From Acidihalobacter prosperus (lineage in GTDB: Bacteria > Pseudomonadota > Gammaproteobacteria > DSM-5130 > Acidihalobacteraceae): 64,000 bases of DNA. The notes under the pieces were generated by a model. It saw nothing but the letters and a program-made list of their open reading frames with translations. It ran no database searches and was not told the DNA's origin. Location: positions 933,501-997,500 of the forward strand of contig NZ_JQSG02000006.1 of assembly GCF_000754095.2 (NCBI RefSeq), given 5' to 3'. The first letter of the stretch is position 1; each line of letters begins with the position of its first letter. Made by a program: the position numbers and the translations under genes. Below, piece by piece: positions 1-64,000 of the stretch.

Positions 1-1
1 C

Positions 2-265
2 GTGCCCATGGACGCCTACGAGGCCTTGCTGCTCGATGTCATCGCCGGCGACCACTCGCTGTTTCTGCGTTACGACGAGGTGGCCTGGGCCTGGCGCGTG
101 GTCGATCCGATCCTGCGGGTCTGGGCCACCGAGCGCGATTTCATCCATGCCTATCCGGCCGGCACCTGGGGCCCACGCGAGTCGAACCGGCTGTTCGACC
201 GCGACGACCAGCGCTGGCGCAACGAGGTTTCGCTGCCGAGCGACGATGGAGACCCGCGCCGATGA
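2..265 (+). CDS. zwf: Glucose-6-phosphate 1-dehydrogenase, C-terminal end (partial)
   Basis: Only the last 87 codons are in the window; the reading frame is open to the left edge, so the start lies outside. The tail has the family's typical C-terminal sequence: [12 protein letters not shown], then [16 protein letters not shown], then YPAGTWGP. The enzyme oxidises glucose-6-phosphate to 6-phosphogluconolactone with NADP+ in the cytoplasm. The stop overlaps the pgi start (ATGA), so the two genes are translationally coupled and share the substrate glucose-6-phosphate. Confidence 0.93.
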
Positions 266-1929
266 ATCAAGCCGCACGATTGGACGAATTGCCGATATGG
301 CAGGATTTGCTGCGCCATTACGAGCAGGCGCGTGCGCTGCACATGCGCGAACTGTTTGCCGAGGATCCGATACGCTTCGAGCGCTTTTCGCTGCAGCTCG
401 ACGAATTGCTGCTGGATTACTCGAAGAACCGCGTCACCGACGAAACGCTGGCGTTGCTGTTCGGGCTGGCGCGCGCCCGCGGCGTGCCCGAATGGCGCGA
501 TCGCATGTTCGCGGGCGAGGCGATCAACGTCAGCGAAGGTCGCGCGGTACTGCATGTGGCGCTGCGCAACCGCAGCGGTCGGCCGATGCATGCCGATGGC
601 GAGGACGTGATGCCGCCGGTGCTGGCCGTGCTGGCGCAAATGCGCGCGTTCGTCGAAGCCGTGCATAGCGGCGCCTGGCGTGGTTTCGCCGGTGACGAGA
701 TCACGGATGTGATCAATATCGGCATTGGCGGGTCGCACCTCGGGCCGGAGATGGTCTGCGAGGCCCTGAAGCCCTATGGTCATCCGCGCATCCGGGTGCA
801 TTTCGTGTCCAATGTCGACGGCACCGACATCCGCGAGGCGTTGCGCGCGGTGCAGCCGGAAAGCGTGTTGTTCGTGGTCGCTTCCAAGACCTTCACCACC
901 CAGGAAACCCTGACCAACGCGCACACCGCGCGCGAATGGCTGCTCGATTACTTCGGCGACGAGAAGGCGGTGGCGCGGCACTTCGTCGCCGTCTCCACCA
1001 ACGCCGAGGCGGTACATGCCTTCGGCATCGACACCGCCAACATGTTCGCCTTCTGGGACTGGGTGGGCGGGCGCTATTCCCTGTGGTCGGCCATCGGCCT
1101 GCCGATCGCCCTGTACCTCGGCATGGACGCGTTCGAGGATCTGCTGGCCGGCGCGCACCGCATGGACGAGCATTTCCGCGGCGCCCCCCTGGAAGACAAC
1201 ATGCCGGTGGTGCTGGCGCTGTTGGGCGTGTGGTACATCAATTTCTTCGGCGCGGAAACCCATGCCATCCTGCCCTACGACCAGTATCTGCACCGCTTCC
1301 CCGCCTATTTTCAGCAGGGCGACATGGAGAGCAACGGCAAGCACGTCGACCGCGAGGGGCGCAGCGTCGGCTGGCAGACCGGGCCGGTGGTCTGGGGCGA
1401 GCCGGGTACCAACGGCCAGCACGCCTTCTACCAGCTCATCCACCAGGGTACGCGGCTGATCCCATGCGACTTCATCGCCCCGGCAACCTCCCACAATCCG
1501 GTCGGCGCGCACCACGACATCCTGATGTCGAATTTCTTCGCGCAAAGCGAAGCGCTGATGCGCGGGCGCACGCTGGACGAGGTGCGCGCCGAGCTGCGCG
1601 GACAGGGGCTGGCCGAGGAGGATATCGAACGCCTGGCGCCACACAAGGTCATGCAGGGCAATCGGCCCAGCAATTCGTTGTTGCTGTACAAGATCACGCC
1701 GCATGCCCTCGGCATGCTGATCGCCCTCTACGAGCACAAGATTTTCGTGCAGGGCGTTATCTGGGGCATCGATTCCTTCGATCAATGGGGTGTCGAACTG
1801 GGCAAACAGCTGGCCAAGGCCATCCTGCCGGAACTGAGCGCGCAAGCGCCGGCGGACCGCCACGACAGCTCGACCAACGGGCTGATCGAACACTACAGAC
1901 GCCTGCGCGCCGGGCGCGAGCGTACCTGA
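262..1929 (+). CDS. pgi: Glucose-6-phosphate isomerase
   Basis: This 555-residue protein has the length expected for a bacterial phosphoglucose isomerase. Family signatures are visible: [13 protein letters not shown] near residue 155, [11 protein letters not shown], the [13 protein letters not shown] block, and a C-terminal GVELGKQLA stretch followed by a conserved Lys/Glu-rich helix. It interconverts glucose-6-phosphate and fructose-6-phosphate in the cytoplasm. The ATG at 262 overlaps the stop of zwf by four bases, indicating a zwf-pgi operon. Nothing is missing or broken. Confidence 0.97.
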
Positions 1930-2003
1930 GCGCGAACGCTGCGCTATGCTCCTCGGATCAGCCCGTCTGACGGGCACGGGCACGGTACGGACACGGGGGC
2001 ATT

Positions 2004-3527
2004 GTGGCGACTGAGGCGTCTCGCATTCTGATGGAGCTGGTTTGGGGCCTGGCGGTGATCTTCATTTTCGCGCTGGGCCTGCTGATGGTCACCGCGGTCG
2101 TGCTCTACGTGCTCGACGTGACCCAGACCACCCATGCGATTCGTCGCAACTACCCGTTGATCGGCCGCTTTCGCGGCCTGTTCGAAACCCTGGGCACGTT
2201 TTTCCGCCAGTACTTCTTCGCCATGGACCGCGAGGAGATGCCCTTCAACCGCGCCCAGCGCGCCTGGGTATACCGCGCTGCCAAGGCGCTCAACACCAAC
2301 CAGTCCTTCGGGTCCACGCGCGATCTGCGGCCGAGCGGTACGCTGCTGTTCGTCAACTGCCCGTTCCCGATGCTGGAGCGCGATATCGCCGTGCCGGGGC
2401 CGGTGACCATCGGCCCCGGCTGCGCCGAGCCCTATGTGACGGCCTCGTTGTTCAATATTTCCGGGATGAGCTATGGCGCCATTTCGCGGCCGGCGATCCA
2501 GGCGCTTGCGGCGGGTGCGCGCGAGGCCGGTTGCTGGTTGAATACCGGCGAGGGCGGACTGGCGCCCGAGCATCTTGCCGGTGGCTGCGATCTGGTGTTC
2601 CAGATCGGTACCGCGAAATACGGCGTGCGGGAGGCGGACGGCAGCCTCAGCGATGAGCGCTTGCGTGCCGTGGCCGCTCATCCGCAGGTGCGCATGTTCG
2701 AGCTCAAGCTCAGCCAGGGCGCGAAGCCGGGCAAGGGCGGCATCCTGCCGGGGAGCAAGGTGACGCCCGAGGTGGCGCGCATCCGCGGTATCCCGGTGGG
2801 ACTCGATTCCATCAGCCCCAATCGCTTCCCCGAGATCGACAGCGAGGAAGATCTGCTCGATCTGATCGCCCACGTGCGCGAAGTCACCGGCAAGCCGGTC
2901 GGCTTCAAGTGCGTGCTCGGCGCTTACGGATGGCTGGACGATCTGTTCGCCCTGATCTGTCGCCGTGGCGCGGCCAGCGCGCCCGATTTCATCACCCTGG
3001 ACAGCGCAGAGGGCGGTACCGGTTCGGCACCGGTCAGCCTGATGGATTACATGGGCCTGCCGCTGCGCGAGAGCCTGCCTCGGCTGATCGACAAGTTGCA
3101 CGAATACGGTCTGCACGAACGCATCCGGGTGATCGCCTCGGGCAAGCTGGTCAATCCCGCAGACGTCGCCTGGGCCTTGTGCGTGGGCGCCGATTTCGTC
3201 ACCTCGGCGCGCGGTTTCATGTTCGCACTCGGTTGCATCCAGTCGCTGCGCTGCCACACCAATCATTGTCCCACCGGAATCACCACCCACGATCCGCGGC
3301 TGCAGAAGGGACTCGATCCCACGCTCAAGGCCGAGCGTGTCGCCCATTATGCCCGCGAGATCGTGCGCGAGGTCGGTATCATCGCGCACTCCTGCGGGGT
3401 GCGGCAGCCGCGCCAGCTCGGGCGCATGCATTGCCGCGTCGTCGGCGAGGACGGCCGCAGCCTCAGCCTGGACGAGCTCTACCCGATCCCCGAAACGCGC
3501 ACCGAATACCTGCGCGCGGTGCGTTGA
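2004..3527 (+). CDS. Membrane-anchored FMN-binding glutamate synthase family protein
   Basis: The 507-residue protein starts with GTG at 2004 after a GGGGG tract. One strong hydrophobic segment (about residues 11-36) is followed by a domain related to the FMN/Fe-S synthase part of GltB. The signature GGTGSAP is present, as is a CxxxxxCxxxxC cluster (CIQSLRCHTNHC), which corresponds to the 3Fe-4S ligands of glutamate synthase. No glutaminase or central domain and no GltD partner are in the window, so true glutamate synthase activity cannot be assumed. ATG at 2031 is an alternative start that would still leave most of the membrane segment. Convergent with the response regulator gene downstream. 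Confidence 0.85.
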   Translation: MATEASRILMELVWGLAVIFIFALGLLMVTAVVLYVLDVTQTTHAIRRNYPLIGRFRGLFETLGTFFRQYFFAMDREEMPFNRAQRAWVYRAAKALNTNQSFGSTRDLRPSGTLLFVNCPFPMLERDIAVPGPVTIGPGCAEPYVTASLFNISGMSYGAISRPAIQALAAGAREAGCWLNTGEGGLAPEHLAGGCDLVFQIGTAKYGVREADGSLSDERLRAVAAHPQVRMFELKLSQGAKPGKGGILPGSKVTPEVARIRGIPVGLDSISPNRFPEIDSEEDLLDLIAHVREVTGKPVGFKCVLGAYGWLDDLFALICRRGAASAPDFITLDSAEGGTGSAPVSLMDYMGLPLRESLPRLIDKLHEYGLHERIRVIASGKLVNPADVAWALCVGADFVTSARGFMFALGCIQSLRCHTNHCPTGITTHDPRLQKGLDPTLKAERVAHYAREIVREVGIIAHSCGVRQPRQLGRMHCRVVGEDGRSLSLDELYPIPETRTEYLRAVR

Positions 3528-3530
3528 AGC

Positions 3531-3560
3531 GGTGCTCAGCCCTGGCCGCGGCTGAGCACC
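3531..3560. terminator. Inverted repeat between convergent genes
   Basis: A perfect 11-bp inverted repeat (GGTGCTCAGCC at 3531-3541 and its complement at 3550-3560) has an 8-base loop. It sits just after the stop at 3527 and includes the last codons of the minus-strand regulator ending at 3536. The position fits a two-way transcription barrier. No T-tract follows on either strand, so classical intrinsic termination is not certain. Confidence 0.5.
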
Positions 3561-4414
3561 AGGGTCGCCGCCGCCGTGCGCGTTTCCACGCCGAGTTTCT
3601 CGAACACGTGTTCCAGGTGCTTGTTCACGGTGCGCGGACTGATGTCGAGGATCTCGCCGATTTCGCGGTTGGTTTTGCCCAGCGCGACCCAGTAGAGCAC
3701 CTCGGCCTCTCGCGAGGTGAGAGGGAACCAGCGCGCCAGCACTTCCGGTTCGGGCAGCGAGGCGTGACGCTGGATGGACAGCAGCCCCGGTTCGATCAGG
3801 CTGAACAGCAGGCGCTCGCCTTCGTGCCACAGGGCATAGGGCGTTTCCATGGCGTCCGAACCCAGCAGCCAGTGGCGCAGCGGCAGCGGCAGGCGATCGT
3901 CGTCCACCAACGTCTGCAGCCAGCGCTGGGCGAGCGGGGTTGCCCAGACGATCGCGTGTTGCGCGTCGAAGGCGACGATGGCGCGTCCAGCCGAATCGAT
4001 CGCCGCGCGCGTGTGGCTCATCAGCCGGGCGCGCTGCATGTGCGTGGCGATGCGGGCGAGCAATTCGTCGATGACCACGGGTTTGGCGACGTAATCGGCT
4101 CCGCCGGCCTGGAAGCCCTGCACGATATGTTCGGTATCGCTCAGGCCGGTCATGAAGATCACGGGGATGTCGCGCGTGTCCAGTCCCTGCTTGAGGCGGC
4201 GACAGGTCTCGAAGCCGTCGATACCGGGCATCATCGCGTCGAGCACGATCACTTCCGGCGCCAGCCGCCGCACGCTCTCGATCGCGGCGAAGCCGTCCGT
4301 GGCGACACGCACCTCGTAGCCGTGCGTCTGCAGGCTGTCGTGGATCATGCGCAAGGTTTCCGGCGTATCGTCCACCAGCAGTACCGTGCCCGCTCCAGGC
4401 GTCCGCTCATTCAT
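3536..4414 (-). CDS. Two-component response regulator, REC plus LuxR-type HTH
   Basis: The 292-residue protein has an N-terminal receiver domain (about 10-130) with the acidic pair DD near residue 15, phospho-acceptor Asp59 in VIVLDAMMPG, and the conserved Lys in YVAKPV. A middle PAS-like stretch (about 135-215) follows, then a C-terminal LuxR-type helix-turn-helix (LTSREAEVLYWVALGKTNREIGEILDISPRTVNKH). Its start overlaps the end of the permease-kinase gene by 8 bp, so the two are co-translated and almost certainly form one signalling pair. By context it probably controls the divergent permease-amidase genes; that target is inferred. Confidence 0.93.
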   Translation of the reverse strand: MNERTPGAGTVLLVDDTPETLRMIHDSLQTHGYEVRVATDGFAAIESVRRLAPEVIVLDAMMPGIDGFETCRRLKQGLDTRDIPVIFMTGLSDTEHIVQGFQAGGADYVAKPVVIDELLARIATHMQRARLMSHTRAAIDSAGRAIVAFDAQHAIVWATPLAQRWLQTLVDDDRLPLPLRHWLLGSDAMETPYALWHEGERLLFSLIEPGLLSIQRHASLPEPEVLARWFPLTSREAEVLYWVALGKTNREIGEILDISPRTVNKHLEHVFEKLGVETRTAAATLVLSRGQG

Positions 4415-7400
4415 CCTGGGTCATCCGTTCCAGCAGCCGCATGTAATCGTTCAGTCGGAAATCGCGTGCCGGTTCGCGCAGACGCTGCGCGAACGCAGCA
4501 TAGCGCGGTGCCTGGCGCTCGATGACGTCGAGACGGTCCAGTATGCCCCGGATATGGCCGACGCTGCCGAGTTCGTGCAGCACCTGCAGGGTGGCGGCGT
4601 CGGGGCGGTCTTCGACCAGAGCGGTCTTTGCCGCCGCTGCGGCCGGTGACGCAGCCTTGTCCGCGCGCGTGATCCATTCGAGGCCTAGCCGCATTTGCAG
4701 ACAACCCAGGAGCGCATCGATATCCACCGGCTTGCTCAGAAAGTCCTCGTGCGCGATGCCGGCGTCATTGTCTCGCCCCCGATCCTGGACGTTGGCGGAA
4801 ATGACCAGGATGGGCGCCTGGGAAAGACCGTTCTCGCGCAGCAGGCGGGCGGTTTCCCAGCCGTCGAGTCCGGGCATGTTCAGGTCCATCAGAATCATGT
4901 CCGGGCGGAAAGCGGCGGCGGCGCGCAGCGCCTCGATACCCGATTCGGCCTCGGTCACCTCGAAACCGAGCGGCTTGAGCACGCTGAGCAGCAGACCGCG
5001 ATCGACCAGTTCGTCGTCGATCACGAGGATTCGCCGGCGCGGACCGGCATAGCCGGTGATGTCGGGCGGCGGCAGGCTGGCCATGGGGCCGGGGTTGCGC
5101 ACCTCGGGCAGAAACAGCCGCAGACGGAACAGGCTGCCGCCACGTTTCGGACTGTGCACCGTCAGTTCGCCGCCCATCACCGTCGCCAGCATGCTGGCGA
5201 TGGTCAGGCCGAGACCGGCGCTGCCGCCAGCGTGGCCGGCGGCGTTGCCGCCGCGTTCGAAGGGCAGGAAGATGCGTTCGCGGTCGGCCTCGGAGATGCC
5301 GATGCCGGAGTCCTCGATTTCGAAGCGCGCCATTTCGCCGCGGTAGAACAGGCGGAAGATGACCTGTCCCTGATCCGTGAATTTGACCGCGTTGCCGAGG
5401 ATGTTGATCAGTATCTGGCCCAGGCGTTTCTTGTCGACGCGCACGACCTTGGGCAGTTCGTCGCGTACGTCGAACACGAATTCGATACCCTTTTCGCTCG
5501 CCTGCAGCCGGAACATGTCGGCGAGCTGGGCCACGTATTGTGGGAAATGGATCTGTTCCTGCTCGATCGCCAGCTTGCCGGCCTCGATCTTTGAAATATC
5601 GAGCAGGCCGTCGATCAGCGAGACCAGATGCTCGCCGCTGCGTCGAATCACGCGCATCGCCTCGCGTCGATTGGCGGGCACTTCGGGGTCGTGCTCGACG
5701 ATCTGCGCGTAGCCGAGAATGCTGTTGAGCGGCGTGCGCAGCTCGTGACTGATGCCGGCGAGGTAACGGCTCTTGGCCTGGTTGGCGCGTTCGGCGACCT
5801 GAATCGCGGCCTGCAGCTGGGCATCGGTCTGGCGATGGGCCTCGATCTCGTTCATCAACAGGTGCGTCTGGCGATTGGATTCGTCCTGGGCGACGTAGCG
5901 GCTTTCCACCGTCAACACCAGCCACCAGCAGCCGGCGGCGGCGAAAAACAGCAGGATTACATAGAAACGGAACAGCAGCGTGCGCAGTGAGGCGAGGGTT
6001 TCCTCGCTCGCCGTGCCGGTGGCCTGCTGCAGGTAGAGCAGCGAGAGCACGATGCCCAGGATCACCGCGGTGGTCACCATCAGCATGAGGTAATAGCCGA
6101 GGCGGGTGTTCACGCGCGCCGACAGCGGGCGGGGCAGCAGCCAGTGCAGGGCGTTGACGAACTGCTCCGGCAACCCGGCCCCAGGACGGCAGAGATCGTG
6201 GCAGCGCGCATCCAGCGTGCAGCACAGCGAGCAGATCGGGCCGCGGTAGGCCGGGCAGTGGGCCATATCCTCGCCTTCGTATTCCTTCTCGCAGATGACG
6301 CAGCGCCGCGCCTGCGATGCGGATACCGGCTCAGGCTCGCGCGCGAGGTAGTAGCGCCCATGCGTCATCCAGGCGATGACCGGCGCCACCACGAACGCGG
6401 TGCCGAGGGCGATGAAGGCCGAAAAGGCCTGCGCCAGCGGGCCGAGCCAGCCGGTGAAGGCGACGATGGACAGCGTCGAGGCGACCAGCAGCGCGCCCAG
6501 TCCCACGGGGTTGATGTCGTAGAGGTAGGCGCGCTTGAACTCGATCCCCGGTGGACTCAGGCCCAGCGGCTTGTTGATCACGAGGTCCGCGACCAGTGCG
6601 CCGACCCAGCTGATGGCAATGTTGGAATACAGCCCCAGCACGTGCTCCAGGGCGTCGAACACGCCCATTTCCATCAGCAGCAGGGCGATCAGCACGTTGA
6701 ACACCAGCCACACGATGCGCCCGGGGTGGCTGTGGGTGATGCGCGCGAAGAAATTGGACCAGGCGAGCGAGCCGGCGTAGGCGTTGGTCACGTTGATCTT
6801 GATCTGCGAGACCACCACGAACAGCGCGGCGACGGCCAGCGCCCAGGCGGGCGAGTCGAACACGTAGCGAAAGCCAATCTCGTACATTACGGCCGGCTGC
6901 TTGGCGTCGGCCACGCTGGCGCCGGCCTGCAAGGCCAGATAGGCGAGCAGCGCCCCGGCCATCAGCTTGAACACGCCGAATACGATCCAGCCAGGCCCGG
7001 CGAACAGCACTCCGGCGAACCAGCGTTTACGGTTGCGCTGCTCCAGCGGAGGCATGAAGCGCAGGTAATCCACCTGTTCGCCGATCTGCGCGATCAGGGC
7101 GAGGGTGACGCTGGTGGCCGCACCGAAGGCAAGCAGGCTGAAATGGCCGCCGCCGTCCTCGCCGCCGAAGGCGATGAGCCGCCGCACGACGCCGGGATCC
7201 TGCCAGAGCACGCAGACATAGGGCAGCGCCAGCAGTACCAGCCACAGCGGTTGGGTCCAGATCTGCAGACGGTTGATTACGGTGATGCCGTAACCGACCA
7301 GCGGCAGCACCACCAGCGCGCTGAACAGGTATGAAGGCGTGATGCCGATGCCCAGGTATAGATGCAGCGCCTGCGCCATGATCGCCGCCTCGATGGCGAA

Positions 7401-7820
7401 AAAAATGAAGGTGAAGGAGGCGTAGATCAGAGAGGTGATGGTCGAGCCGATATAGCCGAAGCCCGCGCCGCGGGTCAGCAGGTCCATGTCGAGGTTGTAC
7501 TTGGCGGCGTAATAGGCGATGGGCAGGCTGGTCAGGAAAACCATCGCGGCGACCGCCAGTGCGGCCCAGAAGGTGTTGACGAAGCCGTACTGCACGGCGA
7601 GGGTGCCGCCGATCGCTTCCAGCGCCAGGAACGAAACCGCGCCGAAGGCCGTGTTGGCGACGCGGAAAATCGACCATTTTCGGAAGGTGCGCGCGGTATA
7701 GCGCAGTGCATAGTCTTCGAGCGTTTCGTCGGCGACCCAGGATTTGTAGTCGCGGCGGATCTTGATGACCCGTCTCTGCGGTGCAATCCCCGGCGCAGCG
7801 GTGCTGCGTGGACCCTTCAT
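4407..7820 (-). CDS. Hybrid sensor histidine kinase with an NCS1-type permease as sensor domain
   Basis: This 1137-residue fusion has four parts. Residues about 40-495 form a complete NCS1 (purine/cytosine) permease-like membrane domain with about 12 helices. About 507-545 is a Cys-rich motif (CVICEK..., CSLCCTLDARCHDLC). Two further membrane helices follow (about 570-650). The cytoplasmic part is a HisKA domain with His692 in SHELRTPLNSI, an ATP-binding domain (GNAVKF, DSGIGIS, GLGLTI) and a receiver domain with Asp979 in MILMDLNMPG. The start at 7820 was chosen because AAAGGG lies just upstream and the homologous permease begins at the same place; an earlier ATG at 7958 adds only low-complexity sequence. 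The neighbour at 8266 is a free permease with the same Cys-rich tail. The likely role is sensing an amide or related N-compound; the ligand and any transport activity are unknown. Confidence 0.93.
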   Translation of the reverse strand: MKGPRSTAAPGIAPQRRVIKIRRDYKSWVADETLEDYALRYTARTFRKWSIFRVANTAFGAVSFLALEAIGGTLAVQYGFVNTFWAALAVAAMVFLTSLPIAYYAAKYNLDMDLLTRGAGFGYIGSTITSLIYASFTFIFFAIEAAIMAQALHLYLGIGITPSYLFSALVVLPLVGYGITVINRLQIWTQPLWLVLLALPYVCVLWQDPGVVRRLIAFGGEDGGGHFSLLAFGAATSVTLALIAQIGEQVDYLRFMPPLEQRNRKRWFAGVLFAGPGWIVFGVFKLMAGALLAYLALQAGASVADAKQPAVMYEIGFRYVFDSPAWALAVAALFVVVSQIKINVTNAYAGSLAWSNFFARITHSHPGRIVWLVFNVLIALLLMEMGVFDALEHVLGLYSNIAISWVGALVADLVINKPLGLSPPGIEFKRAYLYDINPVGLGALLVASTLSIVAFTGWLGPLAQAFSAFIALGTAFVVAPVIAWMTHGRYYLAREPEPVSASQARRCVICEKEYEGEDMAHCPAYRGPICSLCCTLDARCHDLCRPGAGLPEQFVNALHWLLPRPLSARVNTRLGYYLMLMVTTAVILGIVLSLLYLQQATGTASEETLASLRTLLFRFYVILLFFAAAGCWWLVLTVESRYVAQDESNRQTHLLMNEIEAHRQTDAQLQAAIQVAERANQAKSRYLAGISHELRTPLNSILGYAQIVEHDPEVPANRREAMRVIRRSGEHLVSLIDGLLDISKIEAGKLAIEQEQIHFPQYVAQLADMFRLQASEKGIEFVFDVRDELPKVVRVDKKRLGQILINILGNAVKFTDQGQVIFRLFYRGEMARFEIEDSGIGISEADRERIFLPFERGGNAAGHAGGSAGLGLTIASMLATVMGGELTVHSPKRGGSLFRLRLFLPEVRNPGPMASLPPPDITGYAGPRRRILVIDDELVDRGLLLSVLKPLGFEVTEAESGIEALRAAAAFRPDMILMDLNMPGLDGWETARLLRENGLSQAPILVISANVQDRGRDNDAGIAHEDFLSKPVDIDALLGCLQMRLGLEWITRADKAASPAAAAAKTALVEDRPDAATLQVLHELGSVGHIRGILDRLDVIERQAPRYAAFAQRLREPARDFRLNDYMRLLERMTQDE

Positions 7821-7959
7821 ATTGCCCTTTTCCCGAATGCGATTCCGTCCAGGACGCTGTTGACCGGTATGCCCCGGAAGCCCCGCCCACACAGCGATAT
7901 GCCCGCTCTGGGCGGGTGTCGCCATGGAACCAGCATGGAGCGGATATACGTAGCTCACT

Positions 7960-7977
7960 ATACGTCGGATGACGTAT
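7960..7977. promoter_or_regulatory. Candidate operator palindrome ATACGTC-N4-GACGTAT
   Basis: A perfect 7-bp inverted repeat with a 4-base spacer lies in the divergent intergenic region. The right arm, with two preceding bases, makes ATGACGTAT, which recurs at 8058-8066. A related ATACGTA lies just upstream (about 7945-7951). Symmetry, repetition and position suggest a binding site for the LuxR-type regulator encoded next door; this is inference. Confidence 0.45.
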
Positions 7978-8054
7978 CTGGTGGGAAGTCAGATTAATTA
8001 ATGCCAATTAAAACAGATTTTTACGTTATCGGGCGCTGCGTTTCCCCGCTGGGG

Positions 8055-8069
8055 GGAATGACGTATTCC
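8055..8069. promoter_or_regulatory. Candidate operator GGAAT-GACGT-ATTCC
   Basis: An inverted repeat with 5-bp arms and a 5-base core carries the second copy of ATGACGTAT in the divergent region, on the permease side. It lies about 200 bp before the permease start. A related GACGTATT also occurs at 20945-20952 upstream of the APC permease gene, which may be chance. Confidence 0.35.
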
Positions 8070-8265
8070 GGGGAATTTCGGGGGTTTGTAAGCTGCAAGG
8101 CGTCGGCGAGAAGACCCTTGCCAAGGATCGAGCGGCAGGCGCGGGGGCGATTTCGCGGCACGCGCCTGCAGGGCGCAGCGCCGACACACGGGCAGTCAAT
8201 TCAGCGTCGTCATCGGCCTCGCAGCCGAGTTTGCGGGAATCAGCACACAGTCGAGGAAGCTAATC

Positions 8266-9945
8266 ATGAGTACACCGTCAACGGCAATACCCAAGGGACG
8301 AGCAGGTGGGCGCTCGTTCAACAAGCTCGTCAGCAATCCTGTTCTGGAGGATTATTCGCTGCGCTATGCGCCGAGTTCGTTCCGCAAATGGTCCGAATTC
8401 GCCGTGGCCTCCACGGCCCTGGGCGGCATCGCCTATCTCGCGGACCAAGCCATCGGCGGCTCGCTGGCCATCGAGTTCGGTTTCGCCAACGCGCTGTGGG
8501 GAATTCTCGCCGCCGCGCTGATCATTTTCCTGACCGGTATCCCGATCGCCTATTATTCGGCGAAATACAACGTCGACGTCGACCTGCTGACCCGCGGCGC
8601 GGGTTTCGGTTATCTGGGGTCGACCATCACCTCGATCATCTACGCCTCCTTCACCTTCATATTCTTCGCGCTCGAAGGCTCGATCATGGCGCAGGCCTTC
8701 GAACTGTATTTCCACATACCCCTGTGGATCGGCTATGCGCTTGCCTCGCTGATCATCATTCCTCTGGTGGTGTTCGGCATGACCTTGCTGTCCAAGCTGC
8801 AGGTGTGGACCCAGCCGATCTGGCTGACCCTGTTGTTCGCGCCGCTGATCGCGGTGCTGATCGGCGACCACCAAGCGCTGTCCGACTGGACTTCGTTCGC
8901 CGGAAAATCGCCTTCGGCGGGCTTCAATCCCTTGCTGTTCGGCGGCGCAGCCGGTATCGCTCTGTCGCTGATCGCGCAGATCGGCGAGCAGGCCGACTAC
9001 CTGCGCTTCATGCCGGCGAAGACCAAGAGCAATGCCTGGAAATGGTGGCTGGCGGTGATGCTGGCCGGCCCGGGTTGGGTCATCCTCGGTGCGAGCAAGC
9101 AGCTGATGGGTTCGCTGTTCGCCTCGGTGGCCGCTTCGCACGGTACGCCGCTCGATCAGGCCAACGAGCCGATCCAGATGTATGTCAGCGGTTTCCACTA
9201 TATTTTCCCCAGCGCCTTCGTCGCGCTGACCATCGCGACCTTCTTCGTGATCCTGTCGCAGATCAAGATCAACGTGACCAATGCCTATTCGGGCTCGCTG
9301 TCCTGGTCCAATTTCTTCTCGCGCACGCTGCACACCCATCCCGGTCGCGTGGTGTGGATATTCTTCAACGTCGGCATCTCGCTGACGTTGATGGAAGCCA
9401 ACATGTTCCACGTGCTGGGGCAGATCCTCGGTTTCTATTCGAACGTCGCGGTGGCCTGGATCGGCGCGGTGGTGGCGGATCTCGTGATCAACAAGCCGCT
9501 GCTCAAGCTGAGCCCGTCGTACCTCGAGTTCAAGCGTGCGCACCTTTACAACTTCAATCCGGTCGGCTTCGGCGCCATGGTGATCGCCTCGATCATCTCG
9601 ATCCTGGCCTTCTTCAACTTCTTCGGCCCGTATGCGCACGCCTTCTCGACCTTCATCGCCCTGGGCGTGGCCTTCGTGCTGTCGCCGATCATCGCGATCA
9701 TCACCAAGGGCAAGTACTACATCGCCCGCGATCCGCACTACCACGCCGGCACGCATCATGACGTCCTCAACTGCAGCTCCTGCGGCTTCGAGTACGAGAA
9801 GGACGACATGGCCTGCTGCCCGCACCATGAGGGACCGATCTGCTCGCTGTGCTGCTCGCTGGAGTCCTCCTGTCACGACATGTGCAAGACGGGCACTTCG
9901 ATCAATGGCGTCAAGGTCGTGACCATGCCCGAGCGCTGCGGCTAG
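8266..9945 (+). CDS. NCS1-type (purine/cytosine permease family) transporter with Cys-rich tail
   Basis: The 559-residue inner-membrane protein has about 12 hydrophobic helices, closely similar along its length to the sensor half of the kinase at 4407-7820 (shared stretches include DLLTRGAGFGY, QIGEQ, DYLRFMP and SQIKINVTNAY). A C-terminal Cys-rich module begins at residue 503 (CSSCGFEYEKDDMACC, CSLCCSLESSCHDMC), probably metal-binding on the cytoplasmic side. Followed by formamidase and amidase genes, so short-chain amides such as formamide, or urea, are the likely substrates; specificity is inferred from context only. The start ATG is preceded by a GAGGAAG ribosome-binding site. Confidence 0.88.
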   Translation: MSTPSTAIPKGRAGGRSFNKLVSNPVLEDYSLRYAPSSFRKWSEFAVASTALGGIAYLADQAIGGSLAIEFGFANALWGILAAALIIFLTGIPIAYYSAKYNVDVDLLTRGAGFGYLGSTITSIIYASFTFIFFALEGSIMAQAFELYFHIPLWIGYALASLIIIPLVVFGMTLLSKLQVWTQPIWLTLLFAPLIAVLIGDHQALSDWTSFAGKSPSAGFNPLLFGGAAGIALSLIAQIGEQADYLRFMPAKTKSNAWKWWLAVMLAGPGWVILGASKQLMGSLFASVAASHGTPLDQANEPIQMYVSGFHYIFPSAFVALTIATFFVILSQIKINVTNAYSGSLSWSNFFSRTLHTHPGRVVWIFFNVGISLTLMEANMFHVLGQILGFYSNVAVAWIGAVVADLVINKPLLKLSPSYLEFKRAHLYNFNPVGFGAMVIASIISILAFFNFFGPYAHAFSTFIALGVAFVLSPIIAIITKGKYYIARDPHYHAGTHHDVLNCSSCGFEYEKDDMACCPHHEGPICSLCCSLESSCHDMCKTGTSINGVKVVTMPERCG

Positions 9946-9965
9946 CGCCCGCTCTGCGACGAGAA

Positions 9966-9998
9966 CGCGCGCCGTCCCGCCCTGGGGCGGCACGCGCG
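9966..9998 (+). terminator. Possible attenuating stem-loop between permease and fmdA
   Basis: An imperfect GC-rich hairpin: inner stem CCGCC/GGCGG (9977-9981 with 9986-9990) and outer stem CGCGCG/CGCGCG (9966-9971 with 9993-9998), joined by an internal loop. No T-run follows, so partial read-through into fmdA is expected if it acts at all. Confidence 0.3.
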
Positions 9999-10050
9999 GC
10001 CGGAGCGCCGCATCTCCTCTGAAATCCGCTGCATCTAGGGAGTATCTGAG

Positions 10051-11274
10051 ATGGAAACCCTGATCAAGGTAGATATAAACAAATCCCCCGAGGAGCAGGC
10101 CGACGTCCTGCACAACCGCTGGCACCCGGACATCCCGATGGTGGCCATGGTCAAGCCCGGCGCCGAATTCCGCATCGAATGCATCGACTGGACCGGCGGC
10201 CAGATCGGCAACAACGACAGTGCCAACGACGTGCGCGACGTCGATCTCACCAAGGTTCACTACCTCAGCGGCCCGGTCGGGGTCGAGGGCGCCGAGCCCG
10301 GCGACCTGCTGGTGGTCGACATTCTCGACGTCGGCGTGCTGCCCGACTCGGCCTGGGGCTTCAACGGCCTGTTCGCCTTCGAGAACGGCGGCGGCTTCCT
10401 GACCGACCACTTCCCCGAGGCGAAGAAGTCCTGTTGGGACTTCCACGGCATCTACACCTCCTCGCGCCACATCCCGAACGTGCAGTTCGCCGGCGTGATG
10501 CATCCCGGCCTGATCGGCTGCCTGCCCTCGCACGAGCTGCTCGCCGAGTGGAATAAGCGCGAGGCCGAACTGGTCGCCACCGACCCCGAGCGCGTGCCGC
10601 CGCTGGCCGCACTGCCCTACGAGGACACCGCGCTGATGGGACGCCTGACCGGCGACGCGGCGGCCAAGGCGGCCAAGGAGGGCGCGCGCACCGTGCCGCC
10701 CCGCGAGCACGGCGGCAACTGCGACATCAAGGATCTGACCAAGGGCTCCAAGGTCTATTTCCCCGTCTACGTGGACGGGGCCGGGCTGTCCATGGGCGAC
10801 ATCCACTTCTCCCAGGGTGACGGCGAGATCTCCTTCTGCGGCGCCATCGAGATGGCCGGCTACCTCGATTTGCGCGTCAGCCTGATCAAGGGCGGCGTGG
10901 CCAAGTACGGCATCAAGAACCCGGTGTTCAAGCCGAGCCCGCTGTCGCCCAAGTACGAGGACTACCTGATCTTCGAGGGCATTTCCGTCGACGAGAAGGG
11001 CAAGCAGTACTACCTCGACGCGCACGTGTCCTACAAGCAGGCCTGCCTCAACGCCATCGAATACATGAAGAAGTTCGGCTACTCCGGCGAGCAGGCTTAC
11101 GCGATCCTGGGCACCGCGCCGGTGCAGGGCCACATCAGCGGCATCGTCGACATTCCCAACGCCTGCGCCACGCTGTGGCTGCCGACCGGGATCTTCGACT
11201 TCGACATCAACCCCGACGCCGAAGGACCGAAGCTGCTGGTCGATCCGGGCGTCAGCCTGGCCTCCACCAGCTGA
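10051..11274 (+). CDS. fmdA: Formamidase (FmdA/AmdA acetamidase-formamidase family)
   Basis: The 407-residue protein matches the Methylophilus-type formamidase: METLIKVDINKSP at the start, NRWHPDIPM, DWTGGQIGNNDSANDVRDVDL, the HPGLIGCLPS block, REHGGNCDIKDL and MGDIHFSQGDGEI. These carry the conserved Asp, His and Glu residues of the family. It hydrolyses formamide (and other short amides less well) to formate and ammonia in the cytoplasm. It lies between the permease and the FmdB-like gene, on the same strand. A purine-rich AGGGAGT precedes the ATG. Confidence 0.95.
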   Translation: METLIKVDINKSPEEQADVLHNRWHPDIPMVAMVKPGAEFRIECIDWTGGQIGNNDSANDVRDVDLTKVHYLSGPVGVEGAEPGDLLVVDILDVGVLPDSAWGFNGLFAFENGGGFLTDHFPEAKKSCWDFHGIYTSSRHIPNVQFAGVMHPGLIGCLPSHELLAEWNKREAELVATDPERVPPLAALPYEDTALMGRLTGDAAAKAAKEGARTVPPREHGGNCDIKDLTKGSKVYFPVYVDGAGLSMGDIHFSQGDGEISFCGAIEMAGYLDLRVSLIKGGVAKYGIKNPVFKPSPLSPKYEDYLIFEGISVDEKGKQYYLDAHVSYKQACLNAIEYMKKFGYSGEQAYAILGTAPVQGHISGIVDIPNACATLWLPTGIFDFDINPDAEGPKLLVDPGVSLASTS

Positions 11275-11288
11275 GGGAGGTCGCGACG

Positions 11289-11609
11289 ATGCCTCTGTAC
11301 GACTACGCGTGCCCCGGCTGCGGGGATTTCTCGGCGTTCGCGCCCATCGCGCACGCGTCGGCGCCCGCGGCCTGTCCGGCGTGCGGCGAGGATGCCCCGC
11401 GGGTGATTACCGCGCCCGCGCTGGCGCTGATGCCGTCCGCGCTGCGTCAGGCCCATGCGCGCAGCGAGAAGAGCGCGCACGAGCCGCGGCGGGCATCGAA
11501 GCGCAGCTGCGGCTGCCACGGCTCGCATACCTGCGGTACCGGCGCGGCCAAGCCCGCGCTCAAGACCGCAGCTGCCTCCGCCGCCCGCCCGTGGATGCTC
11601 GGGCACTAG
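11289..11609 (+). CDS. fmdB: FmdB-family zinc-ribbon protein
   Basis: The 106-residue product starts at the ATG at 11289, preceded by GAGGGAGG at 11272-11279; upstream in-frame codons belong to the overlapped fmdA end. The N-terminus MPLYDYACPGCGDF and CPACGEDAP form two CxxC knuckles of a zinc ribbon. The C-terminal half has a second Cys/His-rich patch (CGCHGSHTCGTG), then low-complexity Ala-rich sequence. FmdB proteins accompany formamidase genes and are thought to regulate or assist them; the mechanism is not established. Confidence 0.9.
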   Translation: MPLYDYACPGCGDFSAFAPIAHASAPAACPACGEDAPRVITAPALALMPSALRQAHARSEKSAHEPRRASKRSCGCHGSHTCGTGAAKPALKTAAASAARPWMLGH

Positions 11610-11700
11610 CGGCGGCATTGCTGACCCGGCGGCCGCTTCCCGCGGTCGCCGGCCAGTCCCCCGAACGGGGATTCAACACTGATCCGGAGAGTTTTCACCC

Positions 11701-12744
11701 ATGAGACATGGAGACATTTCGTCCAGCGCGGATACCGTCGGCGTCGCCGTCGTGAACTACAAGATGCCGCGCCTGCACACCAAGGCCGAGGTGCTGGAGA
11801 ACGCCCGCAAGATCGCCGACATGGTGGTGGGCATGAAGCAGGGCCTGCCCGGCATGGACCTCGTCATCTTCCCCGAGTACAGCACCCACGGGATCATGTA
11901 CGACGCCAAGGAGATGTACGAGACCGCCTCCGAAGTGCCGGGCGCCGAGACGGAGATCTTCTCCGCGGCCTGCCGCAAGGCCAAGACCTGGGGCGTGTTC
12001 TCGCTGACCGGCGAGCGCCACGAGGAGCATCCCAACAAGGCGCCGTACAACACCCTGATCCTGATCAACGATCAGGGCGAGATCGTGCAGAAGTATCGCA
12101 AGATCATGCCCTGGTGCCCCATCGAGGGCTGGTATCCGGGCGGCAAGACCTATGTCACCGAAGGGCCGAAGGGTCTGATGGTGAGCCTGATCATCTGTGA
12201 CGACGGCAACTACCCCGAAATCTGGCGCGACTGCGCGATGAAGGGCGCCGAGCTGATCGTGCGCTGTCAGGGCTACATGTATCCGTCCAAGGACCAGCAG
12301 GTGGTGGTCGCCAAGGCGATGGCCTGGATGAACAACAGCTACGTCGCCGTGGCCAATGCCACCGGCTTCGACGGCGTGTACTCCTACTTCGGCCACTCGG
12401 CCATCGTCGGCTTCGACGGCCGCACCCTCGGCGAATGCGGCGAGGAGGAATATGGCATCCAGTACGCCGAGCTGTCCGTCTCGCAGATCCGCGATGCGCG
12501 CAAGCACGGCCAGTCCGAGAACCACCTGTACAAGCTGCTGCACCGCGGCTACACCGGCATGATCAACTCCGGCGACGACGTCAACGGCGCCCTGGAATGC
12601 CCCTACGAGTTCTACAAGACCTGGATCACCGATCCGGCCCAGGCTCGCGAGAACGTGGAGAAGATCACCCGCGCGACCCCCGGCACCGCCGAGTGCCCGA
12701 TTCCGGGCATTCCCAACGAGGCCACCCCGGGCGGTCACAAGTAG
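11701..12744 (+). CDS. amiE: Aliphatic amidase
   Basis: The 347-residue protein is nearly co-linear with Pseudomonas AmiE (nitrilase superfamily), beginning MRHGDISSS. The catalytic triad is intact: Glu59 (VIFPE), the Lys in YRKIMPW (about 134) and Cys166 (LIICDDG). It hydrolyses short aliphatic amides such as acetamide and propionamide to the acid and ammonia. It is the second, unrelated amide hydrolase of this island, 91 bp after the FmdB-like gene. A GGAGAG ribosome-binding site lies just upstream. The specialised formamidase AmiF is related, but the N-terminus favours AmiE. Confidence 0.95.
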
Positions 12745-12833
12745 GCGTGCCATGAGCGGCCTGCGGGCCGTTCCGCTTGGGCTCCGGCGGCGGGGTGCGC
12801 GAACGCGCCCCGCCGCACGGGCAGGGAGTGCGC

Positions 12834-14657
12834 ATGTTGGCCCGTAGACATGACGAGGTGCCCGCCGTGGCGGCGGGAGAAAACGGGGACGCCGTCGCCC
12901 TCGCCGACGTGCGTCGCCGACTGACGCTTTATCTCACCGCATTGTGGGGGCAGGGTTTCGAGGTCGAGGCCTTGCCCGACGACCAGGACGCGACGCGGCC
13001 GATCCTGCGCGAGCGGACCATCCTGCTGCCGGCGCGCATGCGTCCGGCCGGCGGGTTGCCGGCCATCACCCACTATCGCGCTGCGGCGGTGCATGCCGCC
13101 GCCCATGCGCTCTATTCGACCCCATTCGATCCCGAAGCGCTCAAGCCGCGCCAACGTCTGCTGGTCGAGCTGATCGAGGATGCGCGGGTGGAGTGGCTGG
13201 CTGCGGCGCGCTTCCCGCGCCTGCGTGCCTATTGGCTGGCGCTGCATCCGCCGTTCACCGACGACGGCATGCCCTTCGCGCGTCTGATCGGTCAGCTGGC
13301 GCGGGCGCTGGCGGCGCCGCACGCGGCCTACCGCGACGATTACTGGGTGGACAAGGGGGTGTCCCTGTTCCTGGAACGTCTGCCCCGCCTGCACGAACCG
13401 GCGGTCTCGCGCGAGATCGGGCTTCGGCTCGCGCACGATCTCGGCCAGATGCGCCTGTCCATGGACGAGAGCGGTGCACCGCCGCCGCTGGCGAGCTACC
13501 GCGACGACAACCGCCATCTCTGGCGCGAGGTGCGCGAGATGCTGTCCGGCGAGACCGAGGAGGCGGCGCCGCAGGAGCCGCAGGCGACGCACCCCGAGGC
13601 GTTTCTGGAAGAGTCCGAACAGGGCAGGCGCTTCGCCTTTGCCGAGAACGGTGAGACGGGCGGCGACGCGGGCGCTGGCTACCGCGTCGAGGTCGATCCG
13701 GAGCGAGCCCGGCTGTCCTTCAAGGTCAGTGCGGAGGCGGAAGCCGAATCCGCGGCCGTGCGCTATCCCGAGTGGTTCGAACATCTGGGCCTTGCGCGCC
13801 CGGACTGGTGCACCCTGCGCGAGCGTGCGGCCGCGGTGGGGGACGCCGAGGCGGCCGAACGGCTGCTCGCGGCGCGCGCACCGCTGCTGCGCCGCCTGCG
13901 CGGCGTGGTCGGTGCGCTGCGCGCGCGCCGGGTGGTACGCCTGCGCGCGCAGGAAAGCGGCGACGATCTCGATCTCGATGCCGCCATCCGCATTCTTGCC
14001 GATATCCGCAACGGCGAGGTGCCGGACGCCTTCGTGTACGAACGCCGGCAGACGCTGCACGATCCGGCCTTCACCGCGACCCTGTTGCTGGATCTGTCGG
14101 AATCGGTCAATGCCGCGGACCCGGCGAGCGGCCGCAGCGTGCTCGAACTCGCGCGCGAGGCAGCGCTGCTGCTGGGTCAGGTGATGAGCGGTCTGGGCCA
14201 CGCGCTGGCGATCGCCGGCTTCCGCTCCAACGGGCGTCACGAGATCGACTACGTGCGGGTCAAGGGTTTCGCCGAGGGCTTCGGCGAGCGCGTGCGCGGC
14301 CGGCTGTGCGCGCTCGAAGGCGGCGGCTCGACACGCATGGGTGCGGCGATCCGCCATGCCGCCGACGAGCTGGCGCGGGAGGCGGCGCACCGCCGGGTGC
14401 TAATGGTGGTGACCGACGGCGAACCCTCGGACATCGATGTGTTCGACGAGGCGCATTTGGTGCATGACGCGCGCCGGGCCGTACTGGAGGCGCGTGCGCG
14501 AGGGGTGCAGACCTTCTGCGTGAGCCTCGATCCGCGCGCCGACGCCTATGTCGAACGCATCTTCGGAGCTGCCCATTTTCTGGTGCTGGACCGGATGGAG
14601 GCCTTGCCGGAGCGCCTGACGCAACTGTTTCTGAGGTTCGCGCGTGCGGCACGCTGA
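12834..14657 (+). CDS. VWA-domain protein of the NorD/CbbO family
   Basis: The 607-residue protein has an N-terminal region typical of NorD (VHAAAHALYSTPFDPEALKP, ARVEWLAAARFP) and a C-terminal von Willebrand A domain. Its metal-ion-dependent adhesion site is complete: DLSES, the Thr of GGGSTRMG, and TDGEPSDID. The start at 12834 was chosen because AGGGAG lies 5 bases upstream; the longer ORF from 12777 has an unconserved leader. Relatives work with a MoxR-type AAA+ ATPase (NorQ/CbbQ) to activate metalloenzymes. In Pseudomonas the amidase operon includes AmiB, an ATPase of that kind, but no ATPase partner is encoded here. The client is unknown. Confidence 0.85.
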   Translation: MLARRHDEVPAVAAGENGDAVALADVRRRLTLYLTALWGQGFEVEALPDDQDATRPILRERTILLPARMRPAGGLPAITHYRAAAVHAAAHALYSTPFDPEALKPRQRLLVELIEDARVEWLAAARFPRLRAYWLALHPPFTDDGMPFARLIGQLARALAAPHAAYRDDYWVDKGVSLFLERLPRLHEPAVSREIGLRLAHDLGQMRLSMDESGAPPPLASYRDDNRHLWREVREMLSGETEEAAPQEPQATHPEAFLEESEQGRRFAFAENGETGGDAGAGYRVEVDPERARLSFKVSAEAEAESAAVRYPEWFEHLGLARPDWCTLRERAAAVGDAEAAERLLAARAPLLRRLRGVVGALRARRVVRLRAQESGDDLDLDAAIRILADIRNGEVPDAFVYERRQTLHDPAFTATLLLDLSESVNAADPASGRSVLELAREAALLLGQVMSGLGHALAIAGFRSNGRHEIDYVRVKGFAEGFGERVRGRLCALEGGGSTRMGAAIRHAADELAREAAHRRVLMVVTDGEPSDIDVFDEAHLVHDARRAVLEARARGVQTFCVSLDPRADAYVERIFGAAHFLVLDRMEALPERLTQLFLRFARAAR

Positions 14658-14760
14658 GCTGCCGCAGCCATGCGGGGGTGTGCGATGATGCGCCGCGAGC
14701 GCCTGATCGCACATCCGTCCGGGCAGCGCCGACCTCGCCGATTCCATCGTCGAGCGTAGA

Positions 14761-14901
14761 GACACGCCGATTAAATGAGCGAGCGGGATGAGATGCAAGG
14801 CGCACGCGGCCCAGCGATCGAGACATATCGAATGGATAGGCGAGGGAGCGAGCAGCGCGCAACGCAGCAGATCGCGCGCGCAGCCATTTAATCGGCGTGT
14901 C
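14761..14901. repeat. MITE-like element, 141 bp, 17-bp terminal inverted repeats
   Basis: GACACGCCGATTAAATG at 14761-14777 is repeated exactly in inverted orientation at 14885-14901. The interior is GC-rich with motifs of the type GCAAGGCGC and GCGCAACGC and has no coding potential. No target-site duplication is obvious. The element ends only 16 bp before the GntR start and so may carry part of that gene's promoter. Confidence 0.65.
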
Positions 14902-14917
14902 CTTGGGGAGCAGAAGG

Positions 14918-15613
14918 ATGTCAGGCTATCAGGAGGCTGCAGACTACATCGCCGCACAGATCGGCGACGGGCAGCTCAAACCCGGCGAGCAACTCATTTC
15001 GGAGCGCCAGCTGAGCGAAACGGTGAAGGTTTCGCGCCAGACCCTGCGCGCGGCGCTGCTCAAGCTGGAGGCCGACGGCCTGATCTACGGGGTCAGCCGG
15101 CGCGGCTGGTTCGTCAGCCCGCCGCGCTTCGTCTACGACCTCGAACGCCGCGCCAACTACAAGGCGATGGCCGAGGCCCAGGGCCGGCGGCCCGAAATCC
15201 GTCTGCTCGAAAGCGGCCGCGTACGCCTGCGCGAAGTGCCCACAGCGGCACGCGATAGGCTGGGGTCATCGGTCTGCCGATTGCGCCGCGTGCGTTTCCT
15301 GGACGGGCGTGCGGTGATGTCAGAAACCATCTACCTCGCCGCCGAAGTGCTGCCCGGCGTGCTGGGCCGCAACCTCGCCGATTCGGTCACCGCGCTGCTC
15401 AAGGACGGCTACGGCATCGACATCGACCGCGAGGAAACCCAGGTCCGTTCGACCCTGCTCGACGCGACCCAGGCGGCCGCCCTCGGCGTCGCTCCGGCGA
15501 CCCACTGCCTGTCCATCGAACGCGCCCGCTACTCCGGCGAAGCCTTGATCGAGTTCGACGTGGAGTGCTGGCTGCCGGGCGCCATCGAAATCCGCCTCAC
15601 CTCCACAGCCTGA
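14918..15613 (+). CDS. GntR-family (HutC/UTRA type) transcriptional regulator
   Basis: The 231-residue protein has an N-terminal winged helix (ADYIAAQIGDGQLKPGEQL, SERQLSETVKVSRQTLRAAL, LEADGLIY) and a C-terminal UTRA ligand-binding domain (about 75-230, ending in IEFDVECWLPGAIEI). The start at 14918 is supported by GGGGAG 7 bases upstream; a GTG at 14897 lies inside the repeat element. It heads the amine/amino-alcohol island. A palindrome of the HutC-subfamily operator type sits at 15785-15800 before the next gene. The inducer is probably an amine or its phosphorylated or aldehyde product (inference). Confidence 0.92.
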   Translation: MSGYQEAADYIAAQIGDGQLKPGEQLISERQLSETVKVSRQTLRAALLKLEADGLIYGVSRRGWFVSPPRFVYDLERRANYKAMAEAQGRRPEIRLLESGRVRLREVPTAARDRLGSSVCRLRRVRFLDGRAVMSETIYLAAEVLPGVLGRNLADSVTALLKDGYGIDIDREETQVRSTLLDATQAAALGVAPATHCLSIERARYSGEALIEFDVECWLPGAIEIRLTSTA

Positions 15614-15632
15614 TCCCACTGCCAGCGGTGCA

Positions 15633-15666
15633 TTTGTGTGCGCATTTGCGATGTCGCGCACACAAA
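15633..15666. promoter_or_regulatory. Inverted repeat downstream of the GntR gene
   Basis: TTTGTGTGCGC (15633-15643) is the exact complement of GCGCACACAAA (15656-15666), with a 12-base loop; similarity extends outward with GTGCA on the left and TGTGC on the right. It may be a terminator for the regulator or an operator. No T-run follows. Confidence 0.4.
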
Positions 15667-15784
15667 ATGTGCGCTCGGCTGTCTGCTATCCGTGTTTGGT
15701 CCATGGATATTATTTCAATTAACTAGATGATATCTAATTAAAAAAATCTTCAATACCGAGGGTGGCACGTTTTTTCCTAGATGG

Positions 15785-15800
15785 TCTGGTATAGACCAGA
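15785..15800. promoter_or_regulatory. Candidate GntR/HutC operator TCTGGT-ATAG-ACCAGA
   Basis: A 16-bp palindrome lies about 100 bp before the SDR start and downstream of an AT-rich promoter-like stretch (15705-15760). It contains TGGTATAGACCA, which matches the well-known form of sites bound by HutC-type GntR proteins (for example NagR/DasR-like sites). The regulator gene immediately upstream makes it a natural autoregulated or cluster-controlling site. Confidence 0.6.
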
Positions 15801-15897
15801 AAGCCGGCCCGAAGAGCGGCGTTCTGGAAGGGGCGGCGGGTCGCGTGGCAATGCGTGACGGCCGGCTTGTGAATCCACGATCCTCTGGGAGAACGGC

Positions 15898-16665
15898 ATG
15901 CGCAGTCGCACGGTACTGGTGACGGGGGGCAGCCTCGGCATCGGCAAGGGCATCGCGAGCGTGTTCGCGAAAAACGGGTACAACGTGGCGATCAGCGCCC
16001 GCGACGCCGAGCAGGGCGCCAAGGCGGAGGGCGAGTTGCGCGCCCTGGGCGGCGGCAAGGTGCTGTTCGTGCCCGGCGACGTGACCCTGAAATCGTCCAT
16101 GCAGGAGGTCGTCGCCGCCACGGTGGAGCATTTCGGCGGTCTCGACGTGCTCTGCGCCAACGCCGGCATGTTCCCATCGGCCAAGCTCGACGCGATGAGC
16201 GAGGACGACTGGGACGCGATCTTCGACGTCAACGTCAAGGGCATGCTGTTCAGCATCCAGGCCGCACTCGAACCGCTGCGCCGTAGCCCGGCCGGCCGCA
16301 TCGTCATCACCTCGTCGATCACCGGACCGATCACGGGCTATCCCGGCTGGTCGCACTACGGTGGGACCAAAGCGGCGCAGCTCGGTTTCATGCGCACCGC
16401 CGCCATCGAGCTGGCACGCGACGGCATCACGGTCAACGCGGTGCTCCCGGGCAACATCTACACCGAGGGACTGGCAGGCATGGGCGAGGAATACCTCGAA
16501 AGCATGCGTGCCTCGATTCCCATGAAGCGTCTCGGCGACGTCGAGGACATCGGTCACGCGGCGCTGTTCTTCGCACAGGAGAACGCCGGCTACGTCACCG
16601 GGCAGTCGCTGGTGGTCGACGGCGGTCAGATCCTGCCGGAAACCCTGGGGGCGGTCGATGCGTAA
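15898..16665 (+). CDS. Short-chain dehydrogenase/reductase (FabG-like)
   Basis: The 255-residue protein has the Rossmann motif TGGSLGIG at residues 10-17, CANAG near 87, catalytic Ser in ITSSIT and the YxxxK pair (HYGGTKAA). The C-terminal YVTGQSLVVDGG is typical of 3-oxoacyl-ACP-reductase-like SDRs. It uses NAD(P)(H) to interconvert a hydroxyl and a carbonyl. As the first structural gene after the operator it probably oxidises an alcohol group of an amino-alcohol or a downstream intermediate; the substrate is not recognisable. Confidence 0.9.
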   Translation: MRSRTVLVTGGSLGIGKGIASVFAKNGYNVAISARDAEQGAKAEGELRALGGGKVLFVPGDVTLKSSMQEVVAATVEHFGGLDVLCANAGMFPSAKLDAMSEDDWDAIFDVNVKGMLFSIQAALEPLRRSPAGRIVITSSITGPITGYPGWSHYGGTKAAQLGFMRTAAIELARDGITVNAVLPGNIYTEGLAGMGEEYLESMRASIPMKRLGDVEDIGHAALFFAQENAGYVTGQSLVVDGGQILPETLGAVDA

Positions 16666-16703
16666 GTTCGCGACCGGTCATCGCGGGATGAAGGGGCCGG
16701 CCC

Positions 16704-18008
16704 ATGCTTGAGACCGGACTCGCCGCCAGCGTGGCCCAGCTCGGTCAGGCGACCGAGCGCAGCACGCGCAAGCAGGACACGCTCGACAAGTCGATCCGCT
16801 TCTGGAATCCCGGCAAGACGCGCTTCTGGCAGTCCGTCGGCATCGATCTCGTGATCGGCAAGCGCGAGGGCTATTGCCTCTACGACATGGACGGCAAGCG
16901 CCTGATCGACATGCATCTCAACGGGGGGACCTACAACCTGGGTCACCGCAATCCCGAACTGGTGCAGACGCTGATCGATTCCCTGCAGGAATACGACATC
17001 GGCAACCATCATTTCCCGTCGATCGCGCGCGCCGAACTGGCCGAACAGCTGGCGGCGCTGGCGCCTGAAGGCATCGATCACGCGATCTATGCGAGCGGCG
17101 GCGGCGAGGCGATCGACATCGCGCTGAAGTCGGCGCGTTACGCCACCGGGCGACGCAAGATCGTATCGCTGGAGAAGTGCTACCACGGGCACACCGGCCT
17201 CGCGGTGGCGACTGGCGATCCGCGTTTTTCCGAGCTGTTTCTGTCCAACGGCGCCGCCGGCGAATTCGTCAAGATACCGTTCAACGATCTCGATGCGATG
17301 GCGCGTGCGCTGGCCGGCGACGACGTGGCCGCGGTGATCATCGAAACCATTCCCGCGACCTACGGCTTCCCGCTGCCGGAGCCGGGCTATCTGCAGGGCG
17401 TGCGCGAGCTGTGTGCCCGCCACGGCGCGATGTACGTGGCCGACGAGGTGCAGACCGGGCTCGGCCGCACCGGCGAACTGTGGTGCGTGGACACCTACGG
17501 CGTGACGCCGGACATCCTGGTGACCGCCAAGGGCCTGGGCGGCGGGCTGTATCCGATCGGCGCGGTACTGGTCAACGATGCGGCCGCGGGCTGGATGGAA
17601 CAGGACGGTTTCGGTCACATCTCCACCTTCGGCGGCTCGGAACTGGGTTGCCGGGTCGCCTCCAAGGTGCTCGAGATCAGCACGCGTCCGGCCGTGGTCG
17701 AGAACGTGCGGGCGATGAGCGCGTACTTCGCCGCGAAACTCGCGATCCTGCACGAGGAAAGCGACGGTTTCCTGGCCGAGGTGCGCCAGCAGGGTCTGGT
17801 GATGGGGCTGCGCTTCGCCCATCCGCAGGGCGCGGTATTCGTCAGCAATGCGCTCTATGCGCACGGCGTGTGGGCGATCTTCTCCGGCCTCGATCCCAGC
17901 GTGCTGCAGTTCAAGCCGGGCATGCTGATCGACCAGGGGCTGGCCGACGAGGTGCTGGAGGCGCTGCGTCTGAGCCTGCGCCAGGCGCGCGCGGTGGCGG
18001 GGATCTGA
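16704..18008 (+). CDS. Class-III PLP-dependent aminotransferase or phospho-lyase
   Basis: The 434-residue fold-type-I PLP enzyme has the HLNGGTYNLGHRNPEL entry, the GGGEAIDIALKSAR cofactor loop, Asp in VADEVQTGLGRTG, and the PLP Lys276 in VTAKGLGGGLYPIG. The family includes omega-aminotransferases and also ethanolamine-phosphate and related phospho-lyases. The next gene, 4 bp away, is an APH-like small-molecule kinase. That pairing is what is seen for amino-alcohol kinase/phospho-lyase routes, which convert an amino-alcohol phosphate to aldehyde, ammonia and phosphate. A plain transaminase remains possible. Confidence 0.88.
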   Translation: MLETGLAASVAQLGQATERSTRKQDTLDKSIRFWNPGKTRFWQSVGIDLVIGKREGYCLYDMDGKRLIDMHLNGGTYNLGHRNPELVQTLIDSLQEYDIGNHHFPSIARAELAEQLAALAPEGIDHAIYASGGGEAIDIALKSARYATGRRKIVSLEKCYHGHTGLAVATGDPRFSELFLSNGAAGEFVKIPFNDLDAMARALAGDDVAAVIIETIPATYGFPLPEPGYLQGVRELCARHGAMYVADEVQTGLGRTGELWCVDTYGVTPDILVTAKGLGGGLYPIGAVLVNDAAAGWMEQDGFGHISTFGGSELGCRVASKVLEISTRPAVVENVRAMSAYFAAKLAILHEESDGFLAEVRQQGLVMGLRFAHPQGAVFVSNALYAHGVWAIFSGLDPSVLQFKPGMLIDQGLADEVLEALRLSLRQARAVAGI

Positions 18009-18012
18009 GGCG

Positions 18013-19020
18013 ATGGCCTACGCCGCGACCGTATCCGATAGCGATCTGGGCGCGATCGGCGAGGCCGTGGCCGGCAACCTGTGGCGCTGGGGGCTGCCCG
18101 ACGACACGCAGGTTTCCCTGCTCAATCATTCCGAGAACACTACCTACGCGCTGCAGGCCGGCGGTCGCCGCTACGTGCTGCGCGTACATCGCCTCGGCTA
18201 CCACAGCGCGGAGGCCATCGCCATCGAGCTCGACTGGCTGGCCGCGGTCAGCCGCGACACCGCGATCCGCACCGCGGCACCGGTCGCGGGTGCGGACGGC
18301 GCGCTGGTGCAGCCGTTTGCGACCCGGCAGCCGGAGGCGCGTCACAGCGTGCTGTTCGAATTCCTCGACGGCGAGGAACCGGACGAATCGGGCGACCTCG
18401 CCGCCGCGTTCGAGCAACTCGGCGGCATCACCGCGGAACTGCATGCGCACAGCCGGCGCTGGACTGCCGGCCGGCCGCGGCTCGCACGCCCGGTGTGGGA
18501 CTTCGAGCATACCCTGGGCAGCCGCCCGATCTGGGGCGAGCCGCGTCAGGGCATCGGCGTGACCGCGGTGGTCGCGGCGCAACTTGAGCGCGGCATCCGC
18601 GAGGTGCGCGCGCGCCTGGAAGCCTACGGCGCCGACGCGCAGCGCTTCGGCCTGATCCATGCCGACCTGCGCCTGGCCAACCTGCTGGTGCACGAGGGCA
18701 GGGTGAGCGTGATCGATTTCGACGACTGCGGCTACGGCTGGTTTCTGTACGACCTCGGCAGCGCGCTCAGCTTCATCGAGCACCGCGACTACGTGCCCGC
18801 GCTGGTCGACGCCTGGGTGCGCGGCTATGAACGGCAGGCGCCGCTGGACGAGGCGGACATCGCCATGATTCCGACCTTCGTGATGATGCGCCGGCTGCTG
18901 CTGACCGGCTGGCTGGGCTCGCATCGCGAAACCGATCTTGCCCGCGTGATCGGGCGTGAATACACCCCGCAGACCTGCGACATGATCGACCGCTATCTGC
19001 AAGGCCGGCTGTTTGCCTAG
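18013..19020 (+). CDS. APH-family small-molecule kinase (phosphotransferase)
   Basis: The 335-residue protein has an aminoglycoside-phosphotransferase/choline-kinase fold. The Brenner motif HADLRLAN (catalytic Asp218, metal-binding Asn223) and the metal Asp in VIDFDDCG are intact, and the N-lobe has YVLRVHR. Related enzymes phosphorylate ethanolamine, choline, hydroxylysine or homoserine. Being 4 bp after the class-III PLP gene, it probably phosphorylates the amino-alcohol that the PLP enzyme then cleaves (inference). The stop codon TAG lies within the terminal repeat of the short element that follows, so the last residues may have been changed by its insertion. Confidence 0.87.
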   Translation: MAYAATVSDSDLGAIGEAVAGNLWRWGLPDDTQVSLLNHSENTTYALQAGGRRYVLRVHRLGYHSAEAIAIELDWLAAVSRDTAIRTAAPVAGADGALVQPFATRQPEARHSVLFEFLDGEEPDESGDLAAAFEQLGGITAELHAHSRRWTAGRPRLARPVWDFEHTLGSRPIWGEPRQGIGVTAVVAAQLERGIREVRARLEAYGADAQRFGLIHADLRLANLLVHEGRVSVIDFDDCGYGWFLYDLGSALSFIEHRDYVPALVDAWVRGYERQAPLDEADIAMIPTFVMMRRLLLTGWLGSHRETDLARVIGREYTPQTCDMIDRYLQGRLFA

Positions 19021-19263
19021 GGCCTGTTTACATGATTGATCGGCATGCCGTTGTGTCTGAAAAGGCGCCAATCAAGGCGCGAGGAGTGCCGTTTGGTTAT
19101 TCCAAATAAACGACGGGCAACGCCGAGTGGCGGCCTTTCAGCCGCAACCCGTAGGGTCGGGCCAGTTTTCGCGTCTCGCGGTGTTGCCGCTCGCTTATGT
19201 AGCCCGGCTACACCGCGCTCGCGGCTCCGGCAGCAGTCGCTCAGTCGTGTAAACAGGCCCTAG
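19017..19263. mobile_element. MITE-like element, 247 bp, 19-bp terminal inverted repeats
   Basis: CTAGGGCCTGTTTACATGA at 19017-19035 matches the complement of 19245-19263 at 18 of 19 positions. Both ends include CTAG, so the element can be read as inserted at a CTAG target with a 4-bp duplication, as in some IS5-type elements. The interior carries no transposase and has pairs of GC-rich subrepeats (CAAGGCGCGAGGAG, GGGCAACGCCGAG). It supplies the stop codon of the kinase gene and separates it from the aldehyde dehydrogenase gene. Confidence 0.75.
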
Positions 19264-19286
19264 CGCCAGCACATTCCTGGAGACCC

Positions 19287-20792
19287 ATGAACACGCTACC
19301 CGAATCGAAACCCGAACCCCGCTACCGCGACCGCTTGTTCATCGACGGCGAATGGGTCGAGCCGGCGGCGGGCGGCCGCCTGCCGGTGGTCAATCCGGCC
19401 ACCGAGCGTGTGTTCCATGAGGTGGCCGCGGCCACCGCGGAGGACGTGGACCGCGCCGTCGCCGCCGCCCGGGCCGCATTCGCGACCTGGGGAACCACCA
19501 CGGGCGCCGAGCGTGCCGTCTACCTGCGCGCGATGGCTGCCGAGGTGCGTGCGCGGCGCGACGAGCTGGCGTACATGGAGGTGCTGGACAACGGCAAGCC
19601 GCTGCCGGAGGCGCAGTGGGACATCGACGACGTCGCCGGCTGTTTCGACTATTACGCCGACCTGGCCGAGGAACTCGACGAGCGCCAGAACGAGCGGCTC
19701 GAACTCGGCGCCGACGGTTTCCGCGGCAGCGTGTGCTACGAGCCGGTGGGCGTGGCCGGGCTGATCGTGCCCTGGAACTACCCCATGCTGATGGCGGCAT
19801 GGAAGGTCGCGCCGGCGCTTGCCGCGGGCGCCACCTGCGTGCTCAAGCCTTCCGAATACACCCCGTTGACCGCGCTGGAATACGGTGCCGTGGCCGAGGC
19901 TGCCGGGTTGCCGCCCGGGGTGCTCAACGTGCTTACCGGCACGGGACCCGAGGCCGGCGCGCCGCTCGCCGATCACCCCGGCGTCGACAAGCTCGCGTTC
20001 ACCGGCAGCGTGCCCACCGGCATCAAGGTGATGCACGCCGCGGCCCAGCACGTGAAGGCGGTCAGCCTGGAACTCGGCGGCAAGTCACCCTTCATCGTGT
20101 TCGAGGACGCGGACGTCGAGAAGGCCGTGGAATGGATCATGTTCGGCATCTTCTGGAACCAGGGCGAGGTGTGCAGCGCCACTTCGCGCCTGCTGGTGCA
20201 CGAGGACATCGCGCCGCGGGTGCTCGAGCGCCTGCGCGAGGCCGCACGCGAGATCAAGGTCGGCGACGGCCAGGAAGCGGGCACGCTGCTCGGTCCGCTG
20301 GTCAGTGAGACGCAGTATCAGCGCGTGCTCGGCTACATCGACATCGGTCTGGCCGAGGGCGCGACCCTGCTTACCGGCGGCCGCCGACCCACGGGGCTGG
20401 ATCAGGGCTACTTTCTGGAGCCCACGGTCTTCGTGGACGTGCATCGCGAGATGCGCATCTGGCGCGAGGAGATCTTCGGCCCGGTGCTGGCGGTGATGAC
20501 CTTCGGCGACGAGGCCGAGGCGCTGGCGCTCGCCAACGACAGCGACTTCGGCCTCGCCGCCGCGGTGATGTCCGCCGACCTGGAGCGCTGCGAGCGCGTC
20601 AGCCGTGCGCTGCGCGCGGGCATCGTGTGGATCAACTGTTCTCAGCCGACCTTCACCCAGGCGCCGTGGGGCGGCTTCAAGCTGAGCGGCATCGGCCGCG
20701 AGCTCGGCCGCTGGGGGCTGCAGAACTATCTCGAAGTCAAACAAATAACACGCTACGAAAGCGGCCGGGCATGGGGGTGGTACCTCAAATGA
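19287..20792 (+). CDS. NAD(P)+-dependent aldehyde dehydrogenase, betaine/aminoaldehyde type
   Basis: This 501-residue ALDH has the catalytic Glu262 in SLELGGKSP and nucleophile Cys296 in [12 protein letters not shown], plus the NAD-binding [12 protein letters not shown] and FTGSVPTG blocks. The CSATSR context is typical of aminoaldehyde and betaine-aldehyde dehydrogenases. In this cluster it would oxidise the aldehyde released by the amine oxidase, EutBC or the phospho-lyase to the acid. An ATG preceded by GGAG fits the start. The C-terminus is complete ([13 protein letters not shown]). Confidence 0.93.
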
Positions 20793-21014
20793 GAAAACAC
20801 CTGTCCACATCAACCATCGTCCACTTGCGGGTGTTTATTACGGCGGTCCATGAGGCCGCGGAGCGATGAGGAGTCGTTCGAGTGGGTAACAACCGGAATT
20901 ACAACGGATCCTGGGGTTGTGTTCTGCGCGGGGTACGACGTTCCGACGTATTGGCCCTGCAGGTCTGTGGGGGTTTTCGTCTATTCGCTTTTCTCATTAT
21001 CAGAGGGTAATTGC

Positions 21015-22463
21015 ATGAGCAAGGTACAAAGTGATATCGGCCTGGGTGGCGCCGGGCAAAGTTCCGGCGTCGGCCTGAAGTCCGACAACCTGACCTTCGT
21101 GGAAACCATCGGTCAGTCGATCGCCAACGTGTCGCCGACCTTCATGCCGGCACTGGCCGTCGCGGTGGTGGTGGGCATGGCCGGCCACGCGACGTGGCTG
21201 GTGTACGCGCTGGCGACGGTCAGCCTGATGCTGGTGGGCTGGAACCTGAGTCGACTGGCCAGTCGTTACGCCACCGCCGGTTCCTTCTTCGTCTATATCT
21301 CGCGCAGCCTGGGGCCGATCACCGGCGGCATCGTCGGCTGGGGACTCATCGTGGCCTATCTGGGCACGGCCATGGCGGTCACCGTCGGCGTCAAGGTGTT
21401 CCTCGACAGCGTGCTGCAACCGGTCGGCATCAAGTTGCCGGCTCTTTTGGTCTACGCGGTCACGGTCGCACTGGTATGGCTGCTGGCCTATCGCGACATC
21501 AAGATCTCGTCGCGCGTGGGCCTGACCCTGGAAGGCCTGTCGATCTGCGTCATCCTGTTCCTGCTGGGCGCCATCGTCATGAAGCACACCGGCAGCCTGG
21601 TCGACGTCAATCAGCTCGCGCTGAAGGGTTCGAGCGCCGGCAGCGTGGCACAGGCCGCGGTGTTCGCGATCTTCTCCTTCGTCGGCTTCGAGAGCGCGGC
21701 CAGCCTGGGCCAGGAAACGCGCAATCCGCTCAAGACCGTGCCGCGCGCGATCCTCAGCAGCACCCTGATGGTCGGCACCTTCTTCGTGATCGTGACCTAC
21801 ATCATCCTGATCGGTTTCGGCGACAACGTCGGCGCGCTGGCCAAGGACGGCGCCCCGCTCGACACCCTGGCCGCGGCCGCCGGCGTGCCCTGGCTCGGCA
21901 CCTTCATCTACATCGGTGCCGCGATCAGCGCCTTCGCCTGCGCCCTGGCCTCGGTCAACGCCGCTTCGCGTCTGCTCTTCTCCATGGGTCGCTATCAGTT
22001 CGTGCATAGCTCGATGGGCTTCGTGCATGCCAAGCACCGCACGCCGCACATCGCGGTGACCATCAGCGCGGTGCTGACCTTCATCGTGCCCACGCTGATG
22101 CTGAAGATGGATTACCTGACCGCGTTCGGCATTCTCGGCACCATCGCGACCTTCGGCTTCGTGCTCGGCTATTTCATGATCTCCGTGGCCGCGCCCATCT
22201 ACATCAAGAAAATGGGCGAACTCAAGCCCGTCGACGTCATCGTCGGCGTGGTGGCCGCGCTGGCCATGCTCGGCGCGTTCGTCGGCAGCGTCTACCCGGT
22301 GCCGGACTACCCGTACAACATCCTGCCCTACCTGTTCATCGGCTATCTCGCGGTGGGCCTGGTCTGGCTGCTGATGCTGAAGAAGAAATCTCCGCAGATC
22401 CTGCTGAACATCGAGAAGGATCTTGAGGTTTCCGAATCCGAAATCATCGTCGGCAAGAAGTGA
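21015..22463 (+). CDS. APC-superfamily amine/amino-acid permease
   Basis: The 482-residue inner-membrane protein has about 12-14 hydrophobic helices and APC signatures (SIANVSPTFMPALAVAVV, SRYATAGSFFVYISRSLGP, FSFVGFESAASLGQETRNP). The start at 21015 follows AGAGGG; the longer ORF from 20850 has no homologous-looking leader. It lies between the aldehyde dehydrogenase and the amine oxidase, so an amine such as ethanolamine or another monoamine is the likely substrate. Transport is proton-coupled in most relatives. Confidence 0.9.
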   Translation: MSKVQSDIGLGGAGQSSGVGLKSDNLTFVETIGQSIANVSPTFMPALAVAVVVGMAGHATWLVYALATVSLMLVGWNLSRLASRYATAGSFFVYISRSLGPITGGIVGWGLIVAYLGTAMAVTVGVKVFLDSVLQPVGIKLPALLVYAVTVALVWLLAYRDIKISSRVGLTLEGLSICVILFLLGAIVMKHTGSLVDVNQLALKGSSAGSVAQAAVFAIFSFVGFESAASLGQETRNPLKTVPRAILSSTLMVGTFFVIVTYIILIGFGDNVGALAKDGAPLDTLAAAAGVPWLGTFIYIGAAISAFACALASVNAASRLLFSMGRYQFVHSSMGFVHAKHRTPHIAVTISAVLTFIVPTLMLKMDYLTAFGILGTIATFGFVLGYFMISVAAPIYIKKMGELKPVDVIVGVVAALAMLGAFVGSVYPVPDYPYNILPYLFIGYLAVGLVWLLMLKKKSPQILLNIEKDLEVSESEIIVGKK

Positions 22464-22505
22464 TCGCCGGCATGCGTACCAGTTTCTGGAAAGAGGGAAA
22501 TTGAA

Positions 22506-24449
22506 ATGCCTGGCATTGATGAAAGAATTGCCGAGGAGGGTGCTGTGACCGCCGCACTCCACCCTCTGGAACCGCTGTCGGTCGAGGAAGTCCGGCAGGC
22601 GGTCGCTGTCCTGAAGCAGGGCAAGGCCGAAGCCGAGTCGATGCGTTTCATGTCGGTGACGCTCAAGGAACCGAGCAAGTACGCGGTCACCGCGTACGAG
22701 GCGGGCGAGTCCCAGCCGCGCGAGGTGCACTTCATCATGCTCGACAACCGCGACGGCCAGACCTACGAGGCCGTCGTCTCGCTGAGCGAATCGGCGGTCA
22801 AGTCCTGGGCCCACGTGCCCGGGGTGCAGCCGCCGATCCACCTCGACGAGTTCATGGAGTGCGAGAACGCGGTCAAGGCCTCGCCGGAGTGGCAGGAAGC
22901 CTTGCGCCGTCGCGGCATCACCAACTTCGAAGACGCCATCGTCGACCCGTGGTCGGCGGGTTACTACGGCGAGGAGGAGTACAGCGGGCATCGCCTCTCG
23001 CGCGCGCTGACCTGGATTCGCGAGAGCCACGACGACGTCGGCTACGGACGGCCGGTCGAAGGCGTGATCGCCATCGTCGATCTCAACGAGATGCGCGTGC
23101 TCAAGGTGGAAGACAACGGCATCGTGCCGCTGCCGCCCCCCTCGGGCAACTACACCGTGAACTCGGTCGGTCCGCTGCGCGACGACCTGAAGTCGCTGGA
23201 CATCGTCCAGCTCGACGGTCCGAGCTTCTCGGTCGACGGTCACGAGATCTCGTGGCAGCGCTGGAAGTTCCGCATCGGCTTCACGCCGCGCGAGGGTCTG
23301 GTGCTGTACCAGATCGGCTACGGCGAGGACGGCAGCGAGCGCCCGATCATCTACCGCGCCTCGCTGTCCGAAATGGTGGTGCCCTACGGCGATCCCGGCC
23401 CGAACCACAACCGCAAGAACGCCTTCGACGTGGGCGAATACGGCATCGGTCTTCTGGCCAACAGCCTGGAACTGGGCTGCGACTGCCTGGGCACGATCAA
23501 GTACTTCGACGCGGTGATGACCAACAGCCGTGGCGAGCCGGTCAAGATCCCGAAGGCGGTGTGCCTGCACGAGGAGGACTACGGCACCCTGTGGAAGCAC
23601 AGCGACTGGCGCACCAACCATACCGAGGTGCGGCGTTCGCGGCGCCTGGTGGTGTCGTTCATCGCCACGGTGGGCAACTACGACTACGGCTTCTTCTGGT
23701 ACTTCTACCAGACCGGCGACATCCAGCTCGAGGTCAAGCTCACCGGCTGTCTGTCCGTCGGCGCCTTCCCGCCCGGCGAGATGCCCAAGTACGGGAGCCT
23801 GGTATCGGAGCAGTTGTATGCGCCGATCCACCAGCACTTCTTCAACTTCCGGCTGCACTTCAACGTGGACGGCGACGAGAACGCCATCTACGAGGTCAAC
23901 ACGGTGTCGGAAGAGGCTGGGCCGGCCAATCCGCTGGGCAACGGTTGCTATCCCGTTTCCACGCTGCTCAAGAGCGAGGCCGACGCGCAGCGTCCGATCG
24001 CGCCGATGTTCGCGCGCTACTGGAAGATCGTCAACCGCAAGAAGCTCAATCGGCTGGGTCAACCGGTCGGCTACAAGCTGGTCCACGGCGAAAACGTGCT
24101 GTCCTTCGCCACCACGGGCGCCAGCGTGGTCAACCGCGCAGGCTTCATGCGCAACCACCTGTGGGTGACGCCCTATGCGCCGGAGGAGATGTTCGCGGCG
24201 GGCATGTACGTCAACCAGAGCCACGGCGATACCGGGCTGCCGGTCTATACCGCCGCCAACCGTTCCCTGGAGGATCAGGAACTGGTGGTCTGGTACACCT
24301 GCGGACACAACCACATCCCGCGTCCGGAGGACTGGCCGGTGATGCCCGTGGCCTACGTGGGCTTCCACCTCAAGCCGGTCGGGTTCTTCGACATGAACCC
24401 GAGCATGGACGTGGCCCCGCCCGAGTTGCGGGCGAGCAGCGAGGTTTGA
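22506..24449 (+). CDS. Primary-amine oxidase (copper/TPQ)
   Basis: The 647-residue copper amine oxidase has all key residues. Asp308 is the catalytic base (NAFDVGEYGIG), Tyr392 is the topaquinone precursor (VGNYDYGFF), and the copper ligands are His442 and His444 (PIHQHFF) and His603 (HNHIPRPEDWPVMP). The spacings equal those of the Arthrobacter enzyme. It oxidises primary amines to aldehyde, ammonia and hydrogen peroxide. There is no signal peptide, so it is probably cytoplasmic, and copper must be delivered inside the cell. GAGGG precedes the ATG. No catalase or peroxidase gene lies nearby. Confidence 0.96.
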   Translation: MPGIDERIAEEGAVTAALHPLEPLSVEEVRQAVAVLKQGKAEAESMRFMSVTLKEPSKYAVTAYEAGESQPREVHFIMLDNRDGQTYEAVVSLSESAVKSWAHVPGVQPPIHLDEFMECENAVKASPEWQEALRRRGITNFEDAIVDPWSAGYYGEEEYSGHRLSRALTWIRESHDDVGYGRPVEGVIAIVDLNEMRVLKVEDNGIVPLPPPSGNYTVNSVGPLRDDLKSLDIVQLDGPSFSVDGHEISWQRWKFRIGFTPREGLVLYQIGYGEDGSERPIIYRASLSEMVVPYGDPGPNHNRKNAFDVGEYGIGLLANSLELGCDCLGTIKYFDAVMTNSRGEPVKIPKAVCLHEEDYGTLWKHSDWRTNHTEVRRSRRLVVSFIATVGNYDYGFFWYFYQTGDIQLEVKLTGCLSVGAFPPGEMPKYGSLVSEQLYAPIHQHFFNFRLHFNVDGDENAIYEVNTVSEEAGPANPLGNGCYPVSTLLKSEADAQRPIAPMFARYWKIVNRKKLNRLGQPVGYKLVHGENVLSFATTGASVVNRAGFMRNHLWVTPYAPEEMFAAGMYVNQSHGDTGLPVYTAANRSLEDQELVVWYTCGHNHIPRPEDWPVMPVAYVGFHLKPVGFFDMNPSMDVAPPELRASSEV

Positions 24450-24451
24450 GG

Positions 24452-24640
24452 GTGGGCGCGCCCGAGCCGGCACAGGACACGTGCGCCGTGTGCCGGCTGC
24501 ACCTGGGTCGCCGGCCGGTCGTGCGGCTGGTGGACGGCGCCGAGCGGCGCTACTGCTGCACGGCCTGCGCCAGCACCGACTATCTGATCGCGCTGTTGCG
24601 CGAAAGGCAGCCGGCGCGGCGCGAGGGCGACGCGGCCTGA
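24452..24640 (+). CDS. Small Cys-rich TRASH-like protein, candidate metal-handling partner of the amine oxidase
   Basis: A 62-codon frame starts with GTG at 24452, with GAGG 7 bases upstream and only 2 bp after the amine oxidase stop. It contains CAVC and, about 20 residues later, CCTAC, the spacing of treble-clef TRASH-type metal-binding modules (CxxC...CxxxC). The tail is charged (LLRERQPARREGD). Its position suggests copper supply or sensing for the amine oxidase. The frame is small and unverified. Confidence 0.6.
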   Translation: MGAPEPAQDTCAVCRLHLGRRPVVRLVDGAERRYCCTACASTDYLIALLRERQPARREGDAA

Positions 24641-24737
24641 GCACCGCATGCCGACGCGGGCTAAGATGCGAGGCAATGATCCGCGGGCGCCGGAGTTCAC
24701 CGGCGCCCGCGGCGATTTCGGCGAGGACGGGAACGCC

Positions 24738-26438
24738 ATGATCGTGATCGAGCCGAACGGCGTCGGACCGGGACTGGAAATCGGATTCGTCTCGGTGGCC
24801 GGCCGGCGGGCGGTCAACGAGGATTACGCCGGCATAGCGCTCGGCGAGGCCGCCGGTGCCGCAACCCGCGGCGTGGTCGTCGCGCTGGCCGACGGCATGG
24901 GCGGCGCGGCTGCCGGTGCGGTGGCCGCCGAACTGGCCGTGCGCAGCTTTCTCGAAGGTTACTATCAGTTGCCGGAAACCCTGGGTCCGGAACGGGCGGC
25001 CGCCCGCGCGCTGGATGCGGCCAATGCCTGGGTGCATGCCCAGGGACGGGTGGACCCCCGGCTTACCGCCATGGCCGCGACCTTCGCGGCACTCATTCTT
25101 CGCGGGCGCCAGGCGTATTTCCTGCGCGCCGGCGACATTCGGCTCTACCGCCTGCGCGAAGGCCGCCTGCGGCGCATCGGTGCGGACCATTACGAGCCCG
25201 CGGTGATCGGCGGCGTGGTACTCCGCGCGGTCGGTCTGGAGCGGGCCATCGCCGCCGACTGGGACGTACTCGACCTGGCCGAAGGGGATCGTTATCTGCT
25301 GTGCAGCGACGGCCTGCACCGCACTCTGTCCGATGCACGCCTCGCGCCGCTGCTGGCCGAGGCGGATGCGCAGACCGCCGCGCAGCGCCTGATCGAGGCC
25401 GCGGTCGCCTTCGGGCGGGATAACGCCAGCGCCGTGGTGCTCGACGTGATGGCGCTGCCCGTGCTCGATCTGCATTATCTCGAACGGGTCATCGGCCCGC
25501 TGCCGATCGGCGACCTGCCGCGCAGCGGCGACAAGGTCGACGGCTACCTACTCGAATCGGTGCTCTATTCGGGACATTACAGCCGCCTGTTCGTGGCCCG
25601 GTCCGCGGACCAGCCTCAGGGCGACCCGGTGATCGTCAAGTTTCCGCTGCCGCGGGCGGAGCACGACGAGAACATCCGCCGCTCGTTCCTGCGCGAGACC
25701 TGGATTTCCGGGCGGGTGAAGAGTCAGTACCTCATCGATTACCTGCCGCCCGAGCCCGGCCGGCAGACGCGGCTGTACGCGGTCAGCCCGTATTACGACG
25801 GCGAGACGCTGGAGACGCGGCTGCAGCGCAGTCCGGTCGGTCTGCATGAGGGGATCGAGATCGCCGGCCGCCTGGCGAAGGCGATCGACACCTTGAATCG
25901 GCGCGAGATATTCCACCGCGACATCAAGCCGGAGAACGTGATGTTGCTGCGCGACGGCGGTCTGCGGCTGCTCGATCTCGGTTTCTCGGCCATGCCGGGC
26001 GTGCTCGATCCGGCGCCCGCGGAGGTGCCGGGCACGCCGGCCTACATGGCCCCGGAGCTGTTCGCCGGCGGCAGCGGCGACGCCCGTTCCGACGTGTTCG
26101 CCTTCGGCGTCACGCTGTACCGCATGTTCAGCGGCGGCAAGTCGCCCTACGGGCTGCGTCAGTCCGTCCCGCTGCACCGCCACCGGCCCGAGCTGCCGGC
26201 GTATCTGAGCCGGGTGTTGGAGAAGGGTATGGCGCGCGATCCTGACGAGCGCTATCAGGACGTGCTCGAACTGCTTTACGAACTCGAATACGCAGGCCGC
26301 ACGGGCGCGCCGGCCGGGGTGGCGCGGCGACGCAGCCTGTACGAGCGCAATCCGCTACTGTTCTGGCAGGTGACCGCCTGGACGGCGATCGCGGTGGCCT
26401 TCGGGCTGCTGGTCGCCCTGATAAAACCCTGGACCTGA
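24738..26438 (+). CDS. Bifunctional PP2C phosphatase / Ser-Thr protein kinase with C-terminal membrane anchor
   Basis: The 566-residue product from the ATG at 24738 (a longer frame starts at 24648) has an N-terminal PP2C domain: GRRAVNEDYAG, ALADGMGGAAAG, LLCSDGLHR and GRDNASAVVLDV give the metal-binding acids. A Hanks-type kinase domain follows (about 275-530) with IVKFPL, HRDIKPEN, DLG in place of DFG, and GTPAYMAPE. One membrane helix closes the protein (about 540-560). It sits between the amine oxidase and eutBC genes, on the same strand, so it may adjust uptake or enzyme activity by phosphorylation. The substrates are unknown. Confidence 0.93.
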   Translation: MIVIEPNGVGPGLEIGFVSVAGRRAVNEDYAGIALGEAAGAATRGVVVALADGMGGAAAGAVAAELAVRSFLEGYYQLPETLGPERAAARALDAANAWVHAQGRVDPRLTAMAATFAALILRGRQAYFLRAGDIRLYRLREGRLRRIGADHYEPAVIGGVVLRAVGLERAIAADWDVLDLAEGDRYLLCSDGLHRTLSDARLAPLLAEADAQTAAQRLIEAAVAFGRDNASAVVLDVMALPVLDLHYLERVIGPLPIGDLPRSGDKVDGYLLESVLYSGHYSRLFVARSADQPQGDPVIVKFPLPRAEHDENIRRSFLRETWISGRVKSQYLIDYLPPEPGRQTRLYAVSPYYDGETLETRLQRSPVGLHEGIEIAGRLAKAIDTLNRREIFHRDIKPENVMLLRDGGLRLLDLGFSAMPGVLDPAPAEVPGTPAYMAPELFAGGSGDARSDVFAFGVTLYRMFSGGKSPYGLRQSVPLHRHRPELPAYLSRVLEKGMARDPDERYQDVLELLYELEYAGRTGAPAGVARRRSLYERNPLLFWQVTAWTAIAVAFGLLVALIKPWT

Positions 26439-26455
26439 TCAAGGAGGCTCACTCC

Positions 26456-27841
26456 ATGTATCGACACACGGTAGGCGACACGCGCTACGCCTTCGCGGAC
26501 CTTCGGACGCTGCTCGCCAAGGCCTCGCCGCTGCGTTCCGGCGATCAGCTCGCCGGACTGGCGGCCGAATCGGCGGTGGAACGGGTGGCGGCGCAGCGCG
26601 CACTGGCCGACGTGCCGCTCAGGGCGTTTCTCGACGAGACGCTGATTCCCTACGAGGACGACGAGGTCACGCGGCTGATCCTCGACACGCACGACGCGGC
26701 CGCCTTTGCCCCGGTCGCGCATCTCACCGTCGGCGGTTTCCGCGACTGGCTGCTGGCCTACGAAACCGACGCAGCGGTGCTGGCGCGGCTCGCACCGGGG
26801 CTGACCCCGGAAATGGTCGCCGCGGTGTCCAAGTTGATGAGTCTGCAGGACCTGGTGCTGGTGGCGGGCAAGTGCGAGGTGATCACGCGCTTTCGTAACA
26901 CCATCGGCCTCAAGGGGCGGCTGGCCACGCGGCTGCAGCCGAACCATCCGACCGACGACCCGCGCGGGGTGGCGGCGAGCGTGCTCGACGGCCTCCTTTA
27001 CGGCAGCGGCGACGCGGTCATCGGCATCAATCCGGCCAGCGACCACCTGGGCGCGCTGACCACGCTGCTCGAACTCATCGACGAGGTGCGCGAAACCTAC
27101 CGCATCCCCACGCAGTCCTGCGTGCTGGCCCACGTCACCAGCCAGATCGAGGTGATTGCGCGCGGCGCGCCTGTGGACCTCGTGTTCCAGTCGATCGCCG
27201 GCACCGAGGCCGCCAACGCCGGCTTCGGCATCAACCTCGCGCTGTTGGGCGAGGCGCGCGAGGCCGCGCTGTCGCTGGGACGCGGCACGCTCGGCGACAA
27301 CGTGATGTACTTCGAGACAGGGCAGGGCAGCGCGCTGTCGGCGAACGCGCACCACGGCGTCGACCAGCAGACCTGCGAGGCGCGCGCCTATGCCGTGGCG
27401 CGGGCGTTCTCGCCGCTGCTGGTCAACACGGTGGTCGGCTTCATCGGCCCGGAATACCTCTACGACGGCAAGCAGATCGTACGCGCCGGGCTGGAGGATC
27501 ACTTCTGCGGCAAGCTGCTCGGCCTGCCGATGGGCTGCGACGTGTGCTACACCAATCACGCCGAGGCCGACCAGGACGACATGGACGCGCTGCTCACCCT
27601 GCTCGGCGCGGCCGGCTGCACCTACATCATGGGCATCCCCGGCGCCGACGACGTCATGCTCAACTACCAGAGCACCTCGTTCCACGATGCGCTGTATCTG
27701 CGCCAGGTGCTCGGCCTGCGTCCGGCGCCGGAGTTCGAGGCCTGGCTGGAGGCCATGGGCATCGTCGAGGACGGCCGCCGGCTGCGTCCTGCCGAGCCGG
27801 CGCATCCCCTGCTGACCCATCCGCTGGCGGTCGGCGAATGA
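26456..27841 (+). CDS. eutB: Ethanolamine ammonia-lyase, large subunit
   Basis: The 461-residue protein has the EutB signatures SLQDLVLVAGKC, FRNTIGLKGRLATRLQPNHPTDDP, GINPASDH, FETGQGSALSANAHHG and CDVCYTNHAEADQDD. With EutC it converts ethanolamine to acetaldehyde and ammonia using adenosylcobalamin. Start at 26456 with AAGGAGG upstream. It overlaps eutC by four bases (ATGA). No microcompartment shell, EutA reactivase or EutD/E/G genes accompany it; the aldehyde dehydrogenase at 19287 may take the acetaldehyde. Confidence 0.97.
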   Translation: MYRHTVGDTRYAFADLRTLLAKASPLRSGDQLAGLAAESAVERVAAQRALADVPLRAFLDETLIPYEDDEVTRLILDTHDAAAFAPVAHLTVGGFRDWLLAYETDAAVLARLAPGLTPEMVAAVSKLMSLQDLVLVAGKCEVITRFRNTIGLKGRLATRLQPNHPTDDPRGVAASVLDGLLYGSGDAVIGINPASDHLGALTTLLELIDEVRETYRIPTQSCVLAHVTSQIEVIARGAPVDLVFQSIAGTEAANAGFGINLALLGEAREAALSLGRGTLGDNVMYFETGQGSALSANAHHGVDQQTCEARAYAVARAFSPLLVNTVVGFIGPEYLYDGKQIVRAGLEDHFCGKLLGLPMGCDVCYTNHAEADQDDMDALLTLLGAAGCTYIMGIPGADDVMLNYQSTSFHDALYLRQVLGLRPAPEFEAWLEAMGIVEDGRRLRPAEPAHPLLTHPLAVGE

Positions 27842-28656
27842 GCGGCGAAGGGCGCAGACTGCCGGGGCAGGCCGATCCGTGGCGCGGTCTGCGGCGATTT
27901 ACCGATGCGCGCATCGCGCTGGGCCGCGTCGGCGGCAGCCAGCCGACCGAGGCGGTGCTCGATTTTCGTCTGGCGCACGCCAAGGCGCGCGATGCCGTGC
28001 ACCGGCCGCTGGACGCCGACGCGCTGTGCGCGCGTCTGGCGCCGCTGGGGCTGCCGGTGCTGCGCGCGGCCAGCCGTGCGCCCGATCGCGCGACCTACCT
28101 GCAGCGTCCCGATCTCGGCCGTGCGCTCGCGCCGGAAGCCGCCGCGCGCCTGGCCGGCGAACCTTCCGCCGGTTACGACGTCGTCTTCGTGTTGGGCGAC
28201 GGACTCTCGGCCCTCGCGGTCGAACGCCACGCGCCGTCCTTGCTGGAGGCCGTGCTGACGCCGTTGCGGGCGCAGGGCTGGCGCATCGGTCCGCTGGTCG
28301 TCGCCGAGCAGGCGCGCGTCGCGCTGGGCGACGAGGCCGGGCAGGCGCTCAACGCATCGCTCGTGGTCGTGCTCATCGGCGAACGCCCCGGCCTGAGTTC
28401 GCCCGACAGCCTGGGCATCTATCTCACCTACGCTCCGCGACCGGGGCGTCTGAACTCCGAACGCAACTGCATCAGCAACGTCCGCCCCGAAGGGCTGCCC
28501 TGCAGCACAGCCGCGCACAAGCTGGTTTATCTGATGTCGGCCGCGAAGCGACGGGCCTTGAGCGGTATCGCACTCAAGGACGAATCGGTCAAACAACCGG
28601 AAATGGAAACCGATCCGCAAGTGCCGGATGCTCGGCGTTTGAAAGGCGATGCCTGA
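27838..28656 (+). CDS. eutC: Ethanolamine ammonia-lyase, small subunit
   Basis: The 272-residue protein starts at the ATG overlapping the eutB stop. EutC hallmarks are visible: TDARIALGRVGGSQPT, LDFRLAHAKARDAVH, LQRPDLGR, VFVLGDGLSALAV, VVLIGERPGLSSPDSLGIYLTY and the C-terminal ERNCISNVRPEGL. It forms the cobalamin-binding part of the lyase. The C-terminal 35 residues are a longer, charged tail than usual. It is the last gene of the amine island. Confidence 0.96.
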   Translation: MSGEGRRLPGQADPWRGLRRFTDARIALGRVGGSQPTEAVLDFRLAHAKARDAVHRPLDADALCARLAPLGLPVLRAASRAPDRATYLQRPDLGRALAPEAAARLAGEPSAGYDVVFVLGDGLSALAVERHAPSLLEAVLTPLRAQGWRIGPLVVAEQARVALGDEAGQALNASLVVVLIGERPGLSSPDSLGIYLTYAPRPGRLNSERNCISNVRPEGLPCSTAAHKLVYLMSAAKRRALSGIALKDESVKQPEMETDPQVPDARRLKGDA

Positions 28657-28922
28657 TGGGGCGATGCCGAAGGGCGGGTTTGAATGGTCGGCTGAATGAG
28701 AATTGTAACTGTTACGTAAGTGCCGACGCGCAATAAAACCTGTTGTTGACAGTAAAATATCGAGATGGTTCGTGAACATTTTTTTATTTTTCGCTATCCA
28801 CTGGATTTAGTTTTTGGTTAATCAGTTTTTAACGAATATTTAACGATCGTTCGAATACCATCGCCGCCTACTTTGCGACGGCTTTCGCTTGCCGTCACGA
28901 CTCATGGCGATGGAGGTTCGAG
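28657..28922. promoter_or_regulatory. AT-rich leader of the TonB-receptor gene
   Basis: This 266-bp stretch changes sharply from GC-rich to AT-rich (about 28735-28860). It holds a TTGACA box at 28746-28751 without a well-placed -10 box, several AT-rich candidates, and a small stem-loop GACGGC/GCCGTC near the end. TGAGAATTGTAACTG near 28695 resembles half of a Fur site only weakly. No cobalamin-riboswitch features are seen. Confidence 0.35.
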
Positions 28923-31220
28923 GTGGATATCAAGGGCAAGGGGATTTTACGTGATGCCATCAGGGTGGCGATCGGTTGCGTGGTGATGGGGGCGGCCATT
29001 TCCACGGCCTATGCGCAAGATTCAGATTCGGGAGCGGTTACGCAGGTCAAGAAAGTCGTCGAGACCGTGCCGCCGGAAAAGGCGGTCGCCACGGTGAACA
29101 AAACCAAGGTAGAGCATGCCAGCCCATCGAGTAATTTGCTGTCGATCCTGAAAAATATACCGGGCTTCAATGTTTTGAGTTCAGGCCCCGGCAATCTGCT
29201 GTCGAGCGACACCGCGTTTACCTTGAATGGCTTCAGCAGCTCCCAGGTGGGCGCGACCTTCGACGGCGTGCCGATCATCAATACCTTCCTGGGCGGCGTA
29301 TATGGCCAGGGCGACGATCATGCGGTCACGCCGATGACCACCGGCCAGATTGCCGGCGTGCAGGTGTACAGCGGCGCGAATACGCCGCAGCAGAATTCGA
29401 TGAATTCTCTGGGTGGCACAATCAATTTCTCGCCGAAGCTGCCTGCGAAGGCGTCCGGGTTGGATATCGGCGTCAGTGGCGGCGCCTATGCCCGGCATGG
29501 GGGGACCAACTCGGTGCATGTGGAGGCCAATAGCGGCTCGATCAAGTCGCTGGACGGTTTCCGTGTGCTTGCGCGATACGGCCATACCAACGAGGCGGGG
29601 TTCCAGCAGCATGTTTATGCGCATCTCGACTCGTATTATCTAGCCGCCCTGCAGCCGTTCAACGACGGCTTGTCGAAGCTGAGCCTGATCTTGATACACA
29701 ACGACGAAAAGGCGCGCATGCCCGACACTATTCCGCTGGCGCTGATCGAGCAATACGGCAGGAACTATCAGTATCCGAGGGGTGTGGTTGACAATTGGGT
29801 GCAGTCCCATGCCACACACATGATTCTGGGCGTCAAGTCGCTGCTCAATCCGATTGCCGTGGGCAGTCTGAAGTTTTTCTACAACGACACTCAGAACGAT
29901 CGTACCGCCTATGCCAACGCGGTATACAACAACAGTTATATGGGTTATGCGCTGCCGACCACGCTGAAGAGCTCCTCGGCGCTCGACGGCTACGGTTCCA
30001 ATTTCAATGTTTACAACAACGCCCTCGCAACCCAGATGTTCGGGTCGGCGCATGCCGGGACGCAATATCAGCGTTATATCGACAACTACAACAATGTGGG
30101 CAGCAAAGCGCACATCACCCTGTTGTTGCCGTCCAATACCGTGACGCTCGGCAGCATGATCCTGCACGCCAAGGACTACTCGACCGAAGGCTGGTACGGC
30201 AGCTCCCCGGTGCCGATGATCATGGGCTACAACGATGCCTGGCTGGAACACGACGGCAAGGATTACTGGGACGGCTACGCGCAGGACGATATTTCCCTGA
30301 TGGGCGGGCGCCTGCACATCTATCCCGGCGTCAAGTATGTCCACGTATCGATGTTTTCGGAGGATGCGCAGGGTTATTACTACAGCTACAGCGGCGCCGT
30401 CGGCAAGACCTTCACTTGGGCCGAACCGTCGCTGGGCGCGACTTTCAGCCCGATCAAGCCGGTTGAGATCTACGCCAATTACGGACGTACCTACAAAGCG
30501 CCGAATATCAGTGCGTTGTATAGCGTGATTGGCAGCTCGCCGATTCCATCGCCGGTTACGGTCGAGCCGGAGTATGTCGACAGCGTCGATGCGGGCATCC
30601 GCTACAGCAGCTCTTTCGGTAAGGCCTCGATCGCCGTCTTCGATCGTATTTTCAACAAGGTGTTCAGCTATTCGTACAGCAACGTGACCGGTGTGACCAC
30701 CGAGTATAATTCTGGAACGGCTGACTACAAGGGCTTTACCCTGGCGGCTGAAAAGCCGTTGTTCGATCATTTCTCCATCGATGGCAACTATGGCTATACC
30801 GACGCCAAGTACACCAAGGACTTCAAGGGCAACAACGGCACGGTGAAGGCGGGTATGTGGCGCCCGGACGTTCCCGTTTATACGGCCAATCTCGGTGTCA
30901 GCTATCGCCGTGCCGGCTGGTATGCGAATCTGAGCTCGCATTTCGTCGGTCGGCAATACATTGCCTATCAGAGCGGCGCGACCAGTAATGTCACGATTCC
31001 GTCATATTCCGTGATCGATCTGACGGCGTCCTATACCTGGCAGCCGCATGGCAGCTATTTCAAGAAGATCAAGCTGTCCGCCTATCTGGATAACGTTGCC
31101 GATACCCAGTACATCGCATACGCCTACGTGCACGGCAGCCAGACTTCCGGCGGAAATTACGAGCTGGTGCAGGAGGGGGCGCCGCGATTCATGGGCGTGG
31201 CCCTCAATGCGTCGTTTTAA
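28923..31220 (+). CDS. TonB-dependent outer-membrane receptor
   Basis: The 765-residue protein starts with GTG at 28923 after GGAGG and has a signal peptide cleaved near Ala31 (STAYAQD). A plug domain follows (LLSILKNIPGFNVLSS, FDGVPI, VYSGANTPQQNSMNSLGGTINF), then a 22-strand-type barrel with many Tyr/Asn/Ser residues and a terminal Phe (VALNASF). The codon use and base composition are less GC-rich than those of the neighbours. Its dedicated exbB-exbD-tonB follow. The substrate is not recognisable; no TonB box is obvious. Confidence 0.92.
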   Translation: MDIKGKGILRDAIRVAIGCVVMGAAISTAYAQDSDSGAVTQVKKVVETVPPEKAVATVNKTKVEHASPSSNLLSILKNIPGFNVLSSGPGNLLSSDTAFTLNGFSSSQVGATFDGVPIINTFLGGVYGQGDDHAVTPMTTGQIAGVQVYSGANTPQQNSMNSLGGTINFSPKLPAKASGLDIGVSGGAYARHGGTNSVHVEANSGSIKSLDGFRVLARYGHTNEAGFQQHVYAHLDSYYLAALQPFNDGLSKLSLILIHNDEKARMPDTIPLALIEQYGRNYQYPRGVVDNWVQSHATHMILGVKSLLNPIAVGSLKFFYNDTQNDRTAYANAVYNNSYMGYALPTTLKSSSALDGYGSNFNVYNNALATQMFGSAHAGTQYQRYIDNYNNVGSKAHITLLLPSNTVTLGSMILHAKDYSTEGWYGSSPVPMIMGYNDAWLEHDGKDYWDGYAQDDISLMGGRLHIYPGVKYVHVSMFSEDAQGYYYSYSGAVGKTFTWAEPSLGATFSPIKPVEIYANYGRTYKAPNISALYSVIGSSPIPSPVTVEPEYVDSVDAGIRYSSSFGKASIAVFDRIFNKVFSYSYSNVTGVTTEYNSGTADYKGFTLAAEKPLFDHFSIDGNYGYTDAKYTKDFKGNNGTVKAGMWRPDVPVYTANLGVSYRRAGWYANLSSHFVGRQYIAYQSGATSNVTIPSYSVIDLTASYTWQPHGSYFKKIKLSAYLDNVADTQYIAYAYVHGSQTSGGNYELVQEGAPRFMGVALNASF

Positions 31221-31273
31221 CAATATATTCACAGAACAAATCCAGGCTGCCTGGGTCTTAGCTTCGAGCATTT

Positions 31274-31308
31274 CCCACCGCCTGCGTCGATATGACGCAG
31301 GCGGTGGG
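31274..31308 (+). terminator. Perfect 15-bp stem-loop between receptor and exbB
   Basis: CCCACCGCCTGCGTC (31274-31288) pairs fully with 31294-31308 around a 5-base loop (GATAT). It lies 53 bp after the receptor stop. It is very stable but lacks a following T-run, so it could be a weak terminator or a 3'-end stabiliser that sets receptor and exbB expression at different levels. Confidence 0.6.
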
Positions 31309-31371
31309 CGTTGAAAATCGCTTGTATATGCCTGTCGGCTTGTGGTCAAAATTTATGAGGGTAATCTGGAA

Positions 31372-32079
31372 ATGGAACTGATCGTTCATCTGATCAAGCT
31401 GTCGGGCGGTTTGCCGATCATCATGGCGCTGCTGTTGCTGGTGGCGGTGGCGGTGATTTTTGACCGGCTGTGGTTTTACTACCGGGTGCTGGGTGCGGGC
31501 GGTCGGGTGGAGGAATCGCTCAAGGCGCTGGGCTACCGCGACGTGCGCGGTCTCAAGGCGCTGGGCGAGGATTATTCGCACACCCTGCAGGGGCGCCTGA
31601 TCCTGCAGGCGGTGGCGTCCAAGGCCGAGACGCCGGACGCACTGTCGCAGCACCTCGACGAGGAAGTGCTGTGGTCGATGCCGCGGCTGGACCAGTACCT
31701 GTGGCTGCTGGACACGGCGGCGACCTTAGGTCCGCTGCTGGGCCTGTTCGGCACCATCATCGGCATGATCGACACCTTCAACGTGCTGGGCAGCTCCGGG
31801 GCTGCGGTCAAGGCCACCGGGGGCATCGCCGACGCGCTGGTGTCGACCGGGATGGGTCTTTTCATCGCGATCATCTCGGTGCTGTTCCTGAACCTGCTGA
31901 ACAAGCGCCTGCGTCTTGCGATGCACCAGCTCGACCTGATCCGCCTGCTGCTGATCAACCGCCTGCACGGCGAGGGCGTCAAGGCGCACGGCGAGGCCGG
32001 CGCGGAACACTTCGAGACGCGCAGCGCGCTGGGCGCGCACCTGGGGCTGGGCGACACGCGCAAGGCCGAGGGCGTGTGA
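31372..32079 (+). CDS. exbB: ExbB/TolQ-family proton-channel protein
   Basis: The 235-residue inner-membrane protein has three hydrophobic helices (about 12-30, 110-135, 155-178), with the family block LDTAATLGPLLGLFGTIIGMIDTF and GIADALVSTGMGLFIAI. The ATG at 31372 is preferred over a GTG 30 bases upstream because the first helix follows directly. With ExbD it uses proton-motive force to energise TonB. The exbB stop is 1 bp from the exbD start. Confidence 0.94.
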   Translation: MELIVHLIKLSGGLPIIMALLLLVAVAVIFDRLWFYYRVLGAGGRVEESLKALGYRDVRGLKALGEDYSHTLQGRLILQAVASKAETPDALSQHLDEEVLWSMPRLDQYLWLLDTAATLGPLLGLFGTIIGMIDTFNVLGSSGAAVKATGGIADALVSTGMGLFIAIISVLFLNLLNKRLRLAMHQLDLIRLLLINRLHGEGVKAHGEAGAEHFETRSALGAHLGLGDTRKAEGV

Positions 32080-32080
32080 G

Positions 32081-32545
32081 ATGGATCGCTCCCGCTACTT
32101 CGAGCATCAGGAACCGCGGCTGAACATCATCCCGATGATCGACATCATGATGTTCCTGCTGGTGTTCTTCGTGCTGATGGTGCTGCACATGATCCCCAAC
32201 ACCGGGGTGAAGCTGCACCTGCCGAGCGCGAGCACGGCGACCAAGCTGCCGCACAAGAGCGTGATCGTCGGCGTGACCGACAAGGGCGCGGTGCGCTACC
32301 AGGACCACACGGTGACCCTGGACGCGCTCAAGCAGGCGCTGTCGGCGCTCAAGGACAAGGCCACGGTGAGCGTGATCATCGCCAGCGACGGCAAGGCCAC
32401 GGTGAAGGAGCTGACCGGGGTGATGAACGCGGTGCGCGAGCTCGGGATCAGCAAGATCGGCCTGGCCACGCGCGCGGGATCTCCGGCGGGCGCCGGCAAG
32501 ACCGCCCCGGCCGCCGCGCCGCCGACGGGTAGCGCGGCGCCATGA
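32081..32545 (+). CDS. exbD: ExbD/TolR-family protein
   Basis: The 154-residue protein has a single N-terminal membrane helix carrying the essential Asp (NIIPMIDIMMFLLVFF) and a periplasmic domain with KATVSVIIASDGKATV. The C-terminal end is Ala/Pro-rich. It forms the proton path with ExbB. Its end overlaps the tonB start by 4 bases. Confidence 0.94.
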   Translation: MDRSRYFEHQEPRLNIIPMIDIMMFLLVFFVLMVLHMIPNTGVKLHLPSASTATKLPHKSVIVGVTDKGAVRYQDHTVTLDALKQALSALKDKATVSVIIASDGKATVKELTGVMNAVRELGISKIGLATRAGSPAGAGKTAPAAAPPTGSAAP

Positions 32546-33342
32546 GCGCGCTGGCGCCGTCGCTCGGGCCGTGGTCGCCGCCGCGGCTGGGCCTGCCGCG
32601 GGCGTTCGTGCTGGCGCTCGCGTTCGAGGTGCTGATCGCGGTGCTGCTGCTGTGGCCGTGGCACCACGCGCCGGCGCCGCCGCCGCCGGCGAAGCCGCAG
32701 CAGGTGACCACGGTGCAGTTCGTCAAGCTGCCGCCGCCTCCGCCGCCGCAGCCGGTGGTGCAGCCCAGGATCGTGCCGCCGCCGCCGATCCCCAAGCCGC
32801 AGATCGTGATCCCGAAGAAGCCCAAGCCCAAGCCGGTGGTGCACCACAAGCCCAAGCCCGTGCATCACGTGATCCACAAGCCGCGGCCGGTGCATCACAG
32901 GCCCAAGCCGATCGTGCATCACAAACCCAAGCCGGTGCCCAAGCCCAAGCCCGCGCCGCATCCGCACGTGGTGCCGCACCCGGCGCCGCAGGCGGTCAAG
33001 TCGCCGCTGCCGGCACCGAAGGTGGCGCCCGTGTCCGGGCCCAGCCCGTCGGCGATCGCCGCCTACAGCCAGGCCCTGCACGTGCTGATCCAGAACAACG
33101 TGCAGGTCGGCGAGATGGTGCGCCAGCTCGGCCTGTCCGGCAGCGTGCGGGTGCGCTTCGTGCTCGGCCCCCAGGGCGGCGCCGCGCAGGACGTGCACAT
33201 CATCTCCGGCGGCGCCAATCCCCTCATCCGCCACGACGCGCTCAAGACCGTCGGACAGCTCAGCTACCCACCGTTCCCCAAGGCCTTCGGCAAAGCACAC
33301 CGTACCTTCGAGGTCGTCGTGCAGATCAATTCCGGTAATTAA
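32542..33342 (+). CDS. tonB: TonB energy-transducer protein with His/Lys/Pro-rich linker
   Basis: The 266-residue protein has an N-terminal membrane anchor (about 15-36), a long Pro-rich periplasmic linker (about 45-165) with repeated KPKP and VHHKPKP units, and a C-terminal TonB domain (about 185-264, GSVRVRFVLGPQG, FPKAFGKAHRTFEVVVQI). It couples inner-membrane energy to the outer-membrane receptor. The linker is unusually rich in His (pairs HH spaced by Pro/Lys), which might bind metal. It overlaps exbD, completing the receptor-exbB-exbD-tonB set. Confidence 0.93.
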   Translation: MSALAPSLGPWSPPRLGLPRAFVLALAFEVLIAVLLLWPWHHAPAPPPPAKPQQVTTVQFVKLPPPPPPQPVVQPRIVPPPPIPKPQIVIPKKPKPKPVVHHKPKPVHHVIHKPRPVHHRPKPIVHHKPKPVPKPKPAPHPHVVPHPAPQAVKSPLPAPKVAPVSGPSPSAIAAYSQALHVLIQNNVQVGEMVRQLGLSGSVRVRFVLGPQGGAAQDVHIISGGANPLIRHDALKTVGQLSYPPFPKAFGKAHRTFEVVVQINSGN

Positions 33343-33359
33343 GCGGTAAGGAGACCGCC

Positions 33360-36143
33360 ATGTCGTCCATGTGCCAACGGTTTTCTTCCCGCCGTCGATG
33401 GCTGATTCCACTGATCGTGACGGTGCTGCTGTCGCATGCCGCATGGGCCGACGATGAGGCGGGGGCGGAAGATGACGCGCCGGCCGTGCCGATGGTCGGA
33501 CGTCTCGGCGATCTGGCGGCGGTCACGCACGAGATTGCCACGGGCAGGCGTATCAGCCCGGTCGGTACGTTGCTCGGGACGTCCAATTTCGTGACCGCTG
33601 TGGTTGTCGACGACGGCCGCGCCTACGTGTTGTCCAGCGGCGCCACGCATGCGCAGACGGTTGCGGCCTATCAGGCCCACGATTTGCGGGCATCGGGGCA
33701 GGTGCAGGGATACAGGCGCGAAATCGCGGCCGGGGCGCCGGATGCCGGCGTGCTGCGCATCGCCCGTCAGGACTTCTTCCAGGGGCTCGCCGCCGGCCCC
33801 GGCGGGCACGTCTATGCCGCGGGCGGTGTCAGCGACGTGCTGCTGGCGCTGCGCCACGACCGGCAGGGCTTCCATGAACTGCGGCGCTATCGCCTCGCCT
33901 TCCACCCTTTCCCGCGGGATCAGTATCCGTATCACTATCAGGGTTCGCGCGGCGGCGCGTACCACTTCTATCCGGACGGGGTGACGCTCGATCACGAGGG
34001 GCGCCATGCTTACGTCACCGGCTTGCTCAGCAATGCGGTGGCGCGTATCGATCTCGCAACCGGCGCCACCCAATACGCCAACGCGGGACCGTATCCTTTT
34101 GCTCCCGTGCTCGCCGACCACGGCCAGCTACTGGTCGTCAGCGACTGGGGCGGATGCGGCGTGAGCGTACTCGACGCTCGCAGCCTCAAGCCCCTGGGGC
34201 AGGTTTGCGTGGGTCCCAGGACGGGGCCGGACAACGCCGACCCTGGCATCCACCCCACCGGCCTCGTCGCCGTGCCCGGCACGGCCAAGGTGGTATTCGC
34301 GGCGGCGAATCTGGACGAGGCCGTGGAAATCGACGCGCGCAGCCTCAAGGTCGTGCGTACCTTCGACGACGCACCCTATCCCGGCGCGCCCCCGGGGAGT
34401 TATCCGGATGCCGTCGCCGTTCACGGCGGACGGCTGTTCGTCGCCAATGCCGGCAACAACGACGTCGCCATATTCGATCTCGCCAGCGGGCGGCGGTTGG
34501 GCCTGGTCCCCACCGCCTGGTATCCCACCGGGCTCGCCGCCGGTCCCGATGCGCTCTACGTGGTGGCCGCCAAGGGTATGGGCAGCGGGCCGAACCTCAA
34601 GCACCAGTGGGTCGGCACGATGATGCATGGCGTGCTCCAGCGCATCGACTACACGCACCTGAACGCCGAGTTGCCGCGCCTGACCTCGCTCGCGCTGCGC
34701 GACAATGGTTTCGATCAGGCGCGGCGCGATGCGCTGGCGCATGCCAATCGGGAGACGGCGACCTGGCTGCGCCGGCATATTCGCCACGTGGTCTTCATCC
34801 TGCGCGAGAACAAGACCTTCGACGAGGAACTCGGCGACTACCGGCCCGCCGGTCGCTGGGCCGACCCCAAGCTCGCCCTCTACGGCCCGCGCCAGCTGCC
34901 CAACCTCTACGCCTGGGCCGACCGCTACGCCCTGTTCGACAACTTCTACGCCGACGGCGAGGTCACCGCCCAGGGCCACCAGTGGGTCACCGGCGCCTCC
35001 GACTCCGACTTCGTGCAGCGCACCTGGCCGCAGTACTACTCCGGCCGCGGCCTCGTGCCCAACCCCGGCTGGACCCAGTCGCTGGTGCCCGCCAAGCTCG
35101 CCGACGGCACCGGCGGCATCCCCGGCGGGGCCGCCAACCCCTACGCCATCTACACCGATCTGCCCAAGCTCGGGCGCTGGTCCAATCCCTGGATCGCCTA
35201 CCCGCAGCGGCTGTACCTGTTCAACGACCTGCTGGCGCATCGGGTCAGCTTCGAGGATTTCGGCGAGTTCGTATCGCGCAACGAGGCCGGCGTCATCGCC
35301 CCGGCCATGCGGGCGCATCTGGCCGTCGACTTCCCCGGCTGGGACCGCATGATCCTCGACACCCACCGCGCGCACGTGGCCATCGACTGGATGCGTCGTC
35401 ATGCCGCCGACCTGCCCCGGTTCACCTACATCTGGCTGCCCGATGATCACACCGCCGGACGCAGTCCCTGCTACTACACGCCTGATTACTATGTCGCCAA
35501 TAACGACCGCGCAACCGCGCAGATCGTGCACTATCTGAGCACCACGCCGCAGTGGAAGCACACCCTGGTGATCGTGACCGAGGACGATGCGCAATCAGGC
35601 GCCGATCACATCGACGCCCATCGCACCTTCGCGATCGCCCTGGGGCCGTGGGTGCGCCACACGCAGGTCACCACGCGTTATTCCCAGGTCAATCTCGTGC
35701 GCACCATCGAGGCCATTCTCGGTTTGCCACCGATGTCGCAGTGGGATGCCAATGCCGCGGTGATCCGCGGCATCTGGCGCGACCGTCCGGACGCCGCCGA
35801 GGTGCCGGTGCAGCCGCTGCGCACGCCGGTGGCCTACAACACTGGCAGCTGTCCCGACGGCAAGTTGCTGCGTCGCATCGCGGGCGCTAGCGGCCAGACC
35901 GTGACCGCATCCTGGATTCGCGCTCATCTCCACCCGGATGGCGCCACAGTGTCTCCGAAGGCCGACAACCGCTATACGCCGACCAGCTTGCTCAAGATTC
36001 CCGGTCCCGAGCAGATGCGTCAGGAATGGATCGCCAGCAAGGGCCAGGCGAGTTACGAGAAAACCCTGCGCTACCTCAAGGCCATGGCCCACGAGCAGCA
36101 TGCGCCGCTCAGCCACTTCATGGCGAGTGACGACGGCGATTGA
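33360..36143 (+). CDS. Exported YncE-like beta-propeller / phosphoesterase-family protein
   Basis: The 927-residue protein has an N-terminal signal peptide (SSRRRWLIPLIV, cleavage near AWADD; the Arg pair is Tat-like). A YncE-type seven-blade propeller (about 50-450) shows repeats of the kind VAVHGGRLFVANAGNNDVAIFDLASGR, and a PF04185-type phosphoesterase domain (about 470-830) follows, with HVVFILRENKTFDEELGDY, DNFYADGEVTAQGHQW and the metal-site block TEDDAQSGADHIDAHR. Relatives include acid phosphatases and phospholipase C. It is 17 bp after tonB, so it may release or process the ligand taken up by the receptor in the periplasm. The substrate is unknown. Confidence 0.88.
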   Translation: MSSMCQRFSSRRRWLIPLIVTVLLSHAAWADDEAGAEDDAPAVPMVGRLGDLAAVTHEIATGRRISPVGTLLGTSNFVTAVVVDDGRAYVLSSGATHAQTVAAYQAHDLRASGQVQGYRREIAAGAPDAGVLRIARQDFFQGLAAGPGGHVYAAGGVSDVLLALRHDRQGFHELRRYRLAFHPFPRDQYPYHYQGSRGGAYHFYPDGVTLDHEGRHAYVTGLLSNAVARIDLATGATQYANAGPYPFAPVLADHGQLLVVSDWGGCGVSVLDARSLKPLGQVCVGPRTGPDNADPGIHPTGLVAVPGTAKVVFAAANLDEAVEIDARSLKVVRTFDDAPYPGAPPGSYPDAVAVHGGRLFVANAGNNDVAIFDLASGRRLGLVPTAWYPTGLAAGPDALYVVAAKGMGSGPNLKHQWVGTMMHGVLQRIDYTHLNAELPRLTSLALRDNGFDQARRDALAHANRETATWLRRHIRHVVFILRENKTFDEELGDYRPAGRWADPKLALYGPRQLPNLYAWADRYALFDNFYADGEVTAQGHQWVTGASDSDFVQRTWPQYYSGRGLVPNPGWTQSLVPAKLADGTGGIPGGAANPYAIYTDLPKLGRWSNPWIAYPQRLYLFNDLLAHRVSFEDFGEFVSRNEAGVIAPAMRAHLAVDFPGWDRMILDTHRAHVAIDWMRRHAADLPRFTYIWLPDDHTAGRSPCYYTPDYYVANNDRATAQIVHYLSTTPQWKHTLVIVTEDDAQSGADHIDAHRTFAIALGPWVRHTQVTTRYSQVNLVRTIEAILGLPPMSQWDANAAVIRGIWRDRPDAAEVPVQPLRTPVAYNTGSCPDGKLLRRIAGASGQTVTASWIRAHLHPDGATVSPKADNRYTPTSLLKIPGPEQMRQEWIASKGQASYEKTLRYLKAMAHEQHAPLSHFMASDDGD

Positions 36144-36203
36144 TATCCGGCGCGGCGGCCGGCGCGAAGCGACCGCCGCGGGTGCGGCAGAAATGGCGGG
36201 GGG

Positions 36204-36434
36204 TCAGCGCCGCCAGACGGCGATTCGGCGTCGGCATTCGGCCCCGAGGGGGCAATCCAGCTTGCGGCAGGCGTAACGTGCGTCGGTGCGGAAGCACGCG
36301 GCTTCGCCGCGTGCGAGCTGGATGCGGTGAATCTGGTTGGGGGAATACAGCGCGACCTCGTCGCCTTCCGGGAGCAGCGGCAGTTCGGTGGGATATTCAG
36401 TCCGTGCATGCGGGCGTTGCAGATTGGCAGGCAT
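36204..36434 (-). CDS. Small Cys-containing protein, unknown function
   Basis: A 76-codon frame starts at the ATG at 36434 with GGAG seven bases upstream. The product (start MPANLQRPHAR) has a hydrophilic N-terminal half and a C-terminal motif CFRTDARYACRKLDCPLGAEC with four Cys, which could bind metal. I do not recognise the family. It lies downstream of queG on the same strand, with 88 bp between. Confidence 0.5.
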   Translation of the reverse strand: MPANLQRPHARTEYPTELPLLPEGDEVALYSPNQIHRIQLARGEAACFRTDARYACRKLDCPLGAECRRRIAVWRR

Positions 36435-36522
36435 CGTGGCGCTCCGGTGGGATGGGTGCTCCGTTGAGTGTAGAAGAAATATCAGCAATGTCATGCGCCG
36501 ATGGCGGACGACTTGACTTCCC

Positions 36523-37605
36523 TCAAGTGCAACCCGTGGCCGCGTGCTTCGCATGCCGCTCCAATGCCCAGTGCACATGCTCGCGCACCAGGGCGGAAGC
36601 ATGATCCGTGCGTGCCTGCAGGGCCGCGACGATGGCGGTGCTGCCCGGTGCGTTGCCCAGTGCGACGGCGATGTTGCGAAGCCATCGCACATGGCCGATG
36701 CGGCGAATGGCGGAACCTTCGGTACGCGCCAGGAAATCCGCTTCGCTCCAGGCAAACAGTTCGACTAGTCGAACGGCGTCCAGACCGTGCCGGGGGGCGA
36801 AATCGGGTGCTTCGGCAGGGTGGGCAAAGCGATTCCATGGACACACGAGCTGGCAGTCGTCGCAGCCGTAGATGCGGTTACCGATCAACGGGCGCAGCGG
36901 TTCGGGAATCGAGCCCTTGAGTTCGATGGTCAGGTACGAGATGCAGCGGCGGGCGTCAAGCCGATAGGGCGCGACGATGGCCTGCGTCGGGCAGATGTCG
37001 ATGCAGGCGCTGCAACTGCCGCAATGGGCGGCGACCGGTCCATCCACGGGCAGCGGCAGGTCGGTATAGAGCTCGCCGAGAAAAAACCAGGAGCCGGCCT
37101 CGCGCGCGAGCAGGTTGGTGTGCTTGCCGATCCAGCCGAGTCCGGCCTGCTGCGCCAAGGGTTTTTCCAGAACGGGGGCGCTGTCGACGAAGGCGCGGTA
37201 GCCGAAGGCGCCGATCTCGGCTTCGATGCGGTCGGCGAGGCGCTGCAGGCGGCGGCGCATCACCTTGTGATAATCGCGGCCCAGCGCGTAGCGCGAGATG
37301 TAGGCCGCCGTCGGTACATTGAGCACCGTTTCGGGGTCCGCCCCCGCCGGCGGCAGATAATCCATGCGTACCGAGATGACCCGCACCGTCCCCGGCACCA
37401 GCTCCGCCGGCCGGCTGCGCTTGCGGCCGTGGCGGGCCATGTAGTCCATGTCGCCGTGAAAGCCGCGTGCCAGCCAGTCGAGCAGATGAGCTTCCGCGCG
37501 CTCCAGTTCGATGCCGGCGATGCCCACTGCGCCGAAGCCGAGCGTGCGACCCCAGGCCTTGATGCGGGTCGCGAGGGCGGCGGGATCGGGTAGGGCTGCA
37601 TTCAT
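36523..37605 (-). CDS. queG: Epoxyqueuosine reductase
   Basis: The 360-residue protein starts at the ATG at 37605 (MNAALPDP); a 15-codon longer frame exists. It has the QueG N-terminal cobalamin-binding domain (RYALGRDYHKVMRRRL, GWIGKHTNLL) and two 4Fe-4S motifs, CGSCSACIDICPTQAI and CDDCQLVCPWN, then a HEAT-like tail. It carries out the last step of queuosine synthesis in tRNA, reducing epoxyqueuosine. Divergent from nnrD/E, sharing a short promoter region (37606-37652) that has a TATACT box. Confidence 0.95.
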   Translation of the reverse strand: MNAALPDPAALATRIKAWGRTLGFGAVGIAGIELERAEAHLLDWLARGFHGDMDYMARHGRKRSRPAELVPGTVRVISVRMDYLPPAGADPETVLNVPTAAYISRYALGRDYHKVMRRRLQRLADRIEAEIGAFGYRAFVDSAPVLEKPLAQQAGLGWIGKHTNLLAREAGSWFFLGELYTDLPLPVDGPVAAHCGSCSACIDICPTQAIVAPYRLDARRCISYLTIELKGSIPEPLRPLIGNRIYGCDDCQLVCPWNRFAHPAEAPDFAPRHGLDAVRLVELFAWSEADFLARTEGSAIRRIGHVRWLRNIAVALGNAPGSTAIVAALQARTDHASALVREHVHWALERHAKHAATGCT

Positions 37606-37652
37606 GCTGAGGGTAGTCGGCGCGCGTGGACTCCGGCGGTATACTGACACGC

Positions 37653-39122
37653 ATGTGTGCGCAGCGTCTCCCCCTCCATACCGCCGAACAGGCGCGCCGG
37701 ATCGACCGGCGTGCCGCTGAGGAATTCGGCCTGTCGGGGCCGGCGCTGATGGCGCGTGCGGGGACGGCGGCCTTCAGGCATCTGCGACGCCGCTGGCCCC
37801 AGGCACAGCGATTGTGCGTGGTCTGCGGCAGTGGCAACAATGGGGGCGACGGGCTGGTGCTCGCGCGACTGGCCAAGGCGGCTGGATTGGCGGTATCCGT
37901 CCATCTTGTGGGCCACGGCCCGCGCGCGGGCAGCGAAGCCGCCGCGGCCCTGGCCGACTGGCAGGCCGCGGATGGCCGCGTCGAACCGCTGCCGTCCAGG
38001 CTGCCGGCGGCGGATGTGTATGTCGATGCCGTTTTCGGCATCGGCCTCAAGCGCGCGCCGGAAGGCGCCGCCGCCGAAGCCGTGGCGCGGCTGGCGGACG
38101 TTGCGCCGGTACTCGCTTTGGATGTGCCTTCCGGTGTGGACGCCGACACCGGCGCATGTCCGGGCGTTGCCGTGCGCGCGGTCGAAACGGTCAGTTTCAT
38201 CGTGCGCAAGCGCGGACTGTACACCGGGCGCGCGCGCGATCACGTCGGCGAACTGTATCTCGAAGATCTCGACCTGCCCGCAGCCTTGCTGGCCAGCGAG
38301 AAGCCGTCCGCCTGGTTGCGCGGCGAGGCGGTCGCCCTGCCGCCGCGCCGACCGGACAGCCACAAAGGCGATCACGGCCGGGTGCTGGTGATCGGCGGCG
38401 CTCCAGGATTCGCGGGTGCCGCACGCATGGCGGGCGAGGCGGCCCTGCGCACGGGCGCGGGCCTGGTGACCGTGGCCACGCATCCGACGCACGCCGCCAT
38501 GCTCAACGTGGGCCGCTGGGAGTTGATGGTGCGGGGCGTGGAGTCGGGCGGCGCGTTGCGCGAGGCGGTCGCGGCTGCGGACGTGATCGCCATCGGGCCG
38601 GGCCTGTCGACGCAGGCCTGGGGGCGAGAGCTGTGGCAGGCTGCGCTGGCGGCGACCTGCCCCCTGGTGGTCGATGCCGATGCGCTGAATCTGCTCGCGG
38701 CCAGCCCCTATCGTCGCGATGCCTGGGTGCTGACGCCACATCCGGGCGAGGCGGGGCGCCTGCTCGGCCTGCCCACTCAGGCCGTGCAGGCCGATCGTTT
38801 CGCCGCCGCCGGGCGGCTTGCCGATCGCTACGGCGGCGCGACCGTACTCAAGGGTGCCGGTACGCTGGTACGGGTGGGCGACGACGTCGAGTTGTGTGGC
38901 GCCGGCAATCCCGGCATGGCCTCCGCCGGCATGGGCGATATCCTGACGGGCGTGATCGCAGGCCTGATCGCGCAGGGGCTTGCGGTCGAGGAAGCGGCCC
39001 GTGCCGGCGTCTGCCTGCATGCCGCGGCGGGCGATCGCGCTGCGCGAGACGGTGAGCGTGGCCTCCTGGCGACCGATTTGCTGCCCTGGCTGCGCCGCCT
39101 TGCGAACGGAATCGGCGCATGA
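37653..39122 (+). CDS. nnrDE: Bifunctional NAD(P)HX epimerase / ADP-dependent NAD(P)HX dehydratase
   Basis: The 489-residue protein has an N-terminal YjeF epimerase domain (CGSGNNGGDGLVLARL, DAVFGIGL, DVPSGVDADTG) and a C-terminal ribokinase-like dehydratase domain (DSHKGDHGRVLVIGGAPGFAGAARM, VLTPHPGEAGRLL, GNPGMASAGMGDILTGVIAGL). It repairs hydrated NAD(P)H. The ATG at 37653 is preferred; a GTG at 37626 would start before the TATACT promoter-like box. It overlaps tsaE by four bases, as in many gammaproteobacteria. Confidence 0.95.
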   Translation: MCAQRLPLHTAEQARRIDRRAAEEFGLSGPALMARAGTAAFRHLRRRWPQAQRLCVVCGSGNNGGDGLVLARLAKAAGLAVSVHLVGHGPRAGSEAAAALADWQAADGRVEPLPSRLPAADVYVDAVFGIGLKRAPEGAAAEAVARLADVAPVLALDVPSGVDADTGACPGVAVRAVETVSFIVRKRGLYTGRARDHVGELYLEDLDLPAALLASEKPSAWLRGEAVALPPRRPDSHKGDHGRVLVIGGAPGFAGAARMAGEAALRTGAGLVTVATHPTHAAMLNVGRWELMVRGVESGGALREAVAAADVIAIGPGLSTQAWGRELWQAALAATCPLVVDADALNLLAASPYRRDAWVLTPHPGEAGRLLGLPTQAVQADRFAAAGRLADRYGGATVLKGAGTLVRVGDDVELCGAGNPGMASAGMGDILTGVIAGLIAQGLAVEEAARAGVCLHAAAGDRAARDGERGLLATDLLPWLRRLANGIGA

Positions 39123-39598
39123 ACGGAAGACCGGCATCGACACACGTGCGGACGCTTGAATTATCCGACGAAGCCGCGACCCAGCGTCTTGGCAGTGCGT
39201 TGGCGCGAGCCTTGCCGCATAGTGCGCTGGTTTTCCTGCACGGCGATCTGGGGGCAGGCAAGACCACGCTGGCGCGCGCGCTGCTGCGCGCCCTCGGGCA
39301 TGAGGGTGCGGTCAAGAGTCCGACCTACACACTGGTCGAACCCTATGAGATCGGCGATCGGCGGGTGTTCCACTTCGATCTTTACCGGCTGGCTGACCCG
39401 GAGGAACTGGAGGCGATCGGCCTGCGCGACTATCTCGATGGCGATGCCCTATGCCTGATCGAATGGCCGGAGCGGGGTACGGGAATGCTGCCGTCCGCGG
39501 ACCTGGAGATCGCCCTGCGGGCGGCGGGCGCAGGCCGCAGGGCGCGCTTGTGGGCCAACAGCGAGCGGGGCGAGACGGCGGTGGCGGCGATTGATTAA
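39119..39598 (+). CDS. tsaE: tRNA threonylcarbamoyladenosine biosynthesis ATPase
   Basis: The 159-residue protein has Walker A LHGDLGAGKTTLARALL, the conserved KSPTYTLVEPYE, FHFDLYRL and LIEWPERG motifs. It works with TsaB and TsaD to make t6A37 in tRNAs that read ANN codons. The start overlaps nnrD/E, so the two are translationally coupled. Normal length. Confidence 0.96.
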   Translation: MNGRPASTHVRTLELSDEAATQRLGSALARALPHSALVFLHGDLGAGKTTLARALLRALGHEGAVKSPTYTLVEPYEIGDRRVFHFDLYRLADPEELEAIGLRDYLDGDALCLIEWPERGTGMLPSADLEIALRAAGAGRRARLWANSERGETAVAAID

Positions 39599-39605
39599 TG
39601 TAAGA

Positions 39606-39630
39606 ATGTAGATATATCGCCTATCTACAT
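39606..39630. terminator. Stem-loop in an AT-rich gap after tsaE
   Basis: ATGTAGATA (39606-39614) pairs with TATCTACAT (39622-39630) around a 7-base loop. An A-rich tract follows on the plus strand and the gap is AT-rich in general. It lies just after the tsaE stop and upstream of the amiC promoter zone. It is a weak terminator candidate. Confidence 0.35.
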
Positions 39631-39742
39631 AAAAAATATAACTTTTGCTCTTGCAATCTGCGTTTCGATGGCAAATGATAGGCACCTATCGGCTCCGTGC
39701 CGTTGTCCGTCCAGTCGCCATGCGGAATGTAGGAGAGCAATC

Positions 39743-40969
39743 ATGAGCCACTCGACCGAAGACGCCGATCGCCGCGATTTCCTTCGTCGGATGCTGGGCC
39801 TGTCCGGGATGGCCGCCATGACCGTGATCAGCCCCAGCGCCTTCGCGAGCACCGCCGTCGCGGTCAAGGGCGTGCGCCTGAGCGAATCCGGCGGCAAGAC
39901 CCGCGTGATTTTCGATCTCAGCGGGCCGGTGCATCATTCGTTGTTCACGTTGAGTCACCCTGATCGGGTGGTGATCGATTTCGACAATGCCCGCGCAACC
40001 CGTGCGCTGCATCTCTCGCCGACTCCGCTGCTCAGAGATATCCGTCATGCGCCGCGCGGTCATTCCGATCTGCGCGTGGTGCTTGATCTCAAGTCGGACG
40101 CGGATGCCAGCAGCACGTTGATCAAGGCCGGCGGTGCCCGCCATTACCAGCTGGTGGTGGATCTGTCGTCGGTTTCGGTGGGCAAGCCGCAGCCGGTGAT
40201 CACCGCGGCGCAGGCGCAGCCGCATCGTCCGCTGCGCGACGTGGTCGTGTGCATCGATCCTGGGCACGGCGGCAAGGATCCGGGCGCGATCGGCAAGCGC
40301 GGCACCTATGAGAAGACCGTGGTGCTGGATATCGCGCGCCGGCTCGAAAAGCTGATCAACCGCGAGCCGGGCATGCAGGCCTTCATGACCCGCGACAGCG
40401 ATTATTTCGTGACCCTGCGCGGACGCCTGGCCAAGGCCCGCAAGCGGCGCGCCGACCTGTTCGTGTCGATTCACGCCGATGCCTCGCCGTACCGCTATCC
40501 CAAGGGTTCGACCGTCTACGTGCTGTCCGAACACGGCGCCTCCTCGGAGGCGGCTCGGCTGCTGGCCGAGCGCCAGAACGATGTCGACCGCGTGGCCGGC
40601 GTGAATCTGTCCAACAAGGACAATCTGGTGGCTTCGGTGCTGGTCGATCTGGCGCAGTCGGCTACGCGTGAAGCCAGCTTCAAGCTGGGCGACAAGCTCA
40701 AGGGCAGCATCGACCGCGTGATCCGCATGCACTCCAATACCGTGGAGCGCGCGGCCTTCGTGGTGCTCAAGTCGCCCGACATCCCCTCCGCGCTGATCGA
40801 GACGGCCTTCATCTCCAATCCGGCCGAGGAACGTCGCTTGCGTACCCCGCGATTCCGCGCCAGCATGGCCGGCGCGTTGCTGGGTGGAATCAAGGACTAT
40901 TTTGAGCACCATGCGCCGCCCGGCACGATCCTCGCCGAACGCGGCCGGGTGCTGCGCGAATTCGGCTGA
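39743..40969 (+). CDS. amiC: N-acetylmuramoyl-L-alanine amidase (AmiC type)
   Basis: The 408-residue protein starts at the ATG at 39743 with AGGAG upstream. A Tat signal (DRRDFLRRMLG, then a hydrophobic run) is followed by an AMIN domain (about 30-150) and an Amidase_3 domain (about 165-395) with the zinc motifs CIDPGHGGKDPGAIG, Glu in YEKTVVLDIARRL, SIHADAS and LIETAFISNP. It cleaves septal peptidoglycan in the periplasm during daughter-cell separation. The Tat export matches E. coli AmiC. Confidence 0.94.
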   Translation: MSHSTEDADRRDFLRRMLGLSGMAAMTVISPSAFASTAVAVKGVRLSESGGKTRVIFDLSGPVHHSLFTLSHPDRVVIDFDNARATRALHLSPTPLLRDIRHAPRGHSDLRVVLDLKSDADASSTLIKAGGARHYQLVVDLSSVSVGKPQPVITAAQAQPHRPLRDVVVCIDPGHGGKDPGAIGKRGTYEKTVVLDIARRLEKLINREPGMQAFMTRDSDYFVTLRGRLAKARKRRADLFVSIHADASPYRYPKGSTVYVLSEHGASSEAARLLAERQNDVDRVAGVNLSNKDNLVASVLVDLAQSATREASFKLGDKLKGSIDRVIRMHSNTVERAAFVVLKSPDIPSALIETAFISNPAEERRLRTPRFRASMAGALLGGIKDYFEHHAPPGTILAERGRVLREFG

Positions 40970-41055
40970 TCCGATTGCCGTGGACGGCGCCAGGCAGGCG
41001 CCGGAGCGGCATGGCATAATGCGCGGCGTATTCGCACGCCCCGCCGCAGACGCCG

Positions 41056-42873
41056 ATGCCGATCCGCAGACTTCCGCCGCAACTCATCAACCAGATCGCT
41101 GCCGGCGAGGTGGTCGATCGCCCGGCTTCGGTGATCAAGGAACTGCTGGAAAACAGCCTGGACGCCGGCGCGGACCGCATAGAGCTCGATATCGAGCAGG
41201 GTGGACAGCGCCTGATGCGCATCCGCGACAACGGCAGCGGCATCCCGCGCGAAGAACTGGCGCTCGCGCTATCGCGTCACGCCACCAGCAAGATCGCTTC
41301 CCTCGATGATCTCGAACAGGTGCGTAGCCTCGGTTTTCGGGGCGAGGCGCTGCCGAGCATCGCCTCGGTATCGCGTCTGACGATCACTTCCTGCACCGCG
41401 GGCGAAGCCGCCGGCTGGCGTCTGCGCGGGGATGGACGCGAGCAATTCACCACGCCCGAGCCGGCGGCACACCCGCAGGGCACCACGGTGGAAGTGCGCG
41501 ACCTGTTCTTCAATGTGCCGGCGCGTCGCAAATTCCTGCGTACCGAGCGTACCGAGTACCAGCATATCGAAGAGGTCGTGCGGCGATTGGCGCTGAGCCG
41601 TTTCGACGTGGCCGTGCGCATGAATCACAACGGCAAGGCGCAGTTCGATCTGCGCAGGGCCGACTCGGCCGAGGCCCAGGGGCAGCGGGTGGCGGCTGTC
41701 TGCAGCGAAGCGTTTTTGAACCAGTCGAGCCTGATGGAGCACGAAGGGGCCGGCCTGCGGCTATGGGGCTGGCTGGGCGCTCCGACGTTCTCGCGCGCAC
41801 AGGCCGATCAGCAGTATTTCTATGTCAACGGCCGCATGGTGCGCGACAAGCTGGTCTCGCATGCCGTGCGGCTGGCCTATCAGGACGTGCTGTACCATGG
41901 CCGCCACCCGGCCTTCGTACTGTTCCTGGAAATGGACCCGGCCGGAGTCGACGTCAACGCGCATCCCGCCAAGGCCGAAGTGCGTTTCCGCGATTCGAGA
42001 CTGGTGCACGATTACCTGCACCGAACCCTCAAGGAGGCGATCGCCGGCGCACGGGCAGGGGCGGATGCCGGCGCTGGCGCCGGGGTGCAGCCGCCGACAA
42101 CCGTGACAGGGCTGCACGTTCAAGCATCCGCCGGCCTGCGTCCAGGTCCCGGTTTCGATCTGGGCACGCCGACGACCACGGTCTACCGCCCCGCAGGCAC
42201 GGTACCCGCCGCTGGCGTACGCGAGCAACTGGCCGCATTCAGCCGTCTCTACGCGGCGCCGAATACCACCGAGAGGGCTGGCGGTGATGTGCCGCCGCTG
42301 GGGTTCGCGCTCGCCCAGCTCGGCGGGGTGTACGTGCTGGCGGAAAACGCCAACGGCCTGGTGCTGGTCGATATGCATGCCGCCCATGAGCGCATCACCT
42401 ACGAACGTCTCAAGACGGCCTACGGCATTGAGGGCGTGCGTCGGCAGCCGTTGCTGCTGCCGGCCACCGTCGCCGTCAGTCGTCGCGAGGCGGACGCGGC
42501 GGAATCGGCCGGCGATCTGTTGATCAGGCTTGGCCTGGAGGTGGACCGGGTCGGCCCGGAGTCGTTGCGTGTGCGCGCTGTGCCTGCGTTGCTGGCCGGT
42601 GCCGACGTCACCCAGCTGCTGCGCGACGTTTTGGGCGACGTTGTCGAATACGGCGACAGTCTGCGCGTCGAGGCCGAGGTCAACGAGGTGCTGTCGACCA
42701 TGGCCTGTCACGGATCGGTGCGAGCCAATCGTCGCCTGACGTTGGACGAGATGAACAGCCTGCTGCGCGATATGGAGCGAACCGAACGCAGCGACCAGTG
42801 CAATCACGGGCGGCCCACCTGGGTGCAGATGAGCCTGGGCGAACTCGACCGCCTGTTCCTGCGCGGGCGCTGA
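41056..42873 (+). CDS. mutL: DNA mismatch repair protein MutL
   Basis: The 605-residue protein has the GHKL ATPase motifs ([46 protein letters not shown]) and C-terminal dimerisation domain ([26 protein letters not shown]). The linker (about 330-385) is Ala/Gly/Pro-rich. It links MutS mismatch recognition to strand incision. No endonuclease DQHAxxE motif is seen (MHAAHER instead), so it is probably MutH-dependent or lacks nuclease activity, as in gammaproteobacteria. Confidence 0.97.
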
Positions 42874-42876
42874 GCC

Positions 42877-43836
42877 GTGAAACAGCCGAAGCCGCATGCA
42901 CATCGCCTGCCACCGGCGGTGCTGCTGATGGGGCCCACCGCGAGTGGCAAGACCGCGCTTGCGATGTCGCTGGTGCGTCGTTTTCCGTTCGAGATCGTGA
43001 GCGTCGATTCGGCCCTTGTTTATCGCGAGATGGATATCGGCACCGCGAAGCCCACGGCCGAGCAGTTGGCCGAGGCGCCGCACCGCCTGATCGACATACT
43101 TGATCCGGCCGAGACCTATTCGGCCGCGCGCTTTCGGGAGGATGCCCTGCGCGAAATGGCGGACATCACCGCCGCGTGCCGCGTGCCGCTGCTTACCGGC
43201 GGCACGCTGCTGTATTTCCGGGCGCTGGAGTATGGTCTGTCGGAGCTGCCGCCTGCCGATCCGGCAGTGCGCGCACGCATCGAGGCGGAGGCCGCCGAGC
43301 GAGGCTGGGAGGCGTTGCATGGCGATCTGGCCCGTCTCGATCCCGCGGCAGCGTTACGCATACATCCCAACGACCCGCAGCGTCTGCAGCGCGCGCTCGA
43401 AGTGATCCGGCTGACCGGCCGCCCGCTTTCAGTCCTGCAGGCGGGCGGTCGCGCGAACCTGCCATACCGCCTGCTGCGCCTTGGCCTGCTGCCTCAGGAT
43501 CGGGAGCAGCTGCATCGCCGGATATGTCAACGTTTCGAAAAGATGTTGGCGGACGGCTTGATAAACGAAGTGGCGCACCTATATCAGAGGGGCGATCTGA
43601 ATCCGGCGCTGCCGTCGATGCGCGCCGTCGGTTACCGCCAGGTCTGGCGCTATCTGGCAGGCGAGTGGGATCGGCAGACGATGATCGAAAAGGCCGTCGT
43701 GGCGACGCGGCAACTGGCCAAGCGACAACTGACCTGGCTGCGCGGGGATCGCGCGTTGATACGCGTGAACGCCGAGGCCGTCGAGCTGTCGAAGCTCAGC
43801 GCGCGGGTCGCGCAGTTTCTCGAGGGAGACGATTGA
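42877..43836 (+). CDS. miaA: tRNA dimethylallyltransferase
   Basis: The 319-residue enzyme starts with GTG three bases after mutL. It has the P-loop [41 protein letters not shown] and the C-terminal [13 protein letters not shown]. It adds the isopentenyl group to A37 of tRNAs reading UNN codons. The mutL-miaA-hfq order is conserved in gammaproteobacteria. Confidence 0.97.
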
Positions 43837-43941
43837 GCTGCAGCAAAGCCGCCATGTGCGACGAAGCCGCATGCTAAGATTATCCACCGAAGGGCCGAGT
43901 GGACTTGCGCCATCGGTAGCCAACAACAAGGAGCCAGTTTA

Positions 43942-44190
43942 ATGTCTAAAGGGCATACCCTGCAGGAACCGTTTTTGAATCTGTTGCGCAAGGAGCGCGT
44001 GCCGGTCGCGATCTTCCTCGTCAACGGTATCAGGCTGCAAGGACAGATCGAGTCCTTTGACCAGTTTGTGGTCTTGCTCAAGAACAGTGTCAGTCAGATG
44101 GTCTACAAGCATGCCATTTCGACCATCGTGCCCTCGCGTCCGGTGCGTTTGCCCATCGAGGACGACGAGGACGAAGGCGGTGCCGAATAA
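43942..44190 (+). CDS. hfq: RNA-binding protein Hfq
   Basis: The 82-residue Sm-like protein has [29 protein letters not shown] and the Sm2 motif YKHAIST. It chaperones small RNA-mRNA pairing as a hexamer. The acidic C-terminal tail (EDDEDEGG) is short. An AAGGAG ribosome-binding site lies 10 bases upstream. The 105-bp gap before it can hold its own promoter. Confidence 0.98.
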
Positions 44191-44207
44191 GCGGAGCGAT
44201 AAACACG

Positions 44208-45494
44208 TTGTTTGAAAGACCACGTAGTGGCGAGACGGCGATCCTGGTTCAGGTCGATATCGCCGGTCTCGCCGAACCGGGCGAGCGCGATGAGTTCATC
44301 GAGCTCGCCCGTTCCGCCGGCGCAACCATCGCCCGCGTGATTGACGTGCGCCGCCACAGCCCCGATCCGAAGTACTTCATCGGTACCGGCAAGGCGGACG
44401 AAATCGCCGAGGCGGTTATTGCCGAAGGTGCCGAACTCGTCATATTCAGCCGTGTGCTCAGCCCGAGCCAGGAGCGCAATCTCGAAGCAAAATTCAAGGC
44501 GCGAGTGCTCGATCGTACCGGGCTCATACTCGATATCTTCGCCCAGCGCGCCCGTTCCCACGAGGGCAAGCTGCAGGTCGAGCTGGCGCAACTCAACCAC
44601 TTGTCGACCCGACTGGTTCGGGGCTGGACCCACCTTGAGCGTCAGAAGGGCGGCATCGGGCTGCGTGGACCGGGCGAAACCCAGCTCGAAACCGATCGCC
44701 GTCTCCTCGGCGACCGCATCAAGCAGATCCTGCGCCGGCTCGACAAGGTGCGACGTCAACGCCAGCAGGGACGCCAGGCGCGCATGAAGGCCGAGTTGCC
44801 GAGCGTGGCGCTGGTCGGCTACACCAATGCCGGCAAATCGACCCTGTTCAACCGCCTGAGTCAGGCTGGGGTCTATGCCGCTGATCAGCTGTTCGCGACA
44901 CTGGATCCCACGCTGCGGCGGCTTGAGCTTGATGCCGCCAACGCCGTGGTGCTGGCGGACACCGTCGGTTTCGTGCGCGAGCTGCCGCACGAGCTGGTGG
45001 CCGCGTTTCATGCCACACTCCAGGAAACACGTGAGGCCGATCTGCTGTTGCATGTGATCGACGCGAGCAATCCGGAGCACGACCGTACCGAGACGGATGT
45101 CGATCAGGTGTTGGCCGAGGTCGGTGCAAGCGAGGTGCCGATGCTGCGTATTTTCAATAAGATCGATTGCATCGAGGCAGCCCCGCGCATCGACCGCGAC
45201 GCCGAGGGGCGGCCGGTGAGGGCCTGGGTCTCGGCGCAGACCGGGGCTGGTATCGACGAGCTGTTGACGGCGCTGAAGGAATATTTCATGCCCGACGTGG
45301 TGCATGGCTGGGTGCACCTGCCGGCATCGGCCGGGCGGCTGCGCGCGCGCCTGTTCGGCCTGGGAGCGGTGCTGGACGAGCGCGTGGACGACTGCGGGGG
45401 CAGCGAACTGGAGGTGCGATTGCCGCGCAGGCGTTACGACGCCTGGCTCAGCGAGACCGCAGACCCGGAGGCGCTGCGCTTGCGACCCCTGTGA
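44208..45494 (+). CDS. hflX: Ribosome-associated GTPase HflX
   Basis: The 428-residue GTPase starts with TTG at 44208, giving MFERPRSGE. It has the HflX N-terminal domain (DPKYFIGTGKADEIAE, ERQKGGIGLRGPGETQLE) and G-domain motifs GYTNAGKSTLF, DTVGFVRELP and FNKID. It rescues or splits stalled ribosomes under stress. The rare TTG start suggests low translation. It follows hfq by 17 bp. Confidence 0.95.
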   Translation: MFERPRSGETAILVQVDIAGLAEPGERDEFIELARSAGATIARVIDVRRHSPDPKYFIGTGKADEIAEAVIAEGAELVIFSRVLSPSQERNLEAKFKARVLDRTGLILDIFAQRARSHEGKLQVELAQLNHLSTRLVRGWTHLERQKGGIGLRGPGETQLETDRRLLGDRIKQILRRLDKVRRQRQQGRQARMKAELPSVALVGYTNAGKSTLFNRLSQAGVYAADQLFATLDPTLRRLELDAANAVVLADTVGFVRELPHELVAAFHATLQETREADLLLHVIDASNPEHDRTETDVDQVLAEVGASEVPMLRIFNKIDCIEAAPRIDRDAEGRPVRAWVSAQTGAGIDELLTALKEYFMPDVVHGWVHLPASAGRLRARLFGLGAVLDERVDDCGGSELEVRLPRRRYDAWLSETADPEALRLRPL

Positions 45495-45589
45495 GGGCCA
45501 CCTACAATGCGTCGCTCCGGCCAGGGTGCCGGCCGGCGCCGTTCCGTCGCTACGCAAGAGACATTCGACCATCCAATCTGGAGTGATCA

Positions 45590-46729
45590 ATGCCCTGGAA
45601 CGAGCCAGGTAAGAATAATTCGGGCAATCAGGATCCATGGGGAAGCGGCCGGCGGAGCGGGGGAGGCTCCTCCAATCCGCTGGATCTCGAGAAGTGGCTG
45701 AGGCGCCTGATCGACAGGCTGCGGACCGGCGGTGATGGCGGCGGCAGCCCCGCGCCGGCCATCCTGCTGGCGGCCGCGGTCGCCATCGTGGCCTGGCTGG
45801 CCTCCGGTTTCTATATCGTCGGGCCGGGCGAGCGTGGCGTGGTGTTGCGTTTCGGCGCCTACACCGAAACCAGCATGCCGGGACCGCACTGGCATCTGCC
45901 CTATCCCGTCGAGCAGGTCCATGTGGTCGATATCGACCAGAATCGCAGTGCCCAGAGCAAGGCGGTGATGCTCACCCAGGACGAGAACATCGTCGATGTC
46001 GACGTTTCCGCGCAGTATCGCGTGAAGAACGCCGAGGAGTACCTGTTCAACGTCCGCGACCCGAACCAGACCTTGCGCGACGTGCTGATCAGCGCGATCC
46101 GCGAGATCGTCGGCAAGAGCAAGATGGACTACGTGGTCGGCGAAGGGCGTGCGGACATCGCGTTGCGGACCCAGGCGCTGATGCAGCACATCCTCGACGG
46201 CTACAAGATCGGGCTGGAGGTGATCAAGGTGAACCTGCAGGATGCGCAGCCGCCCGAACAGGTGCAGAGCGCCTTCGCCGATGCCATCAAGGCGCGCGAG
46301 GACGAGGTCCGCTATCGCAACGAGGCCGAGGCCTACGCCAATACCGTGATTCCGCAGGCGCGCGGCAAGGCCGCACGCGAGTTGGAAGAGGCCGAAGGCT
46401 ACAAGCAGCAGGTCGTAGCCCGTGCGCAGGGCGATGCATCGCGCTTCGATCAGTTGCTCAAGGAGTACGAGAAGGCGCCCAAGGTGACCCGCGAACGTCT
46501 GTACCTCGATACCATGCAGTCGGTATTGTCGAACAGCTCCAAGGTGCTGATCGACAGCAAGGGCAAGAACATCCTGTATCTGCCGATCGACAATCTGACC
46601 AAGGGCGCGAGCCAGGGTGGCGACGCGCAGAATCCGGCGGCGATAGCTTCCAGTGCGGCTGCCGCGGACGCCGATCCGATGCAGGCGGAACGCATGAGAC
46701 GCGATCTGCGCAACCGGGAGGCCCGCTGA
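45590..46729 (+). CDS. hflK: FtsH protease modulator HflK
   Basis: The 379-residue SPFH-family protein has a Gly/Ser/Asn-rich N-terminal tail (NNSGNQDPWGSGRRSGGG), one membrane helix (about 58-80) and the band-7 domain. The sequence GPGERGVVLRFGAYTETSMPGPHWHLP is a family hallmark. It forms the HflKC cage around FtsH on the periplasmic side. It is followed by hflC after 1 bp. Confidence 0.95.
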   Translation: MPWNEPGKNNSGNQDPWGSGRRSGGGSSNPLDLEKWLRRLIDRLRTGGDGGGSPAPAILLAAAVAIVAWLASGFYIVGPGERGVVLRFGAYTETSMPGPHWHLPYPVEQVHVVDIDQNRSAQSKAVMLTQDENIVDVDVSAQYRVKNAEEYLFNVRDPNQTLRDVLISAIREIVGKSKMDYVVGEGRADIALRTQALMQHILDGYKIGLEVIKVNLQDAQPPEQVQSAFADAIKAREDEVRYRNEAEAYANTVIPQARGKAARELEEAEGYKQQVVARAQGDASRFDQLLKEYEKAPKVTRERLYLDTMQSVLSNSSKVLIDSKGKNILYLPIDNLTKGASQGGDAQNPAAIASSAAAADADPMQAERMRRDLRNREAR

Positions 46730-46730
46730 C

Positions 46731-47603
46731 ATGAAACTACGCATTTTCGGTATCATCGTCGTCGTCGCCGCCCTGCTCGCCTATATGTCGGCCTACACCG
46801 TGCAACAGGATCAGCGCGCGATGCTGTTCAAGCTTGGTGAGATCAAAAAGAGCGACATCAAGCCTGGCCTGCATTTCAAGTGGCCGTTGATCGAGACGGT
46901 ACGCAAGTTCGACGCGCGCCTGCTGACGCTCAATTCCCAGCCCGAGCGTTTCCTGACCAGCGAGAAGAAAAACGTCATGGTCGACTTCTTCGTCAAATGG
47001 CGTATCGCGAATCTCGATCAGTATTACCGTTCGACGCGCGGCGACGAGCAGCGCGCGCTGACGCGGCTTTCGCAGATCATGAAGGACGGCCTGCGCAGCG
47101 AATTCGGCAAGCGCACCATTCAGGAGGCGGTGTCTGGCGAGCGCAGCGAAATCATGAACACGCTGAACGTCGACGCCAACAAGGCGGCCAAGCAGCTGGG
47201 CATCCAGGTCAAGGATGTGCGCATCGTCAGCATCGATCTGCCCTCCGAAGTGGCAAGCTCCGTCTACAAGCGCATGGAGGCCGAGCGCGCGCGCGTTGCC
47301 GCCGACTTCCGGGCGCGCGGCAAGGAGGCTGCGGAACGTATCCGCGCCAACGCCGACCGCGAGCGCTCGGTGATCCTGGCCAATGCGTATCGTCAGGCGC
47401 AGATGCTGCGTGGGCAGGGTGATGCATCGGCGGCCGAAATTTATGCCAAGGCCTACGATCAGAATCCGAATTTCTACGCCTTCTATCGTAGCCTGCAGGC
47501 TTACCGGCAAAGTTTCGATGGCAAGGACAACGTGCTCGTGCTCGAGCCGGATTCCCAGTTCTTCCGCTTCTTCAATCAGGCCGAAGATACCGGCAAGCGA
47601 TAG
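46731..47603 (+). CDS. hflC: FtsH protease modulator HflC
   Basis: The 290-residue SPFH protein has an N-terminal membrane anchor (about 5-22), the band-7 core (YTVQQDQRAMLFKLGEI, PGLHFKWPLIETV) and the conserved KRMEAERARVAADFRARG coiled region. It partners HflK. The ATG is 1 bp after the hflK stop, so the pair is co-translated. Confidence 0.96.
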   Translation: MKLRIFGIIVVVAALLAYMSAYTVQQDQRAMLFKLGEIKKSDIKPGLHFKWPLIETVRKFDARLLTLNSQPERFLTSEKKNVMVDFFVKWRIANLDQYYRSTRGDEQRALTRLSQIMKDGLRSEFGKRTIQEAVSGERSEIMNTLNVDANKAAKQLGIQVKDVRIVSIDLPSEVASSVYKRMEAERARVAADFRARGKEAAERIRANADRERSVILANAYRQAQMLRGQGDASAAEIYAKAYDQNPNFYAFYRSLQAYRQSFDGKDNVLVLEPDSQFFRFFNQAEDTGKR

Positions 47604-47637
47604 GCGTAGGTACGTGACGACCGGTATGCATGCCAGG

Positions 47638-47669
47638 GCGGGCCGGCGCACATTCGTGCGCCGGCCCGC
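47638..47669 (+). terminator. Perfect GC-rich stem-loop after hflC
   Basis: A 14-bp perfect stem (arms 47638-47651 and 47656-47669; core GGGCCGGCGCAC) has a 4-base loop ATTC. It lies between hflC and the DUF2065 gene, with no T-run. It probably ends or processes part of the hfq-hfl transcript. Confidence 0.55.
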
Positions 47670-47697
47670 GGACAACCCCATCGTTTAAGGCCTGAAC

Positions 47698-47886
47698 ATG
47701 TGGACTCACCTGCTCGTGGCCCTGGGCTTGGTATTGGTGCTGGAAGGTATTTTGCCTTTCATCAATCCCAATGGATTGCGCCGCACCCTCCTGCAAATGG
47801 TCCAGTTGCCCGATCGGGTGCTGCGTATTATCGGTCTGTCCAGTATGCTTTCCGGCCTGTTGATCATCTATCTCTTCCATCGCTGA
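47698..47886 (+). CDS. DUF2065 family small membrane protein
   Basis: The 62-residue protein has two hydrophobic helices (about 3-20 and 43-60) joined by a basic loop (NPNGLRRTLLQMVQLPDRVLR). This matches the DUF2065 proteins regularly found between hflC and hisZ/purA. Function unknown; an inner-membrane helper of the HflKC-FtsH complex is a guess from position only. Confidence 0.88.
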   Translation: MWTHLLVALGLVLVLEGILPFINPNGLRRTLLQMVQLPDRVLRIIGLSSMLSGLLIIYLFHR

Positions 47887-47927
47887 GTGGCTGACTTGGC
47901 GCAGGATCGGTCGTACGAGGACATGGC

Positions 47928-50413
<2,486 letters not shown>

Positions 50414-50485
50414 ACGCCCGCGCCATGGGTGCTGGCAAGCATCCTGCTAGACACCTGGCAGGGTGAACGCGAGTCGGAGGGTCAC

Positions 50486-52231
50486 ATGGCGCTGTCGAGC
50501 AATGTCAAAGAGCGGGCAACCGAGTTGCTGGGCGCACTATATGGGTGCGAGGGCGCCAAGGAGACGCTCGCCGGGCTGGAGCGCCTGCTGACGGAGGTGC
50601 TGGGCAGCCCCTCCATGAAACGTCCGCGTCCCGCTCTGTCGGAGCGCGACGCCCTGCTGATCACCTACGGCAACACCTTCAGCGCGCCCGGCGAGGCGCC
50701 TCTTGCGACCCTGCTGCGATTCCTGAAGCAGCATGTCGGCGATGCGATCAGCCTGGTGCACCTGCTGCCGATTTTCCCGTATAGCTCCGACGACGGATTT
50801 TCCGTGGTCAACTACCGCGAGGTGAATGCCGAGCTGGGCGGCTGGCAGGATGTGGAGCAAATCGCCGAGCACTACGGGCTGGCACTCGATCTCGTGCTCA
50901 ACCACTGCTCGCGCAGCCACCTCTGGTTTCAGGACTACATCCGCGGCGAAACGCCGGGCCGCGACTATTTCGTCGAGGCCGACCCGGCCGACCCGCGCCT
51001 GGCGTTGGTCACGCGGCCGCGTAACAGCCCGTTGATGACGCCGGTCGAGGTGCGCGACCAGGGCTCGCGCTGGGTATGGACCACCTTCAGCGCCGATCAG
51101 GTCGACCTCAACTTCGCAAATCCCGCGGTGTTGCTGGAATTCGCCGCTATTCTCATGGACTACATCCGTCGCGGCGCGCGCGTGGTGCGCCTGGACGCGG
51201 TGGCCTACCTGTGGAAGACCCTGGGTACGCCCTGCATCAATCTGCCCGAGACGCACGCGGTGGTGAAGTGCCTGCGCCTGCTGGTGGACGAGGCCGCGCC
51301 CGGCACGCTGCTGCTGACCGAGACCAATGTGCCGCAGACGGAGAACCTGAGCTATTTCGGCGACGGCGACGAGGCCCATTTGATCTACCAGTTCAGCCTG
51401 GCGCCCCTGCTGCTGTACGCACTGACGCTCGGGCGCACCGCCGCGCTGCAGGCCTGGGCGGTTTCGCTGCCACCGCCTCCGCCCGGTGGCGGCTACGTAA
51501 ATTTCACCGCCTCGCACGATGGTGTCGGGCTGCGTCCGCTGGAGGGGTTGGTGTCGGAGGCCGATCGCGACGCCCTGCTCAGGCGCATGCGCGAGCGTGG
51601 CGGCTATGTTTCCATGCGTCGCCTGCCGGATGGCCGCGACGCGCCCTATGAGCTCAATATCAGCTACTACTCGGCGCTGGCCGGCGACGACGGCGAAGCT
51701 GCGCAATTGTCGCGTTTTCTGCTGGCGCAGACCGTGGCCCTGTCGATGCAGGGCGTGCCGGCGCTCTACGTACAGTCGCTGATCGCCACCGAGAGCGATC
51801 TGCTTGGCGTCGAACGCAGCGGACAGACGCGCGCAATCAATCGCCGCCGCTGGGACTACGGCGAACTCAGCGCGCTGCTGGCGCGCGAAGGTTCGGTGCA
51901 GATGCGCTGCCTGAGCGAAATCGTGCGCCGGCTCAAGTTGCGACGCGCGCACCCGGCCTTCCATCCCGAGGCTGCGCAGGAGATTCTGGAAACCGAGGAC
52001 GGCGTGTTCGCGGTGTTGCGCACGCCGCCGCCCTCGCCCGGCAGCCAGGCGGTGCCGATGCTGTGCCTGTTCAATTTCACGCCGGAGACGCGCGAGGCCG
52101 ACGTGACGCCGCTGTGCGACGAGGATGGCAGGCAGAGCCTGGTGGACGTGATCGGCAATCGCCGCATCGCCTGCCCGCGTGGACTCATGCGCCTGCCGGC
52201 CTACGCGGCGCTTTGGCTCAAGGCGGTATAG
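50486..52231 (+). CDS. GH13 sucrose-phosphorylase-like enzyme, probable glucosylglycerate phosphorylase
   Basis: The 581-residue enzyme has the GH13 catalytic residues: nucleophile Asp237 (VVRLDAVAYLWK), acid/base Glu279 (LLLTETN) and Asp345 (ASHDGVGLRP). Start at 50486 with a perfect GGAGG upstream. The length and overall pattern (VHLLPIFPYSSDDGFSVVNYREVN) fit the sucrose-phosphorylase subfamily. The convergent neighbours make and dephosphorylate glucosyl-3-phosphoglycerate, so phosphorolysis of glucosylglycerate to glucose-1-phosphate and glycerate is the best guess. Sucrose or sucrose-6-phosphate phosphorylase is the alternative. Confidence 0.88.
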   Translation: MALSSNVKERATELLGALYGCEGAKETLAGLERLLTEVLGSPSMKRPRPALSERDALLITYGNTFSAPGEAPLATLLRFLKQHVGDAISLVHLLPIFPYSSDDGFSVVNYREVNAELGGWQDVEQIAEHYGLALDLVLNHCSRSHLWFQDYIRGETPGRDYFVEADPADPRLALVTRPRNSPLMTPVEVRDQGSRWVWTTFSADQVDLNFANPAVLLEFAAILMDYIRRGARVVRLDAVAYLWKTLGTPCINLPETHAVVKCLRLLVDEAAPGTLLLTETNVPQTENLSYFGDGDEAHLIYQFSLAPLLLYALTLGRTAALQAWAVSLPPPPPGGGYVNFTASHDGVGLRPLEGLVSEADRDALLRRMRERGGYVSMRRLPDGRDAPYELNISYYSALAGDDGEAAQLSRFLLAQTVALSMQGVPALYVQSLIATESDLLGVERSGQTRAINRRRWDYGELSALLAREGSVQMRCLSEIVRRLKLRRAHPAFHPEAAQEILETEDGVFAVLRTPPPSPGSQAVPMLCLFNFTPETREADVTPLCDEDGRQSLVDVIGNRRIACPRGLMRLPAYAALWLKAV

Positions 52232-52267
52232 CAGTGCCGCCTGTTTGCGGCGTATGGCCTGGAGGAA

Positions 52268-53491
52268 CTAGGGCAGGGCGAACCCGTTGTCCTCGGCCAC
52301 GGCCTGGGCCAGCGCTGCAGGAATATCCGGGTGGGCGCTGCTCACCCGGCTCCAGCTCGGGATGTAGGGCGGTTCGAAGGGGCTGGCGAGGAAGGTATCG
52401 CCAGCCTCTATCACGGCGCGGGTGAAGGTCTCGACCGCGGCCTCCTCGGCGTGAATGTTGAAGTCGAGGCCGTTGAGGGCCGCATCGGCCTGGTAGCGCT
52501 GCACCAGATCCAGCGCGTTGCGCAGATAGGCTGCCTTGAGCGTGCGGAACGTCTCCGGCGCGAGCACCACGCCCTCGGTCGCCAGCTTGCGGAACACGGA
52601 CACCGCGATCTCGCGGCTCATGCGCGCCAGCCCGCTGCTGGCGTCGCTTTCCGACATCGGCTGATGCTTGTGGTCGTAGCGCGCGGCGATGTCGACCTGA
52701 CAGACCCTGCGGCTGTTGAGGTTGCGGTAGATTTCCGACAGCAGACCCACTTCCAGCCCCCAGTCCGGCGGAATGCGCAGGCGAGGGATTTCGTCCGTGT
52801 GCAGCGCGAACTCGCCCGACAGCGGATAACGGAAGGCGTCGAGGAATTCGAGATAGCTGGTCGGGCCGAGAATCTGCGCCAGGCTGCGGATCAGCGGCGT
52901 GAAGAACAGCCGCGATACGCGTCCGCCGAGGCGATCGTCGGCCACGCGCGGATAATAGCCCTTGCAGAAACGGAAGCCGAAATCGGGCGCCGCGATCGGA
53001 TACAGCAGGCGCGCGGGCAGCATGCGGTCGTAGGTCAGGATGTCGGCATCGTGCAGCGCGACCACCTCGGCGAGACCGGTGGCCGCGATATAGCCGAGGC
53101 AGTACCACACGTTGCGGCCCTTGCCCGGCTGATTGGGCGCGAGGTCGTCGGCATCGAGACGGTCGTGAATGGCGCGCAGGCGCGGTCCGTCGTTCCACAG
53201 CAGATGCAAGGGCTGCGGCAGGCGGGAAAAAAACGCCTTGGCGGCGTGGAACTGGGCTTCGTCGGCCTGGTCCAGGCCGATGACCACCGCCGAGAGATAG
53301 GGGATCTTGGCGATATGCTCGACGATGTTCGACAGCGCCGGACCCTCAAGCTCCGAATACAGCGCGGGAATCAGCAAGGCCAGCGGCCGTTTTTCGTTGA
53401 AGCGGCACAAGGTGCGCTCCAGATCCCCGAGGCTGCGCGTCCCGAGATCGTGCAGTGTGGCGATGGTGCCGCCCTGGTGAAAGTCCGCCAT
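52268..53491 (-). CDS. gpgS: Glucosyl-3-phosphoglycerate synthase
   Basis: The 407-residue GT-A glycosyltransferase (GT81 type) has LLIPALYSELEGPALSNIVEHI, GKGRNVWYCLGY, the metal-binding motif HDADILTYDR and FCKGYYPRVADDRLGGRVSRL. It transfers glucose from a nucleotide sugar to 3-phosphoglycerate. The HAD phosphatase gene just upstream (3 bp apart, same strand) would complete glucosylglycerate synthesis. Convergent with the GH13 gene. Confidence 0.92.
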   Translation of the reverse strand: MADFHQGGTIATLHDLGTRSLGDLERTLCRFNEKRPLALLIPALYSELEGPALSNIVEHIAKIPYLSAVVIGLDQADEAQFHAAKAFFSRLPQPLHLLWNDGPRLRAIHDRLDADDLAPNQPGKGRNVWYCLGYIAATGLAEVVALHDADILTYDRMLPARLLYPIAAPDFGFRFCKGYYPRVADDRLGGRVSRLFFTPLIRSLAQILGPTSYLEFLDAFRYPLSGEFALHTDEIPRLRIPPDWGLEVGLLSEIYRNLNSRRVCQVDIAARYDHKHQPMSESDASSGLARMSREIAVSVFRKLATEGVVLAPETFRTLKAAYLRNALDLVQRYQADAALNGLDFNIHAEEAAVETFTRAVIEAGDTFLASPFEPPYIPSWSRVSSAHPDIPAALAQAVAEDNGFALP

Positions 53492-53494
53492 GGT

Positions 53495-54265
53495 TCACGC
53501 CACTCCCAAACGTGTGAGCGCCTCGATCCAGCCGGCGGGTCCGGCGTTGCGGGCGCGTAGACAGGGTACCTCGTCGGACAGCGGCCTGGGGCCGGGCAGG
53601 CAGGCCGCTCGATCCGCCATTTCGAGCAGACGGCGGTCGTTGGGCGCATCGCCCAAGGCAATCACGCGCGGCCAGTTGCCGTCGGCGCGCAGGTGATTCA
53701 AGAGTACGGCGGCGCCCCAGGCCTTGTCGATCGTGGCCGGCTGCACGGTGAGAAAACGGCCACCCTGTAACGCGGTCAGGCCCGCTTCGTGGAGGCGCTC
53801 GTCCAGGCGTTCGTCGACCGGGCCCTCCCAGCGCAGGGGTTCCGAGGCCATGCGCGTGCGCGCGGCCAGCGCATTGATCGGCGATAGCCCGGTCAGGCGA
53901 CAGATGGTTTCCAGCGACCAGTCACCGAAGCCCTCCAGCGGCAGGTCCAGGGGTGCGCGCCACCCGCGCAGCAGGGCGCGGATGCTGGCGTACCGCCAGG
54001 ACGTGAGCCGGTGAATGCGCCAGCCGCCGCGATCGCGTCGCGGCAGGCACAGCGCGGCGCCATTCTCGACCACGGCGGGTCCGTGCAGGCTCCAGCGCCG
54101 CCAGAGATTCAACACCTCGGCCGCCGTCTTGCTGGTGGCAGGGATGACCGGGATGCCGCGGGCCGCCAGGCGGCGGATGAACGGCGCGGCCTTGCCCAGC
54201 CCGCCGCGGGCGTCGAGCAGGGTGTGGTCGAGGTCGGTGAAGATTACGGTGTGGCGGTGAGTCAT
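53495..54265 (-). CDS. HAD phosphatase, glucosyl/mannosyl-3-phosphoglycerate phosphatase type
   Basis: The 256-residue protein from the ATG at 54265 begins MTHRHTVIFTDLDHTLLD, the HAD motif I. Motif II is IPATSKTAAEV, the Lys is in TIDKAWGAAVLLNHL, and motif III is IALGDAPNDRRLLEMAD. The Cof-type cap is in between. It removes phosphate from glucosyl- (or mannosyl-) 3-phosphoglycerate. An upstream in-frame ATG at 54313 adds 16 unconserved residues; neither start has a clear ribosome-binding site. Followed by gpgS. Confidence 0.9.
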   Translation of the reverse strand: MTHRHTVIFTDLDHTLLDARGGLGKAAPFIRRLAARGIPVIPATSKTAAEVLNLWRRWSLHGPAVVENGAALCLPRRDRGGWRIHRLTSWRYASIRALLRGWRAPLDLPLEGFGDWSLETICRLTGLSPINALAARTRMASEPLRWEGPVDERLDERLHEAGLTALQGGRFLTVQPATIDKAWGAAVLLNHLRADGNWPRVIALGDAPNDRRLLEMADRAACLPGPRPLSDEVPCLRARNAGPAGWIEALTRLGVA

Positions 54266-54364
54266 CAGAGACAATCGTCGCTCGGCCTGGTCCAGCATGG
54301 GAGTGTACCCCATGCAGGGAGTGTGCCGGGCGGATGCGGGGGATTCGTCAGTCCGCGGATACCC

Positions 54365-54786
54365 TCATTTGAGCCGGTACAGTAGTTCCCTCTCCCCATC
54401 GAGGTTCAGTTCGTCGACATGTCCTATGGCCGTGCGCCCGCACGGCCGAGTAATGTCTGCATGGGGATGTTGGACTGTTCGCTCGTTGCGTATAGCCGAG
54501 GGTGCCGCGCATCGTGCATTGCGGCCTCGACCAGGCGAAGGCCGAGACCGCATCGGCGATGCTCCGGATGCACGCGGATCCGAGCCAGCAGCGGCCAACC
54601 GAGAAAGGCAGCGCTCTCGATATGCATGTAGGCCACGGCTATTTGCCCGTCCTGGTCGGCGACCGTGATCCCGCCGGCCTGAAAATCCTGGCGGCGGTCG
54701 CCGATGAACTCGTCGTATGCGACGAGCTGCGGGTAATCGGTCAGTTTTCCGGGGCGTATTTCAGTCATCGGGATCGCGATGATCAA
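54365..54786 (-). pseudogene. GNAT-family N-acetyltransferase, frameshifted near its end
   Basis: The first 120 codons (from 54786, or the ATG at 54768 giving MTEIRPGKLTDY) encode a GNAT domain with the acetyl-CoA loop RIRVHPEHRRCGLGLRLVEAAM. The frame ends early after LLGRAGARP. The expected C-terminus continues in another frame as RTAIGHVDELNLDGERELLYRLK to a TGA at 54365. Restoring one base in the G-run at about 54437-54440 would join them as LLGRAG-RTAIGHVDE. It is either a true one-base deletion or a sequencing error in a homopolymer. Confidence 0.72.
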
Positions 54787-54835
54787 CTCCGGGCTGGGTC
54801 AGCCATGGCACCGACGCAGGTTCGCCAAATCGCGT

Positions 54836-56320
54836 CTAAGCGCCCAATACGAACGCCTTGATGTCATCCGAGAAACGGTTTTTGACTTCGGGCCAGGAGT
54901 AGAACATGTGGCCTCCGTCGTAGAGTTTCTCGCTGATGCGCGCTGCGACAGACGCGTCCAGGTTCGACTGGAGCAGCAGGCGTTTGCTGGCGAAATACGG
55001 CGTGACCGTGTCGAATCGGCCGTGCACGATCAGCGCACGCTGCTGCGTGTTGGCGGCCATGCCGGCACGAAAATCGTCGACCGCGGAAGTCATCTCGAAC
55101 AGGTCGTATTTCTTCTCGTCGTTTTTCCAGTGCTTGAATGCTTCTTCGCTGAGCACCGTGTATTCCAGCGGCGTTTCGACCCCGAGCACCTCGAAATACC
55201 ATTGATGGAGTGCGTTCTGGAACAGGTGGCTATCGATGAACAGCGACTCGCTGATGGCATGCTCGTTATTGGTCCGGTGCGGGAAGGGGTCGAGCGAGTA
55301 GAGGCTGCCGTCGTACAGATCGGTGATTTCATCATGGTTCTTGCGCGCCAAGCGGGCGTAGTCGCTGATTCTTATCCGGCCGCTCGAGCGTTTGACGAAA
55401 TCGGCGTCCAGGCCGATCAGGTCCGCCGTCTTGCCCAACACCGCTTCGCGCTGCTCGGCGGGCATGAGGCTTCCGGAGACCAGCATTTGCGCGAATTCGC
55501 TGACGCTGAAGCGTTCGCTTTCCGCGAGTACCTCGTCCATCGCGGCTTCCTGATCGAAATGGCGGCCGATGCCGTGGCGATGCGCGATCGCGGCATACGT
55601 CGGCAGCTGATTGACCCACTGGCCGGCGCTGTAGTCGGAATCCAGAACGTCGCTGAATTGCCAGATCGGCGAAATGCTGATGATGCCGGCCATGCCCAGC
55701 CCGTATTCCTTGTTCAGCAGCTTTGCCAGTCGACAGGCGCGATAACCGCCATAACTCTCGCCGGCGTAGTACAGGGGGCGCTGCCAGAGCTTGTGCTGGC
55801 GCAGGAAGCGACGCATGAACTGTCCGATGGAATCCAGGTCCTTTTTCGTCGCCCAGTAGGGGTTTTTATCGTCTTCCGCCTTCTTTTCCGATTTGTCTTC
55901 GTCGTCCTTTTTCTTGGGCTTGATCAGATGACTGAAACCGGTGCCGACCGGGTCGATGAACACGAGATCGGCGAAATTAAGCCAGGACTCGGGGTTGTCG
56001 GCCAGCGTCCGGCTGGCGAGATCGAGTTTGCCCTCGTCCGTGCGTGACAGGCTTTTGGGCCCGGCGCAGGCAAAATGCAGGAACAGCGAGGAAGCGCCGG
56101 GGCCGCCGTTCATGCAGAAGATGACCGGCCGTTCGGCGTCGGCGTTCTGTGCCAGATAGGCGGTATGGAACATCCGTGCCTTCGGCTCGTCCTGATCGTA
56201 AATCTCCAGCCAGTCGGCGACCACGTTCACGTCGAGTGAGCCATCCGCCAGTTCGAATCGCTGGTGTTGCAGTGCGCCTTTATGCGGGTTTTCCGTTTTC
56301 GTCTGATCCGTGTCGGTCAT
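54836..56320 (-). CDS. S10-family serine carboxypeptidase-like protein
   Basis: The 494-residue alpha/beta-hydrolase has the S10 motifs: FCMNGGPGASSLFLHF (oxyanion hole), the nucleophile Ser in YYAGESYGGYRA, Asp in HGRFDTVTPY and His in YDGGHMFYS. A Lys/Asp/Glu-rich insert (KPKKKDDEDKSEKKAEDDK) sits at about 130-150. No signal peptide is visible, so a cytoplasmic site is likely. The peptide substrate is unknown. Confidence 0.9.
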   Translation of the reverse strand: MTDTDQTKTENPHKGALQHQRFELADGSLDVNVVADWLEIYDQDEPKARMFHTAYLAQNADAERPVIFCMNGGPGASSLFLHFACAGPKSLSRTDEGKLDLASRTLADNPESWLNFADLVFIDPVGTGFSHLIKPKKKDDEDKSEKKAEDDKNPYWATKKDLDSIGQFMRRFLRQHKLWQRPLYYAGESYGGYRACRLAKLLNKEYGLGMAGIISISPIWQFSDVLDSDYSAGQWVNQLPTYAAIAHRHGIGRHFDQEAAMDEVLAESERFSVSEFAQMLVSGSLMPAEQREAVLGKTADLIGLDADFVKRSSGRIRISDYARLARKNHDEITDLYDGSLYSLDPFPHRTNNEHAISESLFIDSHLFQNALHQWYFEVLGVETPLEYTVLSEEAFKHWKNDEKKYDLFEMTSAVDDFRAGMAANTQQRALIVHGRFDTVTPYFASKRLLLQSNLDASVAARISEKLYDGGHMFYSWPEVKNRFSDDIKAFVLGA

Positions 56321-56983
56321 CGGGACTTTCCTTGTTGATTCATTGACGGTAGAGGGTGATCCAAATCCTGCGTGACATACCTGGCCGCAGATGGTGGGTC
56401 ACAGGAAGGGGCGAGGGTTCGAGAGCCGGTTTTGCCATATGGCATGCTCAATTTGGGTTTCGAAGGCTCAGCGCACCAATTTGCAGCGTTATTGCCATGT
56501 TGTGGACGAACAACATGGCGAGCAACTTGAGTATTTCTATGCACCCGGATTGGGTGTGTTTCATGCGCAAGACCTGGCCGCGTGCGATCGACGTCGGTGA
56601 TGAAGTCGGGGTGGCGGTGGGACATAGAGGCGAAGCCGCATGAGGGGGGGCGAGACCAGCTGGTATGCAATGAATATGCCGTTCGGTTCGCTGCATTTGA
56701 TGGGCTCCTTACGTGACAGCGATGCAGGGGCCGTGCGGCGTTATAGCGGATAGTGCCGGGTCGCTGGCCACGTGCCGGCTAGATTGTGGATCCTTGCATA
56801 GGGGCAAGCACGTAGTATTTCGAGCTGGCCTATGCACACACATCACGTCCACCTACAGACCATCCATGCGGGCCATATGGATGCTCGGAAATGCTGGTGC
56901 GGGTATTGGCAAATAGGGAGTGCTCCAGCCAGATCGAATTTGCAATGCCATCGTGGCATTAAGCTGATGCGGATTTCATCATT
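56321..56983. other. 663-bp gap without a recognisable gene
   Basis: Short frames on both strands show no family resemblance and no convincing ribosome-binding sites. GGGTTCGAGAGCCGG...CCA near 56416-56440 recalls a tRNA 3' part but does not pair correctly. The composition is less GC-rich than the coding regions. The first 60 bp should carry the S10 gene's promoter (minus strand). Confidence 0.4.
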
Positions 56984-57337
56984 TCACGTACCCCCGATCA
57001 TCGTGCGGTGCATCAATGTGATAAACATCATGGTTGTCAGCCCAATGGTGATGACCAGTAGCGGCAGCGTGAGCACCAGCGAAACGGTATGCCAAATCCG
57101 GTGTTCGGACAGGTTGAGCTTGAAGAAGGCATAAAGCTGTACGGCGATTACGATGAGTGCGATGGCTAGGATCAGGATCAACAATGCAGGACCGTTCAGC
57201 CAGTGGGTGTTGAGCAGCCAGACACAGGCCGCCATTGCTAAGTATTCGAGAATAAACACGAACAGATATCCTGCGCCATTGGCGACCTGGACCTCGGGAT
57301 GTTCAATCGGATTGAAGTGTGAGTGCGACATCGACAT
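56984..57337 (-). CDS. cyoD: Cytochrome bo3 ubiquinol oxidase, subunit IV
   Basis: The 117-residue protein has three hydrophobic helices (about 22-42, 50-70, 85-108) and the family sequence FKLNLSEHRIWHTVSL. It stabilises the oxidase complex in the inner membrane. It is the last gene of the cyo run; the heme O synthase gene cyoE does not follow. Confidence 0.9.
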   Translation of the reverse strand: MSMSHSHFNPIEHPEVQVANGAGYLFVFILEYLAMAACVWLLNTHWLNGPALLILILAIALIVIAVQLYAFFKLNLSEHRIWHTVSLVLTLPLLVITIGLTTMMFITLMHRTMIGGT

Positions 57338-57358
57338 GTCTCCGTAGGTTTGCAGTGA

Positions 57359-57991
57359 TCAGATGGCAGCCAATGAGGTCGAACCCATGAGGTAGACGAG
57401 GGTGAATACGCAGACCCAGATCACGGCCTGAAACAGCCAGAATATTTTGAGGTTGAGCAAGCGATACACCACGTCCTCAGTGAATCCCTCAAGCGCCACC
57501 TGAATGAACATGGCTGCCAACCAGAGCAGGCCAAAGGCAACGTGCACGGCGTGAACCAGCACGATGACCCAGTAATCGGACAGGAAGCCGCTCTTTTCGG
57601 GAATTGCACCCATCGCGTATAGATCGCTGAATTCGTGCCATTCCATGCCCAGGAAAGCGATGCCCAGGACGAATGCCATGGCAATGCCGAGGAGTACGCC
57701 ACTGCGATTGGCCTTCTTGAGAGAGACCATGGCATATCCATAGGCGAGAACGCTGGCAAAGATGAATGCCGTCGACCACAGGGCGGGGCCCGGATGGATG
57801 ACCTGACCTGCAGTAAAGGCTCCTGCATAGTGCATCCCGTCGGCGTAGATGCCGAAGGTGGCGAACAATCCGGCAAAGATCATCAGGTCGCTCATCATGT
57901 ACAACCAGAAGCCGAGTGTTCGCGTGCCAATGGCATCGTGTGGGTGATCCTCGTATTGCCACATGTCGCTGGTGTCTTGGTATGTATTCAT
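57359..57991 (-). CDS. cyoC: Cytochrome bo3 ubiquinol oxidase, subunit III
   Basis: The 210-residue protein has five membrane helices, with LGFWLYMMSDLMIFAGLFATF, WHEFSDL and the conserved VHAVHVAFGLLWL motif of heme-copper oxidase subunit III. It follows cyoB by 63 bp. It helps keep the proton pathway of subunit I working. Confidence 0.94.
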   Translation of the reverse strand: MNTYQDTSDMWQYEDHPHDAIGTRTLGFWLYMMSDLMIFAGLFATFGIYADGMHYAGAFTAGQVIHPGPALWSTAFIFASVLAYGYAMVSLKKANRSGVLLGIAMAFVLGIAFLGMEWHEFSDLYAMGAIPEKSGFLSDYWVIVLVHAVHVAFGLLWLAAMFIQVALEGFTEDVVYRLLNLKIFWLFQAVIWVCVFTLVYLMGSTSLAAI

Positions 57992-58054
57992 CAGTCGTGA
58001 ACTCCAGAAATCAGGCTTGAGTCGTTCTGGCTGAAGCGGTGTTCCCGCATGAAA

Positions 58055-60172
58055 TCAATAATCCGGATGTCTGGCCGCGGGAGCGCCATGGTTGGGCATG
58101 GATCCGCCGCCGGTTCCCATAGAAACGGGGTTCTCGATTTCTTCGGTTTGGCGATGCGGCCGCGATGTGCGTTCCAGTTCCCCGATTTCCTCGGCCGTGA
58201 TGACATACCCGGGGTGCTTGGTGAAGGAGCGAATCAGCACCAGTGCGATGATCGCAATGAAGCTGACCAGGGCCAGCAAGTAAATGCGCCATACCATGGA
58301 GAAACCGCAGATCAGGGTGAAACCGCTGATGATGATCGGCATGCCAGTGTTGTTCGGCATGTGTATGTCTGTGTAGCGTTCGGGCTGCCGATCAAGAGTA
58401 CCCTGTTCGCGTCGCCAGGCGACCTCATCCAGTGCATGCACGATCGGAGTCACGGCGAAGTTGTAGAACGGAACCGGCGTATGGGTCAGCCACTCAAGGC
58501 TCCGCGAAGTACCCCAGGCATCATCGGCCGTGACGGCATTGCTGGCGCGGTCACGGTAACTGACGTAGATCATGCCTAGAAACACGAATACCGAAACCAG
58601 ATAGAAGCCGATGCCGCACAGTTCGATCAGCAGCAGGGGCCACCACGAAGGGTGGGAGATGTAGTCGAGACGACGCGTCATGCCCATGAGGCCGAGCGTA
58701 TACATCGGCAGGAAAACCAGGGCGGTGCCGGTCGAGAATAACCAGAAGAACATGCGTCCAAGGCGTTCATCGAGCTTGAAGCCGAACACCTTGGGCCACC
58801 AAAAGACGATCGCGCCGAAAGCGGCGTAGGTAATCACCATGAACATGTTGTGAAAGTGGGCAACCACAAAAACACTGTTGTGCACGATGTAGTTGATCGC
58901 CGGAATGGATAGCATCATGCCCGTCATTCCGCCGATGATGAGCAGAAAGACCGATGTCACCGCCCATAGCATCGGTGCCTCCATCCGGATGCGGCCTCGA
59001 TACATCGTGAATACCCAGTTGAACACCTTCACGCCTGTCGGAATGCCGACCAGCATGGTGGTGATGCTGTAGAAGGCCAGTACCTTTGGGCTGGCGCCCA
59101 TGGTGAAGAAATGGTGCAGCCAGACCAGCCAGGACACACCGGCGATACTGAATGAAGCCAGTACCATGGTGGTGTAGCCAAACAACGGTTTGCGAGAAAA
59201 GGTTGGAATGATTTCAGACAGAAATCCGAAAGCCGGCAGTACGACGAAGTACACTTCCGGGTGACCCCAGATCCAGAACAGGTTGGTGTACATCATGAGA
59301 TCACCGCCAAGGCCAGCGGTGAAGAAGTGCGTGCCAAGGTAGCGATCGAAGGTCAAAAGGCTGAGTGCAACGCCAAGTACCGGGAACGAGGTCAGCCCGA
59401 TGATGCTGGTGGCCATCGAAGTCCAGGTGAATATCGGCAGTCGAAACCATTTCATACCTGGGGCGCGCATCTTGATGATCGTGGCGATGATGTTGATTGA
59501 GCCCAGCGTCGTGCCGATGCTGCCGATCTGTATCGACCATAGCCAGTAATCCACGCCCACTCCTGGGCTGTATGCAAGTTCGGTAAGAGGTGCGAGGCCG
59601 ACCCAGCCGGCGTGCGAGAAATCGCCGACGAACAGCGCGATCATGACCAATGCGGCCGACACGGCGGTCAACCAAAGTCCGAGAGCATTTAAATACGGAT
59701 AAGCCATGTCGCGCGCGCCTATCTGCAGCGGCACGATCAAGTTCATCATGCCGATAAGAATCGGTGTGACCGCCAACAAGATCATGATCATTCCGTGCGC
59801 GGTCCAAACCTGATCAAGGTGGAAAGGTGGGAGATATCCGTGCAAGGCGCCGAGCACGCCAGGGGAATTTGGTCCAACGGCTAAGGCTTGTTGAGAACGG
59901 ATCATGAGCGCGTCGAAAAAACCACGGAACAGCATGATCAGGCCGATCAGCACATACATGATGCCGATTTTCTTGTGGTCTACCGTGGTCAACCAGTCGC
60001 GCCACAGCCAGCCCCAGCGGCCAAGAATCGTTAGCGTCGTGAGGACGGCTGTGCCCCCGACTGTGACCAGCATGAAGGCGAAAAATATGACGGGGTTGTT
60101 GTAGTGCGGGATCAGCAGCAGGCCAAGGCGGCCGAACAGTTCATTCCATGGACCTTGTAGATGAACAGGCAT
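58055..60172 (-). CDS. cyoB: Cytochrome bo3 ubiquinol oxidase, subunit I
   Basis: The 705-residue subunit I has about 14-15 helices. The heme and CuB ligands are seen in TAHGMIMI, WIWGHPEVYFVVLP, LHHFFTMGA and FVVAHFHNMF. The quinol-site residues matching E. coli Arg71/Asp75/His98/Gln101 are present (LFRGFFDALMIRSQQ and PPFHLDQVWTAHG), so it is a quinol, not cytochrome c, oxidase. A long hydrophilic C-terminal tail (about 665-705) is Pro/His-rich. It pumps protons while reducing oxygen. Confidence 0.97.
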   Translation of the reverse strand: MPVHLQGPWNELFGRLGLLLIPHYNNPVIFFAFMLVTVGGTAVLTTLTILGRWGWLWRDWLTTVDHKKIGIMYVLIGLIMLFRGFFDALMIRSQQALAVGPNSPGVLGALHGYLPPFHLDQVWTAHGMIMILLAVTPILIGMMNLIVPLQIGARDMAYPYLNALGLWLTAVSAALVMIALFVGDFSHAGWVGLAPLTELAYSPGVGVDYWLWSIQIGSIGTTLGSINIIATIIKMRAPGMKWFRLPIFTWTSMATSIIGLTSFPVLGVALSLLTFDRYLGTHFFTAGLGGDLMMYTNLFWIWGHPEVYFVVLPAFGFLSEIIPTFSRKPLFGYTTMVLASFSIAGVSWLVWLHHFFTMGASPKVLAFYSITTMLVGIPTGVKVFNWVFTMYRGRIRMEAPMLWAVTSVFLLIIGGMTGMMLSIPAINYIVHNSVFVVAHFHNMFMVITYAAFGAIVFWWPKVFGFKLDERLGRMFFWLFSTGTALVFLPMYTLGLMGMTRRLDYISHPSWWPLLLIELCGIGFYLVSVFVFLGMIYVSYRDRASNAVTADDAWGTSRSLEWLTHTPVPFYNFAVTPIVHALDEVAWRREQGTLDRQPERYTDIHMPNNTGMPIIISGFTLICGFSMVWRIYLLALVSFIAIIALVLIRSFTKHPGYVITAEEIGELERTSRPHRQTEEIENPVSMGTGGGSMPNHGAPAARHPDY

Positions 60173-60188
60173 CGCGTGGGCTCCTGAG

Positions 60189-61148
60189 TCAGTTGGAGTG
60201 AGTGCGGAAGATTTTGGCGTGCATGTTTTCCGTCATGGCCATCGGGGTGACATAGTGAAGGCGTTGCGAACGTACTGCTTTTATGACTTTGGCGAACAAG
60301 CCGGTTTTTACATCGGAAAAATAATGTATTTTTCTTTCGATATTGACAGTCGGCTCGGCAAACCTAGAGAAGCTTGCATAGTTCAAGGTGTTTTTAGAGG
60401 TCCCGGCTTTTTTTATCCAGGCTGTGAATTTCGCCGGCGGAACAGCTTTGACCTTGAAATCCATCCAAGAGAAACCGGGGCCGCTGAATGCCGCTGAAAA
60501 CCCATGATAGCGACCTGGATGGTCAACTTCGAAAGATTGTTTTGTGCGCATACCGGGCATTGCGTAAATCTGCCCAACGATCTGCGGGATATAGAAGCTG
60601 TTGACCACAGACGTCGAGGTCAACTTCAAATGCAGTTTCGTCCCGGTCGGCACAACGAGCTCGTTGGCTACTGCAATATGTTTATTCGGGTAAACAAAGA
60701 GCCACTGCCAATCTGTGGTTATGACATCGACCGTGAGTGGTTTATGGGAACGGGCTGTGCTGGCGCCGTGGCTATTAAGTGCATGTGGATTGTAGGGGTT
60801 GACGGCTTGAATGCCGCGCCATGAGTAATATGACAGCACGCCAACGATCAGCAGTGGTATCCCCCATACCACAACCTCTATCACATTTGAGTGCGACCAT
60901 TCTGGTGCAAATGCCGATCTGCGCTTTTCTCGGTAGCGCCAGACTACCCATATCAGCAGGAAAGTCGTTGGTACGATCACGATTGCCATCAAGGTCACAT
61001 CGATAATCATGTAGTGCAATTCGGTGTCAGCGATGAGTCCTTTGGGATTGAACAGCCAAAAATGGGTGTCGCTACAGCCACTCAGAAGCAGCAAGGGTGA
61101 ATACGCTAGGTAACGAAAATATAAAACGTACCGTTTCGCCCATTTCAT
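60189..61148 (-). CDS. cyoA: Cytochrome bo3 ubiquinol oxidase, subunit II (lipoprotein)
   Basis: The 319-residue subunit II has a lipobox signal (LLLLSGC), two membrane helices (about 45-68, 90-108) and a cupredoxin domain (TTDWQWLFVYPNKHIAVANELVVPTG, FYIPQIVGQIYAMPGMRT) without the CuA Cys/His ligands, as expected for a quinol oxidase. It is the first gene of cyoABCD. The base composition is less GC-rich than that of the surroundings. Confidence 0.94.
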   Translation of the reverse strand: MKWAKRYVLYFRYLAYSPLLLLSGCSDTHFWLFNPKGLIADTELHYMIIDVTLMAIVIVPTTFLLIWVVWRYREKRRSAFAPEWSHSNVIEVVVWGIPLLIVGVLSYYSWRGIQAVNPYNPHALNSHGASTARSHKPLTVDVITTDWQWLFVYPNKHIAVANELVVPTGTKLHLKLTSTSVVNSFYIPQIVGQIYAMPGMRTKQSFEVDHPGRYHGFSAAFSGPGFSWMDFKVKAVPPAKFTAWIKKAGTSKNTLNYASFSRFAEPTVNIERKIHYFSDVKTGLFAKVIKAVRSQRLHYVTPMAMTENMHAKIFRTHSN

Positions 61149-61947
61149 AGTCGACAGGCCTCCTGAAAGCGGGTGAATCAGAATTTTCTGTCTATAAAAA
61201 ACAGAAAATAATAAGATCTAATTAATAAGATGCGCTTGAAAAAACACCTTAATGACAAGGTATTTTTTTGAGTGAGGAGTGTTGCTCGATGTTATGTGTG
61301 AATAAGACCACGTAAAAAAGTTTCTTAATATCTGTTTATTTTAAAATAGATGATATTTATGCTTATATTTTAGGGGGATGAAATGCACTTGGCGTGGGAT
61401 GAGATATAATTGAATGTTTGAAGGAGTAAAGCTGTAGCAGAGTTGCCTCGATACATGGGCTGACATGCGTGGGGGAATATTGACTATTAGCTGGCATTCG
61501 AATGCTAGTGTATGTTGTCACTAGATATCGTAGATGTGCTAAGCGAATATTGGTGTATGGAGGGGTGGTGCGGGAGGTGATGCGTTCCACGGTAACGCGC
61601 TTATAATTTGTTTTTATTTTAACCCATTTAATGTATCTAAATTATCTTTTTTATGGTGGGAGCCTGGCTGCTGATGGGCGCGTGAGTCCAGGCAATGCCC
61701 AGGCATTAACCGGCGGTATCGACATTCAGTTACCTCGAACTCGCTGTGTTGTTTCCTTTGCATGGGCTTCGAGGTCGGGACCAGAGAGGCGAAAATACAG
61801 CTTGTCTGCAACACATGTGCCCCAGGCTTTCGATGAAATTCAAATGCGTTGGCGGCGTCGATCGTCCAGTCGAAGCGGATGCAGTTCTTCTCCAATGCGA
61901 AATTGGCTATCCATCCCATACTTCTGGTTGCCATCCCAAAGCAGTCC
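61149..61947. other. 799-bp gap: cyo promoter side and an unassigned region
   Basis: The half next to cyoA (about 61180-61640) is strongly AT-rich and should contain its promoter (minus strand); several TATAAT-like boxes occur, so none can be singled out. The half next to hypE (61640-61940) has normal composition. It includes a minus-strand frame of 106 codons (61614-61934, start MATRSMGWIANF) that I cannot assign and that may be a gene remnant. Confidence 0.4.
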
Positions 61948-62958
61948 TCAGCAGATCCGTGGCAGCGGGTCGTCTTCCAGTTCTTCCAGCACGCGTTCGC
62001 CGCCGAGCGGAGTGCGCAGGATGGCGCGGGCGCGGTTCCGGGTTTCGCTGAGCGTGCCGATCAGTGCGGCTTCGGTGCCGCCGGGCAGTTCGCGCCAGGC
62101 GGCGAGGGCGCCCTCGGTCGCTTCGGGGGCGACGACCGCGACCACGCGGCCTTCGCAGGCGAGGTAGAGCGGGTCGTAGCCGAGCATTTCGCAGACCGCG
62201 CGCACAGGCTCGCGCACCGGGATCAGCGCTTCGTCGAGGTGCAGGTCGAGACCCGTGGCGCGGACGATTTCATTGGCCACGGTGGCGAGACCGCCGCGGG
62301 TGGGGTCGCGCATGAAGCGCAGGCCGTCGATGCCGAGCAGGGCCTCGGTCAGCGGCAGCACGGTGGCGGCGTCGGAGCGCAGGTCGCCGCGCAGGCCGAA
62401 CTGCTCGCGCGCGAGCATCACCGCCACGCCGTGGTCGCCTACCGGGCCGCTGACCAGCACGCGGTCGCCGGCGCGGACCTCGCGCAGGCCGAGACGCCGT
62501 CCCGGTTCGCGGATGCCGACGCCGGTGGTGGCGAGATACAGGCCGCCGCCCTCGCCGCGGCGCAGCACCTTGGTGTCGCCCGCCGCCACCGCCACGCCGG
62601 CCTCGCGCGTGGCGCGCGCCAGGCTGGCCACGATGCGTTCGAGGGCGGCGATCTCGAAACCCTCCTCGACGAACACGTTGAGCGTGAGGTAGTGCGGCCG
62701 CGCGCCGGCCACGGCGAGGTCGTTGACCGTGCCGTGCACCGCCAGCGCGCCGATGTCCCCGCCCGGGAACTCCAGCGGCTGTACGGTGAAGCCGTCGGTG
62801 GTCACCAGCACATCGCCGGGCGGCAGCGGAATCGCCACCGCGTCGGCGTCCACGTCGAGGCGTGGGTTGGCGAGGTGCCGCGCGAACAGTTCCTCGATCA
62901 GTTCGCGCATGTAGCGTCCGCCGTTGCCGTGGGCGAGGGAGACGTGGGTGTCCTGCAT
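61948..62958 (-). CDS. hypE: Hydrogenase maturation protein HypE (carbamoyl dehydratase)
   Basis: The 336-residue protein starts at the ATG at 62958 (MQDTHVSLAHGNGG); a longer frame begins 10 codons earlier. It has AIR-synthase-like motifs VTTDGFTVQPLEFPGGDIG, GTVNDLAVAGARP, AVAAGDTKV and RDPTRGGLATVANEI. The C-terminal Cys (LPRIC) is the residue that carries the thiocarbamate and then thiocyanate that becomes the CN ligand of NiFe hydrogenase. It follows hypF on the same strand. Confidence 0.96.
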   Translation of the reverse strand: MQDTHVSLAHGNGGRYMRELIEELFARHLANPRLDVDADAVAIPLPPGDVLVTTDGFTVQPLEFPGGDIGALAVHGTVNDLAVAGARPHYLTLNVFVEEGFEIAALERIVASLARATREAGVAVAAGDTKVLRRGEGGGLYLATTGVGIREPGRRLGLREVRAGDRVLVSGPVGDHGVAVMLAREQFGLRGDLRSDAATVLPLTEALLGIDGLRFMRDPTRGGLATVANEIVRATGLDLHLDEALIPVREPVRAVCEMLGYDPLYLACEGRVVAVVAPEATEGALAAWRELPGGTEAALIGTLSETRNRARAILRTPLGGERVLEELEDDPLPRIC

Positions 62959-63031
62959 GACGGTGTGTCCTTTCGTTCTGTTTCGCAAAAGTTTCCTAAC
63001 GCAATGTTTTAAGGGATCAAAGTTTCGCGAG

Positions 63032-64000
63032 TTAAGACGGATTCGAGGTCGCGGCCGCGTATTCGACGACCTGTCCGAAGCTCAGTCCCGCGTCGTTGCA
63101 GGGAATGCGTTCGCCGAGGTGCGCGGCGAAGCCCTCGGCATCGAGCAGGGCCAGCGTGCGCTCGGCGAGCAGGCGGTTCTGGAACACGCCGCCGCTCAGG
63201 GCGACGGCATCGACCGGCTCGCGTTCGCGCAGGGTCACCGCCTGGGCGAGGATGGCCCGGGCCAGGCTTTCATGCGCGGATGCAGCCTTCTCGACAGGCG
63301 CGCGCGCAGGGTCGTCGAGCAGGGCTAGCAGCGGCGCCCAGTCGGTGATCCATAGGCCTGCGTCGTCCTGCGCCAGCGGCAGCGCGACGGCCTCGGTCGT
63401 TCCGGCATGGGCCGCCAGGGCTTCGAGGTACATCGGGCCCTGACCCTCGAAGCTCACCTCGCGGACCAGATCGAGCAGCGCGGCGACGGCGTCGAAGACG
63501 CGGCCGGCGGCGCTGCTGCGATGGCAGTTGAGATCGCGCTCCCAGGCGCTGCGCAGGAGCGCGGCATCGCCTTCCGCCATTTCGCTGTCGAGCGGCCACG
63601 GCATGCCCGCCTCCCAGCGCAGGGCGGCGGCGCTGCGCCAGGGTTCGCGCCCGGCGCGCCCTGCACCCGGCAGGCGAAACGGGCGCAGGCTGCCGACGCG
63701 TCTCCAATGGCCCGGCGCGCCGTACAGCGCCTCGCCGCCCCACAGCGCACCGTCGGGGCCGAGGCCGATGCCGTCCCAGGCGAAGGCCAGCCAGCGGCGG
63801 TGCGCGGGATGTTCGCCGGCGACGGCGGAGGCGTGTGCGTGGTGATGCCAGACGCGGTGCACCGGCAGCGCCTGAGCGGCGGCCCAGCGGGTGCTGGCGT
63901 AATCCGGGTGCGCGTCGCAGGCCACGGCCTCGGCGCGCACGCCGTAGAGCCGCTGCAGGTCGGCGATGGTGCGCGCAAAGAGGTCGCGGGCGCGCGGGCC
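63032..64000 (-). CDS. hypF: Carbamoyltransferase HypF, C-terminal part (partial)
   Basis: The last 322 codons of HypF are present and the frame is open to the right edge. The Kae1/TobZ-like domain is visible: ACDAHPDYASTRWA, VWHHHAHASAVAGEH, AWDGIGLGPDGALWGGE, FDAVAALLDL and LSGGVFQNRLL. It makes carbamoyl-adenylate and transfers it to HypE, the next gene. The acylphosphatase, zinc-finger and YrdC parts lie outside the window. Confidence 0.94.
   Translation of the reverse strand, partial: GPRARDLFARTIADLQRLYGVRAEAVACDAHPDYASTRWAAAQALPVHRVWHHHAHASAVAGEHPAHRRWLAFAWDGIGLGPDGALWGGEALYGAPGHWRRVGSLRPFRLPGAGRAGREPWRSAAALRWEAGMPWPLDSEMAEGDAALLRSAWERDLNCHRSSAAGRVFDAVAALLDLVREVSFEGQGPMYLEALAAHAGTTEAVALPLAQDDAGLWITDWAPLLALLDDPARAPVEKAASAHESLARAILAQAVTLREREPVDAVALSGGVFQNRLLAERTLALLDAEGFAAHLGERIPCNDAGLSFGQVVEYAAATSNPS

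Follow-up and report, generated by a model that had tools for sequence, protein, structure and literature searches.

Gene organization of the locus

The window analysed here, a stretch of 64,000 nucleotides from Acidihalobacter prosperus, contains a minus-strand gene (4407..7820) for a receptor that joins an NCS1-like permease to a hybrid histidine kinase, as identified from Pfam domains, alignment and an AF2 model. The open reading frame holding this gene (4407-7958, minus strand, 1183 residues) is real and opens with a GTG at 7958. That codon is an unlikely start; translation likely begins at the ATG at 7820, which has AAGGG ahead of it, giving a protein of 1137 residues. HisKA, HATPase_c and REC domains each score over their Pfam cut-offs and the H, N and G boxes are conserved, identifying the protein as a hybrid histidine kinase, while its N-terminal 700 residues match nothing in Pfam. 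The Pfam scan detected no Hpt domain in the kinase, which makes the phosphate route proposed below less certain. The permease part spans approximately residues 26-490 and is followed by a module of eight cysteines (residues 507-544). In the full-length AF2 model, which is of moderate confidence (pLDDT 72.7, pTM 0.52, with values mostly of 51-67 for the long helix around residues 640-710), the permease bundle leads into the Cys module, which contains short strands, then into TM13 (about residues 573-600), after which residues 606-709 form one unbroken helix that comprises TM14 and continues into the DHp domain. The transporter and kinase are thus connected, in this model, by TM13 and a continuous helix, with no separate four-helix domain between them. 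HATPase_c, REC and a helical tail complete the C-terminal half.

The kinase stop codon is overlapped by 8 bases by the gene for a LuxR/FixJ-type response regulator (REC + GerE; 3536..4414, minus strand). On the plus strand, a free NCS1-like permease of 559 residues (8266..9945), recognized by alignment and AF2 fold and carrying a C-terminal eight-Cys module, is followed by the formamidase FmdA (10051..11274; NCBIfam equivalog, 798 bits against a cut-off of 500), an FmdB-type zinc ribbon protein (11283..11609; PF09723 in the open reading frame 11175-11609), homologues of which also adjoin other kinases, and an AmiE-type aliphatic amidase (11701..12744; NCBIfam equivalog, 714 bits against a cut-off of 427). 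Directly 3' of the amidase gene lies a VWA-domain protein (12777-14657), and a GntR/UTRA regulator (14897-15613) is most like PhnR, with a score under the PhnR cut-off. An AAA ATPase is encoded near AmiE at other loci; the 64-kb window yielded no homologue of this ATPase.

Between the kinase and permease genes, at 7961..7976, lies TACGTCGGATGACGTA, an exact copy of the palindrome TACGTCNNNNGACGTA and a predicted site for the response regulator. TACGTCNNNNGACGTA was derived from eight-base words common to the regions upstream of 89 kinases, those of close species not being independent, and in these same 89 regions it is exact in 57 and has at most one mismatch in 74; five shuffled sets contained zero copies at 0-1 mismatch. 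The hits span beta-, gamma- and alphaproteobacteria. The copy at 7961-7976 is the only exact one in the A. prosperus genome, and three genomes of the genus each have one exact copy, always between kinase and permease. These comparisons support the view that the divergent permease-amidase operon would be controlled through a dedicated palindrome. The palindrome is missing upstream of many urease-linked methylotroph kinases, indicating that target sites differ between branches.

The permease fold and the eight-cysteine module

The N-terminal part of the kinase and the free permease align along their length, as the earlier note had claimed, with 53% identity and 71% positives over 543 columns that include the Cys module (BLASTP, 605 bits); the alignment score of 1550 compares with 46 ± 6 for shuffled sequences. 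The two domains represent neighbouring branches of one family rather than distant subfamilies, and at the search threshold they are its sole members in the genome, two PF02133 proteins being encoded elsewhere, away from the locus. The permease half of the kinase is full length, keeps motifs common to the free permease and its NCS1 relatives, and, across the kinases, the transmembrane part is as conserved as the Cys module.

The description of this half as a full NCS1-type permease, also made in the earlier note, required qualification. Neither the kinase nor the free permease matched PF02133 or an NCBIfam transporter model (E 0.1 and 0.01), and the kinase showed no SLC5 family match in Pfam. 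A cytosine permease-like protein from Pantoea (L153) is, however, a member of PF02133 (39.2 bits versus a cut-off of 23.5), and a 7.3-Gb search linked it to the window permease at E 1e-26. Modelled with AF2 (pLDDT 74.5), the free permease is most similar in fold to CodB (Z 28.3 over 388 residues) and Mhp1 (Z 27.8 over 409), although identity to these proteins is 16% or less; Nramp (Z 23.7) and SLC5 (Z 21.5 or less) folds score below the NCS1 folds. The structural links depend on this fold comparison because sequence searches of solved structures found no relative: the family profile returned one chance zinc-finger match and nothing else, and L153 retrieved no NCS1 structure. Given the PF02133 intermediate and the CodB/Mhp1 fold match, the permease family is a divergent branch of NCS1. 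The sensor half is covered by no Pfam or NCBIfam model, and sequences like the kinase are usually annotated simply as 'ATP-binding protein'.

The same Cys-rich module follows both transporter parts, with CSLCC and CHD[LM]C in each, again as noted earlier. It conforms to the pattern C-x2-C-x11-C-x7-C-x2-CC-x5-C-x3-C, in which the eight Cys are invariant in 27 aligned sequences. All 145 fused open reading frames scanned (redundant loci counted) have the full pattern, as do 5 of 14 free permeases; those of Acinetobacter and Moraxella retain about four Cys and the actinobacterial forms are variable. The invariance of the cysteines makes metal control through the module possible. Two kinases adjoining urease (L171:8273-11923 and L172:6560-10657) have extra residues between permease and module. 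In one sister genome (G001; L159:7803-9551) a second, more distant free permease has all eight Cys and none of the amide genes tested nearby, while a free actinobacterial relative on an Arthrobacter plasmid (L151:6758-9677), which adjoins a bioB-like gene in a biotin-type gene run, has lost most of them.

Distribution and proposed function of the receptor

The fused design occurs in hundreds of bacterial species, beside genes for the uptake and breakdown of small nitrogen compounds. When 398 Pseudomonadota genomes were sampled for permease-kinase architectures, 52 gave strong matches, and in each of these at least one matching open frame was 894 residues or longer. Relatives were also located at 530 loci of a species collection and in 531 plasmid records, 342 of them from Klebsiella. 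A transporter-kinase receptor of NCS1-like type is therefore common across the Pseudomonadota. The fused receptor is widespread, and a free permease that keeps the whole Cys module is a rare form; close relatives of the window permease were found in two sister genomes and in Methylovirgula HY1, where a 79% identical free permease adjoins its own kinase, regulator, fmdA, fmdB and amidase genes. In a Methylophaga MAG (L068:9841-11023) the kinase frame is broken, leaving a 394-residue open reading frame.

Of 77 complete kinases in the scan set, 76 are directly followed by a gene for a LuxR-type regulator, and the exceptions met in a wider set have other outputs. UrtA (53), FmdA (48), UreC (15) or AmiE (12) lies within 10 kb at 68 of 80 loci, a count that depends on identity cut-offs and rises to 76 of 80 when these are loosened. 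The gene classes behind it, formamidase, amidase, urease and urea-type transporter, probably point to short amides or urea as the kinase ligand, consistent with the amide-type substrate suggested in the earlier note. Where UrtA-type transporters adjoin formamidase, their substrates may be amides instead of urea, a suggestion already made for Pseudomonas veronii (PMC13209695). No gene for amides or urea lies within 9 kb of the Azospirillum (L017) or Tistrella (L018) kinase. Free relatives adjoin fmdA in Tsukamurella and Moraxella, and urease in Acinetobacter and genome G663. Columns that separate formamidase-linked from urease-linked kinases exist (for example residue 150), confounded with phylogeny. 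On a Klebsiella pneumoniae plasmid (L152:3906-13378) the kinase adjoins urtABCDE and a formamidase, a cluster resembling the UTS cluster discussed for Klebsiella lineage CG307 (PMC13060141), and an excerpt of a genome paper shows a kinase and LuxR regulator adjoining a second urt operon, the excerpt passing over the sensor domain (PMC13296017).

The architecture supports the view that the permease half is the sensor half of the hybrid kinase. Fairly probably, the protein is a receptor for short amides or urea that signals through TM14 and the long helix to turn on the divergent operon of permease, formamidase and amidase genes. The ligand (formamide, acetamide, urea) would bind in the NCS1-fold domain, and the resulting change in the 12-helix bundle would pass through the cytoplasmic eight-Cys module to the extra transmembrane pair. 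As the modelled helix 606-709 spans TM14 to DHp, the AF2 model suggests that ligand-driven movement may be passed along TM14, the last transmembrane segment, which is continuous with the DHp helix, to the kinase, where it would alter the kinase/phosphatase balance. Phosphate would then reach the LuxR-type regulator encoded beside the kinase, which is predicted to bind the palindrome and activate the divergently transcribed permease-fmdA-fmdB-amiE genes, perhaps together with its own operon.

The kinase might also transport its ligand, acting as a transceptor, with signalling following the transport cycle, a reading that is plausible though less probable than a receptor function. The full-length permease half with its shared motifs is consistent with such a role, and CbrA transports histidine (PMC7918813). 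At most loci, however, the kinase has a separate importer beside it, either a urt-type ABC system or a free permease, so that a second transporter is unneeded, and Ks-Amt5 binds ammonium without translocating it (PMC5764959). It is improbable that the Cys module, as a zinc, nickel, iron-sulfur or redox site, is the main sensor and the permease chiefly an anchor or modulator. The invariant cysteines and their much more consistent retention in fused than in free forms would fit this role, as would the urease genes that adjoin some kinases, since urease requires nickel. Against it, the transmembrane part is conserved to an equal degree and the window's free permease retains the module though it has no kinase. 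Sensing of uptake by contact with a partner transporter, instead of by the kinase's own ligand binding, is more doubtful again: the kinase and free permease genes lie side by side here, in both sister genomes, and in Methylovirgula and Acinetobacter, but for most kinases the genome encodes no homologue of the free permease. In Acinetobacter baumannii (L178:8347-13623) the kinase lies head to head with an actinobacterial-type free permease, a second pair of receptor and free relative.

Beyond the standard receptor, five fused proteins have other outputs: PAS-GGDEF-EAL (L160), PAS-PAS-kinase-REC (L161) and a kinase without REC (L162, L163 and L164). The sensor half thus travels as a module, being fused to several outputs, and four of these five proteins have no adjacent LuxR-type regulator. 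In L160 (L160:6849-10526, contig 3 of G531) the permease-Cys-TM module is joined to a cyclic-di-GMP output. A broader proposal, which we advance tentatively and consider rather less likely than not to hold in full, is that an NCS1-like permease, an eight-Cys metal or redox site and a signalling transmembrane pair form a portable receptor module that may read short amides or urea plus metal or redox state, joined variously to a hybrid kinase, a PAS-kinase, a REC-less kinase or PAS-GGDEF-EAL.

Origin of the fusion and comparison with known systems

The window kinase falls among kinases from other families; it is 73% identical to one from the same family and 60-68% identical to those of Burkholderiales and Pseudomonas. 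With conventional NCS1 proteins as the root, an LG+G4 tree unites all 75 fused rows in one clade (97/99), to which the window-type free permeases are sister, and has free forms at the base. A mixture-model tree keeps the standard hybrid kinases together (97/99) and leaves the order of free and fused forms at the base unresolved. Forcing the window kinase to group with the window-type permeases cost 311 log units and was rejected (p-AU 2e-55); judged from these sequences, the fusion is therefore old and shared, and was not made at this locus. The window free permease is unlikely to derive from a receptor by loss of the kinase part. Few free forms besides this one have the complete Cys module, and the mixture model gives no resolved base order, but the LG+G4 tree places free forms basally with the fused forms in their single clade, and such a clade was not rejected (p-AU 0.28). 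Recent duplication of the permease and fusion of one copy to a kinase at the locus, the origin proposed in the earlier note from the 53% identity and adjacency of the pair, is ruled out by the same AU test, and Methylovirgula has the same free permease beside its own, different kinase.

Transporter-kinase receptors have been described as rare (PMC13022988). We found no description of an NCS1-type transporter-kinase architecture in the open-access literature, and this receptor type has probably not been described before. Closest in design are the SLC5/STAC kinases (CrbS/MxtR with CrbR, CbrA, RpuS), in which, as here, a whole transporter fold acts as the sensor with a kinase behind it. CrbS and RpuS are, like the window protein, hybrid kinases with a LuxR-family regulator, and CrbR uses an inverted repeat, the ACTU motif, comparable to the palindrome at the window locus (PMC5715377, PMC9100948, PMC7918813). 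The differences are that the fold is SLC5 in those proteins and NCS1-like here; that they contain STAC and PAS where the window kinase has its eight cysteines and, in the AF2 model, two TM segments running into an unbroken helix; and that their context is acetate, histidine or pyruvate, whereas here it is amide/urea. On the features tested the window kinase falls outside the SLC5/STAC family. Ks-Amt5 likewise fuses a transporter fold to a histidine kinase as a sensor of a nitrogen compound, but differs in transporter family, ligand class and lineage.

Among the NCS1 proteins, Mhp1 and CodB handle nucleobases or hydantoins, whereas the genes beside the free permease point to amides or urea; the permease also differs in lying outside the PF02133 cut-off and in its C-terminal Cys module. 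The presence of this permease beside the receptor makes transport and sensing comparable on two versions of one fold. The enzymes encoded in the window (FmdA, FmdB, AmiE) are those of the fmd operon of Methylophilus methylotrophus and of the amidase controlled by AmiC/AmiR. Induction of the fmd cluster by formamide and urea has been reported (PMC10781810), and the sources consulted on that cluster name no membrane sensor for fmd. The NCS1-like receptor is a candidate sensor for such amide/urea-inducible operons, including the Klebsiella plasmid clusters whose urea uptake is under study. AmiC/AmiR control employs a soluble binding protein and an antiterminator, in contrast to the membrane receptor kinase encoded here.
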